Assembly (NCBI RefSeq): GCF_030145185.1
Contig: NZ_JAQYWB010000022.1
Location: 1-64,000 of the forward strand
Reading direction: 5' to 3'
Length of the DNA stretch: 64,000 nt
From: Desulfoluna sp.
GTDB lineage: Bacteria > Desulfobacterota > Desulfobacteria > Desulfobacterales > Desulfolunaceae
Shown: positions 1 through 64,000 of the stretch, one piece after another
How the letters are laid out: each line of letters begins with the position of its first letter
Position numbering within the stretch: position 1 is the stretch's first letter
Notes under the pieces: model-generated
What the model was told of the DNA's origin: nothing
Databases searched by the model: none
The model's input: the letters and a program-made list of their open reading frames with translations, nothing else
Translations under genes and position numbers: made by a program

Positions 1-1
1 G

Positions 2-1939
2 GAAGGCACCATCAAGCGCATCTACCTCGTGGGGCAAGGAACGGCAGGCATCGCCGCCCAGGCCATCGGCCATCTCTTTACCCACTACTTAGGCGACCCC
101 GCCATCCAAATATGCCCCTTGAAGGCCTCGGAACTCTCCGGCTTTATGATGGGAGACGGCGACGGCGACACCATGGCCGATGCCCTGGTTATCGCCATCA
201 GCCAGTCCGGCACCACCACCGACACCAACCTGGCCGTGGATATGGTCAAGGACCGGGGAGCGGCCACCCTGGCCATCGTCAACCGCCGCGATTCCGATCT
301 CACCTTTAAAGCCGACGGCGTCGTCTACACCAGCAGCGGCCGGGACATCGAGATGAGCGTCGCTTCGACCAAAGCCTTCTACTCGCAGATCGTGGCCGGG
401 GCTCTCATCGGCCTGCACCTGGCCGCAGAGACAAAAAAACGCGACGCCGACTTCGTCTCAGAGTCCATTCGCGAACTCCTGGCTCTGCCGTCCAAGATGC
501 GAAAAATCCTCACCATGACCGAGGCCATCAAGGCATCGGCCGATACCCATGCCGTGTCCCGAACCTACTGGGCAACCGTGGGAAGCGGAGCCAACAAAGC
601 CTCCTCCGATGAAATTCGCATCAAACTCAGCGAACTCTGCTATAAGACGATCTCCAGCGACTTCGTGGAAGACAAAAAACACATCGACCTCTCCTCTGAA
701 CCGCTGATCATCGTCTGCGCCGCCGGAACCCGCGAGAGCGTCCTGGGTGATATCATCAAGGACACCGCCATCTTCCACGCTCATAAAGCCATCCCCATCG
801 TCATCACCAATGAAGGGGAAGAGCGCTTCAACGGCACGGCAGCCAGTATTTTTCGCGTCCCCGCAGTCCCCGAACACCTGGCCCCGGTGGTCAACACCCT
901 GGTCGGTCATCTCTGGGGGTACTTCGCCGCCCTGGCCATCAACGAGGGCTCCCGCGTCATGTTCGAGCACCGCAAAGGGATTCAAAAGGTCATCACCGAA
1001 TTTGAGACCAAGGGGATGAACCTGTATGAAATTATCCTTGAAAAAAAATTCCGGGAAACGATTATTGAAATCTATCGAAATTTTCGTATCAGCCGGCGGG
1101 ACGGCAAGCTTCCCCCCATCCTGGGATTCAACACCGCATCAGACATCACCCTGCTGTTGAAATACCTGGCCGGCAAACTGCCCTCCGCCGACTTTGAACT
1201 GGATTTTGACTGCAAGGGCACCCCGTCGAACATGCTGGACAAACTCTTTGCCTGTTTTTCGAGCGCCATTAACGCCATGGCCCGTCCTGTTGACGCCATC
1301 AAACATCAGGCCAAAACCGTTACCGTGGGGACCAGCCGCATCACTGAGGCCTTCGAAGGGATTCTCTTCGATGAGTTAAGACAGCGGGGGATCACGCTGC
1401 CACAGGTCACCAGCACCAACGTCCTGGTCCTCAAAAACTTTCAAGGGGTGCTCTCCGGCATCGAAGGGGGGCTTCTCTACCGCATCGACGGTCTTAACCT
1501 TTTGGGGGAAGCCACTTCCGAGACCACTATCTCCCTGGTCAATAAGGACGGCATCTTTACCCACACCACCTCCCGCGTGGAGAACGATCCTCGCCTTAAA
1601 GGCACCAAGAGCATCATCGTCCGGGAAGGCAACGTCTTTGTCGGCAAGGGAAACAAAGACGATAAGAACACCCTCATCATCCCCGTGCTCTCCAAAAAGG
1701 CCAATGTCATCGAGTTCATTCTTTCCCTTAATATCACCTTCAAAAAGGGACGCATCCCCCTCCACGCCAAATCCAAGGCGCTGGGCGGTAAACACGAGCG
1801 AATTCGCAACATCATGCAGGAAAACGGCTTCACCTGGGACGACACCTACCTGGAGTTGATCCCCATCGACCAGCTTTTTGGCCTCTCCGCTGAAAAAATC
1901 GCTGAAAAAATGACGGAAGCCTTAAACAGCGCAGGGTAA
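2..1939 (+). CDS. GlmS-like double SIS-domain protein, 5' end outside window
   Basis: The frame is open from base 2, so the N-terminus is missing. Two SIS (sugar isomerase) folds are visible. The first contains a LVGQGTAGIA opening, an ISQSGTTTDT loop that matches the phosphosugar-binding SQSGET loop of GlmS, and SVASTKAFYSQ, the GlmS-type ASTKAFT motif. The second contains VGSGANKASSDEIRIKLSE and a later HLAPVVNTLVGHLWGYFAA helix. About 330 further residues follow that ordinary GlmS does not have. The family converts fructose-6-phosphate and glutamine to glucosamine-6-phosphate in the cytoplasm; whether a glutaminase domain precedes the SIS domains cannot be seen. The extra C-terminal domain suggests a specialised paralogue rather than housekeeping GlmS. 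A hairpin follows the stop. Confidence 0.8.
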   Translation, partial: EGTIKRIYLVGQGTAGIAAQAIGHLFTHYLGDPAIQICPLKASELSGFMMGDGDGDTMADALVIAISQSGTTTDTNLAVDMVKDRGAATLAIVNRRDSDLTFKADGVVYTSSGRDIEMSVASTKAFYSQIVAGALIGLHLAAETKKRDADFVSESIRELLALPSKMRKILTMTEAIKASADTHAVSRTYWATVGSGANKASSDEIRIKLSELCYKTISSDFVEDKKHIDLSSEPLIIVCAAGTRESVLGDIIKDTAIFHAHKAIPIVITNEGEERFNGTAASIFRVPAVPEHLAPVVNTLVGHLWGYFAALAINEGSRVMFEHRKGIQKVITEFETKGMNLYEIILEKKFRETIIEIYRNFRISRRDGKLPPILGFNTASDITLLLKYLAGKLPSADFELDFDCKGTPSNMLDKLFACFSSAINAMARPVDAIKHQAKTVTVGTSRITEAFEGILFDELRQRGITLPQVTSTNVLVLKNFQGVLSGIEGGLLYRIDGLNLLGEATSETTISLVNKDGIFTHTTSRVENDPRLKGTKSIIVREGNVFVGKGNKDDKNTLIIPVLSKKANVIEFILSLNITFKKGRIPLHAKSKALGGKHERIRNIMQENGFTWDDTYLELIPIDQLFGLSAEKIAEKMTEALNSAG

Positions 1940-1966
1940 CCCACCCTTCCCTATTCCCACGTCACC

Positions 1967-1994
1967 GGGGGAGCCCTTCATTAAGGGCTTCCCC
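1967..1994 (+). terminator. Possible terminator hairpin after the SIS-domain gene
   Basis: GGGGGAGCCCTT, a 4-base CATT loop and AAGGGCTTCCCC form a GC-rich stem with one bulge, 28 bases after the stop. There is no long T tract, so this could be a weak terminator or a transcript-stabilising hairpin. Confidence 0.45.
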
Positions 1995-2232
1995 TCCATC
2001 GCATGGTGACACCCCCCGTCATATTATCCAGGCATCCCCTGACCTTCACACAGGCCCGGCCGCTTTTTTTCTACTTTTCACTCCAGTTCTCCCAGAGATC
2101 TGTCGATTCTTCTACAAGAGTCGAGCCGGACCGGCCCAAACGCCATCAATCAAAAAAATGGTGGACACCCTGTATCATTAACCCCGATAGCAGATCCCTC
2201 ATGCTTCATTCACCGTTATCGGAAGGCGGCCC

Positions 2233-5200
2233 ATGAAACAATTGCTCCCTAAAAAATACAGTTCCCGGCTGATGGCCATCACCCTCCTCGCCGGTATCCT
2301 TCCCATCGCCATCTTCGGGGTCGCCATCACCTTCATCACCTGGGACCTCCCCTCGCAAACCCGCAGGGCGATTCAACTCGGTCTCAGTGATCTCCAAAAA
2401 CAAAATGAACAGACCCTGACCCACATCATAGAAAAGGCTATCCGTCAGAAATCAATCGACGTGGCCCTCCAGATTGACCTCTATCTTGAAAGTCACCCCA
2501 CCCTGACCTTTGCAGACCTTCAGAAAAATGGTCGCTTTCGAAGCATCGCCCTGCAGTCCATTGAAGAAAACGGCTACACCACACTGATCGACACCCGGGA
2601 AGGGACCCTCCTGCTTCACCCCAGGGTCTCTCTGGAAAACACCCCGATGACAAACATTGCTAAAACATCCAACGATTTTCTTGCCATTGTCTCTTCAAGC
2701 CTCGGGGGTAAATTCGCCTGTGGTTATTTCTCTCTGCTGGACACCTCCGGCAATGAGCGTCGGAAATACACCTTCATTGCCCCTGTCAAAAGGCCCTCCT
2801 CTGACAATATCCCCCTGGCTGTAACCACCGTCATCACCATGGATGCTCAGAGCCCTGTCTTCCTTAAAGCCCAAGAAACATCCGAAAGCACATCCCTTTA
2901 CCTCACCAAGCACGCCCAGAATCTCCTGCACACCTTCAAACGGTCCATCCTCATCTATATGCTGCTGGGAATGCCCGTCATCTTCATTCTGGCCTCCTGG
3001 GCAAGCGCCTATTTTTCCCGTGCCGTCAACCAACTGAAATACGCGACCCGGCAGATACGAAAAGGCGACTTTTCGATCCACCTCAACGACAAGGTGTCCG
3101 GGGACATCGGCGAGCTGATGCAGGATTTCAACCACATGACAGAACGCCTCGCCGAAACCACCGTCAGTAAAGAACACCTGGAAGCCAATGAGGCAGAGCT
3201 GACCCGTGAAATAAAAAAACATGAAAGGGTTCGTACAGAGCTTCAAAAGCAGCAGAAAGAGTTAAAAAAGCAAAGGGATCACCTCCACAGCATCAACGAG
3301 GAGCTCTCAAGGTCCCGGCAGAAAATCCAACGCCAGAACTGGCTGAACATTGGCCAGAGCGAATTTCACAGCAGCATCCAGGGAGAGCTCTCCTTAAAAG
3401 AACTTGGCAGGAAAACCATCCACTTTATAGCCGATTACCTGGACGCCCAGGCTGGACGGATTTACCTCGTTGCCGAAGATCATCTCTCCTGCATCGGCAG
3501 CTTTGCCGACGCCACCGAACACCTCCCCATCGCCATCGGAGAAGGCCTGGTGGGAGAAACGGCTCTCTCCGGTACCCGCCGACGTGTCACCGACGTGCCC
3601 GCCAGCTATCTGCCCATTCACTCCGGTCTCATCGACGGCTTCGCCGGTGAGGTGGTCATTCAACCCTGCCTCCAAAGCGAGAAAACACTCTGTGTTCTGG
3701 AGTTGGCAACCCTGGGTCCTTTTTCAAAGCAGGACCTCAAATTTCTGGACCTCATCAATCACCAGGTCGCAGCGGCGGTGGGCTCCACCCTGACCCGGGA
3801 CAAAACAGAAGGACTGCTTCACCAAACCCAGAAACAGGCCGAGGAGTTGACGTCTCAACAAAAGACGCTCCAGCTCATTAACCAGGAGCTCGAAGAGCAG
3901 ACCCAAAAACTGGAAGCGCAGAAAGAGAGCATTAAAAAAAAGAACCTCGGGCTGGAAAATGCGGGCCAACTGATCCGACAAAAGGCAAAAGACCTCGAAA
4001 TCTCCAGCACCTATAAATCCCAATTTCTGGCCACCATCTCCCATGAACTCCGAACGCCGCTCAACAGCATCCTTCTCCTCTCACACATTCTGGAGGAAAA
4101 CCGAGAAAAGACCCTCTCCTGTGACCAGGTAGAGTTTGCCGGCACCATCCATGCTTCAGGTTCCCAGCTCCTCTCCCTGATCAATGAGATCCTGGATCTT
4201 TCTAAAATCGAAGCCGGCGGCATGAAGGTGACCCTTGCCAGCACCCCCCTTCCCGCACTGGTGGAGAGCCTCCGCCGGATGTTTTCACCCCAGGCCAAGG
4301 AAAAAGGCCTTTCCCTCTCCCTGAACCTGGGAACGGAGGTCCCGAGCCACCTGAAAACGGACCGCCAGCGCCTGGAGCAGATTCTCAAAAATCTTCTGGC
4401 CAATGCCTTAAAATTTACCGAATCCGGTTCGGTCAGTCTTCGGATTGACTACCTGAAATCAGACGACTTTCCAAGGAATGCGACACTCACCGCGACATCC
4501 GCCCTGGCCTTCCGCGTCACAGATACCGGTATCGGCGTCCCTCTGGATAAACAGGACCATATTTTCGAGGCCTTCCGCCAGGTGGACGGCACAGAGAGCA
4601 AGCCCTATTATGGCACCGGCCTGGGCCTCACCATCTCTCGAGAGCTGGCCGGACTTCTTGGCGGCTCTCTTCACGTGTCGAGCGAATACGGCGTCGGCAG
4701 CTGTTTCACCCTCCTGCTTCCCGGAAACGACGCCCCGGCCACTCAAAATGAACACGCCTTATCAACGAACTCACCGGCTCCTGCACCCCAGCCCATGGCC
4801 ATGGCCCCCGCACCCTTCTCAGGGACACCCCGCCATGACGCAACAGGAGACCCCGTCGATTTAACCCACGAGACACGCCTCATCGGACGAAAAATTCTTA
4901 TTGTAGATGATGACATGCGCAACGTCTTTGCCTTGAAACGTCTGCTCCATGAAAAAGGGCTGAAGGTGGTGGTGGGCCGCACCGGCGTGGAGGGACTTTC
5001 GCGCCTGGAGGAGATCCCCGACATCGATCTCGTCTTGATGGATATCATGATGCCGGAGATGGACGGGCATGAAGCCATGCACTCCATCCGCGCCCGTGAT
5101 GCATTCACGGGGCTTCCCATTATCGCCCTGACAGCCAAAGCCATGCCCGAGGACCGCGCCGCCTGCATAGAGGCCGGTGCCAGTGATTATATTCCGAAAC

Positions 5201-5253
5201 CCGTAGACCCCGACAAGCTGATCGAAATGCTTCGGGTCTGGCTCAATACATAG
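2233..5253 (+). CDS. Membrane hybrid histidine kinase (HAMP-GAF-HisKA-HATPase-receiver)
   Basis: This 1006-residue protein has an N-terminal membrane segment at about residues 14-35, a periplasmic sensor region to about 230, a second membrane segment near 235-255, then HAMP, a Glu/Lys-rich coiled coil, a GAF-like domain (about 375-515) and another coiled coil. The HisKA H-box is SHELRTPLNS with His604. The ATPase domain shows the N-box LLANALKFT, DTGIGVP and GTGLGLTISRELA. A Pro/Ala-rich linker leads to a C-terminal receiver whose phosphoacceptor is Asp937 in LMDIMMPEMDG. It autophosphorylates on His604 and passes phosphate to its own receiver. The start follows GGAAGGCGG. The next gene encodes another receiver protein 49 bases on, probably in the same transcript. 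Its ligand cannot be inferred. Confidence 0.9.
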   Translation: MKQLLPKKYSSRLMAITLLAGILPIAIFGVAITFITWDLPSQTRRAIQLGLSDLQKQNEQTLTHIIEKAIRQKSIDVALQIDLYLESHPTLTFADLQKNGRFRSIALQSIEENGYTTLIDTREGTLLLHPRVSLENTPMTNIAKTSNDFLAIVSSSLGGKFACGYFSLLDTSGNERRKYTFIAPVKRPSSDNIPLAVTTVITMDAQSPVFLKAQETSESTSLYLTKHAQNLLHTFKRSILIYMLLGMPVIFILASWASAYFSRAVNQLKYATRQIRKGDFSIHLNDKVSGDIGELMQDFNHMTERLAETTVSKEHLEANEAELTREIKKHERVRTELQKQQKELKKQRDHLHSINEELSRSRQKIQRQNWLNIGQSEFHSSIQGELSLKELGRKTIHFIADYLDAQAGRIYLVAEDHLSCIGSFADATEHLPIAIGEGLVGETALSGTRRRVTDVPASYLPIHSGLIDGFAGEVVIQPCLQSEKTLCVLELATLGPFSKQDLKFLDLINHQVAAAVGSTLTRDKTEGLLHQTQKQAEELTSQQKTLQLINQELEEQTQKLEAQKESIKKKNLGLENAGQLIRQKAKDLEISSTYKSQFLATISHELRTPLNSILLLSHILEENREKTLSCDQVEFAGTIHASGSQLLSLINEILDLSKIEAGGMKVTLASTPLPALVESLRRMFSPQAKEKGLSLSLNLGTEVPSHLKTDRQRLEQILKNLLANALKFTESGSVSLRIDYLKSDDFPRNATLTATSALAFRVTDTGIGVPLDKQDHIFEAFRQVDGTESKPYYGTGLGLTISRELAGLLGGSLHVSSEYGVGSCFTLLLPGNDAPATQNEHALSTNSPAPAPQPMAMAPAPFSGTPRHDATGDPVDLTHETRLIGRKILIVDDDMRNVFALKRLLHEKGLKVVVGRTGVEGLSRLEEIPDIDLVLMDIMMPEMDGHEAMHSIRARDAFTGLPIIALTAKAMPEDRAACIEAGASDYIPKPVDPDKLIEMLRVWLNT

Positions 5254-5302
5254 AGGGCAATCCGTGGACACGTCCCACGGATCACCCTGGAGTACTAAAA
5301 CC

Positions 5303-6964
5303 ATGATAACACATACACCCCAACTGATTCTGCTGGTGGATGACCGGGAAGAGAACCTGCTCGCCCTGAAACACATCCTGGCCGGTCCCCAGGTATCTAT
5401 CCTGACGGCCACATCGGGCCACGAGGCCTTGAGCCTTCTTCTGGACCACCCGGTGGCGCTGATCCTCATGGACGTGCAGATGCCGGAGATGGACGGATTT
5501 GAAACCGCCGAGCTTATTCGCGGAAACCCGGACACCTGCCGCATCCCCATTATCTTCGTCACCGCCATCAATACCGATACCCAGCACATCTTCAAAGGGT
5601 ACGACGCGGGTGCCGTGGACTATCTGTCCAAGCCCCTGGACCCGGAAACCCTCGTCCGAAAAACAAAGGTATTTCTGGAACTGCATCAATACCAGCAGTC
5701 TCTGGTAGCCACCACCCAAGAGCTCACGGAGATGGTGACCACCCTTAAAAAAGCCAACGCCCAAATTCAAGTGCATCAAAAAAAGAGGCTGCAGGAAGAA
5801 CGCCTGAAAGTCCTCATACAAATGGCCGGTGCCATGGCCCATGAACTGAGCCAGCCCCTGATGGCCCTTCAAGGCAATATGCAGTTGATGAAGATCCACG
5901 AGGCATCCCCGGAAAAGATCCCTCTTTATATGGACCGAATCGACGAATCAGGCCGACGTATCGCCGAGATTATTCATAAAATACAAACCCTGCACGTGGA
6001 TGACACCCGGAATTACCCAGGCGATGCCTCCATCATCAATCTGGATCAAACCATCCGAATTCTTGTGGTGGGCAAAGACGGTCAAGACGGGTCCTCCCTG
6101 ACGCAGGCTCTAAACACACTGGATCGTCTGGACATCGCCTGGGCCCACACGACCGATGAGGCCCAAAAAGCCCTTGAGATAAGAGCCCGTGACCTTCTGT
6201 TCATCTCCTGTGCTCGAGCCGATGAGCCCACGGAGTCGTTTATCCAAAGCCTCACAACGGCCACAAAAAGCCCTCTTTTTGTCATCATCGCCGAGACGAC
6301 CGACGAGCTCAACACCTCCCGGCTCATCCGCCAGGGAGCGCTGGAAGTACTGAAGCGCGACCAGGTCTCCCCGGACCTTATCCGTGCCCTCCTTCACCGC
6401 GCCCTGGATACCGTGGTCTCTGGATCGACCCTGTCGGCCATGGATCGGGCCGACGAAGCGTCCCTCAAAGACCCCTGCACCGGACTCTACACCCGGCACT
6501 GTTTTGACAACCTTCTTCGACGCGAAGTAAACCGCGCACAGCGCATGGGGCAAGCCCTCGCCCTTCTCCTGCTCCAGATAGACAACATGGAAGAGGTGAT
6601 CACCACGTACGGTCCAGAGGCGGGCGACATGGTCCTGGGCAGCCTGGGAAGCCTGCTCGACGACATGACCCGTACCGATGATCTGGCCGCCCGTTTCGGC
6701 CCCACCACCTTTGCGGTTCTGCTCAGCGGCATCACCGCCTCAGAGATTCCCCGGATTACCGAACGATTCAAAAAGGCCATGACCCAAAAAGATTTTATCT
6801 ACAACGCCTTTCGGTTCAACATCACCCTGCAGGCAGGCACCGGCCTGTTGACACCCGGACCGGGAGGGAACGCAGAAGAACTCATCGCTGGGGCGCAGAA
6901 AGCCTGTGCCGGCGTGGCGGAATGCATGGCACCCTCCTCGGCATGTGAATCATCGTCTGTTTAA
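5303..6964 (+). CDS. Receiver / H-box / degenerate GGDEF signalling protein
   Basis: The 553-residue protein begins with a canonical receiver (LVDDREEN, phospho-Asp57 in LMDVQMPEMDG, Lys in YLSKPLDPETL). A coiled coil leads to a HisKA-like segment, MAGAMAHELSQPLMALQGNM with His180, but no ATPase domain follows. A middle segment (about 255-375) begins IRILVVGKDGQDG and looks like a second receiver fold without acidic residues. The last domain begins DPCTGLYTRHCF, typical of GGDEF cyclases, but the signature is GPTTF at 466-470 in place of GGDEF, so diguanylate cyclase activity is unlikely. The upstream hybrid kinase is the likely phosphodonor. ATG 5303 is preferred, with GGAG 10 bases upstream; GTG 5264 would add 13 residues. 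Confidence 0.8.
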   Translation: MITHTPQLILLVDDREENLLALKHILAGPQVSILTATSGHEALSLLLDHPVALILMDVQMPEMDGFETAELIRGNPDTCRIPIIFVTAINTDTQHIFKGYDAGAVDYLSKPLDPETLVRKTKVFLELHQYQQSLVATTQELTEMVTTLKKANAQIQVHQKKRLQEERLKVLIQMAGAMAHELSQPLMALQGNMQLMKIHEASPEKIPLYMDRIDESGRRIAEIIHKIQTLHVDDTRNYPGDASIINLDQTIRILVVGKDGQDGSSLTQALNTLDRLDIAWAHTTDEAQKALEIRARDLLFISCARADEPTESFIQSLTTATKSPLFVIIAETTDELNTSRLIRQGALEVLKRDQVSPDLIRALLHRALDTVVSGSTLSAMDRADEASLKDPCTGLYTRHCFDNLLRREVNRAQRMGQALALLLLQIDNMEEVITTYGPEAGDMVLGSLGSLLDDMTRTDDLAARFGPTTFAVLLSGITASEIPRITERFKKAMTQKDFIYNAFRFNITLQAGTGLLTPGPGGNAEELIAGAQKACAGVAECMAPSSACESSSV

Positions 6965-7102
6965 TGGGATTGACGCGGTCTGACTCCGAGCCCCCGAACA
7001 ACCAGGGTCCCACCCGTTCCGATAACAGGATAAGTGGGCAGATAACGATGGCTGACGAGGGGCTGGACATCGTGCAGAAAAAAAGGTGGGGATCGTTATG
7101 TC

Positions 7103-8116
7103 TCAGGGATCTATCCAGATCTTTCCCTGTTTATAAAGCTCTAATCTTTCGCGCAGCGGCGCCTCAAGGTTTGCCTCACCGCTGACCGCCAGGGCCTGAA
7201 TGGCCTCCTCCTGAATATCTATGGCCTGCTTAAAAAGGCCATTAACGGCGTAAACGGCCGCCACGGTATCCAGATGACTCGGAGTTCTCTGGCTGAGGGC
7301 GTCCAACAGCAACCCTCCAAGTTCCATGGCCCGTTTGGAGTCTCGATAACGTTCATCGGGACAGGTGGCAAGCGTCCACGCCAGATCATTGATGGCACGC
7401 ATTGAAATCCGGGAGGTCACCTTCAGGGCCTCCTCCAGCCAGCGTATGGAGATCCCGATATCCTGGGCAACTCCATTGCCGGTTCGATACATCCCCGCCA
7501 CCTGATACATCCCCTCGGCATTGCCCAACTCGGCCGAACGCACAAACCAGGCAAAAGCCACCGTCATGTCCTTCGCCACGCCCCGTCCTCCGGCACACAT
7601 GACCCCTAAGGTCATGGCCGCGGGAGAAAAATTTTGTTTGTCGGCCCTTTTAAGCCAGAAGACCGCCAGCTCATCGTCTCGAGGCACCCCTTGCCCTTCG
7701 GTATACAACAACCCCAGGGCGCAGGCAGCCTCCGGCATGCCGCGATCGGCCGCGTATTGAAAATATCGTTTAGCGGCTTGAAGGTCGACATCGGCCCCCT
7801 CCCCCTTCTGATACATGGCCCCCAGAATCTGAGAGGCCTGAATATGGCCCTGAAGGGCCGACTTCTGATACCAGGAAAACGCGGTGGGGATGTCCGGCGT
7901 TACAAAGGGCACCACCTGTCTGTGATGAAGATACCCCATGATAAACTGAGCACGCGCATCGCCGTCTTCAGCTTTCTCTTTGTCCTTCAGATATCGGTCC
8001 TGCGTATACCCCTCGGGAAAGGTCGCCACCTCATCGGTCGCAGAAGCGGCCAGCGTTGCACAAAAGGTCAAGACCAGGAAAAAAGCACCGGCAAACAGAA
8101 CACGTCGATTTCTCAT
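7103..8116 (-). CDS. Exported Sel1-repeat (TPR-like) protein
   Basis: The 337-residue product opens with an export signal (RNRR, a hydrophobic stretch to about residue 24, then ASA). About five Sel1-like repeats follow, each about 36 residues, with the usual A...LG.MY..G.GV..D...A..W...AA pattern (for example ALGLLYTEGQGVPRDDELAV). A short TPR-like C-terminus carries LAWTLATCPDERYRD. Sel1 proteins act as periplasmic scaffolds for protein-protein contacts and have no catalytic residues. The start is backed by GAGGAT upstream. It is followed at some distance by two more minus-strand genes but is probably its own transcription unit. Its partner is unknown. Confidence 0.85.
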   Translation of the reverse strand: MRNRRVLFAGAFFLVLTFCATLAASATDEVATFPEGYTQDRYLKDKEKAEDGDARAQFIMGYLHHRQVVPFVTPDIPTAFSWYQKSALQGHIQASQILGAMYQKGEGADVDLQAAKRYFQYAADRGMPEAACALGLLYTEGQGVPRDDELAVFWLKRADKQNFSPAAMTLGVMCAGGRGVAKDMTVAFAWFVRSAELGNAEGMYQVAGMYRTGNGVAQDIGISIRWLEEALKVTSRISMRAINDLAWTLATCPDERYRDSKRAMELGGLLLDALSQRTPSHLDTVAAVYAVNGLFKQAIDIQEEAIQALAVSGEANLEAPLRERLELYKQGKIWIDP

Positions 8117-8228
8117 TCATATCCTCTTTTCCATGATGCGGCGTCCAGGCAAAGGCGTTCACATCATGAGGTAAAACATCTGAAGACCGTCCCCCCCTTC
8201 CGGGGGCCACGACACCAGACACTCAAAC

Positions 8229-8780
8229 TCAAGCATCCACGGGAAAACACCGAAGCGAAATCACGCCCGCATACCGAAGCAAGCCCACGCCGGAAGCAAG
8301 ATAAATCCCCCCCGTCACACACCCCGACCAGAGACGAATCTTGGCCGGAGTATCCATAAAGGCCACCTTGGACCCATAGGCCACACAGGTGGACACAAAG
8401 GCCACAATATAATGAAAGGAAAACCCGATGAACACGATCCCTGTCAGGCACAATGCGCCCTTTACAAGCGAGGCAGGAGTCAGCTGCGGAGCCGCCGGCA
8501 ATTCAAAGGGCACCGGGTTGAACAGACGGGCCAGAGACTCTGATTTGGCAATAAGAACCCCGGAAAGGAGAAGCATGACAAAAGGAAGGAAGGTGTTGAG
8601 CTGCGCAAAGGTGCTCATCCTTGCGGCGATGGCAAACGCCTCATCCCCGGGCAGCATCCTTAAGGCATCCCTGGACATGAAGTAACTGCCTATGGCGCCG
8701 GGAATGGCGAAGAAAGCTTTGATTGCATAGAAAAGGGCCAGGAGTCGGATGAAAATACCTGTCAATTTCTGTGATTCCAT
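8229..8780 (-). CDS. Hypothetical inner-membrane protein
   Basis: The 183-residue protein has about four hydrophobic segments (roughly 8-32, 58-80, 105-130 and 150-172) and no recognisable catalytic motif. A loop of Asp, Glu and Arg residues separates the first two helices. AAAGG lies 8 bases before the ATG. It lies upstream of the Sel1-repeat gene in the same direction, with 112 bases between. I do not recognise the family. Confidence 0.65.
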   Translation of the reverse strand: MESQKLTGIFIRLLALFYAIKAFFAIPGAIGSYFMSRDALRMLPGDEAFAIAARMSTFAQLNTFLPFVMLLLSGVLIAKSESLARLFNPVPFELPAAPQLTPASLVKGALCLTGIVFIGFSFHYIVAFVSTCVAYGSKVAFMDTPAKIRLWSGCVTGGIYLASGVGLLRYAGVISLRCFPVDA

Positions 8781-8883
8781 GGAGGGGACCTTTCTTCATG
8801 AGTAGATTATAAAACAGACAAAATATATTTTTATATCTCATTTCCCGCCAAAACGGTATGACCAAGGTCACACGGCCATGATT

Positions 8884-10119
8884 TTATCCCCTCCCCCTGA
8901 GAGAGGAAAGCCCTGCGCCATCGGGCAGAAAGGGGGGAGCTTCCGCTCCTTTGCCCTGTCCCATAAATTTTACCCCCATCCAGAGGCCCATCCCGAGAAA
9001 AACCACCCCGCCCACAAATAAGGTGGTTGGCATGCCCGCCCAATCGGCATACCACCCCAGAAAAGGCCCGATCACCACAAAAGAGAGCCGGATAATCAGG
9101 CTCCGGATGGAGAGCACCGTGGCCCGGATCTCCGAAGGAGTCGATGCGTTGATGTAAGTTCTCAGCACCGGGTTTGCCACCCCTCTCACAACATAAAAAA
9201 GAAAAAGAAATCCCACGGCCCAGAGCGTGTTAAACACACTGAGACACAGATAGAGAGACCCGACGGCCACAGCCACATAAAAGACGATGCGATCCCGCCC
9301 CAGCTGAGCCTCCACCTTCCAGGCATGCATGGACACAAACCCGGTGGTAAGATTCAAGGCGGGCAAAAAGAGACCGTAAAGGGCCAGGGGAACAGATAAA
9401 TAAACAAAATAGGGTTGAATCAGCCAGGCCATGGTCAAGGTGGCTGTTCCAATGACAGAGGAGTAAAGAATACTCCATTTTAAAGCCATATTGCGGGTCA
9501 ATGCGTACCGAATAATTTGAAAAATCTGTGTAAAATTACCCTTGTTGGTTATCTTTCGCCGCCTCGGTTCCCGGAGAAGCAGGGCGGCGGGAATCGCCGA
9601 CAGGGCCACCGCTGTCTGAAAATAAAAAGGGGTGCGCAGACTGAACACAGCCAGCCCCACCCCAATGGGCGCGGCGATGGCTTCGGCATAGTTGCCGATG
9701 GAGACAAGGCGCCCCTCCGCTTTGAGATAGGTTTCCCCCTGCCCGTTCTCCTGAAGGGTATCGTACAATAGCGCCGAATCCGAACCGGAAATAAAACTCT
9801 GCCCCACCCCCAGAACCATCTCACAGACCAGAAAACCCCAGAACCCCGTCGAGACGGAGTACATCCCAAAGCCAACAGCCCCCAGAACGCTGCCGATCAC
9901 CAGCGAGAGCTTTCGTCCCCAGATATCCCCGAAATACCCCGAGGGAATCTCCATCACCACCACAGCAAAAGAATAGGCCGCCTTTAAAAGGAATAGATCC
10001 TGAGTGCCCAACCCGTTCTCCCGGTAAAACAAAAACACCACCGGCACGGTCAACATCAACCACTTGGATATCTTGATCACATACAGCTTAAATATGTTCG
10101 ACTTCACATCATAACGCAT
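8884..10119 (-). CDS. MFS transporter
   Basis: The 411-residue protein has about 12 hydrophobic segments in two halves, the usual major facilitator plan. The cytoplasmic loop between helices 2 and 3 reads GYFGDIWGRKLSL, a clear variant of the MFS GxxxDxxGRK motif. GVGQSFISGSDSALLYDTLQ, in helix 4 and the loop after it, is typical of a subgroup of drug or sugar-phosphate-like exporters annotated only as MFS. Energy would come from the proton gradient. No nearby enzyme or regulator points to a substrate. The ribosome site is weak (an isolated AGG), so the start is less certain than the frame. Confidence 0.85.
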   Translation of the reverse strand: MRYDVKSNIFKLYVIKISKWLMLTVPVVFLFYRENGLGTQDLFLLKAAYSFAVVVMEIPSGYFGDIWGRKLSLVIGSVLGAVGFGMYSVSTGFWGFLVCEMVLGVGQSFISGSDSALLYDTLQENGQGETYLKAEGRLVSIGNYAEAIAAPIGVGLAVFSLRTPFYFQTAVALSAIPAALLLREPRRRKITNKGNFTQIFQIIRYALTRNMALKWSILYSSVIGTATLTMAWLIQPYFVYLSVPLALYGLFLPALNLTTGFVSMHAWKVEAQLGRDRIVFYVAVAVGSLYLCLSVFNTLWAVGFLFLFYVVRGVANPVLRTYINASTPSEIRATVLSIRSLIIRLSFVVIGPFLGWYADWAGMPTTLFVGGVVFLGMGLWMGVKFMGQGKGAEAPPFLPDGAGLSSLRGRG

Positions 10120-10494
10120 CGTAAAAAAAACCTATTAAGAACAGAAAGGGGAAAAAACAGCCGCCGGGGGCAAGACGGCACATTGAAGGGAAGGTGTAGT
10201 CGATTCCCCCCTGGTTTTCAAGGAGATTCATTTAGAAGGATGGCAGGACAGAACGTGCCTGGCACACGCACCGAGGCCGCAGCACAGCCATCGAATCGAA
10301 TAGGTTCTTTGATTCCGCAGGATGCGTTGGAAAGGTTTGCGACAGGTTCAAAAAGGGGTTCTGTGAACAAGAGGGGTCCGATTCAACCGAGAGATTCGTC
10401 ATCGGAAGGCTCACGGTCTGAGTCGCGTCGTTTCACTTATTAACCCACCGCACAAATCATCATTGGGGCCAGAAACACCCGACCCCAATGCCTC
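10120..10494. other. Intergenic, no gene supported
   Basis: This 375-base gap lies between two minus-strand genes. A plus-strand frame (10183-10443) is low-complexity in composition, lacks a convincing start and matches nothing I know. CATTGGGG (10461) and CCCCAATG (10483) form an 8-bp inverted repeat that could end transcription of the 118-residue gene. Nothing else was seen. Confidence 0.5.
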
Positions 10495-10851
10495 CTACTC
10501 GACTTTATGCAGCACCTCGGCCATGACAAAAAAACTCTTGATGATGATGTAGCCACCGACGATGATCCCCACCACGGGAAGGAAGGTAAGCCCGGTGAGA
10601 AGAAAAAAGATCCCGATGGCCAGAAGGGCGATGCCGTTGGTCAAACTGCTGATCCGTTCATACATCCGGTCTTCAAACGAGACCGCGGTCGTGTGCCGCC
10701 TCTCGTTAAGGTTCCTGCGGTTTGTCATTATTTTTCGGCCGTACTTCCGTAACATCGCACCCGGACCGATCACACGCCGTTGATCACCCGAACGCTTTCC
10801 CCTCAGGACCACCACCTTTTTTTCATCTCTCAACGTATACATATCTTCCAT
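10495..10851 (-). CDS. Small two-helix membrane protein
   Basis: The 118-residue protein has a basic N-terminal half (many Arg/Lys, including NRRNLNERRHTT) and two C-terminal transmembrane helices, about 70-90 and 92-112, joined by a short turn. This resembles small inner-membrane proteins with a cytoplasmic charged tail. A strong GAAGGAGG sits just before the ATG, which supports a real, well-translated gene. No family is recognised. Confidence 0.7.
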   Translation of the reverse strand: MEDMYTLRDEKKVVVLRGKRSGDQRRVIGPGAMLRKYGRKIMTNRRNLNERRHTTAVSFEDRMYERISSLTNGIALLAIGIFFLLTGLTFLPVVGIIVGGYIIIKSFFVMAEVLHKVE

Positions 10852-11268
10852 GCTACCTCCTTCGTCGGAGCGCTATCACGCCAGAAAAAGCACCCCCCTT
10901 TCTCTGCGACTCAAATAAGGGATGTCTTTGCCGGAAGCTGCACATCCAAACGGATTAAGAAAGCCAGCGTTCCTGATGAAATCAGTTCGGGGGTTTTGAG
11001 AGCGAATCCATGAAGAGCCATCGAGTGGGGAGGGAACAACGAGGAGCAAACCCGGTACCGAAGCAACCGGAGAAGAGGCAGGACACTGCGTCAATCTATA
11101 TCCCAACTATACCGTTCCCATGGCGGGCTGTCAATTCAGTCCCTGTATAATGGCCGAGCCCAATGGCACGGGATATCCAACTGAAATCATTGCAGCCATG
11201 CACATAACAGTTTACAATGCGGGCCTTGACACGGCCTCTCATTTCACCTCATTCAACCTGGAGCGTTC
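10852..11268. other. Divergent intergenic region
   Basis: This 417-base gap separates the small membrane protein (minus) from the propeller/barrel gene (plus) and must hold promoters for both. A TTGACA box occurs near 11226, but the matching -10 is weak. TATAAT occurs at 11146-11151 without a good -35. No repeat or RNA element was recognised. Confidence 0.4.
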
Positions 11269-14091
11269 ATGAAGAGAACGATCACCGCCGCCCTGATCTG
11301 TTTCGCTGCCACCCTCTTCCAACCCAGCGCAAGCCACGCCCGGTACGACACCTCCTGGAGATGGCAGACCCTCTCTAACGAGGCCTTCACCATCTATTAC
11401 CCGGAAGGCCATGAAGCTTTTGCCCAGAGGGTCTACAACCTCTCCGAAGAGGTCTATAAAGACGTCACCGGGTATCTCGGGGTAAAACCCCGGCACTGCC
11501 CGGTGGTGATCAACCCCGGGACCGACCTGTTCAACGGCTTTTATGCCCCCCTTCCCAACCGCATCTCCCTGTATGAAACCCCTTATTATACCCTGCGGGA
11601 GTTCGGACCGGGATCCGACACGGTGGATCAACTCTTCACCCATGAGTTCACCCACTTTGTGCACCTCACAACCAAACTTGGCTGGTACGGAAAAATCACA
11701 AATTTTCTCGGAGACGCGGCGGCCGTGTCCAACCTCCTCTCCCCAGGATGGGTCGTGGAAGGACTGACCACGACCACGGAAACCCTTTTCACCGACGGGG
11801 GAAGGGGACGCTCCCCCCTTTTCAAAGGGACCCTGAACTCCTTTGCACAAAACGACGGCCTCTGGAGCCTGTCCGCAGCCGGAGCCCATCCGACGTACGC
11901 GCCGCCGTCAGGACGGATCTACCTTGCCGGCTATCACATGATCGACTATCTCAACCGCAGCTTCGGACCCACAGCGGCAGCTCGCATGACCCGAACCCAG
12001 GGAGAACACCCCGTGGGGGGCATCCGTGAGGCCCTCGTCCACGTGACGGGGCAATCCCCGGAGGACTTTTACAAAGGATTCCTGGAGGATTTCCAGAGCC
12101 AGGCGGCACTCTCCGACACCCTGGCCCTGTCTGCGGGCCTTCCCGAGGGGAAGGTGATCGCCTCGAAGGCCTTGGAGAGCTTCGAATCCCATGCCTGGAC
12201 AGAGGAAGGCACCCTCCTGGCCCTGCGAAGGGGGTACGGAGAAAAAAACGCCCTCGTGGAACTCGATCCTGCCACGGGCACCAAGGTAAAAGAAACCTTT
12301 CCCGGCACCCTCTTGACAACCGCGCCCCTTCGCCTGACAGGAAACCAGAATCACGTCGTGCTGAGCGTTCCCTTTCCCCGGCCCCTGGGTGCCGGTGAAC
12401 TCGACACCACGGACCTCGCCCTCTTTGACAGGAAGACCCGCAAATACGAACGCCTCACCCGAGGCGCCCACATCTTTTCGGCGGCCCCTTCCCCGGACGG
12501 CCACTCCTTTGTGGCGGCACGCCGAAACGGGATGTGGTCAGACCTGGTGCTTCTTGATGCCAATGGAAAAAATATCTCCCCGCTCTTTTCTCAGCCTGGG
12601 GCGTATTGCGAAACCCCGATCTGGTCACCGGACGGGACCACCATCGCCGCCGTGGTCAAAATCGGCCCACACGCCGACATCGTGACCCTCTCACCCAAAT
12701 CAGGAACCCTGACCCCACTCTTCGGCTCCGACGTCGCCGAAGACAGCGACCCCGCCTTCTCACCGGACGGACGGTATGTCCTTTTTGCCTCCGATCGCAG
12801 CGGCATCTGGAATATTTTCGCCTATAATCGACAGGAGAAGGCGCTCAGACAACTCACCTCGGTGCGTTACGGTGCCTTTGAACCCCGCGTCTCCCCCAAC
12901 GGTACCACCCTCTCCTTCACCCGCCTGAACCAGGGGGTCAAAGAGCTCTGCACCCTGCCCTTCACTCCCGAAACAGGCCCAATCGTCCCCTTGCCAAAAA
13001 ACAAAAAAATGCCCACCGCCAAGCTGGACCGGGTGGCACCGCCCATCACCGCCGAGAGCCACGGCATCCCCTGGGTTGAGGCGTACAAACCCTTTCTCCA
13101 CATCCCCTATTTCACAAGCGATGAAGAGGGCAGCGCCCTGGGTGTCTTTCTCATGGGACAGGATCCAGTGGGCCTGAACAGCTACCTCGGTTCCATCTTC
13201 TACGGCCTGGAATCCAACCGCCCCGGATTTGACCTCACCCTGACCCACCGTTCCTTTGCCCCCGAGATCAGCACCCGAATCTACGACAGCGCCGAAGAGG
13301 GCACCCAGGTGGCCGGTCTCGAACGATGGCAACGCGAACGAAGCCTGGAGCTGGCCCTCTCCCTTCCCGTGATCCTACAAAGTCTGCCGAGCCATATCAG
13401 CCTTCGAGGTACCGCCGGAAGCAAAATCCGAAAATTCGATGGCATCAAAAACGTCACCCTGGATCCGAACAGAGACCAATCTTTCGCCTGGTTCACGGAA
13501 GCCACCCTCACCCGCACCCCCGATGCCCCCAGGCGCGATGTACTGCCCACCTGGGGCCAGTCCCTCTTTGGCTCCTTTGAAAAAAGCATCGATAAAGCCG
13601 GCGGCGAACTCCTCTCCCACAACGGCGTCCTCTCCCTCACACACTATCTCCCCGGCCCGGCCGATCACGACGGCTTTAAACTCACCCTCACCCACCAGGC
13701 CCAGGAAGGCGACCTCTCCTACAGCAAAGACCTGAGCCTTCCCAGGGGCTACGACAAAGAGGACACCGAAGGGGGCATGAACCTCGATAAAAACCTCCTC
13801 GCCTCCCTGGAATACCATGTCCCCATCGCCTTCCCTGACTGGGGTACAGGCCTCATCCTCTGCCACGTCTCCCGCCTGAAAGCCTCCCTCTTCGCAGATG
13901 TCGGCGCCGGCTGGCAGAAAAGCTTTGACGCCAACGACTGGTCAGACCGTGCCCGCCTCTCCATCGGCACCACCCTCACCGCCCAATCCACCCTCATGGC
14001 CATCCTCCCCGTAGAGTTTGGCGTGGAAGTAGGCTATAAAACCGAAGAAAAAGAAGGCTTCGCCAATGTGATTTTTCAAATCATTTTTTAA
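11269..14091 (+). CDS. Exported HExxH / WD40-propeller / outer-membrane barrel protein
   Basis: The 940-residue product starts with a signal peptide (about 1-24, ending SHA). An N-terminal domain contains LFTHEFTHFVHL at about residue 124, an HExxH-type zinc metallopeptidase motif, with a downstream GWVVEGLTTTTE segment that could supply the third, glutamate ligand. A TolB/WD40-like beta-propeller follows (about 290-570), with repeats such as SPDGTTIAAV, FSPDGRYVLFAS and VSPNGTTLSFTR. The last 300 residues alternate polar and aromatic residues and end in IFQIIF, typical of an outer-membrane beta-barrel. The fold order suggests a surface protease-like or assembly protein; the substrate is unknown. 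Its last 4 bases overlap the convergent SDR gene. Confidence 0.8.
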   Translation: MKRTITAALICFAATLFQPSASHARYDTSWRWQTLSNEAFTIYYPEGHEAFAQRVYNLSEEVYKDVTGYLGVKPRHCPVVINPGTDLFNGFYAPLPNRISLYETPYYTLREFGPGSDTVDQLFTHEFTHFVHLTTKLGWYGKITNFLGDAAAVSNLLSPGWVVEGLTTTTETLFTDGGRGRSPLFKGTLNSFAQNDGLWSLSAAGAHPTYAPPSGRIYLAGYHMIDYLNRSFGPTAAARMTRTQGEHPVGGIREALVHVTGQSPEDFYKGFLEDFQSQAALSDTLALSAGLPEGKVIASKALESFESHAWTEEGTLLALRRGYGEKNALVELDPATGTKVKETFPGTLLTTAPLRLTGNQNHVVLSVPFPRPLGAGELDTTDLALFDRKTRKYERLTRGAHIFSAAPSPDGHSFVAARRNGMWSDLVLLDANGKNISPLFSQPGAYCETPIWSPDGTTIAAVVKIGPHADIVTLSPKSGTLTPLFGSDVAEDSDPAFSPDGRYVLFASDRSGIWNIFAYNRQEKALRQLTSVRYGAFEPRVSPNGTTLSFTRLNQGVKELCTLPFTPETGPIVPLPKNKKMPTAKLDRVAPPITAESHGIPWVEAYKPFLHIPYFTSDEEGSALGVFLMGQDPVGLNSYLGSIFYGLESNRPGFDLTLTHRSFAPEISTRIYDSAEEGTQVAGLERWQRERSLELALSLPVILQSLPSHISLRGTAGSKIRKFDGIKNVTLDPNRDQSFAWFTEATLTRTPDAPRRDVLPTWGQSLFGSFEKSIDKAGGELLSHNGVLSLTHYLPGPADHDGFKLTLTHQAQEGDLSYSKDLSLPRGYDKEDTEGGMNLDKNLLASLEYHVPIAFPDWGTGLILCHVSRLKASLFADVGAGWQKSFDANDWSDRARLSIGTTLTAQSTLMAILPVEFGVEVGYKTEEKEGFANVIFQIIF

Positions 14092-14996
14092 CGAATCAGG
14101 GGCTCCATGAATCCAAACGAGTCGATCACTGAATTCAAGGGAGCGGCATCCGCCAGGGAGGTAATGGCCTCCCAGTGCTCGCGGATCTCTTCGGGGGGGA
14201 TGGTCCGTTTTGTGTCACCGATACAAAGACCAGGGGCGCAGCAGATGGCGGACCGACTGAACCAGCCGGCAGCGCAGTTGAAGATCATCCCGGTCTCCTG
14301 ATTTTCTCTGGAGGCGAGAAAAAGGACCAGGGGAGCGATGAACTCGGGTTTGAATTTTTCCAGGAGTTCAGGGGGCATCACGTCATCGGTCATCCTGGAG
14401 GCGGCCACCGGCGCGATGGTGTTGCAGGTGACGTTGTACTTCGCCCCTTCGGAGGCCAGGCTGTGCATCAAGCCAACCACGCCCATCTTGGCTGCCATGT
14501 AAGCGGCCTGGCCAAAGTTCCCGTAGAGGCCGGAGCCGGAGGTGGTGTTGATGATCCGACCGTAACCGCTCTTTTTCATGAGAGCAAAGGCGGCTCTGCT
14601 GACGCAGAAGGCCCCCTTCAAATGGACATTTACCACCGTATCCCAATCCTCTTCCACCATTTTCAAGAGGCTCTTGTCCCGCAACACCCCCGCATTGTTT
14701 ACCAGTACATCCACCCGGCCGAAATGGGCCTCGGCCGTTGCAATGATGGACTCCCCCCCTTGAAGGGTGGCCACAGAGTCGTAACTCGCCACTGCCTGCC
14801 CCCCATACGCGGCGAGCTCTTCCACCACCTTGTCTGCGGCCCCATGGGCATCCCCCGTCCCGTCACGGCGTCCCCCCAGATCGTTGACCACCACCTGCGC
14901 TCCCCGGGCGGCAAAGGCATGGGCATACGCCCTCCCAATGCCGGAACCGGCGCCAGTAATCACCACCACCTGATCATCAAAGCGAATCTCATCCAT
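14088..14996 (-). CDS. Short-chain dehydrogenase/reductase
   Basis: The 302-residue protein shows the complete SDR set: nucleotide-binding TGAGSGIG (14-21), NNAG (100-103), a catalytic serine near 153-155 and the YxxxK pair Tyr166/Lys170 in YMAAK. The sequence after the Rossmann strand (NDLGGRRDG) and the extended C-terminus resemble the (3R)-hydroxyacyl-CoA dehydrogenase part of peroxisomal multifunctional enzyme type 2, so a hydroxyacyl-CoA or steroid-like substrate is plausible. It is otherwise only assignable as NAD(P)-dependent oxidoreductase. AAGGAG precedes the ATG. No neighbouring fatty-acid genes were found. Confidence 0.85.
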   Translation of the reverse strand: MDEIRFDDQVVVITGAGSGIGRAYAHAFAARGAQVVVNDLGGRRDGTGDAHGAADKVVEELAAYGGQAVASYDSVATLQGGESIIATAEAHFGRVDVLVNNAGVLRDKSLLKMVEEDWDTVVNVHLKGAFCVSRAAFALMKKSGYGRIINTTSGSGLYGNFGQAAYMAAKMGVVGLMHSLASEGAKYNVTCNTIAPVAASRMTDDVMPPELLEKFKPEFIAPLVLFLASRENQETGMIFNCAAGWFSRSAICCAPGLCIGDTKRTIPPEEIREHWEAITSLADAAPLNSVIDSFGFMEPLIR

Positions 14997-15562
14997 ACTC
15001 GTCTCCTTTCATGGCGCCTCGCATGGCCTGCACGGATCCGACCCGGGTGCCCCACAGAGAGCACAAAACAAAAAATAAGTGCGTTACCTGTAAGGGTTAA
15101 AAATCGGAAAAAGGCATGCCGACGGCGGCTGTGTGTTGAGTTATTTCTCGGAATTGAACAAACAGAGAGGGTTGCGTACAAGCGAGATACGTATAAACAC
15201 TAGTGGCGAAACACCGCTGTTGTCAAGGTGAATGTACAGGGTACATTTTAAAAAATATATCTGGCCGGAAAAAATTTCAGGAGGGAGAGAAGGCAAACAG
15301 GGGGCGGCCCATGATTTCATTTGTCATTTGATCTGGCGCGCTGTAAAAGAAGATCTTTATTCAGACAATCCAGAAAAGAAACCAAGGGCCTTTGACCCCG
15401 GTTGTTTTCCAACCTTGGCCCCTGTGATACTCTGAAAACGAAAAGGCCGTCGCACGAAGCGTGCAAGGGGTTCTCCTTGCCATCGGAGGCTGCTTTTTTT
15501 CATTATTATTTTTAGGTCAGTCACGCCACAACGTGGCCATGCATATACAAAGGACAATCACG
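14997..15562. other. Divergent intergenic region with a hairpin repeat
   Basis: This 566-base region separates the SDR gene (minus) from the methyltransferase gene (plus). At about 15461-15498 the sequence GTGCAAGGGGTTCTCCTTGC followed by CATCGGAGGCTGC and a T run resembles the CTTTCAAGG hairpin repeat seen elsewhere in the window. No gene was found. Confidence 0.4.
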
Positions 15563-16246
15563 ATGATTCCCTGGGAATTTCTGGGAGAAGCCAAGGTACC
15601 GGGTGGCGGAACCCTTCGGCTGACAAAACGAAATGACGAATTTTCTATTCGGACCGACGGCTACGAGTTGATGAACAGTCGCGCCCACGGGTCCGAAGAG
15701 GTGTTGGCCGTAGAGGCGTTAAAACGCCTGGCCGGGCGAAGCGATTGCCGGATCCTCGTGGGAGGCCTTGGCATGGGATTTACCTTGCGGGCCACCCTCG
15801 ACCATGCGGGAGAGAACGCCGCCGTCACGGTGGCGGAGCTGGTCCCCGAGGTGGTGGAATGGAACCGTCACCATTACGGCCACCTGGCTGGACATCCTTT
15901 AAAGGATGAACGGACCTCCGTCTTCGTGGGCGATGTCGGTGAAGCCATCAAAAAGGAGGCTCCCTGGGATGCCATTCTCCTGGATGTGGACAATGGCCCC
16001 GACGGCCTGACCCGAAGCGGAAATGACAGCCTTTACAGCAAAACAGGCATCCTCTCAGCAAAGCAGAACCTGCGGCCCGGAGGCATCCTGGGCGTCTGGT
16101 CGGCCCACGCGGATCCGATGTTTACCAAACGATTAAGCCACTGCGGCCTGGCTGTGGAGGAAGTCCACGTCAAGGCACGACTCAAGCGGGGCGGAATGCA
16201 CACCTTATGGTTTGCAGTAAAAACAACAATAGAGGGGATATCATGA
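15563..16246 (+). CDS. Spermidine-synthase-like SAM-dependent methyltransferase
   Basis: The 227-residue protein carries a Rossmann SAM-binding loop, ILVGGLGMGFTLR, an acidic strand-2 end (VAELVPEVVEWNR) and DAILLDVDNGPDG in the position of the spermidine synthase active-site strand. The enzyme lacks the N-terminal beta domain of true SpeE, so it is best called spermidine-synthase-like. The likely reaction is methyl or aminopropyl transfer; substrate unknown. ATG 15563 follows AAGGA at proper spacing; upstream in-frame starts (15461, 15539) lack one. The stop overlaps the slyX start as ATGA, so the two are translationally coupled. Confidence 0.75.
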   Translation: MIPWEFLGEAKVPGGGTLRLTKRNDEFSIRTDGYELMNSRAHGSEEVLAVEALKRLAGRSDCRILVGGLGMGFTLRATLDHAGENAAVTVAELVPEVVEWNRHHYGHLAGHPLKDERTSVFVGDVGEAIKKEAPWDAILLDVDNGPDGLTRSGNDSLYSKTGILSAKQNLRPGGILGVWSAHADPMFTKRLSHCGLAVEEVHVKARLKRGGMHTLWFAVKTTIEGIS

Positions 16247-16449
16247 GTGACGACCGGTTGATGGACATTGAGACCAAGCTTGCCTTCCAGGAACACACCG
16301 TCGACGATCTCAATGAGGTGATCATTGAGCAACAAAAGGAAATTGACGGACTGAGAAAGGCGGTGGATTACCTTCTCGACAAAATGGAGCAGCTCGTCGA
16401 CACTCACATGGAACGAGCCCCTGCTGACGATAAACCGCCCCATTATTAG
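16243..16449 (+). CDS. slyX: SlyX family protein
   Basis: This 68-residue protein aligns by eye with SlyX: ETKLAFQEHTVDDLN near the start, a coiled-coil heptad pattern through residues 10-50 and the diagnostic C-terminal PPHY. The family's function is not settled. The start at 16243 overlaps the upstream stop by 4 bases and has GGGG just before it, giving coupled translation with the methyltransferase. Length is normal for the family. Confidence 0.85.
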   Translation: MSDDRLMDIETKLAFQEHTVDDLNEVIIEQQKEIDGLRKAVDYLLDKMEQLVDTHMERAPADDKPPHY

Positions 16450-16571
16450 GCCTTGCCCCCTTAAGGGCACACAAAAAAAACAGAAAGCATGCTTATGGGG
16501 GCGAGGTCTGCCCCCTTCAAAACAAAGGGTGATTGCTCACGTTCCGGGTCATACCAGAGCAAGGGCAGGAC

Positions 16572-17009
16572 CTATCCTTCGTTTTCTACCACCTGATCCG
16601 CGTCAAAGCTCATCACCTCGCCGTCCACGGTCATAATCAGCCATTGCCCGGTGGTATCCTGGGCCTTGACAAGGCAATCAAGCGCTCGTCCTTCGGAGGT
16701 TTCTATGCGACACTCCGGATGGGTATTGAGATCGATGACGGTGACAAATTCCCGTCCTTCAGCCGCCGCCTTAAATGAGGCAGCCGCATCTTCAAACCGG
16801 GCCATCCGAGCAAACTCTTCCGGGTCCAGGGCTTTGATCTCCCCGTGACAGGCTTCAATCTTCTTTTTTATGTCGGCGATGGTTGCCAGAACTTCCCGGC
16901 TCTGCTCCTCTTCACCGGAGGGAATGGACTGCAGGATATGCTTCTGAAGATCCAAGTCCTTTTCCAGGAGGATGATCCGCTGCATGACCTCTGCGATTTT
17001 TTCTCTCAT
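16572..17009 (-). CDS. Hypothetical coiled-coil protein
   Basis: The 145-residue protein has an N-terminal coiled coil (about 1-70, heptads with Ile/Leu and many Glu/Lys) followed by a small beta-rich region with alternating hydrophobic residues (VTVIDLNTHPE, GQWLIMTVDGEVMSF). There are no membrane segments and no known motif. It starts immediately after the stop of the YqeY-like gene with no gap, so the two are co-transcribed and probably translationally linked. I do not recognise the family. Confidence 0.65.
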   Translation of the reverse strand: MREKIAEVMQRIILLEKDLDLQKHILQSIPSGEEEQSREVLATIADIKKKIEACHGEIKALDPEEFARMARFEDAAASFKAAAEGREFVTVIDLNTHPECRIETSEGRALDCLVKAQDTTGQWLIMTVDGEVMSFDADQVVENEG

Positions 17010-17504
17010 CTACCCCATCTCCTTTAGAATCTCCTTGACCAGATTGCCATCGGCCAATTTGCCAAAATGCTTCATCACCTGGCCCATGGCCTGCATGGGA
17101 CTCTTCACAGATGAAAAATCAATCTGTGCGTCAATCCACGCTTTGATCTCTTCTTTGCTTGCCATTTGGGGCAGATAGCTCTGAAGCAGCTCAACGTAGT
17201 CGGAGGTTGTCTCCCCCTTAATATCCAGCACCACTTTTTCCGATTTGGCGAGACCGCGAATAATGTTCTGAAGGTCTTCATCGGTGATCTCATCCGGTGT
17301 CTTCACCCGCGTGGTCTTTTTACCACTTTCAAGGGTCATGGCCACCGTCAGCTTGGGGTACTCCCCCATAATCAGCCGAAAAGTATCCCGGGCAGCGCTG
17401 TCCTTTGTTTTCATAGCTGTCTTGAGGTCTTGTTTGATCTTGTTATAAAGAGAAACATCTGTTCCTTCACTCCAGCCATACGGAGACTTCTCGTTGTCAA
17501 CCAT
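17010..17504 (-). CDS. yqeY: YqeY / GatB-like tRNA amidotransferase-related protein
   Basis: The 164-residue protein shows the YqeY/GatB C-terminal-like fold: LYNKIKQDLKTAMKTKD near the start, RLIMGEYPKL, LAKSEKV and the closing LQSYLPQMASKEEIKAWID and MGQVMKHFGKLADGNLV segments. GatB itself helps load Gln- and Asn-tRNA by transamidation; free-standing YqeY has the helical tail domain only and its role is unclear. The ribosome site is a modest GCAGG. It leads a two-gene unit with the coiled-coil gene. Confidence 0.85.
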   Translation of the reverse strand: MVDNEKSPYGWSEGTDVSLYNKIKQDLKTAMKTKDSAARDTFRLIMGEYPKLTVAMTLESGKKTTRVKTPDEITDEDLQNIIRGLAKSEKVVLDIKGETTSDYVELLQSYLPQMASKEEIKAWIDAQIDFSSVKSPMQAMGQVMKHFGKLADGNLVKEILKEMG

Positions 17505-17993
17505 TGCACACCTGCATTCTTCTTTTCCTCACCAAAGTGAGGCATCCCTGGCGGATGGGTTATGAATTCCTGAAAACCATCGTGCCCCGTCAAAGGGGGC
17601 ATGAAACGCACCGCAGACTGTCAGCTGAAGACAGCGGCAAATGACCCGCTGTTCCTTTTCGCATGTTCATCTCGATGCTCCACGTTTCTTTACCCTATTT
17701 TTGCCATTTCGTGAACCTGAAAATGATTCACATTCCGTACACGGCATTCGCTTAGTGACCTTAAGTCAGCGCACTGGCTTTAACTCACTTTTATAAACGA
17801 CATCACGACTTACAACCCCCTATTCCAATCGCAAGGATCGAGCCCTTCACAGGGAACAATGGCAGGGTATTTTTTACTTATCAGGCAACATAATGACTCA
17901 GCCACTCCTTTTAGATTGAATTTAAAAGATCGTTCCCCTATTTACTATTTGAGTCACGTTTGAACCATTTATTCACCTATTGGGGATGGTATT
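17505..17993. other. Divergent intergenic region before the ABC operon
   Basis: This 489-base region must carry the promoters of yqeY and of the aapJ-type operon. It is more AT-rich than the flanking genes. I searched for GG-N10-GC sigma54 boxes and found no good one. No RNA element was recognised. Confidence 0.4.
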
Positions 17994-19013
17994 ATGAAAA
18001 AAGCAGCACTTCTCTTTTCGGCAATGTTCCTTATTTTACTTGCCGCAGCCTCATCCTTTGCGGGCACCCTCGCAGACGTCAAAGCCAAAGGCATCCTGAC
18101 CTGCGGCATCAGCGAAGGGGTTCCCGGCTTCTCAATTCCAGACTCTACCGGCACCTGGGTCGGTTTCGACGTGGACATGGCTCGCGCCGTGGCCGCCGCC
18201 GTTCTTGGCGACAGCTCCAAAGTCAAATTTGTTCCCCTGGCGTCCAAACAGAAAATCGTGGCCGTCTCCTCCGGACAGGTGGATCTCACCAGCCGCACCA
18301 CCACCTGGACCCTGAAGCGCGATGCCAAACAGGGCGTCGATTTCACCCATGTGGTCTTCTACGATGGTCAGGGGTTCCTGATTCCCAACAAACTCGGCGT
18401 CAGGTCTGCCCGTGAACTCAACGGCGCCTCCGTCTGCGTCACCGCAGGGACCACCACCGAGCTCAACCTTGCGGACTTCGCCCGCGCCAACAGTATTAAG
18501 GTAGAAGCCGTGGTCTTCGACGGCAAAAAAGAGGCCCTGAACGCCTATGCCGCCGGTCGCTGCGACTGCTTTACCACCGACATCAGCCAGCTGGCCTCCC
18601 TGCGCTCCACGCTCAAAGATCCCAAGAGCCACTCCATCCTGCCTGAAGTGATCTCCAAGGAGCCCCTGGCCCCTCTGGTCCGTCATGGCGACAACCAGTG
18701 GAAAGACATCGTCACCTGGGTCATCAACGGCCTCGTGGCTGCTGAAGAGAACGGCATCACCGCCGCCAACGTGGATAAAATGAAGGCATCCGCGGAGAAC
18801 CCCGTCATCCAACGCATGCTGGGCACCTCCGGCGACACCGGGAGCTATCTCGGTCTCGACAAAGAGTGGCTGGTTCGTGCCATCAAAGCCGTGGGCAACT
18901 ACGGAGAGATTTACAACCGCCACTTCGGGCCCGAAACCCCCTTGAACATTCCCAGAGGCGTGAACAACCTCTGGGTCAGAGGAGGGCTGCAGTACGCCCT
19001 CCCCATCCGCTGA
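17994..19013 (+). CDS. aapJ: Polar amino-acid ABC transporter substrate-binding protein
   Basis: The 339-residue periplasmic protein has a Sec signal peptide (about 1-23, ending SFA). The mature part has the SBP_bac_3 fold opening, VKAKGILTCGISEGVPGFS, then GFDVDMARAVAAAVLG, which marks the general amino-acid binding proteins AapJ and BztA. The size, larger than the glutamine/histidine binders, also fits that subgroup. It delivers amino acids such as glutamate, glutamine or aspartate to the permease pair encoded downstream. It leads an operon of four transporter genes; the two hairpins after its stop likely keep its transcript more abundant than the rest. Confidence 0.88.
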   Translation: MKKAALLFSAMFLILLAAASSFAGTLADVKAKGILTCGISEGVPGFSIPDSTGTWVGFDVDMARAVAAAVLGDSSKVKFVPLASKQKIVAVSSGQVDLTSRTTTWTLKRDAKQGVDFTHVVFYDGQGFLIPNKLGVRSARELNGASVCVTAGTTTELNLADFARANSIKVEAVVFDGKKEALNAYAAGRCDCFTTDISQLASLRSTLKDPKSHSILPEVISKEPLAPLVRHGDNQWKDIVTWVINGLVAAEENGITAANVDKMKASAENPVIQRMLGTSGDTGSYLGLDKEWLVRAIKAVGNYGEIYNRHFGPETPLNIPRGVNNLWVRGGLQYALPIR

Positions 19014-19040
19014 GAATCATAGAAAAGAGAGCACCCCAAA

Positions 19041-19109
19041 CGGATCCATGATGTAACGGATCCGCCAGGCGTCCTTATCAGGCCTCCGGTGTTCATTGAC
19101 CGGAGGCCT
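19041..19109 (+). promoter_or_regulatory. Intra-operon hairpins after the binding-protein gene
   Basis: CGGATCC (19041) pairs with GGATCCG (19058). AGGCCTCCGGT (19080-19090) pairs perfectly with ACCGGAGGCCT (19099-19109) around an 8-base loop. There is no T tract. Such hairpins between a binding-protein gene and its permease genes commonly stabilise the upstream mRNA or partly stop transcription; that role is inferred. Confidence 0.6.
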
Positions 19110-19186
19110 GCTTATTGCTTCAGGTGAAAAAGGACCCTTTTCACCCGAAACCATCCGTCACCCCTTATTTTAAAGTTGCCCCCCAA

Positions 19187-20347
19187 ATGAAAAAACCACG
19201 GCTCTTCCTGACGAAAGAACAGGGCCGGACGATTCTCATGCAATTTCTTGTCATGGGAGGGATCCTCTGGTTCTGCCACCTTCTTTTTGTCAACACCCAG
19301 GCCAACCTTTCGGCCCGGAACATCGCCTCCGGATTCGGTTTTCTGGCCTATGAAGCCGGCATGCCCATCAGCGACGCCCTGCTGCCGTACACCCCGGCGG
19401 ACTCCTACGGCTACGCCTTCTTCATCGGGGTCGTCAACACCCTTTACGTGTCTGCCATCAGCATCGTGCTGGCCACCCTCATCGGTGTGATGGTTGGCGT
19501 GGCCCGGGTCTCCAGCAACTGGCTGGTGGCGAAGCTTGCGGAAATCTACGTGGAGGTGCTACGCAACATCCCCCTCCTCTTGATCCTTTTTTTCACCTAC
19601 GGAGTGGTCCTTGCGGCCCTGCCCGCCCCGCGTCAAAGCCTCCACTGGGGAACGGGGCTCTTCCTCAACAACCGTGGGATCTACTTTCCCAGGCTGATCC
19701 CCGAAACCGGCTTTTTCATGATCCCTGTGGCCTTTGTCCTCGGCCTCATCGCCGCCGTGATCCTCCACCGAAAAGCCGTAGATTTAAGAAGAAAAACCGG
19801 CCGCGCCCTTCCGTCGATTCGCATCGGCCTGGCCCTGGCTTTGGGGCTCCCCCTTCTCACCTCGCTTCTCCTCGGCATGCCCGCCGAGCTGAACATGCCG
19901 GTACTGCAAGGCTTCAACTTTGCAGGCGGAGCCGTCATTCGTCCTGAGTTCTGCGCCCTGCTCATTGGGCTGGTCCTCTACACCGCCGCCTTTATCGCTG
20001 AAAATGTCCGAAGCGGCATCCAGTCCGTTCCCCGGGGCCAGCTGGACGCGGCCCAGGCACTGGGCCTTCCCAACGGCCTCATCATGCGTCGCGTGGTGCT
20101 GCCCCAGGCCCTTCGAGTCACCATCCCGGCCACCACCAACGACTACGCCAGCCTCGTCAAAAACAGCTCCCTGGCCGTGGCCATCGGCTACCCGGATATG
20201 GTCTCCGTGGGTGGCACCATCATCGGGCAAAACGATCAGGCCATTGAGATCATCGTCATGTGGATGGCTGTCTATCTCTTTATCAACCTGATCATCTCCC
20301 TGGCCATGAACGGACTCAACGCCCGGGTACAGTTGATTGGGAGATAA
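19187..20347 (+). CDS. aapQ: Amino-acid ABC transporter permease, first subunit
   Basis: The 386-residue integral membrane protein has about eight hydrophobic segments. Near the C-terminus the EAA loop that docks to the ATPase reads VRSGIQSVPRGQLDAAQALG with [13 protein letters not shown] after it. An insert of about 100 residues between the early helices and the core is typical of AapQ and BztB. ATG 19187 is chosen; TTG 19115 follows GGAGG, but those bases belong to the preceding hairpin, so the start is uncertain by up to 24 residues. It pairs with the next gene as a heterodimeric channel. Confidence 0.85.
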   Translation: MKKPRLFLTKEQGRTILMQFLVMGGILWFCHLLFVNTQANLSARNIASGFGFLAYEAGMPISDALLPYTPADSYGYAFFIGVVNTLYVSAISIVLATLIGVMVGVARVSSNWLVAKLAEIYVEVLRNIPLLLILFFTYGVVLAALPAPRQSLHWGTGLFLNNRGIYFPRLIPETGFFMIPVAFVLGLIAAVILHRKAVDLRRKTGRALPSIRIGLALALGLPLLTSLLLGMPAELNMPVLQGFNFAGGAVIRPEFCALLIGLVLYTAAFIAENVRSGIQSVPRGQLDAAQALGLPNGLIMRRVVLPQALRVTIPATTNDYASLVKNSSLAVAIGYPDMVSVGGTIIGQNDQAIEIIVMWMAVYLFINLIISLAMNGLNARVQLIGR

Positions 20348-20435
20348 AGGCAAAGGGAACGGACGGGTTGGCCCGATCGGCCCACTGGTTTCGCACAAAA
20401 AAATTTCAGCTACGTTTTAAAGAGAAGTGACGCTT

Positions 20436-21536
20436 ATGAACCCTGCAGCAGCACAAAAAATAAACATATTTATCCCCCGGCCCAACGAAGCGCCTCCCCT
20501 GGATACCGCAGGGCCCATCGGGTGGATTCGGCAGAATCTCTTCAACGGAAAAGGCAACTCTCTGCTCACCATCCTGGCCCTTCTTTTTCTTCTCAAAACG
20601 GTCCCGGCGCTCCTCTCCTGGGCCCTGTTCAAGGCGACCTGGGTGTCAGGAGCGGCCTGTGACGCAACGCGTGAAGGGGCTTGCTGGGCCTTTGTGGTGG
20701 AAAAATTCCGGATTCTCATGGTGGGAATCTACCCGAGCCCCCACCTCTGGCGCCCTGCGGTCTCCTTCGGACTTCTTGCCACAGTCGTGATCCTTACCCT
20801 TTTTCGTCTGGTCAGTGCCCGCACCCTGGCCTTCCTCTGGTTTTCCCTGCCCCTGCCCCTCTTCTGGATCATCAATGGCGGCATGGGGCTCGCGCACGTG
20901 GATCAGTCCCTCTGGGGTGGGCTCATGCTCAGTATGGGGCTGGCTGTGGTCGGCATTCTTTTCTCGCTTCCCCTGGGCATCCTCCTCGCCCTGGGCCGAC
21001 GCTCCAGGATGGCCAGCGTCAAAGCCCTCTCCATCGGAATCATCGAACTGATCCGGGGGGTGCCCCTCATCACCATCCTCTTCATGGCGTCGGTCATGCT
21101 CCCCCTCTTTCTTCCGAAGGGCGTGAACATCAACAATCTCCTGCGGGTTCAAATCGGGGTCATCCTCTTCTCTTCCGCCTACATCGCCGAGGTGATCCGG
21201 GGCGGTCTTCAAGCGATTCCCCCCGGCCAGATGGAAGCGGCCGTCTCCACCGGCCTCACCCACTGGCAGGCCACACGACTGGTCGTCCTGCCCCAGGCCC
21301 TGCGTCACGTCATCCCGTCCATTATTGGACGCTGCGTGGCCCTGTTCAAGGACACCTCCCTGGTCATCATCGTCGGCCTTCTCGATTTTCTCGGCATGAT
21401 CAAAGCCTCCACCCAGGACCCTGAATGGCTCGGCTACGAAGCCGAGGCCTACGTCTTCTGCGCCCTGGTCTACTGGATCATCTGTTTCTCCATCAGCCGG
21501 TACGGACGCTCCATTGAAAAAAACAACGCCTGGTAG
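20436..21536 (+). CDS. aapM: Amino-acid ABC transporter permease, second subunit
   Basis: The 366-residue protein has about eight hydrophobic segments and an EAA loop, [20 protein letters not shown], followed by [15 protein letters not shown]. This closely parallels the partner permease and matches AapM/BztC in size. ATG 20436 lies just inside an alternative GTG at 20427; GAGAAG precedes both. It forms the transmembrane channel with the preceding subunit. The end overlaps the open frame of the ATPase gene but not its chosen start. Confidence 0.87.
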
Positions 21537-21552
21537 CAAAGGGGCAGACTGT

Positions 21553-22302
21553 ATGAATCAAGACATCGTCATCGATATCACGGATCTCAACAAGTGGTAC
21601 GGCCACTTCCATGTCTTAAAACACATTAACTTAAAGGTTCAAAAGGGGGAGCGCATCGTCATCTGCGGTCCCTCGGGCTCCGGTAAATCCACCTTGATCC
21701 GCTGCATCAACCGACTGGAAGAGCACCAGCAGGGCTCCATCGTGGTGGAAGGCACCGAGCTGACGACGAATCTTAAAAATATCAACGACATCCGTAAAAA
21801 TGTAGGCATGGTCTTCCAGGGATTCAACCTGTTTCCCCACCTCACCATCCTGGAGAACCTGACCCTGGCCCCCACCTGGGTCCGCCAGTTGCCGGAGGAA
21901 AAGGCAAAAAAAATGGCCATGGAATTTCTGGCCCGGGTCCACATCGACTCCCAGGCCCACAAATTTCCCGGCCAACTCTCCGGCGGGCAGCAGCAGCGTG
22001 CGGCCATCGCAAGGGCCTTATGCATGAACCCGCGCATCATGCTCTTTGACGAGCCCACCAGCGCCCTGGACCCCGAAATGATCAAAGAGGTCCTGGACGT
22101 CATGACCGAGCTGGCCGAAGAGGGCATGACCATGATCTGCGTCACCCACGAGATGGGTTTTGCGCGCACCGTGGCGGACCGCGTCATCTTTATGGACGCC
22201 GGAGAGATCATCGAAGAGGCCCCCCCCGAAGACTTTTTCACCCACCCGACCTTTGATCGCACCCAGCTCTTTCTCAACCAGATACGCACACAATCCATTT
22301 AA
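21553..22302 (+). CDS. aapP: Amino-acid ABC transporter ATP-binding protein
   Basis: The 249-residue ATPase has Walker [10 protein letters not shown] (39-47), Q-loop [12 protein letters not shown], signature LSGGQQQR, Walker [15 protein letters not shown] and the switch histidine in VTHEMGFAR. This is the GlnQ/AapP subgroup and powers the upstream permease pair from the cytoplasm. AAGGGG sits 8 bases before ATG 21553, which decides that start over an in-frame ATG at 21514 inside the upstream gene. It is the last gene of the operon; a perfect 13-bp hairpin follows. Confidence 0.92.
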
Positions 22303-22317
22303 AACCATGGAAACAAA

Positions 22318-22347
22318 GCGGGCGTGATTCGTTTGAATCACGCCCGC
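22318..22347 (+). terminator. Operon-end hairpin
   Basis: GCGGGCGTGATTC (22318-22330), loop GTTT, GAATCACGCCCGC (22335-22347) is a perfect 13-bp stem 16 bases after the ATPase stop. There is no T run, so it may act with Rho or as a 3' stabiliser. Confidence 0.65.
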
Positions 22348-22445
22348 GTTAGGTCGGCAGGAGGGGCTAACGCCTCCCTCTCTCCTGCTGATGGACACCC
22401 CCCAAACCGTCCCTCCCATCGGTCAGCCACCTTCCCAGAGCCCCC

Positions 22446-22706
22446 TCACTTAAATTCTTTCCCTCCGCCAGCGTTGGCTCGAAGCTGCCCGACCTGAAAG
22501 CTCAAGCCCACACATTTGCCCTGGGTTAGACAGGCGTCCACGTCTGCTTCCTCGATGTAGGTTTTCAAGGTCCGCTTCCACCCGGAGGCTTCCACCACCC
22601 AGGCATGCTCATCCTTGTCATAGGTGATGCGCAGGTCTTTGCCACACTCACCGGAGTCTGGGTAAAAGCGCCGAATTCGATCGCAAATATCCTTGCTGTT
22701 GAACAT
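22446..22706 (-). CDS. Small hypothetical protein
   Basis: The 86-residue protein has no membrane segment. Three cysteines occur, in ICDRI, GECGKDL and DACLTQGKC, spaced irregularly, and a DEHAWVVEASGWKR core is predicted beta-rich. ATG 22706 follows AAAGGAGG at ideal spacing, which decides it over an ATG 30 bases upstream. This strong ribosome site supports a real gene. It stands alone between two transport units. I do not recognise the family. Confidence 0.65.
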   Translation of the reverse strand: MFNSKDICDRIRRFYPDSGECGKDLRITYDKDEHAWVVEASGWKRTLKTYIEEADVDACLTQGKCVGLSFQVGQLRANAGGGKEFK

Positions 22707-23054
22707 ATGACCTCCTTTCGGACCGCCTTTCGGCATCTCCGACGTTCACATCGACAGCGCGACCCTGCCCAAAGTGAGAGCAACGCAAACCCGTCGATTT
22801 TCGGTTTCATCGGTACGTAAAGGGCCACCATGGAGATCTCAGAATGAAAAGCGCGAGGGGAAAAGGGGAAAAAAGAAAAAAACAAGGGGAGGCGTGAGCA
22901 GAAAAGGCAAAATATGGTGTCATCGTCTTTTGTCTGTCATCACTATAGCATAGAGCAGAGACACGCCGCAAAAAAAAAGGCCCTTCGGTGTTCATCGCCG
23001 AAGGGCCTTTCTCTATTCAAAAATCTGCCGAATGTGACTTAACACGACCGCGCC
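22707..23054. other. Intergenic region with terminator
   Basis: The 348 bases hold the strong ribosome site of the small protein, an AT-rich stretch that should contain its promoter, and the terminator at 22969-23010. No gene was seen. Confidence 0.5.
22969..23010 (-). terminator. Rho-independent terminator of the symporter gene
   Basis: AAAGGCCCTTCGG and CCGAAGGGCCTTT form a perfect 13-bp stem around a 9-base loop. On the minus strand it is followed by nine or more T residues, the textbook arrangement, 45 bases after the symporter stop. Confidence 0.9.
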
Positions 23055-24290
23055 TTATGCGGCGTCTTCAATCTCCATATCGCTTAAAGGTGTTGCGGCG
23101 ATCCCTCGATCCAATTCATTTTCAAGGGCAGCGACCACCAGGCCAGCGGAGTTGTCCCCGAAGATGTTGGTGGTGGTACGGAACATATCAAGGATTCGGT
23201 CAATACCGGCCACGATGGCGATGCCTTCCAGGGGAAGCCCGACGGACTCCAGAACCAGGGTCAGCATGATGAGACCGCCACCGGGGATACTCGCCGTACC
23301 GATGGAGGCCAGAACAGCCGTCAGAACAATGGTGGACTGCTGTGCCAGGGAGAGGTCCACCCCGTAGATGTTGGCCACAAAAATAGCGCCAACGGACTGA
23401 TAGAGGGCAGTGCCGTCCATGTTGATGGTCAGGGCCATGGGCAGTGTAAAGCCGGACACTTTTTCAGAGACGCCGAGCTGCTTTTGAGCCCTCATGGTAA
23501 AGGGAAAGGCAGCGGCTGCGCTGCAGGTACTCAGGCCAACCAGGGCGGGTTCCATCACCTTTTTAAAGTAGTCCAGAGGGCTGATCCGTGCCAGCAGCTT
23601 AACGGCCCCGGAATAAACAAAAATGACGTGAATGGCGCTTGCGATAAAGGTGGCAGCAATCAATTTCCCCATGGGCAAAAGGATGGCCATCCCGAACTTA
23701 CCGGTGGTCCAGGCAATCAGGGCAAACACGCCGTAGGGTGCCATGCGGATCACGATATCGGACAATTTAAACATGACCTCAGCCATGGCAGCAAAGAAAT
23801 CTGCCACGGGCTTGCCCTTGTCTCCGGCCAGGGAGAGCGCCCCGCCAAAAAGAAGCGCAAAGACGATGATCTGAAGCACGTTGCCTTTGGCAAAGGCCGC
23901 CGCAGGGTTTAAGGGGACCATGTTAACGATCATCTGCATGGGAGAGACCTTGGCGGGGTGCGCGATGCTGCTGACCTCGCCCAGGGCGAGTCCGGCGCCG
24001 GGCTGAATCACATTGGCCACGACCAGGCCGATGACGACCGCAAAAAAAGTGGTCACAATAAAATAGGTGACGGTTTTAAACCCCAGGGATCCGATCTCCT
24101 TGGGATCCCCTGCGCTGGCAACGCCAGTAACCAGGGTGGAAAAAATCAAAGGAACCACGATGAGTCGCAGCCCTCGGATGAAGATATCCCCAATGGGTTT
24201 CAGGTAGGTGGCTTTATCGCCCAAAATAAGCCCTGCCAGAAAACCTGCCACCAAACCGATAATAATCTTGTGATACAATTTCAATTTCAC
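23055..24290 (-). CDS. Dicarboxylate/amino-acid:cation symporter (DAACS family)
   Basis: The 411-residue protein is a sodium- or proton-coupled carrier of the GltP/DctA/SstT fold with eight helices and two re-entrant loops. Visible family marks are GDIFIRGLRLIVVPLIFSTL, the NMDGTALYQ signature in the substrate/sodium site, ASIGTASIPGGG (second hairpin) and the NIFGDNSAG helix 8 segment. It imports glutamate, aspartate or C4-dicarboxylates. The aspartate ammonia-lyase gene some 22 kb away would use aspartate, but nothing links them directly. Its own terminator follows. Confidence 0.9.
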   Translation of the reverse strand: MKLKLYHKIIIGLVAGFLAGLILGDKATYLKPIGDIFIRGLRLIVVPLIFSTLVTGVASAGDPKEIGSLGFKTVTYFIVTTFFAVVIGLVVANVIQPGAGLALGEVSSIAHPAKVSPMQMIVNMVPLNPAAAFAKGNVLQIIVFALLFGGALSLAGDKGKPVADFFAAMAEVMFKLSDIVIRMAPYGVFALIAWTTGKFGMAILLPMGKLIAATFIASAIHVIFVYSGAVKLLARISPLDYFKKVMEPALVGLSTCSAAAAFPFTMRAQKQLGVSEKVSGFTLPMALTINMDGTALYQSVGAIFVANIYGVDLSLAQQSTIVLTAVLASIGTASIPGGGLIMLTLVLESVGLPLEGIAIVAGIDRILDMFRTTTNIFGDNSAGLVVAALENELDRGIAATPLSDMEIEDAA

Positions 24291-24910
24291 GACTTCATCT
24301 CCTAAAAATTGATATTTCTCTCATATCCAGACAACTTACGGCGGTGCAGGCCGAACGCCACTGGACGCCATGGGCCCACCCCCGAACGCTGTCAACCACG
24401 TGCGGAACCCGGCCCGGTTTTGCTGCCACGGTATCGCCATAAACGACAGGGAACGCCCCCGGCCGAACAGGCACCAACCAGATTGAAGGGATGGAATAGA
24501 AAATAGAGGGACCCGATCACCCGTCCCGTCAGAAAATGCAAAAGAAACCTGACAGCATCAGATAAAAAGGCCGGGTCGCATCAAAACGCCAGACGGCGTG
24601 TGGGAAATGGGATGCGGTGTGGATGGAATGTTTGTGATGAATGAACAAAACTTTATCCGAATTGAATTTTAATGCAAGCAAAAACTGATGGAATTCATCA
24701 AAAATACATATTTTCAGTAGAATAGGGGGATTCCTCAGATGTTTTAGGGGTTTCCCTAATAGACACCCACGGTTCATTTCCGCTAATTTAGCTTTGAAGT
24801 GGAATAGAAAATGTGTGGAGAGAAAAAAGGTGTGATGAAGATGCGGATCTATTATAGTAAACGTCTGGCTGTGGGAATCTAAACGTTTACGACCATCATG
24901 GAGCCGCATC
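24291..24910. other. Divergent intergenic region between two transporter genes
   Basis: This 620-base region is AT-rich in its right half. A minus-strand frame across 24529-25026 is rejected as a shadow. The region holds TATAGT at 24853-24858 and the inverted repeat at 24857-24890 before the TRAP gene. No other gene was seen. Confidence 0.4.
24857..24890. promoter_or_regulatory. Inverted-repeat operator candidate before the TRAP binding protein
   Basis: GTAAACGT (24857-24864) and ACGTTTAC (24883-24890) are a perfect 8-bp inverted repeat with an 18-base spacer, starting at the end of a TATAGT -10-like box and ending 20 bases before the gene. The position suits repression by a dimeric regulator such as a LacI- or GntR-type protein; no regulator gene is adjacent. 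Confidence 0.4.
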
Positions 24911-26002
24911 ATGGAGTCTCTTTTCCAAAAAAAACCGAGGAACATACAGGCCGTGAGAGCGCTTCTCTTCTTACTTTTCATGGCCTTCGGATGGCCTTGC
25001 CCCCCTGCTGGGGCAGAGGCCGTCACCTTGACCTATGCCACCAACACGGCCCCGGTGGGCCTGCGGGGCATGGCCGAAAAAGCCTTTGTGGACGAAATCG
25101 AACGACTCGGCAAGGGGAAGATCCACATCCTGACCTTCTGGGAGCAGTCCTTCTTAAAAGATAAGGAAATCCTTGAGGGGGTGAAAGACGGCACCGTGGA
25201 CATGGGGCACGTCAACATCAACTACTACCCCGGCCGCCTGGTCATCAATGGCGCCATCACTCTCATGCAGCAGGGTCCTGCGACCTACGCCAACCGCATG
25301 TGGGTCTATGACACCCTCTACCAAGAGATCCCGCAGCTCAACGCTGAATTTGAAAGATACCATCAAAAAATCGTCTACACTTATTCGGTACTGCCCATCG
25401 CAGGGGCCTTCACTCAGCCTGTCTCCTCCCTTGGCGATTTTAAAAATCGCAGGGTTCGTGCCTCAAGCCGATGGCTTCTCAAGGTGCTGGAAGGCGCCGG
25501 TGCCATCCCCGTCTCTCTCCCCTGGGCCGACACCTACATGGCCCTGAAAACCAACGCCCTGGAAGGCATCTACACCAATATCGACGCCATCCACCGCATC
25601 AAACTCGATACCGTCGCCCCCCACATCCTCGTTTTTAAAGAATTCTGGAACCCGGTGCCTTTCCATATCACCATCAACATGGACACCTGGAATCGCCTGC
25701 CTGAAGAGGTGCAAAAGATCATCCAGACGGCATCGGCCAACTCCAAACAGGCGTTCGCCGTCCTTTATGAGTCCATGCTCGATGAAACGATCGCTGCCCA
25801 GAAAAAAGCGGGATGTCAGGTGGCCTTTGCCCAAAAAGAGGACATCGACACCTGGCTGACGCTTCCTGAGGTGACGACGATCAAAGGACTCTGGGCCCAA
25901 GAGGTCAGCCCGCAGATGCCTAAAATCAAGGCCCGGCGAATTCTGGAGAAGATCGAGGCCATCGTGGCCGAGGGCATACAAAGGGATCCCAACCCCATTT
26001 GA
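24911..26002 (+). CDS. TRAP transporter solute-binding protein, DctP type
   Basis: The 363-residue protein has a signal peptide (hydrophobic core LLFLLFMAFGW, cleavage after AEA) and the DctP fold: YATNTAPVGL at the first strand, GKGKIHILTFWEQSF, GVKDGTVDMGHVN, and RRVRASSRWLLKVLEGAGA, which includes the Arg that holds a substrate carboxylate. TRAP systems need two membrane subunits, but no DctQ or DctM gene lies near, so this is an orphan or works with distant subunits. GGAG precedes the ATG by 7 bases. The substrate is likely an organic acid, not further defined. Confidence 0.85.
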   Translation: MESLFQKKPRNIQAVRALLFLLFMAFGWPCPPAGAEAVTLTYATNTAPVGLRGMAEKAFVDEIERLGKGKIHILTFWEQSFLKDKEILEGVKDGTVDMGHVNINYYPGRLVINGAITLMQQGPATYANRMWVYDTLYQEIPQLNAEFERYHQKIVYTYSVLPIAGAFTQPVSSLGDFKNRRVRASSRWLLKVLEGAGAIPVSLPWADTYMALKTNALEGIYTNIDAIHRIKLDTVAPHILVFKEFWNPVPFHITINMDTWNRLPEEVQKIIQTASANSKQAFAVLYESMLDETIAAQKKAGCQVAFAQKEDIDTWLTLPEVTTIKGLWAQEVSPQMPKIKARRILEKIEAIVAEGIQRDPNPI

Positions 26003-26341
26003 CCGTGAAAGCTTGCCCGCCATTTTCGGCCTGTATCAAACTGCCCCAGGCGTCCAGGTAAAACGAGTCACTTTGACCCACCTCGTTTTGCCTGTTTTCC
26101 CCCTCCCCTTCGCAACACACGCCCCGGCCAAAAAAAACACATCTTTTTTGTCAGAGCAAATTTCTCTAAAATTCGGTATATTGTCCATCAGAGAGTTCCC
26201 CTTCAGGCGACCAGGGCGTCTACAAACTGCCCCACCTGGCCCTTCTTTTGCAATTCATGACACCATACGCAAGATGTGATTTTAAAAAATTGAATTCAAC
26301 TGTCAACGACACCGACATTTTACAACCAAGGAGTTTCTCTC
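26003..26341. other. Intergenic region carrying the sigma54 promoter
   Basis: The 339 bases between the TRAP and alcohol dehydrogenase genes are AT-rich and hold the -24/-12 element described separately. No gene was seen. Confidence 0.5.
26237..26252 (+). promoter_or_regulatory. Sigma54 (-24/-12) promoter of the alcohol dehydrogenase gene
   Basis: TGGCCCTTCTTTTGCA matches the sigma54 consensus TGGCAC-N5-TTGCA closely: GG and GC are separated by exactly 10 bases and TTGCA is intact. It lies 90 bases before the start codon. A sigma54 activator gene is encoded 2 kb away on the opposite strand. Activator binding sites upstream were not identified. Confidence 0.7.
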
Positions 26342-27508
26342 ATGGCACAGTCAGAAGAAGTATACGGATTCTTTATTCCCACCGTCACTCTTATGGGCAT
26401 TGGTGCACATCGACAGTTAGGTGAGCAGATCAAAACACTGGGCGCTAAAAAGCCTTTCCTGGTGACAGACAAGGGAATCACCGCTGCCGGACTGACCCAG
26501 CAGATTGTCGACCTGATCAAGGCAGAGACGGGAACGGATGCCATCGTCTTTGATGAAACCGTCCCAAACCCGACAGACAAAAATGTGGAAGACGGACTGG
26601 CGGCCTACAGGAAAAACGAATGTGACATGATCATCACCCTGGGCGGCGGCAGCCCCCACGACTGCGGAAAAGGCATCGGCATCGTCTCAACCAACGGCGG
26701 AACCATTCACGATTACGAGGGAGTGGACCAATCCACCCAGGCCATGCCTCCCTTCATCGCCATCAACACCACCGCAGGAACAGGCAGTGAGATGACCCGG
26801 TTCTGCATCATCACCGACACCTCACGAAAGGTCAAAATGGCCATCGTCGACTGGCGCGTCACCCCGGCCATCGCCATCAACGACCCGCTCCTCATGGTGG
26901 GCATGCCCTCCTTCCTCACTGCGGCAACCGGCATGGACGCACTGACCCATGCGGTGGAAGCTTACGTCTCCACCATCGCCACCCCGGTCACCGACGCCTG
27001 TGCGCTCAAGGCCATCGAGCTGGTCTCCGAGTACCTCCGCCCGGTCGTGGCCAACGGAGAAGACATTGAGGCCCGGGACAAAATGGCCTACGCCGAATAC
27101 CTCGCCGGCATGGCTTTCAACAATGCAAGTCTTGGTCATGTCCATGCCATGGCTCACCAGCTTGGGGGCTTTTACAACCTCCCCCACGGAGTCTGCAACG
27201 CCATCCTGCTGCCCCACGTCTCTCGCTACAACCTCATCGCAAAACTCGACCGCTACGTGGACATTGCCGTGGCCATGGGTGAAAACGTGGAGGGGCTCTC
27301 CACACGAGAAGCTGCTGAGAAGGCCCTGACCGCGATCCAGACCCTCTCCAGGGACATCAACATCCCCGCCAACCTGACCGAGTTGGGCGTCAAGAAAGAG
27401 GATCTCCCCATCATGGCGGGAAACGCCCAGAAAGATGCCTGCGCCCTGACCAACCCACGCCGGCCTACCCTTGAGGACGTCATCGGAATCTACACCGCGG
27501 CGCTTTAA
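26342..27508 (+). CDS. Iron-containing alcohol dehydrogenase
   Basis: The 388-residue enzyme belongs to the type III (iron) alcohol dehydrogenases. The N-terminal Rossmann part has ITLGGGSPHDCGKGIG and TTAGTGSE; the iron ligands are Asp199 and His203 (GMDALTHAVE), His268 (LGHVHAMAHQLGG) and His282 (LPHGVCNAILLPH). It oxidises short-chain alcohols or reduces aldehydes with NAD; 1,3-propanediol dehydrogenase and ethanol dehydrogenases are close relatives. GGAG lies 10 bases upstream. Expression is likely sigma54-dependent (26237-26252). A mobile repeat sits exactly on the stop codon: TTAA at 27505-27508 contains the TAA and is repeated at the far end of the insert. Confidence 0.93.
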   Translation: MAQSEEVYGFFIPTVTLMGIGAHRQLGEQIKTLGAKKPFLVTDKGITAAGLTQQIVDLIKAETGTDAIVFDETVPNPTDKNVEDGLAAYRKNECDMIITLGGGSPHDCGKGIGIVSTNGGTIHDYEGVDQSTQAMPPFIAINTTAGTGSEMTRFCIITDTSRKVKMAIVDWRVTPAIAINDPLLMVGMPSFLTAATGMDALTHAVEAYVSTIATPVTDACALKAIELVSEYLRPVVANGEDIEARDKMAYAEYLAGMAFNNASLGHVHAMAHQLGGFYNLPHGVCNAILLPHVSRYNLIAKLDRYVDIAVAMGENVEGLSTREAAEKALTAIQTLSRDINIPANLTELGVKKEDLPIMAGNAQKDACALTNPRRPTLEDVIGIYTAAL

Positions 27509-27653
27509 CCCTGCTCGCCCGAAGGATGAGAAAATCAGACAGAATACCGTGGATTACATTTTGCATTTTTGAAACGACTGAAAACATTGCTGCAAAGAAT
27601 TGTAATTACGGATTATTCCTTAGCCCTGATTGTTTTCTCATGAAATATCCGGG
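27509..27653 (+). repeat. MITE-like repeat, short form (copy a)
   Basis: This 145-base copy begins CCCTGCTCGCCCGAAGG and ends CATGAAATATCCGGG. It carries the right half of the 245-bp element and lacks its left hairpin. TTAA flanks it on both sides (27505-27508 and 27654-27657), a 4-base target duplication. The left TTAA supplies the stop codon of the alcohol dehydrogenase. Confidence 0.8.
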
Positions 27654-27671
27654 TTAAGCGAAAAAGCGGAT

Positions 27672-27792
27672 GCGATTTGATCCGAGGAACGAGGGGCAAA
27701 ACGCATCCGCAACCTGCTTTCAAGGTGGCACACCTTGCCGCCAGAGGCTTTTTTTGGAGCTGTATAGTTACAAAACGAAAAAGCCTCCGGCG
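27672..27792 (+). repeat. CTTTCAAGG hairpin repeat (copy a)
   Basis: GATTTGATCCGAGGAACGAG, CGCATCCGCAACCTGCTTTC, then AAGGTGGCACACCTT (an inner hairpin), then CCGCCAGAGGCTTTTTTT. AAAAAGCCTCCGGCGG at 27777-27792 pairs with the CCGCCAGAGGCTTTTT arm (27738 on), giving a large second hairpin that could also end transcription of the alcohol dehydrogenase. Confidence 0.65.
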
Positions 27793-27911
27793 GCCCTGCC
27801 GGGGGCCAAACTTTTGAGACGTTTGACAGACAGGTATTGTGACCATTCAGCGTCAACGATGTCTCTGGCGGGTCTCTTTTTGAAAAAAGTTTCGCAAAAA
27901 CGTTTCAGCCC

Positions 27912-27932
27912 GTAGGGTGCGGCTCCCGCACC
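27912..27932 (+). repeat. GTAGGGTGCG palindromic repeat
   Basis: GTAGGGTGCGGCTCCCGCAC plus a final C contains the stem GGTGCGG/CCCGCACC. An exact inverted copy of all 21 bases lies at 38986-39006. Confidence 0.6.
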
Positions 27933-27981
27933 GTTCAACGTCGCACAAACCGCCAGCCCCTTCTCAATAGGGTCACCTTAG

Positions 27982-28137
27982 CCCGGACATTTCATGAGAA
28001 ACCGCAACACAAAAGGATATACATCTTTATTACAGAGCGTTGTGGCGAAGAAATCAGGTTTTCCAAAAATACAAAGTGTCACTTTCGGTTTTCTATTCGA
28101 TTTTCTCACCCTTCGGGCGACTCGTGAAATATGCGGG
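27982..28137 (-). repeat. MITE-like repeat, short form (copy b)
   Basis: The copy runs in the opposite sense to copy a: CCCGGACATTTCATGAG at the left edge, CTCACCCTTCGGG inside and GTGAAATATGCGGG at the right edge. The interior matches the diverged copy at 44703-44947 better than the others. The hairpin section of the long form is missing. Confidence 0.7.
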
Positions 28138-28190
28138 ATAGGCGGCTGGAAATAAATAATCATACATAGGCTCGCCAGAATTCCGTTGGG

Positions 28191-28298
28191 ATTTGACCCG
28201 AGGAATCCGCCTACGCAAAAGCCTCCGGCGTGACACGCGAGGGGCAAAGCCCTGCGGAAACCTGCTTTCAAGGTGGCTCACCTTGCAGCCGGAGGCAT
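28191..28298 (+). repeat. CTTTCAAGG hairpin repeat (copy b)
   Basis: GGATTTGACCCGAGGAATCC leads to CGAGGGGCAAAGCC and to CCTGCTTTCAAGGTGGCTCA, CCTTGCAGCCGGAGGC. AAGGTGGCTCACCTT is a perfect 6-bp hairpin with a 3-base loop. The flank shares the GATTTGA-CCGAGGAA lead with copy a. Confidence 0.7.
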
Positions 28299-28361
28299 TG
28301 CTTTTTGTACTTTTATATTTTTCTTGCAACCTTAACCGTTTTACACGGGATCAGCCCCTGG

Positions 28362-29714
28362 TTAAGTCTCCTGCAGTTTCCGATAAAGGGTCTTTCGACT
28401 CACCCCCAGGAGTTCGGAGGCTTTGGACCGGTTGCCGTTGACATGGTCCAGAACCTTGAGCATATGCTTCCGCTCCAGCTCCTTGAGGGGGAGAAAGGAC
28501 TCGTCACCGGCCCCCTCCTCTTCTACGGATTCGAGCATCTCATAGGGAAGCGCCTGCTCGGTGATCAGGTTATTCTCCGCCAGGATCACTCCCCGCTCGA
28601 TAACGTTGTGCAGCTCACGCACATTACCGGGCCAGTCGTGGGCCATGAGGCACTGCATCACTTTTTTGGATATCCGGCATGGGGGCTGATTGTCCACCCG
28701 AAGCTGCTCAAGGAAATACTCCATGAGCACAGGAATCTCCTCTTTTCGCTCCCTCAAGGGCTCCAGCTGGATATTGAATACATTCAGGCGGTGATAGAGG
28801 TCCTCGCGAAAATGACCGGCATCAACTTCCTCACGCAGGTTTCGGTTGGTAGCAAAGAGAAACCTCACATCCACGGTTCTCTCCTCTTTTTCCCCCACGC
28901 GTCGGAAAGTCTGAGTCTCCATCACCCGAAGCAGAGTGGCCTGAACCCCCATGGGGAGTTCCCCGATCTCATCCAGAAAGAGGGTGCCCCCATGGGCAAG
29001 GGCGAGCAGCCCCTCTCGAGACTCCGCAGCCCCTGTAAAAGCACCCTTGCAATACCCGAACAGCTCGCTGCGCACCAGCTCACCCTGGAGGGTCGCACAG
29101 TTTTTCGTAATAAGGGGCTTATCGAACCGCTCACTCTGGCGATGAATCACCCGCGCCACCACATTCTTTCCGGTACCGCTCTCTCCGGTGATGAGAACCG
29201 GCACTTTGACCGGGGCAACCTTTCCGATCAGAAAACGCACCCGATCCATGGATGCGGAGTGACCGATAATGTCCTGTGGGTAGGTATTTTTTTTCTTCCC
29301 CTTCCCGGCCCGCCGCGAAACCACCTCCCGCTGCACGCGGACACGCTGAAAGACCTTTTCCACCACCTGCTCCAGAGCATCCAGGTCAAAGGGCTTGGTG
29401 ATGTAATCGCAGGCCCCGTTTTTCATGGCGTCCACCGCATCATGCACCTCCCCGTACCCGGTGATCAAAATCACCTGCACCCCGGGCATCTTCTCCTGAA
29501 ACTGCGCCATCAGCTCAAGGCCATTGGCGTCGGGCAACCGAATGTCGAGAAGGATCACATCAAAGGCATGCCTTCGGATGGCGGCAAATGCCTCCGCAGC
29601 GCTTCCTGCGGTTTTAATAAGCCGCCGCGGGGAGGCCATCTCTTTTTCAATCAATCGACGGATGGACTTTTCATCGTCCACCACCAGCATATGAATAAAA
29701 TCCGTCTGAGTCAT
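28362..29714 (-). CDS. Sigma54-dependent response regulator (NtrC type)
   Basis: The 450-residue activator has a receiver (Asp57 in LLDIRLPDANG), a sigma54-interacting AAA+ domain with Walker A GESGTGK (177-183), the sigma54-contacting GAFTGA loop (224-229), Walker B GGTLFLDEIGELP and an arginine finger region near VRFLFATNRNL, then a Fis-type helix-turn-helix at the C-terminus (VNGNRSKASELLGVSRKTLY). When phosphorylated it would remodel sigma54 RNA polymerase. Its start overlaps the kinase stop by 4 bases, so the kinase is its cognate sensor. The sigma54 promoter at 26237 is the obvious nearby target, an inference. Confidence 0.93.
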   Translation of the reverse strand: MTQTDFIHMLVVDDEKSIRRLIEKEMASPRRLIKTAGSAAEAFAAIRRHAFDVILLDIRLPDANGLELMAQFQEKMPGVQVILITGYGEVHDAVDAMKNGACDYITKPFDLDALEQVVEKVFQRVRVQREVVSRRAGKGKKKNTYPQDIIGHSASMDRVRFLIGKVAPVKVPVLITGESGTGKNVVARVIHRQSERFDKPLITKNCATLQGELVRSELFGYCKGAFTGAAESREGLLALAHGGTLFLDEIGELPMGVQATLLRVMETQTFRRVGEKEERTVDVRFLFATNRNLREEVDAGHFREDLYHRLNVFNIQLEPLRERKEEIPVLMEYFLEQLRVDNQPPCRISKKVMQCLMAHDWPGNVRELHNVIERGVILAENNLITEQALPYEMLESVEEEGAGDESFLPLKELERKHMLKVLDHVNGNRSKASELLGVSRKTLYRKLQET

Positions 29715-30934
29715 TCGTGTTTTACCATGCTCGGTAAGGGGAGCTTCACATGAAAGGTCGCCCCCAGGTTCTCCACACTGTCCACCTCAATCTTCCCCTG
29801 ATGCTGGCGGATAATATTATAACAGGTGGAAAGACCGATACCCGTGCCCTGCCCCACAGGCTTAGTCGTAAAAAAAGGATCATACAACTTATCCAGATGC
29901 TCTGCGGGAATGCCACACCCCGTATCCATAATGGAGAGCACGACCCATGAGTCCGTCCTGCAGGTTCGAATGGTGATGGTCCCTTTTTCCCGGATCGCAT
30001 CCAGAGAATTGAAAATCAAATTGAGAAGCACCTGCTTGAGTTCAGAGCCCACCCCCATAATGGGAGGCACCGCCTCATCCAACTCCAGACAGATCAGGCG
30101 GGAGGTACGCCGGTTCAGCTGATAACGCAGCAACTTTAACACCTCCAGCACCAGCTTCCGCAGGTCCACGGGTGCAAACACCACCTTCTTTCTCGGGCTG
30201 AAGGTCAACAGCTCCTGGACAATGTCCCGACACCGCTCCCCCTCACTCAGGATCGTCTCCAGATACTCGTGAAAGTCTGCCATGAGCTCCGCTGAGGCAC
30301 GTCCCTCCTTCAGGCAGGCTTCCAGGCGGGGAAGCCGCCGCTGGAGCCCCTTGGCAAAACCGTTAACTGCCGTCAGGGGGTTGTTTATTTCATGGGCAAC
30401 TCCGGCGGCCAGGACCCCGATGGTGGCCATTTTTTCCGCATGATAACACCGGGCCTGATACTCCTTTTCCCGGGTCACATCCCGCATGAGGAGAAGAAAA
30501 CGATATCCCCTGCCGTTGGACCAGCGAATGGGGGAGGCCGTAATCTCAAACTGATGATTCTTTCCTCCCAGGGAATAGATATGCAGCTTCCGGCACACCT
30601 GATTCGTCTCGCGGGCGATGACCATGGGGCAGTCGGGGCAGGGGGTTTCCCTTTCCCGAAACACCCGATAGCAGAAATCTCCCCTGGGGTCCTTCTGCGA
30701 AAACACCTCGCCAAACACGTGGTTCACGGAGATAAGGGTAAAATTAAAGGAGACCACGGCCATCACATCGGTGATTCCGTCCAAAATGGCCTGAATCTCT
30801 CGCTGTCGCCGTCCCAACTCCAGATTGGAGTCCCTGAGTTCGGCGTTCCGGTTCTTGAGTTCTCCAAAAAAGCCCAGCTTGGTGTGCTCCAGGCCGATGA
30901 TATCTTCCAGTGTCGTGGTTTTATTCTTCATCAC
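29711..30934 (-). CDS. PAS-domain histidine kinase
   Basis: The 407-residue soluble kinase has a short coiled coil, a PAS domain (about 45-155), HisKA with His181 in LAAGVAHEINNPLTAVNGFA and a HATPase domain with LIFNSLDAI, DTGCGIP and GTGIGLSTCYNII. The PAS domain carries a cysteine cluster, FCYRVFRERETPCPDCP (Cys88, 99, 102), a pattern that could bind metal or sense redox state. No transmembrane helix is visible, so the signal is intracellular. It overlaps the activator gene downstream and the alcohol dehydrogenase gene upstream by 4 bases each. Confidence 0.9.
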   Translation of the reverse strand: MMKNKTTTLEDIIGLEHTKLGFFGELKNRNAELRDSNLELGRRQREIQAILDGITDVMAVVSFNFTLISVNHVFGEVFSQKDPRGDFCYRVFRERETPCPDCPMVIARETNQVCRKLHIYSLGGKNHQFEITASPIRWSNGRGYRFLLLMRDVTREKEYQARCYHAEKMATIGVLAAGVAHEINNPLTAVNGFAKGLQRRLPRLEACLKEGRASAELMADFHEYLETILSEGERCRDIVQELLTFSPRKKVVFAPVDLRKLVLEVLKLLRYQLNRRTSRLICLELDEAVPPIMGVGSELKQVLLNLIFNSLDAIREKGTITIRTCRTDSWVVLSIMDTGCGIPAEHLDKLYDPFFTTKPVGQGTGIGLSTCYNIIRQHQGKIEVDSVENLGATFHVKLPLPSMVKHE

Positions 30935-32073
30935 CAGGCCGCCTCACAGATCCCCACCATATCCCCTACCGTGACGGCACGCGGGTTGCTCAGCACACAG
31001 GAGTCCTGAATCGCCATCTCGCAGATCTGGGAGAGGTTCACCTGATCCGGCACAATACTCCTCAGGCGGGTGGTCACCTTCAGGGAGTCAAAATACGCTT
31101 CTAACTTTTCGATACCCGCCTGTGCAGTGGCCTCTGCGCTCCCAAGAGACCGACCTAAAACGATGCGCCCGATATCGGCAATCTTGTCCTGGCAGACCGT
31201 CATGTTGTAGCGCATCACATGGGGAAGCAGCACAGGATGAATCAGGCCATGGACCACATCCAGCATTCCGCCCAGGGAGTGGGCCAGGGCATGATCTACC
31301 CCAAGTCCTGCGTTGCTGAACGCCATGGCGGCAGAGGTCCCGGCAATGCTGAGCTGCTCCAGGTCATCAAGGGAACCGGTCTCCAGGGCCCGGGGAAGGT
31401 ACTTCATGATCAGCTCCATGGCCTTGAGGGAGTGAATCTCCGTCACGGGAAATGCGATGGGAGAGAGATACGACTCCACCGCATGGGAAAATGCGTCGAT
31501 GGCCGAAGAGATGATCAGTTCCCGAGGCTTGGTGGTGAGAAGAATGGGATCGATGATGGAGATGTTGGGCACAAGGGTCCGGCTGATGATAGACATTTTC
31601 ACATGCCGCTCCACGTCCGTCACGATGGCAAACTGAGAGATGTCCGACCCGCTGCCCGCCGTGGAGGGCATAAAAATCATGGGCGGCAACGGGCGTTTTA
31701 TTCGATTTGCCCCCTCATAATCCTGTACGCGACCGCCGTTGCTGGCCACCAGGGCGATTCCCTTGGCCGCATCCATGGGGCTGCCGCCCCCCAGTGCGAT
31801 CACCACATCACACCCCTCTTCCCGATAAAGGTCGGCACCCTCCTGAATCTGCCAGTCCCGCGGATTCGAAGAGACGTTGGAGTAGTGCACCCACCCCAGA
31901 TTTTTCTCTTCAAGAATCTCAAAAATAACGTCAATCCATCCGCTCTGTTCCAGCCCCGGATCGGTGACGAAAAAAATCTTCTCCGCCCCCAGACGCCTGG
32001 CACAAATGCTGGAATATTTCAGGCTCTCGCGCCCGAAAAAGATCTCCGGCACAGAAAATTTGAGAACACCCAT
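30931..32073 (-). CDS. Iron-containing alcohol dehydrogenase, second copy
   Basis: The 380-residue enzyme has the type III iron dehydrogenase marks: VIALGGGSPMDAAKGIA, STAGSGSDISQF, iron ligands in SSAIDAFSHAVESY, GVDHALAHSLGG and HGLIHPVLLPHV. It is clearly divergent from the neighbour at 26342. It leads an operon with a PAS kinase and a sigma54 activator, with 4-base overlaps throughout, so synthesis of enzyme and sensor is coupled. ATG 32073 is preferred over GTG 32085. Upstream, TTGACA with TATACC at 15-base spacing is a possible sigma70 promoter; no sigma54 element was found there. Confidence 0.92.
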   Translation of the reverse strand: MGVLKFSVPEIFFGRESLKYSSICARRLGAEKIFFVTDPGLEQSGWIDVIFEILEEKNLGWVHYSNVSSNPRDWQIQEGADLYREEGCDVVIALGGGSPMDAAKGIALVASNGGRVQDYEGANRIKRPLPPMIFMPSTAGSGSDISQFAIVTDVERHVKMSIISRTLVPNISIIDPILLTTKPRELIISSAIDAFSHAVESYLSPIAFPVTEIHSLKAMELIMKYLPRALETGSLDDLEQLSIAGTSAAMAFSNAGLGVDHALAHSLGGMLDVVHGLIHPVLLPHVMRYNMTVCQDKIADIGRIVLGRSLGSAEATAQAGIEKLEAYFDSLKVTTRLRSIVPDQVNLSQICEMAIQDSCVLSNPRAVTVGDMVGICEAAW

Positions 32074-32328
32074 ATCACCCCACACCCATAGACCTGTTAC
32101 GAGTTATTAACGCCGTTCAGAAAAATCAATCGATAACCCCAAAAAAAGGAATCGATTTCCTGTTTTCCATTCGCTTTATTGGGTATATTTTAAATGGGTC
32201 GATGTCAAGAATTCAGGCAAAGTCATCGCAGACATGCCGGCATGGAGGGTGACAAAGGCGCACAGGACCGCACATAAAACGGAAAGGCATGGATTCCAAG
32301 GGCCAGCGCCTGGTGACAGGCGCTAAGC

Positions 32329-32991
32329 CTAAAAGCCCAACTCCACAAGGCCCTTAATGATGGCGTATTTGGTCAATTCTGCGGTCCCGGAGACTTTCAG
32401 CTTTCGCTGAATATTGGCGCGATGGGCTTCGACCGTCTTGGGACTGATAAAGAGCTGCTCGGCAATGTCCCGGTTTGCGTGGCCTTCGGCGATGAGCTGG
32501 AGGACCTCACGCTCCCGATCCGAGAGTTTGTCCAGCCCCTCAGGTTCGACCGTGCCGCCCTCTTTCTGCTTTACGTAATAGGTGATCACCTTATTCGAAA
32601 TATCCGGGCTGAGGTAGGAATCTCCCTTATACGCCACATGGATCGCTTGAATCAGGTCCGTTGTGGCCGACTTCTTGACGAGATAACCGGAGGCCCCGGC
32701 ACGCAGAGTTTCAAAGATATACTCCTCACTGGTGTGCATGGAAAGAATCAGGATCTTCAGGTCGGGGAACCGTTTTTTAAGCTGGCGCGTGGCATCCATC
32801 CCGTTCAACTCGGGCATGGTGATATCCATAATCACCACATCCGGGGCGAGCTGCTCCACCATCTTGATGGCCTCCCGGCCGTTCTCCGCTTCCCCCACCA
32901 CCTCGATATCGGATTCCGCGTCGAGAAGTGCGCAGAGCCCTTTGCGGACAATGGTGTGATCTTCAGCCACAAGCACCTTGATTATCGTCAT
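32329..32991 (-). CDS. NarL/LuxR-type response regulator
   Basis: The 220-residue regulator has a receiver (Asp56 in VIMDITMPELNG, Lys in YLVKKSATTD) and a C-terminal LuxR helix-turn-helix, LSDREREVLQLIAEGHANRD followed by IAEQLFISPKTVEAHRANIQ. It binds DNA as a dimer once phosphorylated. ATG 32991 has AGAGAGG 7 bases upstream; ATG 32997 overlaps the kinase stop as ATGA and is also possible. It is the cognate partner of the overlapping kinase gene. Confidence 0.93.
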   Translation of the reverse strand: MTIIKVLVAEDHTIVRKGLCALLDAESDIEVVGEAENGREAIKMVEQLAPDVVIMDITMPELNGMDATRQLKKRFPDLKILILSMHTSEEYIFETLRAGASGYLVKKSATTDLIQAIHVAYKGDSYLSPDISNKVITYYVKQKEGGTVEPEGLDKLSDREREVLQLIAEGHANRDIAEQLFISPKTVEAHRANIQRKLKVSGTAELTKYAIIKGLVELGF

Positions 32992-32993
32992 GA

Positions 32994-35345
32994 TCATGCC
33001 TCTCTCTTCCAGGGTATCACCGTTACTATCGAGGTGCCCTGGCCCGGACTGGACCAAAGCGTGAACCGTCCTCCTAAAAAGGCGATACGCTCCCTCATGC
33101 CAAGCAGCCCCAATTTGTTCTTCATGTGCCCACCGCAGAGGGCCTCTTCCGGCTCAAACCCCACGCCGTCATCTTCGACCTTAAAAACGATCATGCCATC
33201 GGAGCGAAGCCGCAGGGAAAGAGTCACCTGTGTAGCGTGGGCATGTTTCAAAATATTGTTCAACGCCTCCTGGGCCAGCCGGTAAATGGCCGCTTCGATC
33301 TCCTCGGCGGGTCGCTCAGGAAAATCCGGGGCGTCGAGGTGCAAGGACAGGTCCACTTTCTCACCGATACGACGCAGGTACCAGCGCAGGGTGGGACCCA
33401 GCCCAAAATCACGCAACATGGGGGGCCAGAGGTTGATGGAGAGATCATGGGCCTGCTCATACAGACGGTCCACAATCTCCTGGGTATCGGCCAGAAGTTC
33501 GGTGAGTTTGCCCCCCCCGCCATCGGCGATCGTCTTCTTCATGGCCGCCAGGTTCAGAGTCGCAGCGGTCAGGGATTGGCCAATCTCGTCATGCAGCTCA
33601 AAAGAGATCTTTCGGCAGGTGGTCTCCTGCATCTCAAAGACCTTGGCCGAGAGCCGCTCCAGTTCCTGTCCATGCTGCAGAGTGGCCTGCATCAGGTTCA
33701 CGCTCTGAATCGCCACGGCCAGGGAGGTGGCCACCTCCGTGACAATATCGAGGGTCTCAATGGTGAAACAGGGGTCAGAGAACCGGGAGAGATTAAGCGC
33801 CCCGATCAGCTCATCCTTTGCCATCAAGGGAACGCTGACATACCCATCCAGCCCCCCCTCGGACAGAAAAAATCCTGACAGCAAGGAGTTCTTTAACGCC
33901 TCGTCGCCGGCCACGGCCATCCGCCGCCCCAGGGCAAGGGTTTCCGGATTGAACTCCCCAAGGGGAAAGGCCGTCCCCTCAGGCACCCCTTGCCCTGATT
34001 GCGTATCTACCGCCACCACGGAGGCCCTCCCCTTTTCAAAATCAAAAGAGACCACACAGGCCCACCGACAATCGTAGAGATCTCGCACGTAGCGAAGGAC
34101 ACTCTGGACCGTCTCAGAGGAAAAACTTCCGTCCAATACCGCCCGATCGATCTGATTTAAGACACGCAACTGGTTGGCGTAGTAGGTCAGAGAGGTTTCG
34201 ACCCTCTTCCGCTTGAAGGTGTTCAGCACGAGGATCAAAATAATCCCCCCAAGGCCCGCAATGCTTAGAAAAATGCCCCAGACCAGTTGTTTGTAGGTGC
34301 TGTAAAAAGAGAAGGGGACGTTGATCACCTCCGCCCCGGACGGAAGGGAGGTCTCTTTGATCCTGAATCGTTCCATCTGCCTGTAATCGAACATATGGCG
34401 ATTGAGACTCTCCTTGAACACCGGAATGACCTGCACCGAGCTCCCGGAGAGAAATCGAAGGGCGATCTCCGCGGCCTTCTCCCCGTGGGCACTGCCGCTG
34501 GCCATCATCCCCCCCACCGCGCCAAAGCCGAGATAGTTATCCCAAAATGTATAGATCGGCGCATTGGACGCCCTGGCCACCCCCTGCAGCCCCTCCTTCA
34601 TGGAGAACGTCCGCCCGGTGCGGTCCACCGTAAAGTTCACATAAAGCACCACGGTGTTCGGGGGCAATTCACTCACCTCGTCCTGCAGCTCCTGCATGCT
34701 CATGGCCGGGATGAAGTGAAAAAGGGAGGGGTCGTTCATCTCCTTGAAAGATTTTACAATGGTTTTCAAGATGGCGATACTGGTGTCGGTCTGATCCACC
34801 ACCACGAGAATTTCTCGGGTTTGGGGATGGAGCCGTAGGGCTGTACGGACGGTCTGGATAATATCGATGCGTTCCAGTACCCCGGTAAACCGGTCGTGAC
34901 CGAACATCTCAAATTCTTCATAATAGTTCACCCCGCAGAAGACCACCGGGGTTTCGGGAAACATCTTTTTCTTTTCATCCAAAAGAAAACGGAAGGCCGA
35001 ATCGTCGGTGGCGATAATCACGTCAAAGCGAACCCCACGGTACTTCTCGGTCAAAAAATCGGCCAGGCGTCGCACCTGCCTGGCGTTATCAAACCGTTCG
35101 GCGTCCATGTATTCGTAATAAACATTCAGGGCCATGGAGGCTGAATCGGCGCGGGCAAGTCCGGTATCAATGCCTTTTGAGATGCTGTCGTTCCACACAT
35201 GCCCCTTATGAAAAGAGTGCAGGATCAGGATATTTTTGTGGGGAGGTTCCACGGCAGACGCAGTGGACGCGAAAAGAAGTCCGCAGACGGCAAGGCCGAC
35301 AAAAAAGCAGAAAAAAAATCGGTCACGATAACCTTTGTCACTCAC
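32994..35345 (-). CDS. Sensor kinase with periplasmic ABC-type binding domain, GAF and HisKA_3
   Basis: The 783-residue kinase has a signal/anchor (about 10-31), a periplasmic domain of the ABC_sub_bind type (about 36-330; NILILHSFHKGHVWNDSISK, VIIATDDSAFRFL, VVFCGVNYY), a transmembrane helix near 355-378, a GAF-like domain (about 400-560), HisKA_3 with His585 in ISFELHDEIGQSLTA, and an ATPase with ALNNILKHAHA, DDGVGF and LGLLGMRERI. It resembles family members paired with NarL regulators. The periplasmic domain should bind a small solute directly. Its stop overlaps the regulator gene. Confidence 0.92.
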   Translation of the reverse strand: MSDKGYRDRFFFCFFVGLAVCGLLFASTASAVEPPHKNILILHSFHKGHVWNDSISKGIDTGLARADSASMALNVYYEYMDAERFDNARQVRRLADFLTEKYRGVRFDVIIATDDSAFRFLLDEKKKMFPETPVVFCGVNYYEEFEMFGHDRFTGVLERIDIIQTVRTALRLHPQTREILVVVDQTDTSIAILKTIVKSFKEMNDPSLFHFIPAMSMQELQDEVSELPPNTVVLYVNFTVDRTGRTFSMKEGLQGVARASNAPIYTFWDNYLGFGAVGGMMASGSAHGEKAAEIALRFLSGSSVQVIPVFKESLNRHMFDYRQMERFRIKETSLPSGAEVINVPFSFYSTYKQLVWGIFLSIAGLGGIILILVLNTFKRKRVETSLTYYANQLRVLNQIDRAVLDGSFSSETVQSVLRYVRDLYDCRWACVVSFDFEKGRASVVAVDTQSGQGVPEGTAFPLGEFNPETLALGRRMAVAGDEALKNSLLSGFFLSEGGLDGYVSVPLMAKDELIGALNLSRFSDPCFTIETLDIVTEVATSLAVAIQSVNLMQATLQHGQELERLSAKVFEMQETTCRKISFELHDEIGQSLTAATLNLAAMKKTIADGGGGKLTELLADTQEIVDRLYEQAHDLSINLWPPMLRDFGLGPTLRWYLRRIGEKVDLSLHLDAPDFPERPAEEIEAAIYRLAQEALNNILKHAHATQVTLSLRLRSDGMIVFKVEDDGVGFEPEEALCGGHMKNKLGLLGMRERIAFLGGRFTLWSSPGQGTSIVTVIPWKREA

Positions 35346-35666
35346 GATTCAACCCCTAAAATTGGAACCCCCTGGCAGGCAGGCCGTTCTATACAGGGGC
35401 CTCTCCTAAAAAAGCCAGAAAACACCCGGAAAAGCCGGCAAATAAACATCCAAACCTCACTCACGCTTCATAGATAATAGAAAATCTATCAGCGCGATCT
35501 CTTTAAATCAAGGCATGAGACCCGGCAACCGATTTTTCTTAAAAAAGCGCAAAGCCCTTTCCAATCCGGGTCTTTTTTTGTAACTATGCACCTCATAGAG
35601 CGTGTCACGCCCCACAGGGATACCTGAGACACTTTTTCACCGATCACATGTAAGGAATTCGACCCC
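35346..35666. other. Divergent intergenic region
   Basis: This 321-base region lies between the sensor kinase (minus) and the DUF3820 gene (plus). It is AT-rich near 35470-35600. No gene, repeat or clear promoter was resolved. Confidence 0.4.
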
Positions 35667-35912
35667 ATGAAAACCCCGCTGTTCGACCCCACGATGCTCC
35701 TCAAAATTGCCCGCACCCCCATGCCCTTTGGCAAACACCGGGGCGTGCTTCTGGTGGACCTGCCCGAGCCCTATGTGGTGTGGTTCCATCAGGAGGGCTT
35801 TCCCAAAGGAGAACTGGGCGAGATGCTGGGGCTGGTCTATGAGATAAAAGTCAATGGCCTAGAGTATCTGTGTGAGCCGCTTAAAAAACCGGTCACAGAC
35901 CCTAGGCGATAA
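35667..35912 (+). CDS. DUF3820 family protein
   Basis: The 81-residue protein matches the DUF3820 pattern: PMPFGKHRGVLLVDLPEPYV followed by VWFHQEGFPKGELGEMLG. Members are small cytoplasmic proteins of unknown function, often near nucleic-acid enzymes. It lies 48 bases before the topoisomerase III gene on the same strand and is probably co-transcribed. Length fits the family. Confidence 0.85.
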   Translation: MKTPLFDPTMLLKIARTPMPFGKHRGVLLVDLPEPYVVWFHQEGFPKGELGEMLGLVYEIKVNGLEYLCEPLKKPVTDPRR

Positions 35913-35960
35913 CATGCTTTTCACATTTCTTCTTCCCCTGTTTTACGTTATGACAAAGTC

Positions 35961-38543
35961 ATGACCACTCTCATCCTCACTGAAAAGCCCTCGGTGGCTG
36001 TCGACTTCTCCAAAGCGCTGGGCGTCCGAACCCGCCGGGACGGATATTTTGAGGGCAACGGGACCCTCATCTGCTGGGCCGTGGGCCATCTGGTGGAGCT
36101 GTTTACACCCGAAGATTACAGCCCGTCCTTAAAAAAATGGTCTCTGGAGGCCTTGCCCATCCTTCCAGACCCCTTCAAATACAAACCCATCAAGAAGAGC
36201 GGAAAACAGCTGGGCGTGATCAAGAGACTCCTCAAGACGCCGGGACTGGAGCGGGTGATTATCGCCACGGACGCAGGGCGGGAAGGAGAGGTCATCGCCC
36301 GAACGATCCTGCTGCAGGCGGGGTTCACGGACAAAACGCGGATCATGCGATTCTGGACCAGCCAGGCCCTAACCCCGGCCGTGGTGCGGGGGACCCTGGC
36401 AAAACTGAGCCCCATCACCGACTACGACCGACTCTGGCGGGCAGGGTATTACCGGCAGGTCGCTGACTGGATGGTGGGAATGAACGGAACCCGGGCGCTC
36501 ACCGTGCGTCTGGGCGATCTTTATTCGGTGGGGCGGGTTCAAACGGCGGTGCTGGCCCTTCTGGTACAGCGACGACGCGAGCGGGAAAACTTTAAGCCAG
36601 AGCCCTATCTGGTCATAAAAATTCACTTTGAAAACGAAAAGGGTGGCTGGATCGGCACCTGGTTCCAGGGCAAAGAGACGCGCCTCTTTGAGCTTGAGGC
36701 GGCACAGGCATTGGTAGAGCGCCTGACCGGAGAAACAAAACCGGGGACCGTGCTTTCGGCGCAAAAAGAAAAAAAATCAGAGCCCCCCCCCTTCCTCTTC
36801 TCCCTGACCGATCTTCAGCAGGAGGCCAACAAGCGTTTCGGCTTTCCTGCGAAGAAAACCTTAAACGTTGCCCAGGGCCTCTATCAAGACAAAAAATGCC
36901 TCTCCTATCCCCGGACCGACTCCCGTGTATTGGGCACACAAAACCTGGATATGATCAAAAAGCTGGTAACCCGACTCTCCGAGCACACCCCGGCCCTGTT
37001 TAAGGGGGTCGATCCCACACGAATCGCTCTGTCCAACAAGCGGGTTTTTAACGACGCCAAGCTCACCGATCACCATGCCCTGATCCCTTTGAAAAATCTA
37101 CCCTCCAACGCCACATCCGACGAGGCAAAGATCTATGAATTGGTACTCCGGCGATTCGCCGCGGCCTTTCACCCTTACTGCCACTACGAAAACACACGAA
37201 TTGTAACCGGGTTTTCAGACGAGACCTTTCAGACCACGGGAAAAATCATCCTCTCTTCCGGCTGGCGCGAGGCGTGGCCGGTCAAGGCAAAAAAAGAAGA
37301 GGACGCCCACATCCCCCCCTTAATCACCGGCGATGTGGCCCACAAGAAGCGGGTAGCCGCCGAGAAAAAAGAGACCACCCCGCCCCCGGCCTTTAACGAT
37401 GCGCTTATCTTAAAAGAGATGACCAACCCGGGACGCTACGTCTCGGAAAAGGCCATGAAAGAGCTCTTCCGGGGGGAGATCGGCATCGGCACCCAGTCTA
37501 CCCGCGCCCAGATCCTTGAGATCCTCATCATGCGTGACTACGCCCGGCGCGAGGGGAAAACCCTCACCGCCACGGACAAGGGCTGTTTTCTGGTGGAGAC
37601 GCTCCAGAAGACCGCCGTCAGCCGGGTCCTCACATCCCCGGAAGAGACCGCCCGCTGGGAGATGAGCCTCAACCGCATCGCATTGGGCGAAGGAAGCGAC
37701 GAGAACTTCCTCGCCACCATCAAAGAGTTCGTTGAAAAATCCATGGCCGAGCTGAAAAGCATGCCCCTGGAAGGCCAGGCCCCCGCCTCCCGCAAAAAAG
37801 ACGGTGAGGTGGTGGGACGCTGCCCGGCCTGCGGCGGCGAGGTCGTGGAGGCCTACAAAAATTATGCGTGTACCTGCGGCTTCACCCTCTGGAAAAAAAT
37901 GGCCGGAAAAAACCTCACCCCCAACATGGTCGGCCACCTGCTCCGCACAAAAAAATCCGGCCCCTACAACGGTTTTGTCTCAAAAAAGAAGAAACGGTTC
38001 TCTGCCTCCATCGTCCTCTTCCAGAAAGACGGCGCATGGGAAACCGCCTTTGACTTTGGAAATGAACCCAAAAAAAAACACGCACCGAAAGACCCCGCAC
38101 CGTGGGCCGCTGCCCAACCCGCCACCGATCGCTCTTTTGAAAACAGCGGCACCTCCAGCGTAACGCCCCAACCAGAAAAGCCCACACCGCGTCCGAAATC
38201 CAAAGCGGATGCCGCCCTGAAACCCTTCCCCCCCTGCCCCGCCTGCGGCGGCACCATCATCGAGGGCAAACGCGGCTTCGGCTGCGCCAACTGGCCATCC
38301 GCCAAGGGCGGCTGTCACTTCGTCATCTGGAAAACCCTCTTCGGCAAAGAGCTCACCCGCTCCCAGCTCATCGCCCTGCTCTCTTTAAAACCCACCCGCC
38401 CCTGCCAACTCACACGGCCGGACGGTCAAACCGTCAAAACCCGCCTCCGCCTCACCAACACCCCCCAGGGATGGATGGCCATGGCCGACCCGGATGAGCG
38501 GGGACAGAAGCACGTTCAGCCAGTTAGATGCACACACGGGTAA
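35961..38543 (+). CDS. topB: DNA topoisomerase III
   Basis: The 860-residue type IA topoisomerase has a TOPRIM domain (LILTEKPSVA start; ATDAGREGEVIAR holds the metal-binding acids), the catalytic Tyr316 in LSYPRTDSR and the GIGTQSTRAQI motif. It nicks one strand and passes the other, decatenating replication intermediates. The C-terminus extends the family's core with two zinc-binding modules: CPACGGEVVEAYKNYACTCG and, after a Pro/Lys-rich linker, CPACGG with GFGCANWPSAKGGC. It is longer than E. coli TopB (653). The CTTTCAAGG repeat follows its stop within 40 bases. Confidence 0.95.
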   Translation: MTTLILTEKPSVAVDFSKALGVRTRRDGYFEGNGTLICWAVGHLVELFTPEDYSPSLKKWSLEALPILPDPFKYKPIKKSGKQLGVIKRLLKTPGLERVIIATDAGREGEVIARTILLQAGFTDKTRIMRFWTSQALTPAVVRGTLAKLSPITDYDRLWRAGYYRQVADWMVGMNGTRALTVRLGDLYSVGRVQTAVLALLVQRRRERENFKPEPYLVIKIHFENEKGGWIGTWFQGKETRLFELEAAQALVERLTGETKPGTVLSAQKEKKSEPPPFLFSLTDLQQEANKRFGFPAKKTLNVAQGLYQDKKCLSYPRTDSRVLGTQNLDMIKKLVTRLSEHTPALFKGVDPTRIALSNKRVFNDAKLTDHHALIPLKNLPSNATSDEAKIYELVLRRFAAAFHPYCHYENTRIVTGFSDETFQTTGKIILSSGWREAWPVKAKKEEDAHIPPLITGDVAHKKRVAAEKKETTPPPAFNDALILKEMTNPGRYVSEKAMKELFRGEIGIGTQSTRAQILEILIMRDYARREGKTLTATDKGCFLVETLQKTAVSRVLTSPEETARWEMSLNRIALGEGSDENFLATIKEFVEKSMAELKSMPLEGQAPASRKKDGEVVGRCPACGGEVVEAYKNYACTCGFTLWKKMAGKNLTPNMVGHLLRTKKSGPYNGFVSKKKKRFSASIVLFQKDGAWETAFDFGNEPKKKHAPKDPAPWAAAQPATDRSFENSGTSSVTPQPEKPTPRPKSKADAALKPFPPCPACGGTIIEGKRGFGCANWPSAKGGCHFVIWKTLFGKELTRSQLIALLSLKPTRPCQLTRPDGQTVKTRLRLTNTPQGWMAMADPDERGQKHVQPVRCTHG

Positions 38544-38577
38544 AAATAAGCGATGGACGATAGGAAAAGCGGGCCTC

Positions 38578-38612
38578 GGGCTGCAAGGTGAGCCACCTTG
38601 AAAGCAGGGTTC
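38578..38612 (-). repeat. CTTTCAAGG hairpin repeat (copy c)
   Basis: GGGCTGCAAGGTGAGCCACC then TTGAAAGCAGGG is the reverse complement of the CCTGCTTTCAAGGTGGCTCA, CCTTGCAG unit, with the inner hairpin intact. It starts 35 bases after the topoisomerase stop. Confidence 0.75.
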
Positions 38613-38670
38613 ATTGTGTGGCAATGTTCAAAACCCGTTTGTTAAACTCGCCTTTATAAATTTAGAAAAA

Positions 38671-38765
38671 AATAGGGTCCTGACAGTGCCACCGGAGGGA
38701 TTGATCCGTTAGCATGAGCTGAATGGTTACGTAACTATTCAGCTATCCATTTTTTTTTAGGACCC
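38671..38765. repeat. REP-like fold-back with AGCTGAAT palindrome
   Basis: TAGGGTCCT (38671-38679) pairs with AGGACCCT (38758-38765). Inside, AGCTGAATGGTTAC and GTAACTATTCAGCT (38717-38744) form a 28-bp palindrome with one mismatch per arm. AGCTGAATAGTTAC recurs exactly at 39081-39094. This is the shape of a REP/RAYT-associated sequence, but no RAYT gene is in the window. Confidence 0.6.
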
Positions 38766-38985
38766 TGGCCTGACAGCACCCTAAGCTTTTCGTCTTCCCC
38801 GCGCAGGCGGGAAGCCATGTATGAAAATCCGTATCGTCCTCATTTTTATAATGACGTACCGGGTGGATGCGTAGGGTGCGCCGTGCACACCGTCAGGCGT
38901 ATCGTAAACCGGAAACACCGCATGTTGAAATAAGACTCGTGGTCATCGTTAACTTGCGAGGCCGATGGTCCTCTCTACGGTAGAA

Positions 38986-39006
38986 GGTGCGGGAGCCGCA
39001 CCCTAC
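38986..39006 (-). repeat. GTAGGGTGCG palindromic repeat, inverted copy
   Basis: GGTGCGGGAGCCGCACCCTA plus C is the exact reverse complement of the 21 bases at 27912-27932. A weaker relative, GTAGGGTGCGCCGTGCACACC, lies near 38871. Confidence 0.65.
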
Positions 39007-39319
39007 GCGGTGATGAAAAGACGTGACGTATTGGCATTTGAATCTTTCTGTCATTTGCCTCGAACGACCTGGCGAAGGCAAGCTGAATAGTTACATGGTT
39101 ACCAAAAATTCCCATAGTCCCGGGTCCGATAGGCGGTGATTATAATGATGTCGACCGACAGTTGCCATTTGGTGCATTGCATAAGATCTATTTCTGAACG
39201 AGTGAAAGTTCGTTTGACGAATAGAAGCTCACCTGAGTTGTTTTCAACAGCCCATTGCAGCTCAAAGGCATTGACAATCGGTTTCGACAAATCTATTCCG
39301 CACAGAGCGTCTGCGAAGA

Positions 39320-39520
39320 TGCAGAGAAGGAGGACGTTCAAATCTGGCGGTGAACGCCCTGCTGAACCTGGGATACACCCGGGTCTTTAACCTCACGGGC
39401 GGGGTAAATGCCTATGGGGAAAAAGGGTACTCGCTTTACAACTGGCACGGAGAAATTAAGGTGATTCATTTCGACCGAAAAGATCCTCGTCTCTCCACCT
39501 TTGATATCTTCAAAAAGTAA
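39320..39520 (+). pseudogene. Rhodanese-domain gene remnant, C-terminal part only
   Basis: The frame ending at TAA 39518-39520 reads CREGGRSNLAVNALLNLGYT, then RVFNLTGGVNAYGEKGYSLY and a tail ending DIFKK. This is the catalytic cysteine loop (CRxGxRS) and last strands of a rhodanese sulfurtransferase. Upstream of the cysteine, no rhodanese-like sequence continues in any plus frame, so about the first 70 residues are missing. It is too short to be functional. Flavodoxin follows about 420 bases later. Confidence 0.65.
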
Positions 39521-39939
39521 CGATTCCGAGTAACTATCACAACCACCCATTGACAAGCCCACGGGTGCCGTCTCATTATATCCTGCATGCAAAAAACGCC
39601 CTACGTGTGGTGATCTTGAGTATATTTCTTCACACTTGGCCACCGGCCAGCTGGTCGAATTTCAAAAGAGCTGGATGCGATCCCTTGAACCCACCGGTTT
39701 TTCAAATTGTTCTTATTAAAAAAATGAGCGCATCAACAACCCGACCCCGATTTTCAAAAAGAGTCGCAAAATAAACCGGGTGAAGGTGGGATGATGAATA
39801 TATTTCGGCTTGCCTAACATTTTAGTTGACCCGAAAAACTTTTGGGTCTATGTATGTTCTCAGAATTTAGAGCAAGACTCCTACCCGATAGGGCTTCCGC
39901 ATCGGATAACAACTTCCATCACGACCACACGGAGGACAT

Positions 39940-40380
39940 ATGGCACGCGCACTGATTATCTTCGGATCAACCACAGGAAATACGGAAAACACAGCTGAAC
40001 GCATCGGAGGCATCCTGAACGACAAGGGACTTGAGGTGACCGTACAAAATGTCAGCGATGTCACCCCGGGCAATGAGGCCGAGTTTGATCTGGTACTCTA
40101 CGGATGCTCCACCTGGGGGGAGGACGAGATTGAATTGCAGGACGATTTCATTGATTACTATGAGGAGATGGAGAAAGCACCCCTCAGGAATAAAAAGATC
40201 GGTGTTTTTGGTTGCGGAGACAGCGCCTACCCTTGTTTCTGCGGTGCCGTGGACGCTATCGAAGAGAAGGTCCGGAATATCGGGGGCTCTCTTGTGATCG
40301 AAGGCCTCAAGATTGATGGTGATCCCGACGAGTCTGAAGAAGACATTGATGCATGGGCCACGGCAGTCGCCACGGCTTAA
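39940..40380 (+). CDS. Flavodoxin
   Basis: The 146-residue electron-transfer protein begins ALIIFGSTTGNTENTAERIG, the FMN phosphate-binding loop of flavodoxins (GSTTGNT). YGCSTWGEDE and FGCGDSAYPCFCGAVD are the two loops flanking the isoalloxazine ring, as in Desulfovibrio flavodoxin. It carries electrons between redox enzymes in the cytoplasm. GGAGG precedes the ATG. A hairpin follows the stop at 40384. Length is normal (about 147). Confidence 0.95.
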   Translation: MARALIIFGSTTGNTENTAERIGGILNDKGLEVTVQNVSDVTPGNEAEFDLVLYGCSTWGEDEIELQDDFIDYYEEMEKAPLRNKKIGVFGCGDSAYPCFCGAVDAIEEKVRNIGGSLVIEGLKIDGDPDESEEDIDAWATAVATA

Positions 40381-40383
40381 TTG

Positions 40384-40414
40384 AAATCCCGAGACCGTGA
40401 GGCCTCGGGGATTT
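40384..40414 (+). terminator. Flavodoxin terminator
   Basis: AAATCCCGAG and CTCGGGGATTT form a stem with one bulge 3 bases after the stop; the sequence ATCCTTTT follows. Confidence 0.7.
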
Positions 40415-40460
40415 ATCCTTTTAAAAAAAAATTTCAGGCGAGAAGCCGAGGAGTCGTGTG

Positions 40461-40811
40461 ATGACAAAGAGAGAGTCCATGGTCATGCAATCGTTTCAGG
40501 TGAAGATGATGACACAGCTGGCCCAGGGAACATTTGATTCAGTCAATTTAAAAAATGACCTCTTTGTCAAGTGGCTGGTGGGATATATGGCGGATTCGCG
40601 AATCCCTTTCAAACTGATCCCCCTGGGGGGCGGCGTGACACGCATCGTCCATTCAGGAGGCCTTTGCCCCCTGTGCAGCGGGACCGGCATGATTCATGCC
40701 GATGAACCAGAGCTGACGGAATCACCGGACCCCGCCACATTCATCCCGACAGATCCAAACTTCATCTGCTACAGCAGAAATTGCTGCAAGGAGAGTCGCA
40801 ACGCCGCCTGA
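40461..40811 (+). CDS. Hypothetical protein with a DnaJ-like CxxCxGxG motif
   Basis: The 116-residue protein is mostly alpha/beta without membrane segments. The second half holds GGLCPLCSGTGMIHAD, a CxxCxGxG zinc-ribbon half-site like those in DnaJ, and CYSRNCCKE near the end could complete a zinc site. ATG 40461 is chosen with GAGGAG 7 bases before it; GTG 40458 overlaps. It lies 80 bases after flavodoxin, beyond its terminator. I do not recognise the family. Confidence 0.6.
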   Translation: MTKRESMVMQSFQVKMMTQLAQGTFDSVNLKNDLFVKWLVGYMADSRIPFKLIPLGGGVTRIVHSGGLCPLCSGTGMIHADEPELTESPDPATFIPTDPNFICYSRNCCKESRNAA

Positions 40812-41115
40812 TATTTTCGATATCCCGCCTCACTCTCCGCCAGACGCCCTCCCCCTTTTTTCCCCGATAGCAGTATCACTTTTCCAGTCGCAGGTAGCCC
40901 CGAAAGGGGCTGCTTCCTCCCCCACAAAGGCCAATAACCCAATGAACTTTCGGTAAAAAACAGAGACATAAAAAACAGGCGAAGGACACGTGCAATGAAA
41001 TTTAAAATGAATCAAAATTCAAACCGGAAGGTTACTCACCGAGTAGAACGTGTCTCACAAATTGATGTCGAGGCCAAACACATGGCGCCTGTCCCCGGTT
41101 GCACCTTATTCACTG
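40812..41115. other. Intergenic region with a REP-like repeat
   Basis: The 304 bases contain the GTGTCTCACAAATTGATGT repeat at 41031-41100, next to the 3' end of the minus-strand gene. Nothing else is supported. Confidence 0.5.
41031..41100 (+). repeat. GTCTCACAAATTGATGT...GGCGCCTGTCCCC repeat (copy 1)
   Basis: GGTTACTCACCGAGTAGAAC leads into GTGTCTCACAAATTGATGTC, then ACATGGCGCCTGTCCCC. The same order of blocks recurs at 46504 and 48309, always in plus orientation, with diverged copies at 41822 and 44606. Confidence 0.75.
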
Positions 41116-41721
41116 TTATTTTTCTATCATAATGGTTATTTCGGTGCCAAAGGGCGTGTCATCAACCATAACGGCCCTGTTTTTATCCTGTTGTGTATAT
41201 TGAATATGAGCAGCGCCATTAACCTTTGATTCAGACGGATTAAATGGCATAACCGCTTTTTTGTAATACTCATAGACCAATATAGCGTCATCTTTCGACA
41301 TCAGTTGTAATGTGGCCACACTAAGTGATGAAAAATCGACTTTGTTGACGATTTGACTGTCCTTGTAAATCGGTGCCCCATAGAAGCCTTTTGAAGCCAC
41401 TTGACTTTCAACAATGGGTTTCACACATTCGCCAATACGTATCCCAATAGGCAGCATATTTTTTTCTAAAAAGTTCGGTCGCGTCGTATAGTATTTATGG
41501 GCTTGCAGGTAATGCTTCCATGAAAAATTTTTGATATTCAATTCTTTCGCTTTTTCTGATGCTTTGAGTATCAGTGCTTCTTGCGAAATTCCTTCATGTG
41601 TTTTTTCAATGCATTTAATTTGAACCAATAAGTCGATCCATTGGTCTTCTGTGAATTGAATGTTCTCAGCAACGGCATTTGAGCAAGACAAAAAAATCAT
41701 ACATACAATAAAAAATCTCAT
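41116..41721 (-). CDS. Hypothetical exported protein
   Basis: The 201-residue protein has a signal peptide (hydrophobic core FFIVCMIFLSC, likely cleavage after AVA). No lipobox is clear despite the Cys. The mature part is helical with SWKHYLQAHKYYTTRP in the middle and no known motif. It is noticeably richer in AT than its neighbours, suggesting horizontal transfer. AAGGAAAAG lies just before the ATG. No partner gene adjoins. I do not recognise the family. Confidence 0.65.
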   Translation of the reverse strand: MRFFIVCMIFLSCSNAVAENIQFTEDQWIDLLVQIKCIEKTHEGISQEALILKASEKAKELNIKNFSWKHYLQAHKYYTTRPNFLEKNMLPIGIRIGECVKPIVESQVASKGFYGAPIYKDSQIVNKVDFSSLSVATLQLMSKDDAILVYEYYKKAVMPFNPSESKVNGAAHIQYTQQDKNRAVMVDDTPFGTEITIMIEK

Positions 41722-41821
41722 GGGAATCTTTTCCTTATTTATGAGGCATGGTGTGAACGCTAAAATCAGGCACGCAGTTTTTTACACCCTCGCATCATGC
41801 GGCGGCTCTTGCCGAAAGGAG

Positions 41822-41873
41822 AGAGTGCCCACAAGTTGATGTAAAGATCGATTGCATCGCGCCTGTTCCCTCG
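41822..41873 (+). repeat. GGCGCCTGTCCCC-type repeat, diverged copy
   Basis: AGAGTGCCCACAAGTTGATG followed by TATCGCGCCTGTTCCC-like bases aligns with the AGAGTGTCTCACAAATTGATG, GCGCATGGCGCCTGTCCCC family but has several substitutions. Confidence 0.5.
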
Positions 41874-41934
41874 TTTGTTTCTCGTTTTCTCGTTTTGAAG
41901 ACTGGGTTCGATGTACCTCACCTCACTGCACGAA

Positions 41935-42070
41935 CCAGGGTATTTCACGAAAAAACGATCAGAACCAAGAAATAATATGTAATTACAATTCTTTACAGTA
42001 ATATTTTCAGTCGTTTAAAAAATGCAAAATGTAATCCACGGTATTCTGTTTGATTTTCTCACCCTTCGGG
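41935..42070 (-). repeat. MITE-like repeat, short form (copy c)
   Basis: The left edge is a degraded TIR, CCAGGGTATTTCACGA; the right edge reads CTCACCCTTCGGG directly followed by CTAA. Interior matches the 48466 copy. CTA at 42071 supplies the stop codon of the MerR-type gene. Confidence 0.65.
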
Positions 42071-42865
42071 CTAACAAAATGGCATGAGCACTTCCACCAA
42101 ATAATCGGACTCTTTTGCCACTGCCATGCCATCCAGAAGGGTTTTCTCAATGGTCTCTCCGTTGCGTTTGAGCCCCAGACTTTCAAGATGTGCTTCCAGT
42201 TTTCGCCTGGAGGTGTGGATGGTCTCGTAGTGGCCCTTGTGGTGGATACAGGCAAACTCGCCCCCCTCAAAAGGGATGCTCCCCTTTATGGGACCACTCA
42301 CTTCCATGGCCACGGCGGAGAAAAGAGTTTCTCCACCGGTGTCATCTATCCAGAATAACATGTGCACCGCCACGTCGATGGGTAGGTTCATGGTTCGCTC
42401 TAAAAGTTCTTTAATGGCCAGCTCCATCTCGAAAAGACCATAGGGGGCAGACACGGGAATGGAGATGAGATGCTTTGGGAACACCTTTTTAAACTCTATG
42501 CCGAATGGAACGATATGGTCGCAGGCTTCCATGGCGGTGACGATGATTTTAAGCCGGTTCATCGTCCGCTTCATTTCACCCATTTTTCGGACAGCCAGGG
42601 CCTCTTTTTCTTTAAAAATCGAGATACGCTCAGCGATGGACGAGACGCCTTTGTAGGCTTTGATCTCCGAGAGTTTCATGCCAAGAGTTTTAAGGCTGAT
42701 GATCATGTGAAGCTCTTCATTCTGCGCCAGGCTGTAGTGACGGTAGCCGGTTCTGGGGTCGGTCTCACGCGGGGTGAAGAGGCCAATCTTATCGTAGTGG
42801 ATAAGGGCCTGGCGAGAGATATTGTGGAATCGGGCCATCTCTCCAACGGTGAAGGAAATTTTCAT
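42071..42865 (-). CDS. MerR-family regulator with effector-binding domain
   Basis: The 264-residue regulator has an N-terminal MerR helix-turn-helix (VGEMARFHNISRQALIHYDK then IGLFTPRETDPRTGYRHYS), a coiled dimerisation helix (about 80-115) and a GyrI-like/BmrR-type effector domain from about residue 125. Such proteins bind cationic drugs and twist the promoter of an efflux gene. It is transcribed divergently from a MATE pump gene, as expected for a drug-sensor/pump pair. Since the pump is broken, the regulator may now have no target here. A repeat insertion abuts its stop. Confidence 0.88.
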   Translation of the reverse strand: MKISFTVGEMARFHNISRQALIHYDKIGLFTPRETDPRTGYRHYSLAQNEELHMIISLKTLGMKLSEIKAYKGVSSIAERISIFKEKEALAVRKMGEMKRTMNRLKIIVTAMEACDHIVPFGIEFKKVFPKHLISIPVSAPYGLFEMELAIKELLERTMNLPIDVAVHMLFWIDDTGGETLFSAVAMEVSGPIKGSIPFEGGEFACIHHKGHYETIHTSRRKLEAHLESLGLKRNGETIEKTLLDGMAVAKESDYLVEVLMPFC

Positions 42866-42910
42866 GGAGTGAATCCTGCTTTGGGTTCATGGGGCAGCGC
42901 TACTTTTGTC

Positions 42911-42941
42911 TTGACCTTATACCTACTATACACCTTATTGC
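42911..42941 (+). promoter_or_regulatory. MerR-type promoter candidate for the MATE gene
   Basis: TTGACC (42911-42916) and TATTGC (42936-42941) are separated by 19 bases, the over-long spacer typical of MerR-activated promoters. The -10 match is weak. It lies 44 bases before the pump start in the divergent region. Confidence 0.4.
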
Positions 42942-42984
42942 TGCTCGGGTCATTAACGCTTTTGGGCCGCCCGGTCCGTAAATT

Positions 42985-44594
42985 ATGAGGTTTTTTGTGA
43001 AAAATCAGCTCCACAGTCCCTGGGGAATCACCCGTTTCCTCACCTATATCACCCCATCGGTTCTCTCCATCCTTACCATTTCTCTTTATTTGGTGGTGGA
43101 TGCCCTTTTTATCTCAAGGTACGCAGGGACCCTTGCCATGGCAGTGGTGAGCATCATCATGCCGCTCTTCAGTCTCTGTTTTGGTGTGGGAATCATGATG
43201 GCCGCAGGGTCCAGCGCGATTATGGGCATCGAAATCGGCGAGGGAAAAACAGACGCAGCCCGGAAACACTTCAGCCTGGGGTTTTACTTTCTGGTGACGA
43301 CAGGCGTGTTGATCATTCTCCTAACCCGGATATTTCACGAGTTGGGTGCGCTCATATGCAAGGCATCAGAGCCGAAGATGTAGTGGTTTACCTCAAGGCT
43401 CTGATAACGAAGCAGATGAGTGCACCCGGCTCGCCCGAAGGGTGAGAAAATCAAACAGAATACCGTGCATTACATTTTGCATTTTTGAAACAACTGAAAA
43501 TATTACTGCAAAGAACGGTAATTACGAATTATTCCTAAGTCCTGATTGTTTTCTCATGAAATATCCGGGCTAAGCGCGGCCACGGGCTGGGATCGTCTGG
43601 CTCGGCTCTTGGGGGCCACGGACCTTCTTGAGTCCGACTGCACCCTCTATCTCAAGGCGTTTATCGTGGGCATTGCCGCCGTGCTGCTTCAGGTCTATCT
43701 GGAGTACTCTATCCGACTGGACGGTGAGCCCCTCTGGGCATTTTACCTGACCCTTGCCGGAGGATTTACCAATGTGGCTCTGGATTATCTGTTCATCGTC
43801 AAGCTTGGCATGGGCGTTGAGGGGGCGGGTATAGCCTCGGCTGCGGGAATATGCGCGGCTTCATCCATGGGAGTTCTCTACTTTCTTACCCGGGGAAAGG
43901 TGTTGAGATTTACACGGCCCGTAATGGATCTGACCTTTTTAAAGGATTCTCTGCTAAACGGCTCATCAGAGATGAGTCACCGAGTTCTCTTCAGGGGTAA
44001 AGACCCTTGTCTTTAACCGGATACTTCTGGTCTACGCAGGAGAGGTCCGGGTGGCGGCCATGTCCATCATCATCTACCTCTACTTTCTCTTTTCATCCCT
44101 CTACATCGGGCTGAGCATGGGGGTCTCTCCCCTTGTGAGCGTCAGCTTCGGGGCGAAGAATGTAGAGAGGCTCAGGGAACTCATGGGCCTCGCGCTGAAA
44201 GTGACCCTGGTGGGATCTTTAATGACCTATCTATCGATCCTTGGCTTTGGAGACGCCATCATAACCCTCTTTACCGCTGGGCGCGCCGATGTCACAAAGC
44301 TCGCGACCGAGGGGATGGCGATTATGTCTCTGGCCTTTCTGGTCAGTGGTTTCAACATCTTGATGTTCAGGACTCTTCACCGCGTTGAACAATGGTAAAA
44401 TATCGGCGTTTATCTCATTTCTGCGCACCTTTGTCTTCACCATAGGTTTTGTGGTGGTACTGCCACCCATCATGGGAACCTCTGGTATCTGGGCCTCCAT
44501 CACCGCAGCAGCAGTCCTGACCCTTTTCGTCTCCATCTTTTTTGCTCTCAAATACCGGGAGCACTATCTTGGGCGGGAAGCCATGGCGATATAG
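42985..44594 (+). pseudogene. MATE-family multidrug efflux pump, broken by an insertion and two frameshifts
   Basis: Joined, the pieces spell a normal MATE sodium/proton-drug antiporter: ITPSVLSILTISLYLVVDAL at the start, LGMGVEGAGIASAAG in the middle and ALNNGKISAFISFLRT late. Three lesions break it. First, a 245-bp repeat at 43325-43569 with CTAA duplications; deletion with one CTAA rejoins IILL to SAATGW in frame. Second, an extra A near 43975 shifts the frame; removing it gives EMVTEFSSGVKTLVFN. Third, an extra base near 44361 before GLFTALNNG. No continuous protein of full length can be made. Confidence 0.9.
43325..43569 (+). repeat. 245-bp MITE-like element (copy d) inside the MATE gene
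   Basis: The element starts CCCGGATATTTCACGAG and ends CTCATGAAATATCCGGG, inverted ends matching over 13 bases perfectly and further imperfectly. CTAA is duplicated at 43321-43324 and 43570-43573. The left part contains two nested inverted repeats: GGGTGCGCTCAT/ATGAGTGCACCC and ATCAGAGC/GCTCTGAT. The element encodes no transposase. Confidence 0.9.
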
Positions 44595-44605
44595 AATCAG
44601 CCATC

Positions 44606-44637
44606 GTCTCTGGCAGAGCGCATGGCGCCTGTCCCCA
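44606..44637 (+). repeat. GGCGCCTGTCCCC repeat, partial copy
   Basis: GTCTCTGGCAGAGCGCATGG, CGCCTGTCCCC holds only the right part of the repeat unit. It lies just after the MATE pseudogene stop. Confidence 0.55.
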
Positions 44638-44702
44638 TGTTCCCATGTTTCCCCCATGGCAGAGAATCATCAGGCCTGACCATCCGAGAGATACGAGCAT
44701 AG

Positions 44703-44947
44703 CCCGGATATTTCACAAGTATAGTTCATGCACAGTCAAGGCGACAGAGCTTCAAATGCAGTGGTTTACCTCAAAGCTCTGGTAACGCAGAAAATGGGTA
44801 CAATCAGATCGTCCGAAGGGTGAGAAAATCGAACTGCAAACCCAAAATGACATTTTGTATTTTGAGAAGGCCTGAGTTTGTCATCGCAACACATTGCAAT
44901 AAGCCTTTATATTCCGATTCATTGCGGTTCCTCATGAGATATCCGGG
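44703..44947 (+). repeat. 245-bp MITE-like element (copy e, diverged)
   Basis: Ends CCCGGATATTTCACAAG and CTCATGAGATATCCGGG. Length is exactly 245 like the other long copies, although the right half differs strongly in sequence, so it is an older or sister subtype. The flanks are ATAG and CTAA, so the target duplication is no longer visible. Confidence 0.8.
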
Positions 44948-44989
44948 CTAAATCCTGACTCGCTCCTGACGGACTCTTTTTCAGTGCTT

Positions 44990-45018
44990 TTGACCTCGAT
45001 AAATCCGTGTGTTATACA
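44990..45018 (+). promoter_or_regulatory. Sigma70 promoter of the caspase-like gene
   Basis: TTGACC (44990-44995), 17-base spacer, TATACA (45013-45018), 41 bases before the start codon: close to consensus at both boxes and spacing. It begins 43 bases after the end of MITE copy e. Confidence 0.7.
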
Positions 45019-45059
45019 GCAGGCAAAATTATTAAAATAATTGAATTTAAGGAATCACG

Positions 45060-46481
45060 ATGCCTGCCTTACTGAGATTACTTTTTTGTCTGTTCATCAT
45101 CCCTGTTGCTTTCACGACAGGTTGCACGAAGGTGAACCTTATCTCCCTCCCCTCTGTTCCACCGGAGTCTCACCTGCCCACGAAGAGCGATTATATTCTT
45201 TACGTTGATTCGGTTCAGATCAATGGCAACCCACATGCGGACCCCAAAAAAATCAAAACAGCTTTTAGTAAACACATAAATCAATCTCGATATTTTAAAA
45301 AGGTCCTGGATTTTTCTGAGTTAGAAAAGCCTTCCAACGAAAAATACCTCATCGTCCGATCAAAGATCACGCCACTGGAATCCCACAAATACAATTGGTG
45401 GGCTGCCTGGCCCGCCGTCTACCCCATGCCCTTCTATTGGCCCTTACAGCCAAAAAAGGGGGAGGTCTCCGTCTCCATGGGATGCGGTGTATATACTCAT
45501 ACGGGTGATCTTGTGGCAGAATATGACGCCTGCGAGAGCCAGCCCTATTCCGTAACCTTTTATGGATTCTTCAACAACGGCGATGCGGAAGCCAACCTTG
45601 GCTCCTGTTATAAATCGGTCTTTGAAAACATCACCGGGGAGATTACCTCCGACAAACGAATCCTGGCTCTGACCCAAGAAGCGTCTCCGAAAAAGACCAC
45701 GGACTCTCTTTCTCCCCCATCAAAAATCATCAAACAAGCCGCCATTCCTGCGGGGAACTTCGGGAGCTATCACGCCCTTGTCATTGGCATCGATACCTAC
45801 CCGGGCTTGTCCCATCTTAAAACCGCCGTCAATGATGCCCGGGCTGTCTCCGGTATCCTCAAAGAAAAATACGGGTTTGAGGTGACGCTCCTTGCAAACC
45901 CCGGACGAGCCGAAATCATCGCGTCCCTCAGCCACTTAAGAAAAACACTCTCACCCCAGGACAATCTCCTGATTTATTATGCCGGACACGGCTGGTTGGA
46001 CAAACAAGCCGATGAAGGCTACTGGCTGCCCGCAGATGCAAAAGCAGGCGATGAATCCAATTGGATCTCCAATGCCACCATCACCTCAGCCATACGCGCC
46101 AATGAGGCCAAGCATGTACTCATCGTCTCCGACAGCTGCTACTCCGGCAAACTCACCCGCGCCATTCATCTTACCCGGAAAACCCGAGGGTACATCCAGC
46201 GCCTGAGTGAGAAAAAGGCCCGTGTCGTGATGGCCTCCGGAGGGCTGGAGCCCGTGGAAGACAGTGGCCGTCAAGGGCATTCCGTCTTTGCTGCGGCATT
46301 TATCGATATGCTTGAAAAAAACGATGCTGTGATGGAAGGCTCGGAGGCTTTTTCACAGATTAGACACTCGGTGATGCTAAACGCGGATCAAACCCCTGAG
46401 TATGGAGATGTCCGAAAGGCCGGACATGAAGGGGGAGATTTTCTTTTCGTGAGCCAGGCCAAGGGACAAATCACCGAGTGA
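45060..46481 (+). CDS. Caspase-family (peptidase C14) exported lipoprotein-like protein
   Basis: The 473-residue protein starts with a hydrophobic signal (about 1-20) ending TTGC, a weak lipobox. An N-terminal domain of about 200 residues is unlike known folds to me. The C-terminal half is a caspase-like protease: HALVIGIDTYPGLSHLKTAV opening, catalytic His310 in IYYAGHGWLD and Cys360 in VSDSCYSGKL. It likely cleaves after basic or acidic residues in the cell envelope, an inference. AAGGA and a good promoter lie upstream. It is flanked by mobile repeats, suggesting recent acquisition. No target protein adjoins. Confidence 0.85.
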   Translation: MPALLRLLFCLFIIPVAFTTGCTKVNLISLPSVPPESHLPTKSDYILYVDSVQINGNPHADPKKIKTAFSKHINQSRYFKKVLDFSELEKPSNEKYLIVRSKITPLESHKYNWWAAWPAVYPMPFYWPLQPKKGEVSVSMGCGVYTHTGDLVAEYDACESQPYSVTFYGFFNNGDAEANLGSCYKSVFENITGEITSDKRILALTQEASPKKTTDSLSPPSKIIKQAAIPAGNFGSYHALVIGIDTYPGLSHLKTAVNDARAVSGILKEKYGFEVTLLANPGRAEIIASLSHLRKTLSPQDNLLIYYAGHGWLDKQADEGYWLPADAKAGDESNWISNATITSAIRANEAKHVLIVSDSCYSGKLTRAIHLTRKTRGYIQRLSEKKARVVMASGGLEPVEDSGRQGHSVFAAAFIDMLEKNDAVMEGSEAFSQIRHSVMLNADQTPEYGDVRKAGHEGGDFLFVSQAKGQITE

Positions 46482-46503
46482 GCCTTAACCGGATATTTTA
46501 TAT

Positions 46504-46581
46504 CGTTACTTATAAAGGAAGAGTGTCTCATAAATTGATGTAATGTTATTGTAGAGGTCAAGCGCATGGCGCCTGTCCCCC
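46504..46581 (+). repeat. GTCTCACAAATTGATGT...GGCGCCTGTCCCC repeat (copy 2)
   Basis: GTTACTTATAAAGGAAGAGT, GTCTCATAAATTGATGTAAT, GTTATTGTAGAGGTCAAGCG, CATGGCGCCTGTCCCC. It has about ten extra bases in the middle. It ends about 20 bases before the AAGGA ribosome site of aspA, so the promoter of that gene must lie in or before the repeat. Confidence 0.75.
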
Positions 46582-46614
46582 GGGCTATAGCCTAAAAATA
46601 TAAAGGACGTACCG

Positions 46615-48027
46615 TTGAAAAATTGTCGTATCGAACATGATTGTATCGGTAAAAGAGAAGTCCCCTGTGAATGCTATTACGGCATTCAGACTCTGAGGGC
46701 TGCTGAAAACTACAAAATCAGCAACATTCCCATCAGTCATTATCCCCGGCTGATCGATTCCCTGGCATACATCAAGATGGCCGCAGCCCAGGCCAACTGT
46801 GAGCTGGGGCTGTTGGACGAAGAAAAGGCAACTCACATCACGCGGGCCTGTGAAAAGATCCTGGAAGGCAAGCACTACGATCAATTTGTGGTGGACGTGA
46901 TCCAGGGCGGTGCCGGGACCTCCACCAATATGTGCGCCAACGAGGTCATCGCCAACCTCGGCCTGGAAAGCATGGGCCACTGCTGCGGTGAATATGAGTC
47001 CCTGCACCCGAACATCGATGTAAACATGTCCCAGTCCACCAATGACGTGTACCCCACAGCCGTGCGCATTACCTTGATTGCCCTGATCCGCCAGCTTATC
47101 GAGGCCATGGCGTACCTGAAAACGGCCTTTGAAAAAAAGGCAGAGGAGTTCAAGGACATCATCAAGATGGGGCGCACTCAGCTCCAGGACGCCGTGCCCA
47201 TGACGTTGGGGCAGGAATTTTCCGTCTACGCCGTGATGATCGGCGAAGATATGATGCGCCTGCAGGAGACCACGGACCTGGTCCGTGAGATCAATATGGG
47301 GGCCACGGCCATCGGCACGGGGTTGAACGCCCACCCCGAGTATGCGGATCTGGTGACGGAAAAACTCTCCAACCTTCTGGGCATTAACCTGATCAAGGCA
47401 GAAAATCTGGTGGAAGCGACCCAGGATACAGGGGCGTATGTCCAGCTATCCGGGGTGCTCAAGCGTGTGGCTGTCAAAGTGTCCAAAATCTGCAATGATC
47501 TACGGCTGATGTCTTCCGGTCCCCGTTGCGGGTTCAACGAGATCAATCTTCCTCCCATGGCCCCAGGTTCTTCCATCATGCCGGGCAAGGTCAATCCCGT
47601 CATTCCCGAAGTGGTCAATCAGACCTGTTTTTATGTGGTGGGTGCAGACATAACCGTCACCATGGCATGTGAAGCCGGTCAGCTGGAACTCAACGTCATG
47701 GAACCGGTGATCGCTCACAGCCTGTTCAGCTCTCTTAACTACCTGCGCAACGCCTTTCAAACCCTGGCGACCCGATGCATTGAAGGCATCACCGCCAATG
47801 AGGATGTCTGTCTCAACTATGTCCGCAACAGCATCGGCCTGGTCACGGCCTTGAACCCCTATATCGGCTATGAAAAATCCACGGAAGTGGCCCACGAGGC
47901 CCTTGCATCCGGCGCGTCCGTGTACGACATCGTCCTGGCCAAGGGGTATATGAAAAAAGAGGAGCTGGACGATATCCTCGCCCCTGAGAACATGATCACC
48001 CCCCGATATTTTCATAAAAAAGACTAA
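46615..48027 (+). CDS. aspA: Aspartate ammonia-lyase
   Basis: The 470-residue enzyme converts aspartate to fumarate and ammonia. The fumarase/aspartase signature GSSIMPGKVNP lies at 318-328 on the flexible loop with the catalytic serine; further marks are GGAGTSTNMCANEVIANLGL and the substrate loop SQSTNDVYPTAVR, together with GRTQLQDAVPMTLGQE. The length fits AspA (about 478). It starts with TTG, with AAGGA 8 bases before. Aspartate could come from the symporter or ABC system upstream in the window. A strong terminator follows. Confidence 0.95.
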   Translation: MKNCRIEHDCIGKREVPCECYYGIQTLRAAENYKISNIPISHYPRLIDSLAYIKMAAAQANCELGLLDEEKATHITRACEKILEGKHYDQFVVDVIQGGAGTSTNMCANEVIANLGLESMGHCCGEYESLHPNIDVNMSQSTNDVYPTAVRITLIALIRQLIEAMAYLKTAFEKKAEEFKDIIKMGRTQLQDAVPMTLGQEFSVYAVMIGEDMMRLQETTDLVREINMGATAIGTGLNAHPEYADLVTEKLSNLLGINLIKAENLVEATQDTGAYVQLSGVLKRVAVKVSKICNDLRLMSSGPRCGFNEINLPPMAPGSSIMPGKVNPVIPEVVNQTCFYVVGADITVTMACEAGQLELNVMEPVIAHSLFSSLNYLRNAFQTLATRCIEGITANEDVCLNYVRNSIGLVTALNPYIGYEKSTEVAHEALASGASVYDIVLAKGYMKKEELDDILAPENMITPRYFHKKD

Positions 48028-48035
48028 GCTGATAT

Positions 48036-48069
48036 AAAAGCCCCCGGCGTATCATGGCCGGGGGCTTTT
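48036..48069 (+). terminator. aspA rho-independent terminator
   Basis: AAAAGCCCCCGGC and GCCGGGGGCTTTT form a perfect 13-bp stem with an 8-base loop, 9 bases after the stop, ending in TTTT. Confidence 0.88.
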
Positions 48070-48308
48070 GTGCTCTATGAAAATTCGACGGATCACACGC
48101 CCCCCCTCGTCTTTCTCCGCATCTTTAAAAGGGAGGCCATCAAGCGCCGTCCGACTGATCACAGGGTAAACGGTCTTCTGGCCGGGATCTGTCCTGACCA
48201 TCCGGGGAAGACGAGGCATACGCTTCATCTCCCTGGTTTGTCATGTCAGAAATACGGATATACGGATATATTGATAATTTTCTGGAATGAATTTCTTTTT
48301 AAAAAGGC

Positions 48309-48376
48309 AGGTTACTTATTGAGAGAGAGTGTCTCACAGATTGATGTAGAGGTCAGGCGCATGGTGCCTGTCCCCT
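48309..48376 (+). repeat. GTCTCACAAATTGATGT...GGCGCCTGTCCCC repeat (copy 3)
   Basis: CAGGTTACTTATTGAGAGAG, AGTGTCTCACAGATTGATGT, AGAGGTCAGGCGCATGGTGC, CTGTCCCC. It shares the GTTACT...GAGAG lead with copy 1. Confidence 0.75.
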
Positions 48377-48465
48377 GGTTTGCTGGTTTGCTGTGGTTTA
48401 TAGCACTCGGACTGCCTTGAAATTGCCTTAGAGCACTCGTTTTGGTACTGAAAAGGGCATTCTAA

Positions 48466-48710
48466 CCCGGATATTTCATGAGAAAACAATCAGGGCTAAG
48501 GAATAATTCGTAATGACAGTTCTTTGCGGTAATATTTTTAGTCGTTCCAAAAATGCAAAATGTAATCCACGCTATTCTGTTTGATTTTCTCACCCTTCGG
48601 GCGAGCCGGGTGCACTCATCTGCCGTGTTATCAGAGCCTTGAGGTAAACCACTACATCTTCAGCTCTGATGCCTTGCATATGAGCGCACCCAACTCGTGA
48701 AATATCCGGG
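48466..48710 (-). repeat. 245-bp MITE-like element (copy f)
   Basis: This copy is inverted relative to d and g: CCCGGATATTTCATGAG at the left and CTCGTGAAATATCCGGG at the right. CTAA is duplicated at 48462-48465 and 48711-48714. Exactly 245 bases, about 95 percent like copy d by eye. Confidence 0.9.
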
Positions 48711-48816
48711 CTAAGCCTCAAAAACAGCTCTTTTAGACTAAAAAAGCCTTAGTCTGCAATGGATTGGCGTGGTCCGATTCCATTTCTAATACTTATTATG
48801 GATGTCCCCAGCTATT

Positions 48817-49851
48817 TTATTCTGCCGAGGGGGAAACGGTGCCTGTGAGCAGCGGTGTTATCACGACTCGGCGGTTGGCAGCGTGATCAGCTTCGGTAGT
48901 ACCAGTCGTTAACGGTTTAGACTCACCATAAGCCTTGCTCTTTAATCGATTATAAGCAATACCACACGACATCAGATACTCTTTGATCGACGCTGCCCTG
49001 GCTTCTGTCAACAATTGGTTGTATTGATCATCAGCGCGCACATCCGCATGTGTCTCTATCAGGTAGCTGTAATTAGAGCATCGTTTTGCCTGCGCAATCA
49101 TTCTGTCCAGGATCGGCAGAAACACGCTATTCGGTTTGGTTGAGTTTGTGTCAAATACCTGCATGTGTACAGACCACGCCTGCGCGCAGTTGCTGGGCAC
49201 TTCGTCTCGCGATGCAACGTTAATGGGTTTCTTCTCTGCTTCGGCCTTTTTGTAATCCTCTACAAACTTATCAATGATTTTCAAAATCGCGTCATACATC
49301 CATTCCCCACGATTCTGACACCAATTTGAATCACTTCCAGAACCCCAGGTCCCCAACTTGAATTGTGAATCCGGTCTTCGCAGGATGCTCGCTGACTGCA
49401 TGAATGACATCCAGACATTGTTACGACAGCAGTGTTCGTCATCAGACAACATTTCAGCTTCTTCAAGTGCTTGGCCCGTTAATCCAATCGTGCCTCCAGA
49501 GTAACCGGGATATACTGCAATCTCAGGTTGGCCCGGCGTCGTCTGCATTTCTTCCTTGGTTAACAACTTCAAACCAACATCGTTCAGTCGTTGCTTGATC
49601 TGAAACTTAAGATCATCGCGCATGGTAATACCATTCTTTTTGCTACTACCTTCAACATAATCCAAAATGACATAGACACCCTCAATTCCTGCAAGAGACG
49701 AGTAATTCTTGAGATACTCTTCAGTACCAATGGGGATCAAAGAGGTAGTTCCCGGATAGTACCGCACAGCCTCACTTTTCGACGTGTCAGCAAAAACAGT
49801 GGCGGAGAAGCAAAACAGGGTTATCGTGAGAAATAAAATGGCAGACCGCAT
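48817..49851 (-). CDS. OmpA-family exported protein
   Basis: The 344-residue protein has a signal peptide (core AILFLTITLFCF, cleavage after VFA). A central domain with six or so cysteines (DDEHCCRNNVW, SNWCQNRGEW) is of no known type. The C-terminal OmpA-like domain (about 225-335) shows LIETHADVRADDQYNQLLTE, a variant of the peptidoglycan-binding GHTDxxGxxxxN motif, then ARAASIKEYL and HAANRRVVIT. It probably anchors in the periplasm to peptidoglycan. ATG 49851 has GGAG 8 bases upstream. It is AT-rich relative to core genes and lies between MITE copies f and g. Confidence 0.85.
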   Translation of the reverse strand: MRSAILFLTITLFCFSATVFADTSKSEAVRYYPGTTSLIPIGTEEYLKNYSSLAGIEGVYVILDYVEGSSKKNGITMRDDLKFQIKQRLNDVGLKLLTKEEMQTTPGQPEIAVYPGYSGGTIGLTGQALEEAEMLSDDEHCCRNNVWMSFMQSASILRRPDSQFKLGTWGSGSDSNWCQNRGEWMYDAILKIIDKFVEDYKKAEAEKKPINVASRDEVPSNCAQAWSVHMQVFDTNSTKPNSVFLPILDRMIAQAKRCSNYSYLIETHADVRADDQYNQLLTEARAASIKEYLMSCGIAYNRLKSKAYGESKPLTTGTTEADHAANRRVVITPLLTGTVSPSAE

Positions 49852-50316
49852 ATCCATTACTCCATGTTGGTTTCCAATCAATTCAATAGTTATCGGCTGC
49901 AAGTCGTATAACTATTGCGAACAAGATCAAATCGATTGGTTTTTTTTGGCGTAAAACCACACGAAAATCACCGAACAAAACGGAAAATGAAAGAATAATT
50001 GGAGTCCTAACAGTTGCTGAGATACTGTCAGCTGCGTTCGCCAAAAACAACCAACGACGAACGCTAACCCGGATATTTCACGAGTTGGGTGCGCTCATAT
50101 GCAAGGCATCAGAGCTGAAGATGTAGTCGTTTACCTCAAGGCTCTGATAACGCGGCAGATGAGTGCACCCGGCTCGCCCGAAGGGTGAGAAAATCAGACA
50201 GAATACCGTGGATTACATTTTGCATTTTTGAAACGACTGAAAAAATCGCTGCAAAGAACGGTCATTACAAATTATTCTTTAGTCCTGATTGTTTTCTCAT
50301 GAAATATCCGGGCTAT
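49852..50316. other. Intergenic region with MITE copy g
   Basis: The AT-rich part (49903-50067) should hold the promoter of the OmpA-like gene; the rest is MITE copy g and the junction with the transposase remnant. No gene is supported. Confidence 0.5.
50068..50312 (+). repeat. 245-bp MITE-like element (copy g)
   Basis: Ends CCCGGATATTTCACGAG and CTCATGAAATATCCGGG, exactly 245 bases, nearly identical to copy d. The left flank is CTAA and the right flank CTAT, one base different from a perfect duplication. It abuts the IS630 remnant. Confidence 0.88.
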
Positions 50317-50736
50317 CATGGTCGTAGCTACGCTCCATGTGGGGAAACACCATCAATTAAATTGCATCCGAGATGTGAACGAGTGAACCTGATATCGACT
50401 GTAACCAATCAAGGGAAAGTCCGTTTTATGGTTTACGATGGGAAAATGAATTCTCAAACTCTGCTTCAATTCATGACGCGTCTTATTGAAGGTGCTTCTA
50501 AAAAGATTTTTTTGATTCTTGATAATCTAAAGGGACACCACAGCCGAATCGTGAAAGCGTGGTTGGCGGACCATGAAGCTGAAATTGAGGTGTTTTATCT
50601 TCCTTCATATTCTCCGGGACTCAATCCAGATGAGTATCTTAACTGCGATTTGAAAGCGGGAGTTCACAGCAAAACTCCAGCGAGAACAAAAAAGCAATTA
50701 AAAACGAAGGCAATATCGCATCTAAGAAGGCTCTAA
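50317..50736 (+). pseudogene. IS630-family transposase remnant, C-terminal half
   Basis: From the MITE edge the frame reads HGRSYAPCGETPSIKLH, then LILDNLKGHHSRIVKAW with the second catalytic Asp, and FYLPSYSPGLNPDEYLNCDL with the last acidic residue (Glu) of the DDE triad. That is the right half of an IS630 DDE transposase. The left half, with the first Asp, is absent; sequence left of MITE g does not continue it. It cannot transpose. The outer right IS end was not located. Confidence 0.85.
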
Positions 50737-50739
50737 AAG

Positions 50740-51336
50740 ATGGGGGGAAGAGTCAAAAAATACGTCCATCATCCCAAAATGCGTATGCTGTATGATTTGT
50801 GTATTAAGTGCCGGATTAATAACTGATAGGCTAAACTGATAAGTAATCGTTTTTTCGAGCATCCATAGGCAAATGAGCCTCGCGGCCCAAAACTCTTCAA
50901 GAGCCCTTAATCTAACTCAATATTGCATTAACTACAACAGTTTTCACCCTCACAAGCAAGGCCAACGAAGGAAAAGGGGTCACACCTACACATTTGACAT
51001 TTTGAAAAAGGGGTCGCCTTTTGACAACAGGCATCTTCGATAACCCCGCACCACCATGGGATAGCCAAGGCATTCTCTTTTCCCTAATTTTTGAGCGCAG
51101 ATCCATCCGTACCCATCTGTGTTATCTGTGGCCAAACCGCTTTTTTCAAGGGTACCCCTGAAGCCAACACCGTATTGACCTCCTCTCCTTTTTTCAAAGC
51201 CACCGTGGTGGGGGTTGAAACCATAGACCGAGCCTGTGACTCAGCAAAAGAACGGGTCAAAAGTGCGTACAAATGATTAAGCTTTGCGGCGATTTTGATG
51301 AGGAATCGGTTCAAAGGGTGATTGAAGCCATCGAAG
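50740..51336. other. Gap after the transposase remnant
   Basis: The roughly 600 bases contain no convincing gene. ATCTGTGTTATCTGTGG near 51108-51124 is a phrase seen in many bacterial intergenic repeats. A 23-codon frame starting at ATG 51273 (MIKLCGDFDEESVQRVIEAI) overlaps the next frame and is noted but not called. Confidence 0.4.
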
Positions 51337-51570
51337 ATGGATAATGCGTCTCTTTATTATTTACAAATGTTTGGTGGCGCTCTTAAGCTGGCAATTCATA
51401 CCCGCATTGAGCCGCTGGAAGGGGGATATGCCCAAGCCAGTAACAAAGACTTTCAGTTGGAACGGCTGACCAAGGTCAAATCTGACCTCACGTTCAAAAT
51501 CAACAGCGGCACCCTTGAGAGCATCTCCGGAGATATTCTCGATACGTATAAATTGTACCTGATGCAGTAA
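51337..51570 (+). CDS. Small hypothetical protein next to MaoC
   Basis: The 77-residue frame has ordinary composition (LYYLQMFGGALKLAIHTRIE then LTKVKSDLTFKINSGTLESI) and ends 24 bases before the MaoC-type gene on the same strand. Its ribosome site is weak, so confidence is low; an ATG at 51322 would add five residues. No family is recognised. Confidence 0.4.
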   Translation: MDNASLYYLQMFGGALKLAIHTRIEPLEGGYAQASNKDFQLERLTKVKSDLTFKINSGTLESISGDILDTYKLYLMQ

Positions 51571-51594
51571 GAAAGGAATCGGGAGGCGGAAGGC

Positions 51595-52032
51595 ATGAAA
51601 TACTTTGATGATTTTTCAGTGGGTGAGACTGTCGTCGTGGGAGAGCATCTTCTGACCCAGGAAGAGCTCATTGGATTTGCCGAGAAGTGGGACCCTCAGT
51701 TTTTTCATGTTTCCCCTGAGGCTGCCGAGAAATCCATCTTCTCTGGCCTTATCGCCGCCGGAACGCATCTCATGAGTATTGCGGTTCTCCTGCTTGTAAA
51801 GCAGCAGCCAAGCGTTGCTGTCCTTTCCGGCCTGGGGTGGGATGAGGTTCGTTTTCTTGCCCCTGGACGCCCGGGAGATAGGCTGGTTACATCTCGAGAG
51901 TGCCTTGAAACCCGCCCTTCTGCATCAAAACAAGATCGCGGGATTGTTATCAACCGCATCACCTTGAACAACCAGAAAGGTCAACTTCTGCTCACCTATG
52001 TGGATACCATTCTGGTAAAAAAGACCCCCTGA
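51595..52032 (+). CDS. MaoC-family hydratase-like protein
   Basis: The 145-residue hot-dog protein has the MaoC hydratase segment FAEKWDPQFFHVSPEAAEKS, with Asp and His in the positions of the catalytic pair, and FSGLIAAGTHLMS after it. R-specific enoyl-CoA hydratases of this family hydrate 2-enoyl-CoA; the Asn of the classic DxNPxH is Phe here, so activity may differ. GGAGG precedes the ATG at a close distance. The short frame before it may be co-transcribed. Confidence 0.85.
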   Translation: MKYFDDFSVGETVVVGEHLLTQEELIGFAEKWDPQFFHVSPEAAEKSIFSGLIAAGTHLMSIAVLLLVKQQPSVAVLSGLGWDEVRFLAPGRPGDRLVTSRECLETRPSASKQDRGIVINRITLNNQKGQLLLTYVDTILVKKTP

Positions 52033-52255
52033 AGGGAAGATTCCACCTGCCTCCAGCCACTATCAAAAGTTCCGGCAGGCACCCATCACACCCTGACAGC
52101 CTTATAAAAGCGGCTACACCGTTTCAAGAGAGCACGAAGGGCGTGAAGAAAAGCTAAAAGCAACGATTCAACTTCAATGAGATCCAAATATCGCCTGACG
52201 GCCAGCGGTAAAGATAGGGATCATGGCATCGATGCCTTTATCCACCGGAGCATCC

Positions 52256-52310
52256 GAGACCTGCTTTCAAGGGCTTTTGGCTCAGTGGCTTCGCCACCTT
52301 TCCGCCGGAG
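52256..52310 (+). repeat. CTTTCAAGG hairpin repeat (copy d, variant)
   Basis: GAGACCTGCTTTCAAGGGCT, TTTGGCTCAGTGGCTTCGCC, ACCTTTCCGCCGGAG: the loop is longer than in the other copies, with GTGGCTTCGCCAC as a second small hairpin inside. Confidence 0.6.
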
Positions 52311-52449
52311 TTATTCCGTTTAAAATCAAGGGGCGAATGGGTTTCTGCCTGTCGACACCTCATGCACTTGCGACGCACTGTGCGTTTCCTTTCACTTCAA
52401 GCGAATGCGGACGCCTTTCACCCCGATATCCCGCACCCGTAGCGCATTC

Positions 52450-52492
52450 GCAAACCCGCTTTCAAGGTGGCTCCACCTTGCCGCCGGAGGCC
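52450..52492 (+). repeat. CTTTCAAGG hairpin repeat (copy e)
   Basis: GCAAACCCGCTTTCAAGGTG, GCTCCACCTTGCCGCCGGAG, GCC. AAGGTGG and CCACCTT pair closely around CT, giving a 7-bp hairpin. Confidence 0.7.
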
Positions 52493-52666
52493 ACGTTCCG
52501 AAGGTTCTTTCCCACCTGTCCTCCAGCCTGGCACCGCCTCCCGCATTGACCGACGTTTTCACCTTCTCACAGCCGTTGACAGCGGGCAGCCCCGATGCTA
52601 AAACGCCGTTTCATCACGGCGTTTTTTCTTGTCACCCCTTTTCCAAGTAAAGTTGCAAGCGATCCT

Positions 52667-54922
52667 ATGAAAAAAAAAATTGAATTACTGGCCCCCGGTG
52701 GAGACATCGATTCCATCAAAGCCGCCATTGCTGCTGGAGCGGATGCAATCTACTGCGGGCTGAATAAATTCAATGCCAGAGACCGGGCCACCAATATCGA
52801 CTTTCATGATTTTAACGGGATGGTTCATCTGGCCCACCAAAACCACTGTGCGGTGTTTCTCACGATTAATATCATGATCGTGGAAAGCGAAATCCCGGCC
52901 CTGATTCGTTTGCTGAACAAACTCGTCAACACAAAGATCGATGCCGTTATTGTCCAGGACCTGGGGCTTTTTTATCTATTATCTACTTATTTCCCAAGCC
53001 TTGATGTCCACGCCTCCACCCAGGTCAACACCCACAACGAGGGCCAGCTCCATTTTTTAAAGGCGCTGGCCGCCACCCGGGCCAACCTCGCAAGAGAACT
53101 GAACCTCGATGAGATCAGAGACTTGACGGCCACAGCCCATCAGGACGGCATGGAAACCGAGGTCTTTGTCCACGGCTCGTACTGCCTCTCCTTTTCGGGG
53201 CTCTGCTATCTGAGCTCTGTCATCGGGGGAAGATCGGGCAATCGCGGGAGATGCAGTCAGCCTTGCAGGGATCAATATATAAAGACGCCTGCAGGGAAAG
53301 ACTTCCCTTTGAACCTCAAGGACAATTCGGCCTGGCTGGATCTGGAAGCGCTCGCCGAGGCCGGAGTGGATTCCCTGAAGATTGAGGGACGCATCAAGAA
53401 ATTTGATTACGTCTATACGGTGGTCGATTGCTGGAGAAAGCAGCTCCAGCGATTCTATGAGAAGCAGCCGCTGAGCACTGACAACAGCGTCCTATATAAG
53501 GTGTTTAACCGCGATTTTTCCAATGGCTTTTTAGCGGGACAGATCCATAAAGAGATGTTTATTGACAACCCCCGGGACCATTCCATCAAGCAGCTTTCTG
53601 AGGCGGTCTCCTCCTCTTCGGATGAAACCAGGGAGACGAACCGGGTTAAATTTTATGAGGACAAGGCAGCCCTCACCGCCCGCGCCAAACATAAAATCGC
53701 CTCTTTAAACATCGAACAATGCCCTTTGCGGATCCAGGTATCAGGGAGCCTTGGCGCGCCTTTGACGGTGACGGTCACCACACCGGAGACCACCTTCCAC
53801 GTCGATTCAGAGATTCTCCTGACCCGAGAGCTTAAGAAGAAGGACCTCCCCGCCCTTCACCCGGCCCTCTTTTCAGAGCGTTTCAAGGACCTGGACACCT
53901 CAGAATTTGGCCTGAGCCCGATCTCCCTGGAGCATCTCCAGCCGGGCCTTTTTATCCCGTTCAGAGAGCTCACCATACTGAGAAAAAAAATAGCGTTCAT
54001 CTTAAATGGCGAGAGAGAGAAAGTGGCCCCCATCGACCTTCCTCTCCTGGAGAAAAAGAGCCCATCCCCCATCCCCCCGACGCTTTCGGTGGTCCTCTCC
54101 TCCCAGGATGAGCTGGCCCTTTGCCGGGACTCTTCGGCCGATCTCTTTTTCAAGCTCCCCAGCTGTTTGAAACAGGACCTCCCTTCCCTGATCGCTCTTT
54201 TTCTGGAAAACAAAACCCTGGTGCCCTGGTTTCCCTCTGTGTTGATCGGAGAGGACTACACCGCGGCCGTCGCATTGCTCCAGACGATTCGCCCCACGCG
54301 TATGGTCACCGACAACACCGGCATCGCCCATGAAGCCTCCCAAAACGGGATCCCCTGGATTGCCGGGCCGTCTCTGAATATCGCCAACGCCTTCAGCCTC
54401 CTGTGCTTAAAGGAAAAATTCCATTGCTCCGGCGCTTTTCTATCTAACGAGCTCAACCTTCAGCAGCTCAAACAGATCATCAGGCCGGATCAGTTTGACC
54501 TGTACTTCAGCATCTGCCACCCCATCTCTCTCATGACAAGCCGGCAGTGTTTACTGCATCAGGTGATCGGCTGTAAAAAAAGCATGATGGATGAGGAGTG
54601 CCTTCGGACATGCCAGAGGTCGGCGACCCTCTCCCATGCTACCCGCCACTCCCTTGTGGCCAGCAAAACAATGGGAAACTATCACTGCCTTTACGCCCAG
54701 CACCCTCTCTTGAACACGGAGATTGTGGCCGACCTGCCGGGCATGTTTTCAAGTTTTTGCGTTGATTTAAGAGAGATCCAGACCGAGACTCGGATACAGC
54801 CGGACAAAACCGAAGTGATCCAGCTTTTTGAAGCACTCCTGGCCGGAGCCCCCGAAGCAGCGGCTGCCCTCCACCAGAAAATTCAGCCTTCCACCAACGG
54901 CCAATATAAAAAAGGCATCTGA
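52667..54922 (+). CDS. Peptidase U32 family protein
   Basis: The 751-residue protein begins IELLAPGGDIDSIKAAIAAG, the U32 barrel opening, and contains the family cysteine cluster: VFVHGSYCLSFSGLCYLSSV, then GGRSGNRGRCSQPCRD, four cysteines that bind an iron-sulphur cluster in RlhA and related RNA hydroxylases. Despite the peptidase name, characterised members hydroxylate rRNA or tRNA or modify ubiquinone. The C-terminal half (from about 350) fits the longer RlhA-like type. ATG 52667 is chosen; the upstream in-frame ATG at 52595 lacks support. Confidence 0.9.
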   Translation: MKKKIELLAPGGDIDSIKAAIAAGADAIYCGLNKFNARDRATNIDFHDFNGMVHLAHQNHCAVFLTINIMIVESEIPALIRLLNKLVNTKIDAVIVQDLGLFYLLSTYFPSLDVHASTQVNTHNEGQLHFLKALAATRANLARELNLDEIRDLTATAHQDGMETEVFVHGSYCLSFSGLCYLSSVIGGRSGNRGRCSQPCRDQYIKTPAGKDFPLNLKDNSAWLDLEALAEAGVDSLKIEGRIKKFDYVYTVVDCWRKQLQRFYEKQPLSTDNSVLYKVFNRDFSNGFLAGQIHKEMFIDNPRDHSIKQLSEAVSSSSDETRETNRVKFYEDKAALTARAKHKIASLNIEQCPLRIQVSGSLGAPLTVTVTTPETTFHVDSEILLTRELKKKDLPALHPALFSERFKDLDTSEFGLSPISLEHLQPGLFIPFRELTILRKKIAFILNGEREKVAPIDLPLLEKKSPSPIPPTLSVVLSSQDELALCRDSSADLFFKLPSCLKQDLPSLIALFLENKTLVPWFPSVLIGEDYTAAVALLQTIRPTRMVTDNTGIAHEASQNGIPWIAGPSLNIANAFSLLCLKEKFHCSGAFLSNELNLQQLKQIIRPDQFDLYFSICHPISLMTSRQCLLHQVIGCKKSMMDEECLRTCQRSATLSHATRHSLVASKTMGNYHCLYAQHPLLNTEIVADLPGMFSSFCVDLREIQTETRIQPDKTEVIQLFEALLAGAPEAAAALHQKIQPSTNGQYKKGI

Positions 54923-55097
54923 CCCCGCGCTCCCCTATAAGTAACGCGACGAAATCTTGTTGATTGTATCTTCCTGGTAACGTATGGATTGGGCCCGTAA
55001 CCACATACACGACTCGAATTTACGAGGGGGACAGATTCATTTTATTACATCGACAGATGAACGATGCGCCCCTCCGCAGAATGAACAGGAATAAATC

Positions 55098-56468
55098 ATG
55101 GATGCACACAACAGCGAACGACACAGAAGGCCGCTTTTCAGCAGTCGGTTATCCATCATCACGGTTGCCGCAGGCTCCGCCATCGGACTGGGCAATATCT
55201 GGAAATTCCCCTACATTACCGGCAAAAATGGCGGTGCCGCCTTTATCATTGTTTATCTCTGCTGCATCGCATTGATCGGTCTGCCTGTGCTGATCTCCGA
55301 TTTCATTATCGGCCGACGGGGTGGGGGAAGTGTCGTGAGCTCATTCCGGGCATTGGCCGGAGAACGAAGCCCCTGGCTCTTTGGCGGTTTTATCGCTCTG
55401 TTCGGCAGCGCGACCGTGCTGAGTTTCTACGGGGTGGTGGCGGGATGGTCCCTGGAGTACGTGGCCCGGGCAGCCTGCAATGATTTCGCCGGCAAAACAC
55501 CGGCAGAGATCGGGGGCATGTTCACCGATTTCATCACATCCCCGGTGGCCCCCATCGCGTGCCAACTGCTCTTTATGGCCATTACCGCGGGCGTGGTCTA
55601 CGCCGGGGTCAAAAAGGGCATCGAAACCTTTTCAAAGGTGATGATGCCGGTCCTTATCGGGATCATTTTACTGCTTTGCCTTCGATCCCTCACCCTTCCC
55701 GGAGCCGAGGCCGGTCTGGCCTTTCTTTTTAAACCCGATTTTTCCAAGCTCTCGGCGGCCGGGGTTCTCGATGCCCTGGGTCATGCCTTCTTTACCCTGA
55801 GCCTCGGCGTCGGGACCATGATCACCTACGGATCGTATATCGATAAAAAGGAAGATCTGGCCGTCACCGCAGTGCAGATCTGCATCGCCGATACCGTCAT
55901 CGCCCTCCTTGCCGGGGTGGCCATTTTTCCAGCCGTCTTCGCCTTTGGGGTGGAACCGGGCCAGGGGCCGGGCCTCGTCTTCGTCACCCTGCCCAACATC
56001 TTCGCCCAGATGCCGGGGGGGTATATCTTCTGCATCCTCTTCTTTCTGCTGCTGGCCGTGGCAGCCCTGACCTCCTCCATCTCCATGCTGGAGGTGAGTG
56101 TGGCCTACGCCTCCGAAGACCTCGGCGTCTCCAGAAAACGGGCGACCCTTATTTTAGCCACCCTGATCTCGCTGGTGGGGGTGGTCTGCTCACTCTCCAT
56201 GGGAAAATATGAGGCGCAGCTCACCTTTTTCGGAAAAAATTTCTTCGACCTGGCTGACTTTGCCGTCTCCAACGTTGAAATGCCCATCGCCGGAGCCCTC
56301 TCTGTGATCTTTGTCGGATGGATGCTGAAACGGAGAAAGGTAGAAGACGAGCTAACCTGCAACGGAACGCTTCCGGTCCCCCTTGTCGGAGCCTTTCTCT
56401 TCACGGCCAAATACCTGGCGCCCGTCGCCATCGCCATCGTCTTTCTTCACTCTCTGGGGATGATTTAA
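55098..56468 (+). CDS. NSS-family sodium-dependent transporter
   Basis: The 456-residue protein is a sodium:neurotransmitter symporter (LeuT fold): helix 1 reads AAGSAIGLGNIWKFPYITG, the sodium- and substrate-binding unwound helix, followed by NGGAAFIIVYL. About 11-12 hydrophobic segments follow, and SLGVGTMITYGSYI (helix 6) and LTSSISMLEV (helix 8) are typical. It imports amino acids with sodium. It stands as a single gene with a hairpin downstream at 56565. Length is near the bacterial norm. Confidence 0.92.
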   Translation: MDAHNSERHRRPLFSSRLSIITVAAGSAIGLGNIWKFPYITGKNGGAAFIIVYLCCIALIGLPVLISDFIIGRRGGGSVVSSFRALAGERSPWLFGGFIALFGSATVLSFYGVVAGWSLEYVARAACNDFAGKTPAEIGGMFTDFITSPVAPIACQLLFMAITAGVVYAGVKKGIETFSKVMMPVLIGIILLLCLRSLTLPGAEAGLAFLFKPDFSKLSAAGVLDALGHAFFTLSLGVGTMITYGSYIDKKEDLAVTAVQICIADTVIALLAGVAIFPAVFAFGVEPGQGPGLVFVTLPNIFAQMPGGYIFCILFFLLLAVAALTSSISMLEVSVAYASEDLGVSRKRATLILATLISLVGVVCSLSMGKYEAQLTFFGKNFFDLADFAVSNVEMPIAGALSVIFVGWMLKRRKVEDELTCNGTLPVPLVGAFLFTAKYLAPVAIAIVFLHSLGMI

Positions 56469-56564
56469 ACCGGTAAGGCGAACTCACACCGCCCCATTGA
56501 TGCACGCCACGTCATCCAAAAAGACACCCTCGGGTGGCGCATGTTAAACCAGCCCCTTCAAACA

Positions 56565-56588
56565 CCCGCCGGGATTTTTTCCGGCGGG
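56565..56588 (+). terminator. NSS transporter terminator
   Basis: CCCGCCGG, loop GGATTTTTT with the T run inside it, CCGGCGGG: an 8-bp perfect GC stem about 100 bases after the stop. No T tract follows, so the function is tentative. Confidence 0.5.
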
Positions 56589-56755
56589 CATTCCCCCCCA
56601 TCTCCAGGCCCCTTGATTGATATGCCCCGTCCATGTATAAACGGGACCCATATCGAGGCATGACAAGCCCCCTTTGGAGGGAATAAACGGGTTCCCACCC
56701 ATAAGCTGTCTGCCAGGCAATCTGCATGAATCGGAACATTCGGAAATCGAGCCCC

Positions 56756-57439
56756 ATGATCACCTTTGATATGAAGACCGCCATCTTCACCTACATTTTC
56801 ATCAACTATCTCTACAGCCTCGTGATCGGCTTTACCTGGTACCAGAACCGAAGGCAAAACTGGGGGATTGAAGGCTTCCTGGCCGATTTCCTGCTGAAAT
56901 CCATCGGCATGACCCTGGCCTGCCTGCGGAGCACCTTGCCCCCCATCCTCTCTGTTGTGTTCGCGAACCTGCTGATGTTTTCCGGCACCCTTTTTCTCTT
57001 TTTTGGAATGGCCCGATTCCTGAAGGTCCGCATCCCCCGCCCCCCTTTCTACCTCTACACGATCCTGTTCACCGCCCTCTATGCTTATTTCACCTTGATC
57101 CACCCGGACATCCGAATCAGAATCGTCCTCTTTTCTGGCATGCTGACACCTGTGGTTGCCGCCATGTCCTGGCTTGTCTTTGCTGTGGCAGACCCTGCTC
57201 ACCGCAAATATGCCACCCACGCAGGGATCACCTTCGGGCTGTTTGCCCTCGTCTTTATGATGCGATGTGTCTGCGCCCTCACCGGAGATCCCATCTCCAA
57301 CTATTTTAATCAGCCCATCACCGACAGCCTCCTCACCCTTGTCTGCCAGATTCTCTCCGTGGACCTCGCCTACGCGCTCCTTCTCATGATCCATCATAAG
57401 CTGGCCGACGGGTCCATGGGACAAACCGACCCGTTTTAA
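56756..57439 (+). CDS. Hypothetical seven-helix membrane protein
   Basis: The 227-residue protein has about seven hydrophobic segments spread over the whole length, and PPFYLYTILFTALYAYF and FGLFALVFMMRCVCALTG show the helical character. The layout is like the membrane-sensor halves found before GGDEF domains, but here no output domain follows. The start is uncertain (ATG 56726, 56756 or 56771); none has a strong ribosome site. A BvgS-like kinase follows after about 500 bases. Family not recognised. Confidence 0.6.
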   Translation: MITFDMKTAIFTYIFINYLYSLVIGFTWYQNRRQNWGIEGFLADFLLKSIGMTLACLRSTLPPILSVVFANLLMFSGTLFLFFGMARFLKVRIPRPPFYLYTILFTALYAYFTLIHPDIRIRIVLFSGMLTPVVAAMSWLVFAVADPAHRKYATHAGITFGLFALVFMMRCVCALTGDPISNYFNQPITDSLLTLVCQILSVDLAYALLLMIHHKLADGSMGQTDPF

Positions 57440-57958
57440 AAAGGCCGACCGATTCCGACGGATGTCCAACGCCATGCGGCATCGCATAGAAAGCATGGAT
57501 TCCCGCCTTTGCGGAAAAGACGCAACAAAAGAGCGGAAGCTTTCCCCTGTCCTTGACATTCCCGGCTTTTTGAGGCGACCGAAACGTTTTATTCACCTCA
57601 CCCGACTCTGCCGAGTTGCCTCGTGTCCGAATTTTCATGGTCTTCCGGTATCACAGCAGCCAGAGGTAACACGCGGTTTTTATGAGATTGGTCCCCGGCA
57701 GGGCCTTTCCCTCTCTCACAGGCTGAATCCTTACATGATCCGTAAACAAACGACTTGACTTCTAACATCAGCAAGTTATAGTGCCATGAATTTTGACTTA
57801 ATATAGAAAAGTTTCATGGAAAAAATCAGGGTCCGTAGCTCTATCATCCATGCCAAATCAATGCTTGAAATATGATTGATCGAAAGGCACAGAGGCCCCA
57901 TTAAACTTACAGACAGACCATCACCCGATCCGGTCATTAAACAACACAGAATCAGGCT
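57440..57958. other. Intergenic region before the BvgS-like kinase
   Basis: The 519 bases contain a candidate promoter (57755-57782). No gene is supported. ATGGATTCCCGCCTTTGCGG near 57495 is a common intergenic repeat phrase. Confidence 0.4.
57755..57782 (+). promoter_or_regulatory. Candidate sigma70 promoter
   Basis: TTGACT (57755-57760), 16-base spacer, TATAGT (57777-57782). It lies 177 bases before the kinase start, leaving a long leader. Confidence 0.45.
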
Positions 57959-60388
57959 ATGAAATACATCGTTCGCATACTTTTTATCCTTACGACCCTC
58001 TCCCTGGCTCCCCCTCTCCTTCTCCATGGAGCGGAAAACTCCCGCGCTATCCGTATCGGCATCAGTGAGAGGCCCCCTTTCTGCTCTACGGATTCAACCG
58101 GGAAGGCCCAAGGCCTCTACCCGGATCTGATCACTAAAATCGCCGTCAGAGAGCACTGGACGGTTACATTTGTTCCCGGCACCTGGACGGAAGGGCTGAA
58201 TCGGCTGCTGCGGGGAGAAATAGATCTCATCCCCCACATCGGCTATTCCCCGGAAAGAAACCGGGTCATGAGTTTCAGCCATGAGTCGGTGTTTGACGAG
58301 TGGGGCCAGGTTTTTCTTAAGCCGGGGAATCCCATCGAAACCATTGCCGACCTCGACGGGATGCGCATCGCTGTCCCGGAACATGACATCAATGGGAAAC
58401 ACTTCATCAAAACAACCGAGGCCATTGGGATCACCTGCGACATCCTCACCTTGCCCACCAATGAGGATGTCTTTCGCGCGGTTCAGCAGGGAACGGTTGC
58501 CGCCGGCGTCACCTCACAGCACTTCGGCCTCCGGAACGCCCGGAATTTCAAATTGGTTGCAAGCCCCATCCAATTTGCCCCTTTTTCTCTTTTCTTTGCG
58601 GCAAAAAAAGGGCTCCACACCGACAAACTTGCCGTCATCGACGGCTACATGCACCGATGGAAACGGGTCTACAACTCCTATTATCACGAACGGCTCTCTC
58701 ACTGGATGGGGGCGAATGCGGCCTATGAAAAAGAGATCATCCCCCCATGGCTCCTGAGCGCAATCGCTGCCATTGTCGGAATATCCGCCCTGCTGGTCAT
58801 CCTCAACAGAGCACTCAACAAGACGGTAAAAAAACGGACCCTGGAGCTGCATACCCGAAAAAAACAATACAAAGACCTGGTAGAGAGCGCCAACAGCATC
58901 ATTTTAAGAATGGATAAATACGGCCGCGTCCTTTTTCTAAACAAATTTGGTCTGGATTTGTTTGGGTACACACGGGAAGAGATCTATGGACACAACGTGT
59001 TAGGGACTATCCTTACCCCCGAAGAAGCCCGGACACACCATTTCAGTACCACCCACGAGGAACTCTTCAAGATGCCGGGGCATTACGCCCTCATTGAAAA
59101 TGAAAACATCTGCAAAGACGGCCATCCAGTCTACATCCAATGGAGCAACCGAGCGATCACCGATGACTGGGGTCATTTTCAGGAGATCTTAAGCATCGGC
59201 ACAGACATCACCCAGCGTCGGCAACTCGAAACCAGCCTTTACCAGGCCCAGAAAATGGAAGCCATCGGGACCCTTGCCGGGGGCATTGCCCACGACTTCA
59301 ACAACATCCTCAGCGTTATTTTCGGCTACACGGAGCTGGCGCAGCTCTACATTGGCGACCCCGATAAAATCCGTAAGGCCCTGGAACAAATCACCCAGGG
59401 AAGCCAACGAGCCAAAGAACTCGTCTCCCAGATCCTTACCTTCAGCCGAAAATCTCAGTCGGAAAAGCAACTGCTGCAACCGCTGCTGATTGCCAAAGAG
59501 ACCGTCAAGCTGCTGAGGCCTACCCTGCCCTCGACCATCCAGATAAAAAGTGACCTCGCCTCGAAAAGCACCATCAAAGCCGACCCCACACAGATCCATC
59601 AGGTCATCATGAACCTGTGCACCAATGCGTATCATGCCATGGAAAATACCGGCGGAACCTTGCGTGTTGCCTTGACCGATTGCCACATAGAAAAAGCCGA
59701 GTCGATCACACCGGCATCCCCCCAAACGCCCGGGGATTATATTCTGCTTGAGGTGAGCGATACCGGAAGCGGCATCGAACCAAAGATCATGCAAAAAATA
59801 TTTGACCCCTATTTCACCACCAAGGAGCCAGGAAAAGGCACAGGCCTCGGGCTCTCTGTGGTACAGGGGATTGTCAAAGAGAACAGGGGCCATATCCATA
59901 TCCAGAGCCTCCCCGGAAAAGGCACCACCTTTTACGTCTACCTGCCCATCCAGAAAAGCGAGGCCCGCCGTGCATCGGAAGCCCCAGTCCAAAAGCAGGT
60001 CACCGGCGGCAACGAAATACTCTTTGTGGTCGATGATGAAAAAAAGATCACAGAGAGCCTGTCCGAAATTTTATCGCAACACGGCTACACGGTTCGGACC
60101 TTTGCCAACGGACTAACCGCCCTGACTGCCTTTAAAAAAGCCCCTGATGCCGTTGACCTGGTCCTCACAGACTTGACCATGCCCGGCATGACCGGAAACG
60201 AGCTCGCACAGAACCTGCTCGCCCTCCGGCCGGAGCTTCCCGTGATTTTAGGCTCCGGCTACAGTGAACTCATGACCCTTGAAAACTCGCAGAAAATCGG
60301 TATTGCGGAATGCCTTCAAAAACCCATCATCATCAGCGATCTCCTTGATAAAATTCGAAAGCACCTGGATGGCCGAGAGCCCCGCTAA
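57959..60388 (+). CDS. BvgS-like hybrid histidine kinase with binding-protein sensor
   Basis: The 809-residue protein has a signal sequence (about 1-24), a periplasmic SBP_bac_3 domain (about 30-255; IRIGISERPPFCSTDSTGKA, GLYPDLITKIA, NRLLRGEIDLIPHIGYSPER), a transmembrane helix near 262-282, a PAS domain (about 300-430), HisKA with His445 in LAGGIAHDFNNILSVIFGY, an ATPase with MNLCTNAYHAM and GTGLGLSVVQGI and a C-terminal receiver (Asp738 in VLTDLTMPGMTG). The sensor domain likely binds an amino acid or small solute, as in BvgS, and the receiver lets it feed a phosphorelay. No cognate DNA-binding partner adjoins. Confidence 0.93.
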   Translation: MKYIVRILFILTTLSLAPPLLLHGAENSRAIRIGISERPPFCSTDSTGKAQGLYPDLITKIAVREHWTVTFVPGTWTEGLNRLLRGEIDLIPHIGYSPERNRVMSFSHESVFDEWGQVFLKPGNPIETIADLDGMRIAVPEHDINGKHFIKTTEAIGITCDILTLPTNEDVFRAVQQGTVAAGVTSQHFGLRNARNFKLVASPIQFAPFSLFFAAKKGLHTDKLAVIDGYMHRWKRVYNSYYHERLSHWMGANAAYEKEIIPPWLLSAIAAIVGISALLVILNRALNKTVKKRTLELHTRKKQYKDLVESANSIILRMDKYGRVLFLNKFGLDLFGYTREEIYGHNVLGTILTPEEARTHHFSTTHEELFKMPGHYALIENENICKDGHPVYIQWSNRAITDDWGHFQEILSIGTDITQRRQLETSLYQAQKMEAIGTLAGGIAHDFNNILSVIFGYTELAQLYIGDPDKIRKALEQITQGSQRAKELVSQILTFSRKSQSEKQLLQPLLIAKETVKLLRPTLPSTIQIKSDLASKSTIKADPTQIHQVIMNLCTNAYHAMENTGGTLRVALTDCHIEKAESITPASPQTPGDYILLEVSDTGSGIEPKIMQKIFDPYFTTKEPGKGTGLGLSVVQGIVKENRGHIHIQSLPGKGTTFYVYLPIQKSEARRASEAPVQKQVTGGNEILFVVDDEKKITESLSEILSQHGYTVRTFANGLTALTAFKKAPDAVDLVLTDLTMPGMTGNELAQNLLALRPELPVILGSGYSELMTLENSQKIGIAECLQKPIIISDLLDKIRKHLDGREPR

Positions 60389-60791
60389 CCCGGTGGGGCA
60401 TAGGGCATAAAAGAGGCCATACCTGGCTGTAAATTTGATCCCGGTAAATCTGACGCAGCACGAGACGATGGCAAGGTATCAAATGCGGACCACAGATCAA
60501 GTGACTCCAAAAAATTTTCATGACTGTTTTTTTGGGCCAGCAGGTACCGCCTGGTGTGCCCAAATTCATGGAACTGACTTCGCCCCCATACGCCCCTTGC
60601 AGCCTCAGCACCTGTCATGATAAATATCTGTAAGTTGTACAAATAGCACACCCCACGCCCCCTTGTCGCCTCCCCCTGGAATCATAGCCCTGCAGGTCAT
60701 GGATACGGCTCCAACTGCAACGAGGCATGAGCCATGTCGCTTGATTCTGTGTGACCCGTAAACCAGAGAGATAACGGAGCAGACAGCCTTT
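60389..60791. other. Intergenic, nothing recognised
   Basis: The 403 bases between the kinase and the YhhN-like gene show no repeat or gene; short frames there are shadows. Confidence 0.4.
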
Positions 60792-61490
60792 ATGATCCCC
60801 TTTATTCAGCACACACGATTTAAAATCGATCTGAGACGGCTTCTTTTCACGCTGTATATCCTCAATGCCTTGATTCATATCGGGCTTACCAACCTCCCCG
60901 GGCATGCCTATGCCGTCACTAAAGTCCTGCTGATGCCTTTGCTCTGCGGTTTTTTCCTGGCCACCGTCAAGGATATAAAAAAGGGAGGGGCCATTGCCTG
61001 GGCTCTCTGTGGATTATGGATGGGAAACATCTGCCTGATCTGGGGAGAGACCTCGCGGGTGCTTTTTTTCTCTGGCTCTTTCTTCACCGTGGTCGGGCTT
61101 TTCGGATATGTCCGGGTCTTCCTGCGGGAAACAAGGCAGATCAACGTTCTCTTTGTTTTTCTTCAAATACCTGTCATCTGGAGCTGCGCTTCTTTTGTCC
61201 TCGTCATGAAAGATGATCTGCATCGGATGCTGATTCCCATCTCTCTCTACATGACCCTTGTGGGGCTCATCAGCACCCTGGCCCTCGCCCGGCTTTTCTC
61301 AGAGATCCGGTCCAGAGGCACCTGGCTGATGTTTACCGGCACCCTCTTCTACATCGCCGAAAACGGCCTTTACACGGCCGACCCCTACATGACCACGGCC
61401 TCTTTTGGGGCCCACATCGTTCACCCCTGCTTTATCATGGCCCAAACCCTGATTGTCTGCGGGTACCTCCTGCACGAAAGCGAGAGATGA
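60792..61490 (+). CDS. YhhN-like membrane protein
   Basis: The 232-residue protein has about seven to eight hydrophobic segments and looks like a YhhN (lysoplasmalogenase-type) member: VTKVLLMPLLCGFFLA matches the TKPxLMPxL helix, and GTLFYIAENGLYTAD matches the helix with the SDxLLA motif. The acidic residues usually present (GD and SD) read GN and EN here, so enzymatic activity may be lost. The family otherwise cleaves the vinyl-ether bond of lysoplasmalogens. A bidirectional terminator separates it from the BCCT gene. Confidence 0.6.
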   Translation: MIPFIQHTRFKIDLRRLLFTLYILNALIHIGLTNLPGHAYAVTKVLLMPLLCGFFLATVKDIKKGGAIAWALCGLWMGNICLIWGETSRVLFFSGSFFTVVGLFGYVRVFLRETRQINVLFVFLQIPVIWSCASFVLVMKDDLHRMLIPISLYMTLVGLISTLALARLFSEIRSRGTWLMFTGTLFYIAENGLYTADPYMTTASFGAHIVHPCFIMAQTLIVCGYLLHESER

Positions 61491-61523
61491 CAGAAGGTCC
61501 CGCTGTCGCTTTCCTCTTTAAAA

Positions 61524-61559
61524 AAAAAGCCCCGCCGTCTTTCGACAGCGGGGCTTTTT
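61524..61559. terminator. Bidirectional terminator
   Basis: AAAAAGCCCCGC and GCGGGGCTTTTT form a GC stem with A and T runs on both sides. It serves the YhhN-like gene (plus) and the BCCT gene (minus). Confidence 0.85.
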
Positions 61560-61592
61560 CGATCGATCTGGAGCCTTTAGAGGGGGATAAGG

Positions 61593-63155
61593 CTAAAGAT
61601 CGTCGGTGGTAGAAAGATAAATGGAGTGTTTTTCGATCTCGTCAGCATTCATATCACCGAAGGTCGCCTTGATGTACCCCAGCGTTTTGCATGCCAGCAC
61701 CACGAAAAGGGGCATCATGGGGACAATGATCAACACTGGGAACGACTTGAGGATGTTCAGGTTGGCATGGATCAGGAGAAAAACGATAGGAATCACGGTG
61801 AGCAGCAGACACCAGAAAAGACGGAACATGGGGGAGACGTTGGCGTCTTTATCCAGGCGTTTGGTGGCGATCCCTGCAAGGGAATAGGAGGTCCCGTCAA
61901 GGGTGGTCACGGTGAACAGGACCATGGTAACGAGGTAAATCAGGGTCATCAAACCCGGAACCGGTGTCTGGCTAAAGGCCGCCTTGACGAGCTCCGTGGG
62001 CTGGCCGGACTTAATCAGCCCCACCGCGTCGATGACGCCAGTGTTCTGAAGGTTCATGGTGAAGGTCCCGCACACCCCGAAGATGATGCAGGTGCCCAGG
62101 GTGCCCGCACCGACGAGAATCAAAATAACGTCACGGAGCCTGTGGCCCTTGGAGATCTTGGTGATGAACACCCCGATACCCGGTGAGTAGGAGATCCAGT
62201 TCGCCAGGAAAAAAATGGTCCAGTACTGGGGAAAGAGGGAGGATCCAAAGGGATCGGTGTTGGTGCTCATCCGAATGTATTTGCTGAGCATCACCCCGAT
62301 GGCGTTGGTGGTGTTGTTCATAATCAGGGCGGTGGGCCCCACGATGAACACAAGGCACACGAGCCCGGCGCAGATATAAATGGTGGCGTTACTCAGCCGG
62401 GCCATCCCTTTTTCAATGCCGATGTAGGAGCTCAGGGAGAAGACCACGGAAAGAGCCAGGATGACGCCGATGCCCAGGAACAGGTTATCGGGAATCCCGG
62501 TAAGCTGGCTTAAGTTGGCGGAGATCATCGGAATCCCAAGTCCCAGGGTCAAAGCGGTGGCCGCCAGCGTCGTGATGATAAAAAGAAGGTCGACGAGCTT
62601 CTGAAACCACACGGGCAGGGCATCGTTGAACATGCTGTTCAGCACCCCGCTGAGGCTCATCCTCTGGCTGCGCTTGATGTAGAAGACGACACTGAAGGGG
62701 ACGGCCACAATCAGATAGGTGAACCATCCCGCAGCCCCCCAGTGAAACATGTTGTACGCAGCCGCGTACTCCATGGACATGGCCTTGTCGACGATGCCGA
62801 ACTGGGGATCCATATAGTAATAGATACTCTCGATGAACGCCCAGTACATGGTGCTCGCCCCCATGCCGGCGGAGAGCGCCATGGCAAAGAGCTGGAATTT
62901 GTTAAACGCCGGTTTGTCGCCGCCCAGGCGAATGCGGCCGTATTTGGAAAGGGCGAGAAACAAAAGGACAACCATCGCAAAAACAGTGTACCACAGAAAA
63001 CCAGTTCCCAGGTTGACCACGGTAAAATTGAGCATGGCGCCCATGGTACCCTTGACGGACTCCGGGTAAAGGACCGCCAGAACCCCAAGCAGCAACACAC
63101 AGGAAAAACTTACAAGGGTAAGCTTCAGGTCTACTTCAAACTTACTGAATTTCAT
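61593..63155 (-). CDS. BCCT-family transporter
   Basis: The 520-residue protein is a betaine/choline/carnitine carrier with 12 helices: STMYWAFIESIYYYMDPQFG, FHWGAAGWFTYLIVAVPFSV, and WTIFFLANWISYSPGIGVFI, which aligns with the tryptophan-rich box of BetP helix 8. Several of the box aromatics are changed relative to BetP/CaiT, so the substrate may not be glycine betaine itself. ATG 63155 follows AAGGAGTAGAG. It is encoded next to an enolase-superfamily enzyme on the same strand, which suggests that the carrier supplies that enzyme. Confidence 0.9.
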   Translation of the reverse strand: MKFSKFEVDLKLTLVSFSCVLLLGVLAVLYPESVKGTMGAMLNFTVVNLGTGFLWYTVFAMVVLLFLALSKYGRIRLGGDKPAFNKFQLFAMALSAGMGASTMYWAFIESIYYYMDPQFGIVDKAMSMEYAAAYNMFHWGAAGWFTYLIVAVPFSVVFYIKRSQRMSLSGVLNSMFNDALPVWFQKLVDLLFIITTLAATALTLGLGIPMISANLSQLTGIPDNLFLGIGVILALSVVFSLSSYIGIEKGMARLSNATIYICAGLVCLVFIVGPTALIMNNTTNAIGVMLSKYIRMSTNTDPFGSSLFPQYWTIFFLANWISYSPGIGVFITKISKGHRLRDVILILVGAGTLGTCIIFGVCGTFTMNLQNTGVIDAVGLIKSGQPTELVKAAFSQTPVPGLMTLIYLVTMVLFTVTTLDGTSYSLAGIATKRLDKDANVSPMFRLFWCLLLTVIPIVFLLIHANLNILKSFPVLIIVPMMPLFVVLACKTLGYIKATFGDMNADEIEKHSIYLSTTDDL

Positions 63156-63294
63156 CTCTACTCCTTGGTATTGATCGCATCGCAAAAAAACCGTGCAAGC
63201 CCTCTCGGGCACCCTGCGATTCCTGTGAGCGGTAACTCACGGCAGGATGTCGAGAGACGCTTTTGCCAGTGGTTTTATTCACGAACACAGGGAC

Positions 63295-64000
63295 TTATTC
63301 AAACACATAGCTGGCAATGGAGGCTTCCTTGACGGCATCCCAGTCCATCTCGACACCCAGCCCGTTGCCGTCAGGGGCGTGCACGTAGCCCTCCTTATCG
63401 GTACGGATGATGGTGTTACTCGCCAGCTCAAAGCTCTCGTAAGGGTAAAACTGTTCAAAGTAGTGGCAGTTGTGGTGAGCCAGGGCCACGTGAAGGTTGG
63501 CGGCCTGGGTGATGGTGTAGCCCATGCTCTGGATCTCAAGGCGTTTGGAGTGGCCTTCAGCAATGGCAAAACACTTATTTAAGGGGGTGATGCCGCCACA
63601 GACCGTGGCATCCTGACGCACGTCAGACCAGAAACCGTTGCCCAGGGCGTAGGTCACCTCCTGAAGGGTGAGCAGGCAGTTCCCGTGACTGGAAATTTCG
63701 AGATCGGTTTTGTCCACGAGTCGCTGGTAGGTTTTGTAGTCATAATCGGAGACCGGGGCCTCCAGCCACTCCCAGTCATAGCTCGACATGAGCCGGGCCA
63801 TCTTCATGGCCTCTTCGGGAGAATAGAACGTCGCAGTATCCAGCATGAAGCGGATCCCGGTGTCCTTGTAACGCGCCTGCACAGCCTCAACCAGGGCCAA
63901 ATCTTTTTTGAAGATGCAGTAGCAGTGCAGCTTGATGGCCGTGAAACCCTGCGCGATGCACTCGTCAATAAAAGGCATGTATTCTGCGACGGTGTCAAAC
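63295..64000 (-). CDS. Enolase-superfamily enzyme (mandelate racemase/muconate lactonizing type), 5' end outside window
   Basis: The frame runs off the right edge; about 234 residues of the barrel and C-terminal part are present. Visible marks are the strand-2 lysine (FTAIKLHCYC), the metal aspartate (FMLDTATFYS), the metal glutamate (WEWLEAPVSD), SSHGNCLLT where many relatives have a GE metal ligand, and DVRQDATVCGGIT followed by GHSKRLEIQSMG. Such enzymes abstract a proton alpha to a carboxylate, giving racemisation, epimerisation or dehydration of a sugar acid or amino-acid derivative. With the BCCT gene, a quaternary-amine carboxylate such as a betaine is a possible substrate, by inference only. 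Confidence 0.8.
   Translation of the reverse strand, partial: FDTVAEYMPFIDECIAQGFTAIKLHCYCIFKKDLALVEAVQARYKDTGIRFMLDTATFYSPEEAMKMARLMSSYDWEWLEAPVSDYDYKTYQRLVDKTDLEISSHGNCLLTLQEVTYALGNGFWSDVRQDATVCGGITPLNKCFAIAEGHSKRLEIQSMGYTITQAANLHVALAHHNCHYFEQFYPYESFELASNTIIRTDKEGYVHAPDGNGLGVEMDWDAVKEASIASYVFE

Follow-up and report, generated by a model that had tools for sequence, protein, structure and literature searches.

Miniature gene-less transposons in Desulfoluna share a covariation-supported hairpin core with differently built elements of distant bacteria

Described relatives and the Desulfoluna family

Bacterial MITEs such as Chunjie of Geobacter uraniireducens and the Correia element are short, gene-less elements with inverted ends, target duplications and many copies. 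Chunjie is 235 bp long and is accompanied by 37 further copies of 178-235 bp and 57 partial ones, and MITE transcripts are said to form stable stem-loops in general (PMC10969869). QMITE2 of Coxiella burnetii is a MITE with a palindromic stem, short relatives of which are reported in alphaproteobacteria and one gammaproteobacterium, a precedent for a stem shared across classes; its duplications are 7-11 nt of variable sequence and it holds a GTAG REP (PMC5896051). IS1380 insertion sequences encode a transposase and make duplications of 4-5 bp. REP/REPIN elements and integron attC sites are dispersed, strand-specific hairpins with conserved unpaired bases, and eukaryotic SINEs, which are retroelements, may share one conserved core in elements with different ends.

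The window analysed here is a stretch of 64,000 nucleotides from a Desulfoluna genome (contig NZ_JAQYWB010000022.1). An earlier note had described four 245-bp MITE-like copies in it, together with three short derivatives and YTAA target duplications, and this observation is confirmed: all four copies are exactly 245 bp. Their ends are CCCGGATATTTCA and its inverse, with one changed base in the right end of copy 2, and at this length they are too short to encode a transposase. The short derivatives are real as well. The features are as follows.

43325..43569 (+): MITE copy 1, inside a MatE-like gene (MatE matches in 42985-43323 and 44051-44398), with the CTAA duplication at 43321-43324 and 43570-43573
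43338..43445 (+): conserved hairpin (hp1) of copy 1, followed by the CCCGAAGGG mini-hairpin
44703..44947 (+): MITE copy 2, divergent, flanks ATAG/CTAA
44716..44823 (+): hp1 of copy 2, degenerate (38 bits, 44721-44808)
48466..48710 (-): MITE copy 3, with the CTAA duplication at 48462-48465 and 48711-48714
48590..48697 (-): hp1 of copy 3
50068..50312 (+): MITE copy 4, flanks CTAA/CTAT, beside an IS630 remnant
50081..50188 (+): hp1 of copy 4
27509..27653 (+): 145-bp derivative without hp1, starting at an internal CCCGG-like sequence, with a TTAA duplication
27982..28137 (-): 156-bp derivative lacking hp1, flanks TTAG/ATAG
41935..42070 (-): truncated derivative, right half only

Within the window, the 13-base end with up to two mismatches occurs 14 times, against a shuffled mean of 2.15 and a maximum of 6. 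Genome-wide, a 17-base end pattern with up to one mismatch has 505 sites and none in the control. The genome holds at least 42 matches to the 245-mer (40 of 402 candidates were scored) and at least 150 hairpin places (all 150 scored candidates); 21 of the latter start within 150 bases of a contig start, so that some copies may be counted in two contigs. In the fetched stretches of this genome, 41 of 55 elements have identical 4-bp flanks (re-paired mean 10.6, maximum 19 in 2000 shuffles), whereas 0 of 55 match at 3 or 5 bp. The duplicated words are CTAA (16), TTAG (8), CTAT (5), TTAA (5), ATAG (4) and three others (1 each). The note's YTAA is thus too narrow: 29 of the 41 are YTAR, and the rest are other words, mostly with TA in the middle.

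Candidate mobilisers

The note's interpretation is partly supported: a MITE with 4-bp duplications is borne out, whereas the IS1380-type parent that it proposed is plausible but not shown. The conditions that the note had named as refuting it, no further copies or a parent with other ends, were not encountered. In favour of this parent, a locus in a genome of the same order (L066) encodes a complete IS1380 transposase (NF033539, 411 bits, cut-off 180) between ends CCTGAATAATTCA, which are alike in 10 of 13 positions to the MITE ends, with CTAA at the right flank but CAAA at the left. A second IS1380 relative (L069) has CCTGAATTTTGCA at both sides, identical to the ends of a sister MITE class and with TAATA at one side; its transposase scores 159 bits, under the cut-off, and its flanks do not match each other. 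The 4-bp duplications of class I and the 5-bp duplications of class II are also of the length made by this family. Against it, no full-length IS with the window's own CCCGG ends was found. A PF13701 profile search gave only a 72-aa sub-threshold remnant in this genome (19 bits, cut-off 34.7) and no match in five congeners.

Alternatively, the mobiliser may belong to another family, such as IS701 or IS630, which we consider unlikely. An IS630 remnant lies beside copy 4, and IS701 appears as a weak second NCBIfam match of the L066 protein (21.5 bits, cut-off 170). However, IS630 elements duplicate TA, which does not fit the 4-bp duplication of the window's class, so that the remnant is rejected as parent, and the MITE ends resemble those of IS1380 elements of the order.

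A conserved hairpin in elements with dissimilar ends

What the note had missed, and what makes the element unusual, lies inside. Bases 14-121 form a long hairpin with two conserved internal loops (GCAAG opposite GCAG), the second being a rotated copy of the first. In 17 sequences, 28 of 40 pairs show compensatory change. In 39 diverse sequences, 27 of 29 pairs do so, 91.4% of cells are paired against 64.6% when shuffled, and covariation is 0.711 against 0.206, or 0.09-0.18 when slid. The folding is strand-specific, with 104 G-T against 30 A-C cells, although G-T had been counted as a pair in 12 outer pairs when the sequences were found, which favours G-T slightly there.

The hairpin matches in 173 of 291 genomes of the order, with no match in the other 118, and in records labelled Clostridia, Selenomonas, Aminicenantes and Acidobacteriota. 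Copy numbers are floors, because several of these searches scored or listed only part of the candidates, and a pattern scan behind the cross-phylum matches listed 80 of 109 stretches. A locus labelled Actinomycetota (L167) carries class II ends as in Desulfobacterales and is the only match in its genome, and may thus be a misbinned contig. Although loop 2 had been left free in that pattern, in 22 alignment rows from the loci found G35 is kept in 20, G38 in 20, C59 in 21 and A61 in 19.

In these genomes the hairpin sits in elements with dissimilar ends and 2-, 4- or 5-bp duplications. Duplications were seen for CCCGGATATTTCA ends in 46 of 69 (4 bp), CCTGGATTATTCA in 9 of 22 (4 bp), CCTGAATTTTGCA in 18 of 54 (5 bp), CCTAAAATTTGCA in 2 of 2 (5 bp), GGGGTTCTCTAAAAACC in 6 of 7 (4 bp) and GCGTGAC-type ends in 6 of 8 rows, or 4 of 5 elements (TA). 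Three groups have their own repeated duplication (IS1380-type CC..., GGGGTTCTCT... and GCGTGAC...), and further end sequences were seen in one or a few copies. Re-pairing controls, which cover two classes only, gave 13 of 20 for class I outside this genome (mean 3.6, maximum 11) and 18 of 67 at 5 bp for class II (mean 1.9, maximum 7). Of 216 hairpin copies, 52 could not be given ends; duplicate copies and copies cut by locus ends had been dropped before counting.

Conceivably, this is an ordinary MITE whose interior is leftover IS sequence that happens to fold, with loops conserved only because the copies are recent. Indeed, the mean pairwise identity of 43 own-genome copies is 90%. We consider this very unlikely, and the cross-phylum comparison largely refutes it: loops are kept while stems vary with compensation across phyla, ends and duplication lengths are dissimilar, and a search with our hairpin query (R2) found no hp1 in 17 PF13701 loci.

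No match to the hairpin was found in Rfam 15 at the gathering threshold, either in the window or in 12 further loci; the one weak match, mir-1781 in locus L129, scored 24.3 bits against 68 (E 2.4) and lay on the other strand. In viral contigs, a strict pattern gave 0 hits and a relaxed one 34 contigs, many of which are probably chance; R2 matches two of them strongly (L270 and L280, E below 1e-6), one (L293) at 0.007 and three weakly. Plasmids gave no match for the three queries tried, and phages none for three of four, the fourth hitting a single unverified faecal record, MT836497.1. Literature searches, with little coverage of subscription papers, listed no report of the hairpin; papers containing one of the loop words were on unrelated subjects, judging by their titles.

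Possible roles of the hairpin

How might such a core be maintained? We favour, with moderate confidence, a family of non-autonomous DNA transposons moved in trans by a DDE transposase that recognises the 13-bp ends and makes a 4-bp staggered cut at NTAR-type sites, an IS1380-type enzyme, not found intact in this genome, being the likeliest. Of this, the ends and duplications are demonstrated by the analysis, whereas the enzyme is deduced. The interior does not look like IS debris, and we infer that the module is kept because a widely conserved host molecule recognises the folded strand, most likely as RNA, and that this would benefit the element through tolerance of insertion, copy stability or efficiency of mobilisation. 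This recognition, the putative partner and its effect are inferred. Seven derivatives of 113-156 bp without hp1 also carry intact duplications, so the hairpin is not needed for movement.

Alternatively, the hairpin may be a host-useful RNA (a 3' UTR, small RNA or regulatory element) that was spread by transposons and is kept at individual sites for the host. Strand-specific folding would fit this view, as would the position of the copies, which by plain ORF calls lie nearly always between genes: 1 of 130 placed copies is inside an ORF, with copies within 900 bases of a locus end left out, and window copy 1 lies in a broken MatE gene. In one Aminicenantes genome (G587) the hairpin is sense in 8 of 8 co-directional sites. 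However, no common gene orientation emerges, with 8 sense to 9 antisense in Desulfoluna, 17 to 42 in the other lineages fetched and 2 to 7 in random stretches. Promoter- and terminator-like sites are at chance level over 43200-50450, although three of the eight promoter-like matches are the same site, reading inward from the right end, in three copies. Together with the 118 genomes of the order without a match, this makes the reading doubtful.

A similarly doubtful possibility is a single-stranded DNA hairpin that serves as a recombination or nicking site, attC-like or REP-like, for another recombinase, with the inverted ends as a second means of spread. Strand-specific pairing also fits single-stranded DNA, and whole elements fold as single hairpins in a Selenomonas locus and two viral contigs. 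However, the hairpins are enclosed in transposon ends, and the flanking duplications show DDE-type insertion. A replication-strand preference was not seen either: 58 of 118 elements lie on the G-rich strand in three genomes. This count used only the places listed in two of the searches and left out two further sampled genomes (G072 and G187), in which the skew gave no clear origin.

From a broader perspective, and only tentatively, a single pan-bacterial structured nucleic-acid module, two rotated GCAAG/GCAG internal loops in a variable stem, might be a functional part in its own right. It would bind a conserved host molecule and would have been recruited again and again by tiny transposons moved by unrelated transposases, a bacterial counterpart of the core domains shared by SINEs, although the elements described here are DNA transposons with duplications.

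Bacterial MITEs are usually treated as leftovers of one insertion sequence. A core that keeps the same unpaired bases and re-pairs its stems across phyla, while the ends and the duplication length change, is hard to explain in that way. It points to a host partner common to distant bacteria and provides a concrete RNA or DNA bait with which to find that partner, and it might also help to explain why some of these elements pass 100 copies per genome.

Repeat copies, target sites and the candidate parent

The earlier note described four 245-bp copies with shared inverted ends and target duplications, and the copies, their ends and their flanks are as it reported. The 13-base end, allowing up to 2 mismatches, occurs 14 times in the window, against a shuffled mean of 2.15. 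The genome (5.79 Mb, 152 contigs) holds 250 + 255 sites for CCCGGATATTTCAYRAG with at most one mismatch, whereas the reversed control gave 0; 332 of the sites in the genome are exact. Of five congeners, among them Desulfoluna limicola ASN36, D. spongiiphila AA1 and D. butyratoxydans MSL71, three have 56, 59 and 83 exact sites and two have none. Of 58 genomes searched, 6 have any exact site, the source genome included.

Among 55 elements bounded by both ends in the stretches examined from this genome, 41 have identical 4-bp flanks, whereas random re-pairing gives 10.6 on average and at most 19, and the same test at 3 or 5 bp gives 0 of 55. Matching flanks are present in 34 of 44 elements of 240-250 bp and in 7 of 11 shorter ones. 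These seven (113-156 bp) lack the conserved hairpin of the left half (hp1), so derivatives without the hairpin also moved. One subfamily begins at an internal CCCGG-like sequence; its members at window 27509-27653 and at the loci L015 and L044 have matching flanks, whereas those at L032 and L042 do not. The enzyme can apparently use an alternative end. At two further loci, L039 (9776-10269) and L045 (975-1224), neighbouring elements share one CTAA between them, as if one had inserted into the duplication of the other. The surroundings of the copies in the window include the following features.

42985-44594, a MatE-type transporter gene in pieces, interrupted by copy 1 and in further broken frames; MatE is detected before the copy and in a later piece after it, but not in the piece next to it.
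45060-46481, a caspase-like protein (Peptidase_C14, E 1e-21) between copies 2 and 3.
50185-50736, an IS630 transposase remnant (NF033545, 101.9 bits) directly beside copy 4; its ORF as called starts inside the MITE.

The repeat itself fragments the assembly, because at least 21 of 150 hairpin places in this genome (a lower bound on their number) start within 150 bases of a contig start, for example at C22:24-131, C28:21-128 and C34:21-128 (contig:positions).

Which enzyme might move these elements? The earlier note proposed a parent of the IS1380 type, and this interpretation is supported only in part. A search with PF13701 (IS1380 type) returned a single 72-aa piece below the cut-off in this genome, located beside a truncated copy of the element, and nothing in the five congeners. 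In the same order, however, the locus L066 encodes a full IS1380 transposase (NF033539, 411 bits) between CCTGAATAATTCA ends, with CTAA at the right and CAAA at the left. A second locus, L069, encodes an IS1380 relative that scores below the NCBI cut-off (159 of 180) and has CCTGAATTTTGCA at both ends, identical to a sister MITE class, although its flanks, TAATA and TATCA, do not match each other. Thus, the IS1380 assignment is likely but not proved.

A conserved hairpin in elements with different ends

Outside the genus, most matches to the element cover only its left half. When aligned, these sequences keep the internal-loop bases and change their stems: in 17 sequences, 28 of 40 predicted pairs have changes on both sides that keep the pair. 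Seven single sequences fold better than shuffled controls (z -3.1 to -10.1), as does the whole element (z -9.2). The full 245-mer is predicted to fold as a junction of the end stem, hp1, a mini-hairpin and a second, less conserved hairpin, and the other strand folds about as well. Within this genome (43 copies), the ends differ from consensus by 1-2%, the hp1 parts by about 1-7% and the right half by 9%.

A covariance model built from 15 sequences (R1) matches 173 of 291 genomes of the order and 36 of 297 in an even sample of the phylum, 29 of the latter lying outside the order by our count. A 24-base exact pattern on loop 1, for which we calculate about 0.03 chance matches in 257 billion bases, found at least 109 stretches. 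Of 80 of these stretches, 53 are labelled as Desulfobacter types, Desulfoluna or Deltaproteobacteria and 27 otherwise: 23 Bacillota (Gemmiger, Faecalibacterium, Subdoligranulum, Ruthenibacterium, Ruminococcus, Oscillospiraceae, Clostridia, Selenomonas), 2 Aminicenantes, 1 Acidobacteriota and 1 Actinomycetota of doubtful binning. All 14 such genomes searched with a second model (R2) have matches, from 1 up to at least 150; because these genomes were chosen for holding a copy, and some of their sequences are in the model, only the copy numbers are informative. Loop 2 was left free in the 24-base pattern and is nevertheless conserved, as judged from 22 alignment rows from those loci, a few of which were found by a looser script. 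One hairpin copy also lies in an unverified phage record from human faeces (MT836497.1, 3001-3059).

We sorted 216 distinct hairpin copies by their ends, and 164 could be assigned; the 52 others include copies cut by locus or contig ends.

Table. End classes of hairpin-bearing elements and their target duplications. Re-pairing controls exist for classes I and II only.
Class I, CCCGGATATTTCA: 4 bp in 46 of 69
Class II, CCTGAATTTTGCA: 5 bp in 18 of 54
Class III, CCTAAAATTTGCA: 5 bp in 2 of 2
Class IV, GGGGTTCTCTAAAAACC, Clostridia: 4 bp in 6 of 7
Class V, Gemmiger and relatives: 1 assigned element, no clear duplication
Class VI, CCTGGATTATTCA: 4 bp in 9 of 22
Class VII, GCGTGAC, Clostridia: TA in 6 of 8 rows; these are 5 elements, 4 of which match, because elements with two hairpins are counted twice
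Class VIII, Selenomonas: TA in 1 of 1

Judged by eye, classes I, II, III and VI look like one IS1380-type group, whereas IV, VII and VIII do not. Further whole-element hairpins with other ends were read in a Selenomonas locus and in two viral contigs. Clostridial elements of 271 bp at the loci L126, L148 and L149 hold two hairpins of the family in opposite orientation, one of them a variant with TACAAGG/GACGCAGTA loops. In one congener (G004; loci L063, L120 and L051), the hairpin sits in elements with CCTAAAAATTGCA ends and exact CCCGG ends are absent, though one right-half class I derivative exists (L051). This suggests an exchange of end class within the genus.

The probable folded strand and the possible role of the hairpin

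In the strand defined by the loops, G-T pairs outnumber A-C pairs 104 to 30, and in the two inner helices alone, which our sequence filter did not touch, we count 27 to 13. A double-stranded or cruciform role would give no such difference, so one strand is probably the folded one, either as RNA or as ssDNA. With genes called as plain ORFs, the copies lie between genes (1 of 130 placed copies is inside an ORF). Their orientation relative to co-directional neighbours is 8 sense to 9 antisense in Desulfoluna, 17 to 42 in the other lineages sampled at that stage, 2 to 7 in random samples and 8 to 0 in an Aminicenantes genome. There is no replication-strand preference (58 of 118 in three genomes). 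Promoter-like and terminator-like sites are at the shuffled level (8 against 7.9 and 6 against 7.4, respectively), although one weak promoter-like site recurs in three copies, reading inward from the right end (window 43557-43528, 48478-48507 and 50300-50271). These results are compatible with RNA as well as with DNA.

As a MITE family, the elements are an ordinary addition to those already described. The shared core, in contrast, appears to be undescribed as far as could be searched: it has no Rfam match, and literature searches showed no report of it (related work consulted: PMC10969869, PMC4133298, PMC2267715), although most subscription papers lay outside their reach and the claim of novelty is therefore provisional. 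The nearest precedent seen is the stem of QMITE2, which has relatives in other proteobacterial classes (PMC5896051).

How might the hairpin benefit these elements? Our analysis establishes DDE-type insertion with fixed duplications, the end classes, a hairpin with conserved rotated loops and a strand bias, its presence in dissimilar element classes, and the movement of derivatives that lack it. From these findings we infer, without direct demonstration, that the elements are mobilised in trans by IS1380 and that hp1 is retained because a conserved host molecule recognises it. Since the hairpin is not needed for movement itself, its benefit more likely lies in the toleration or persistence of insertions, or in efficiency.
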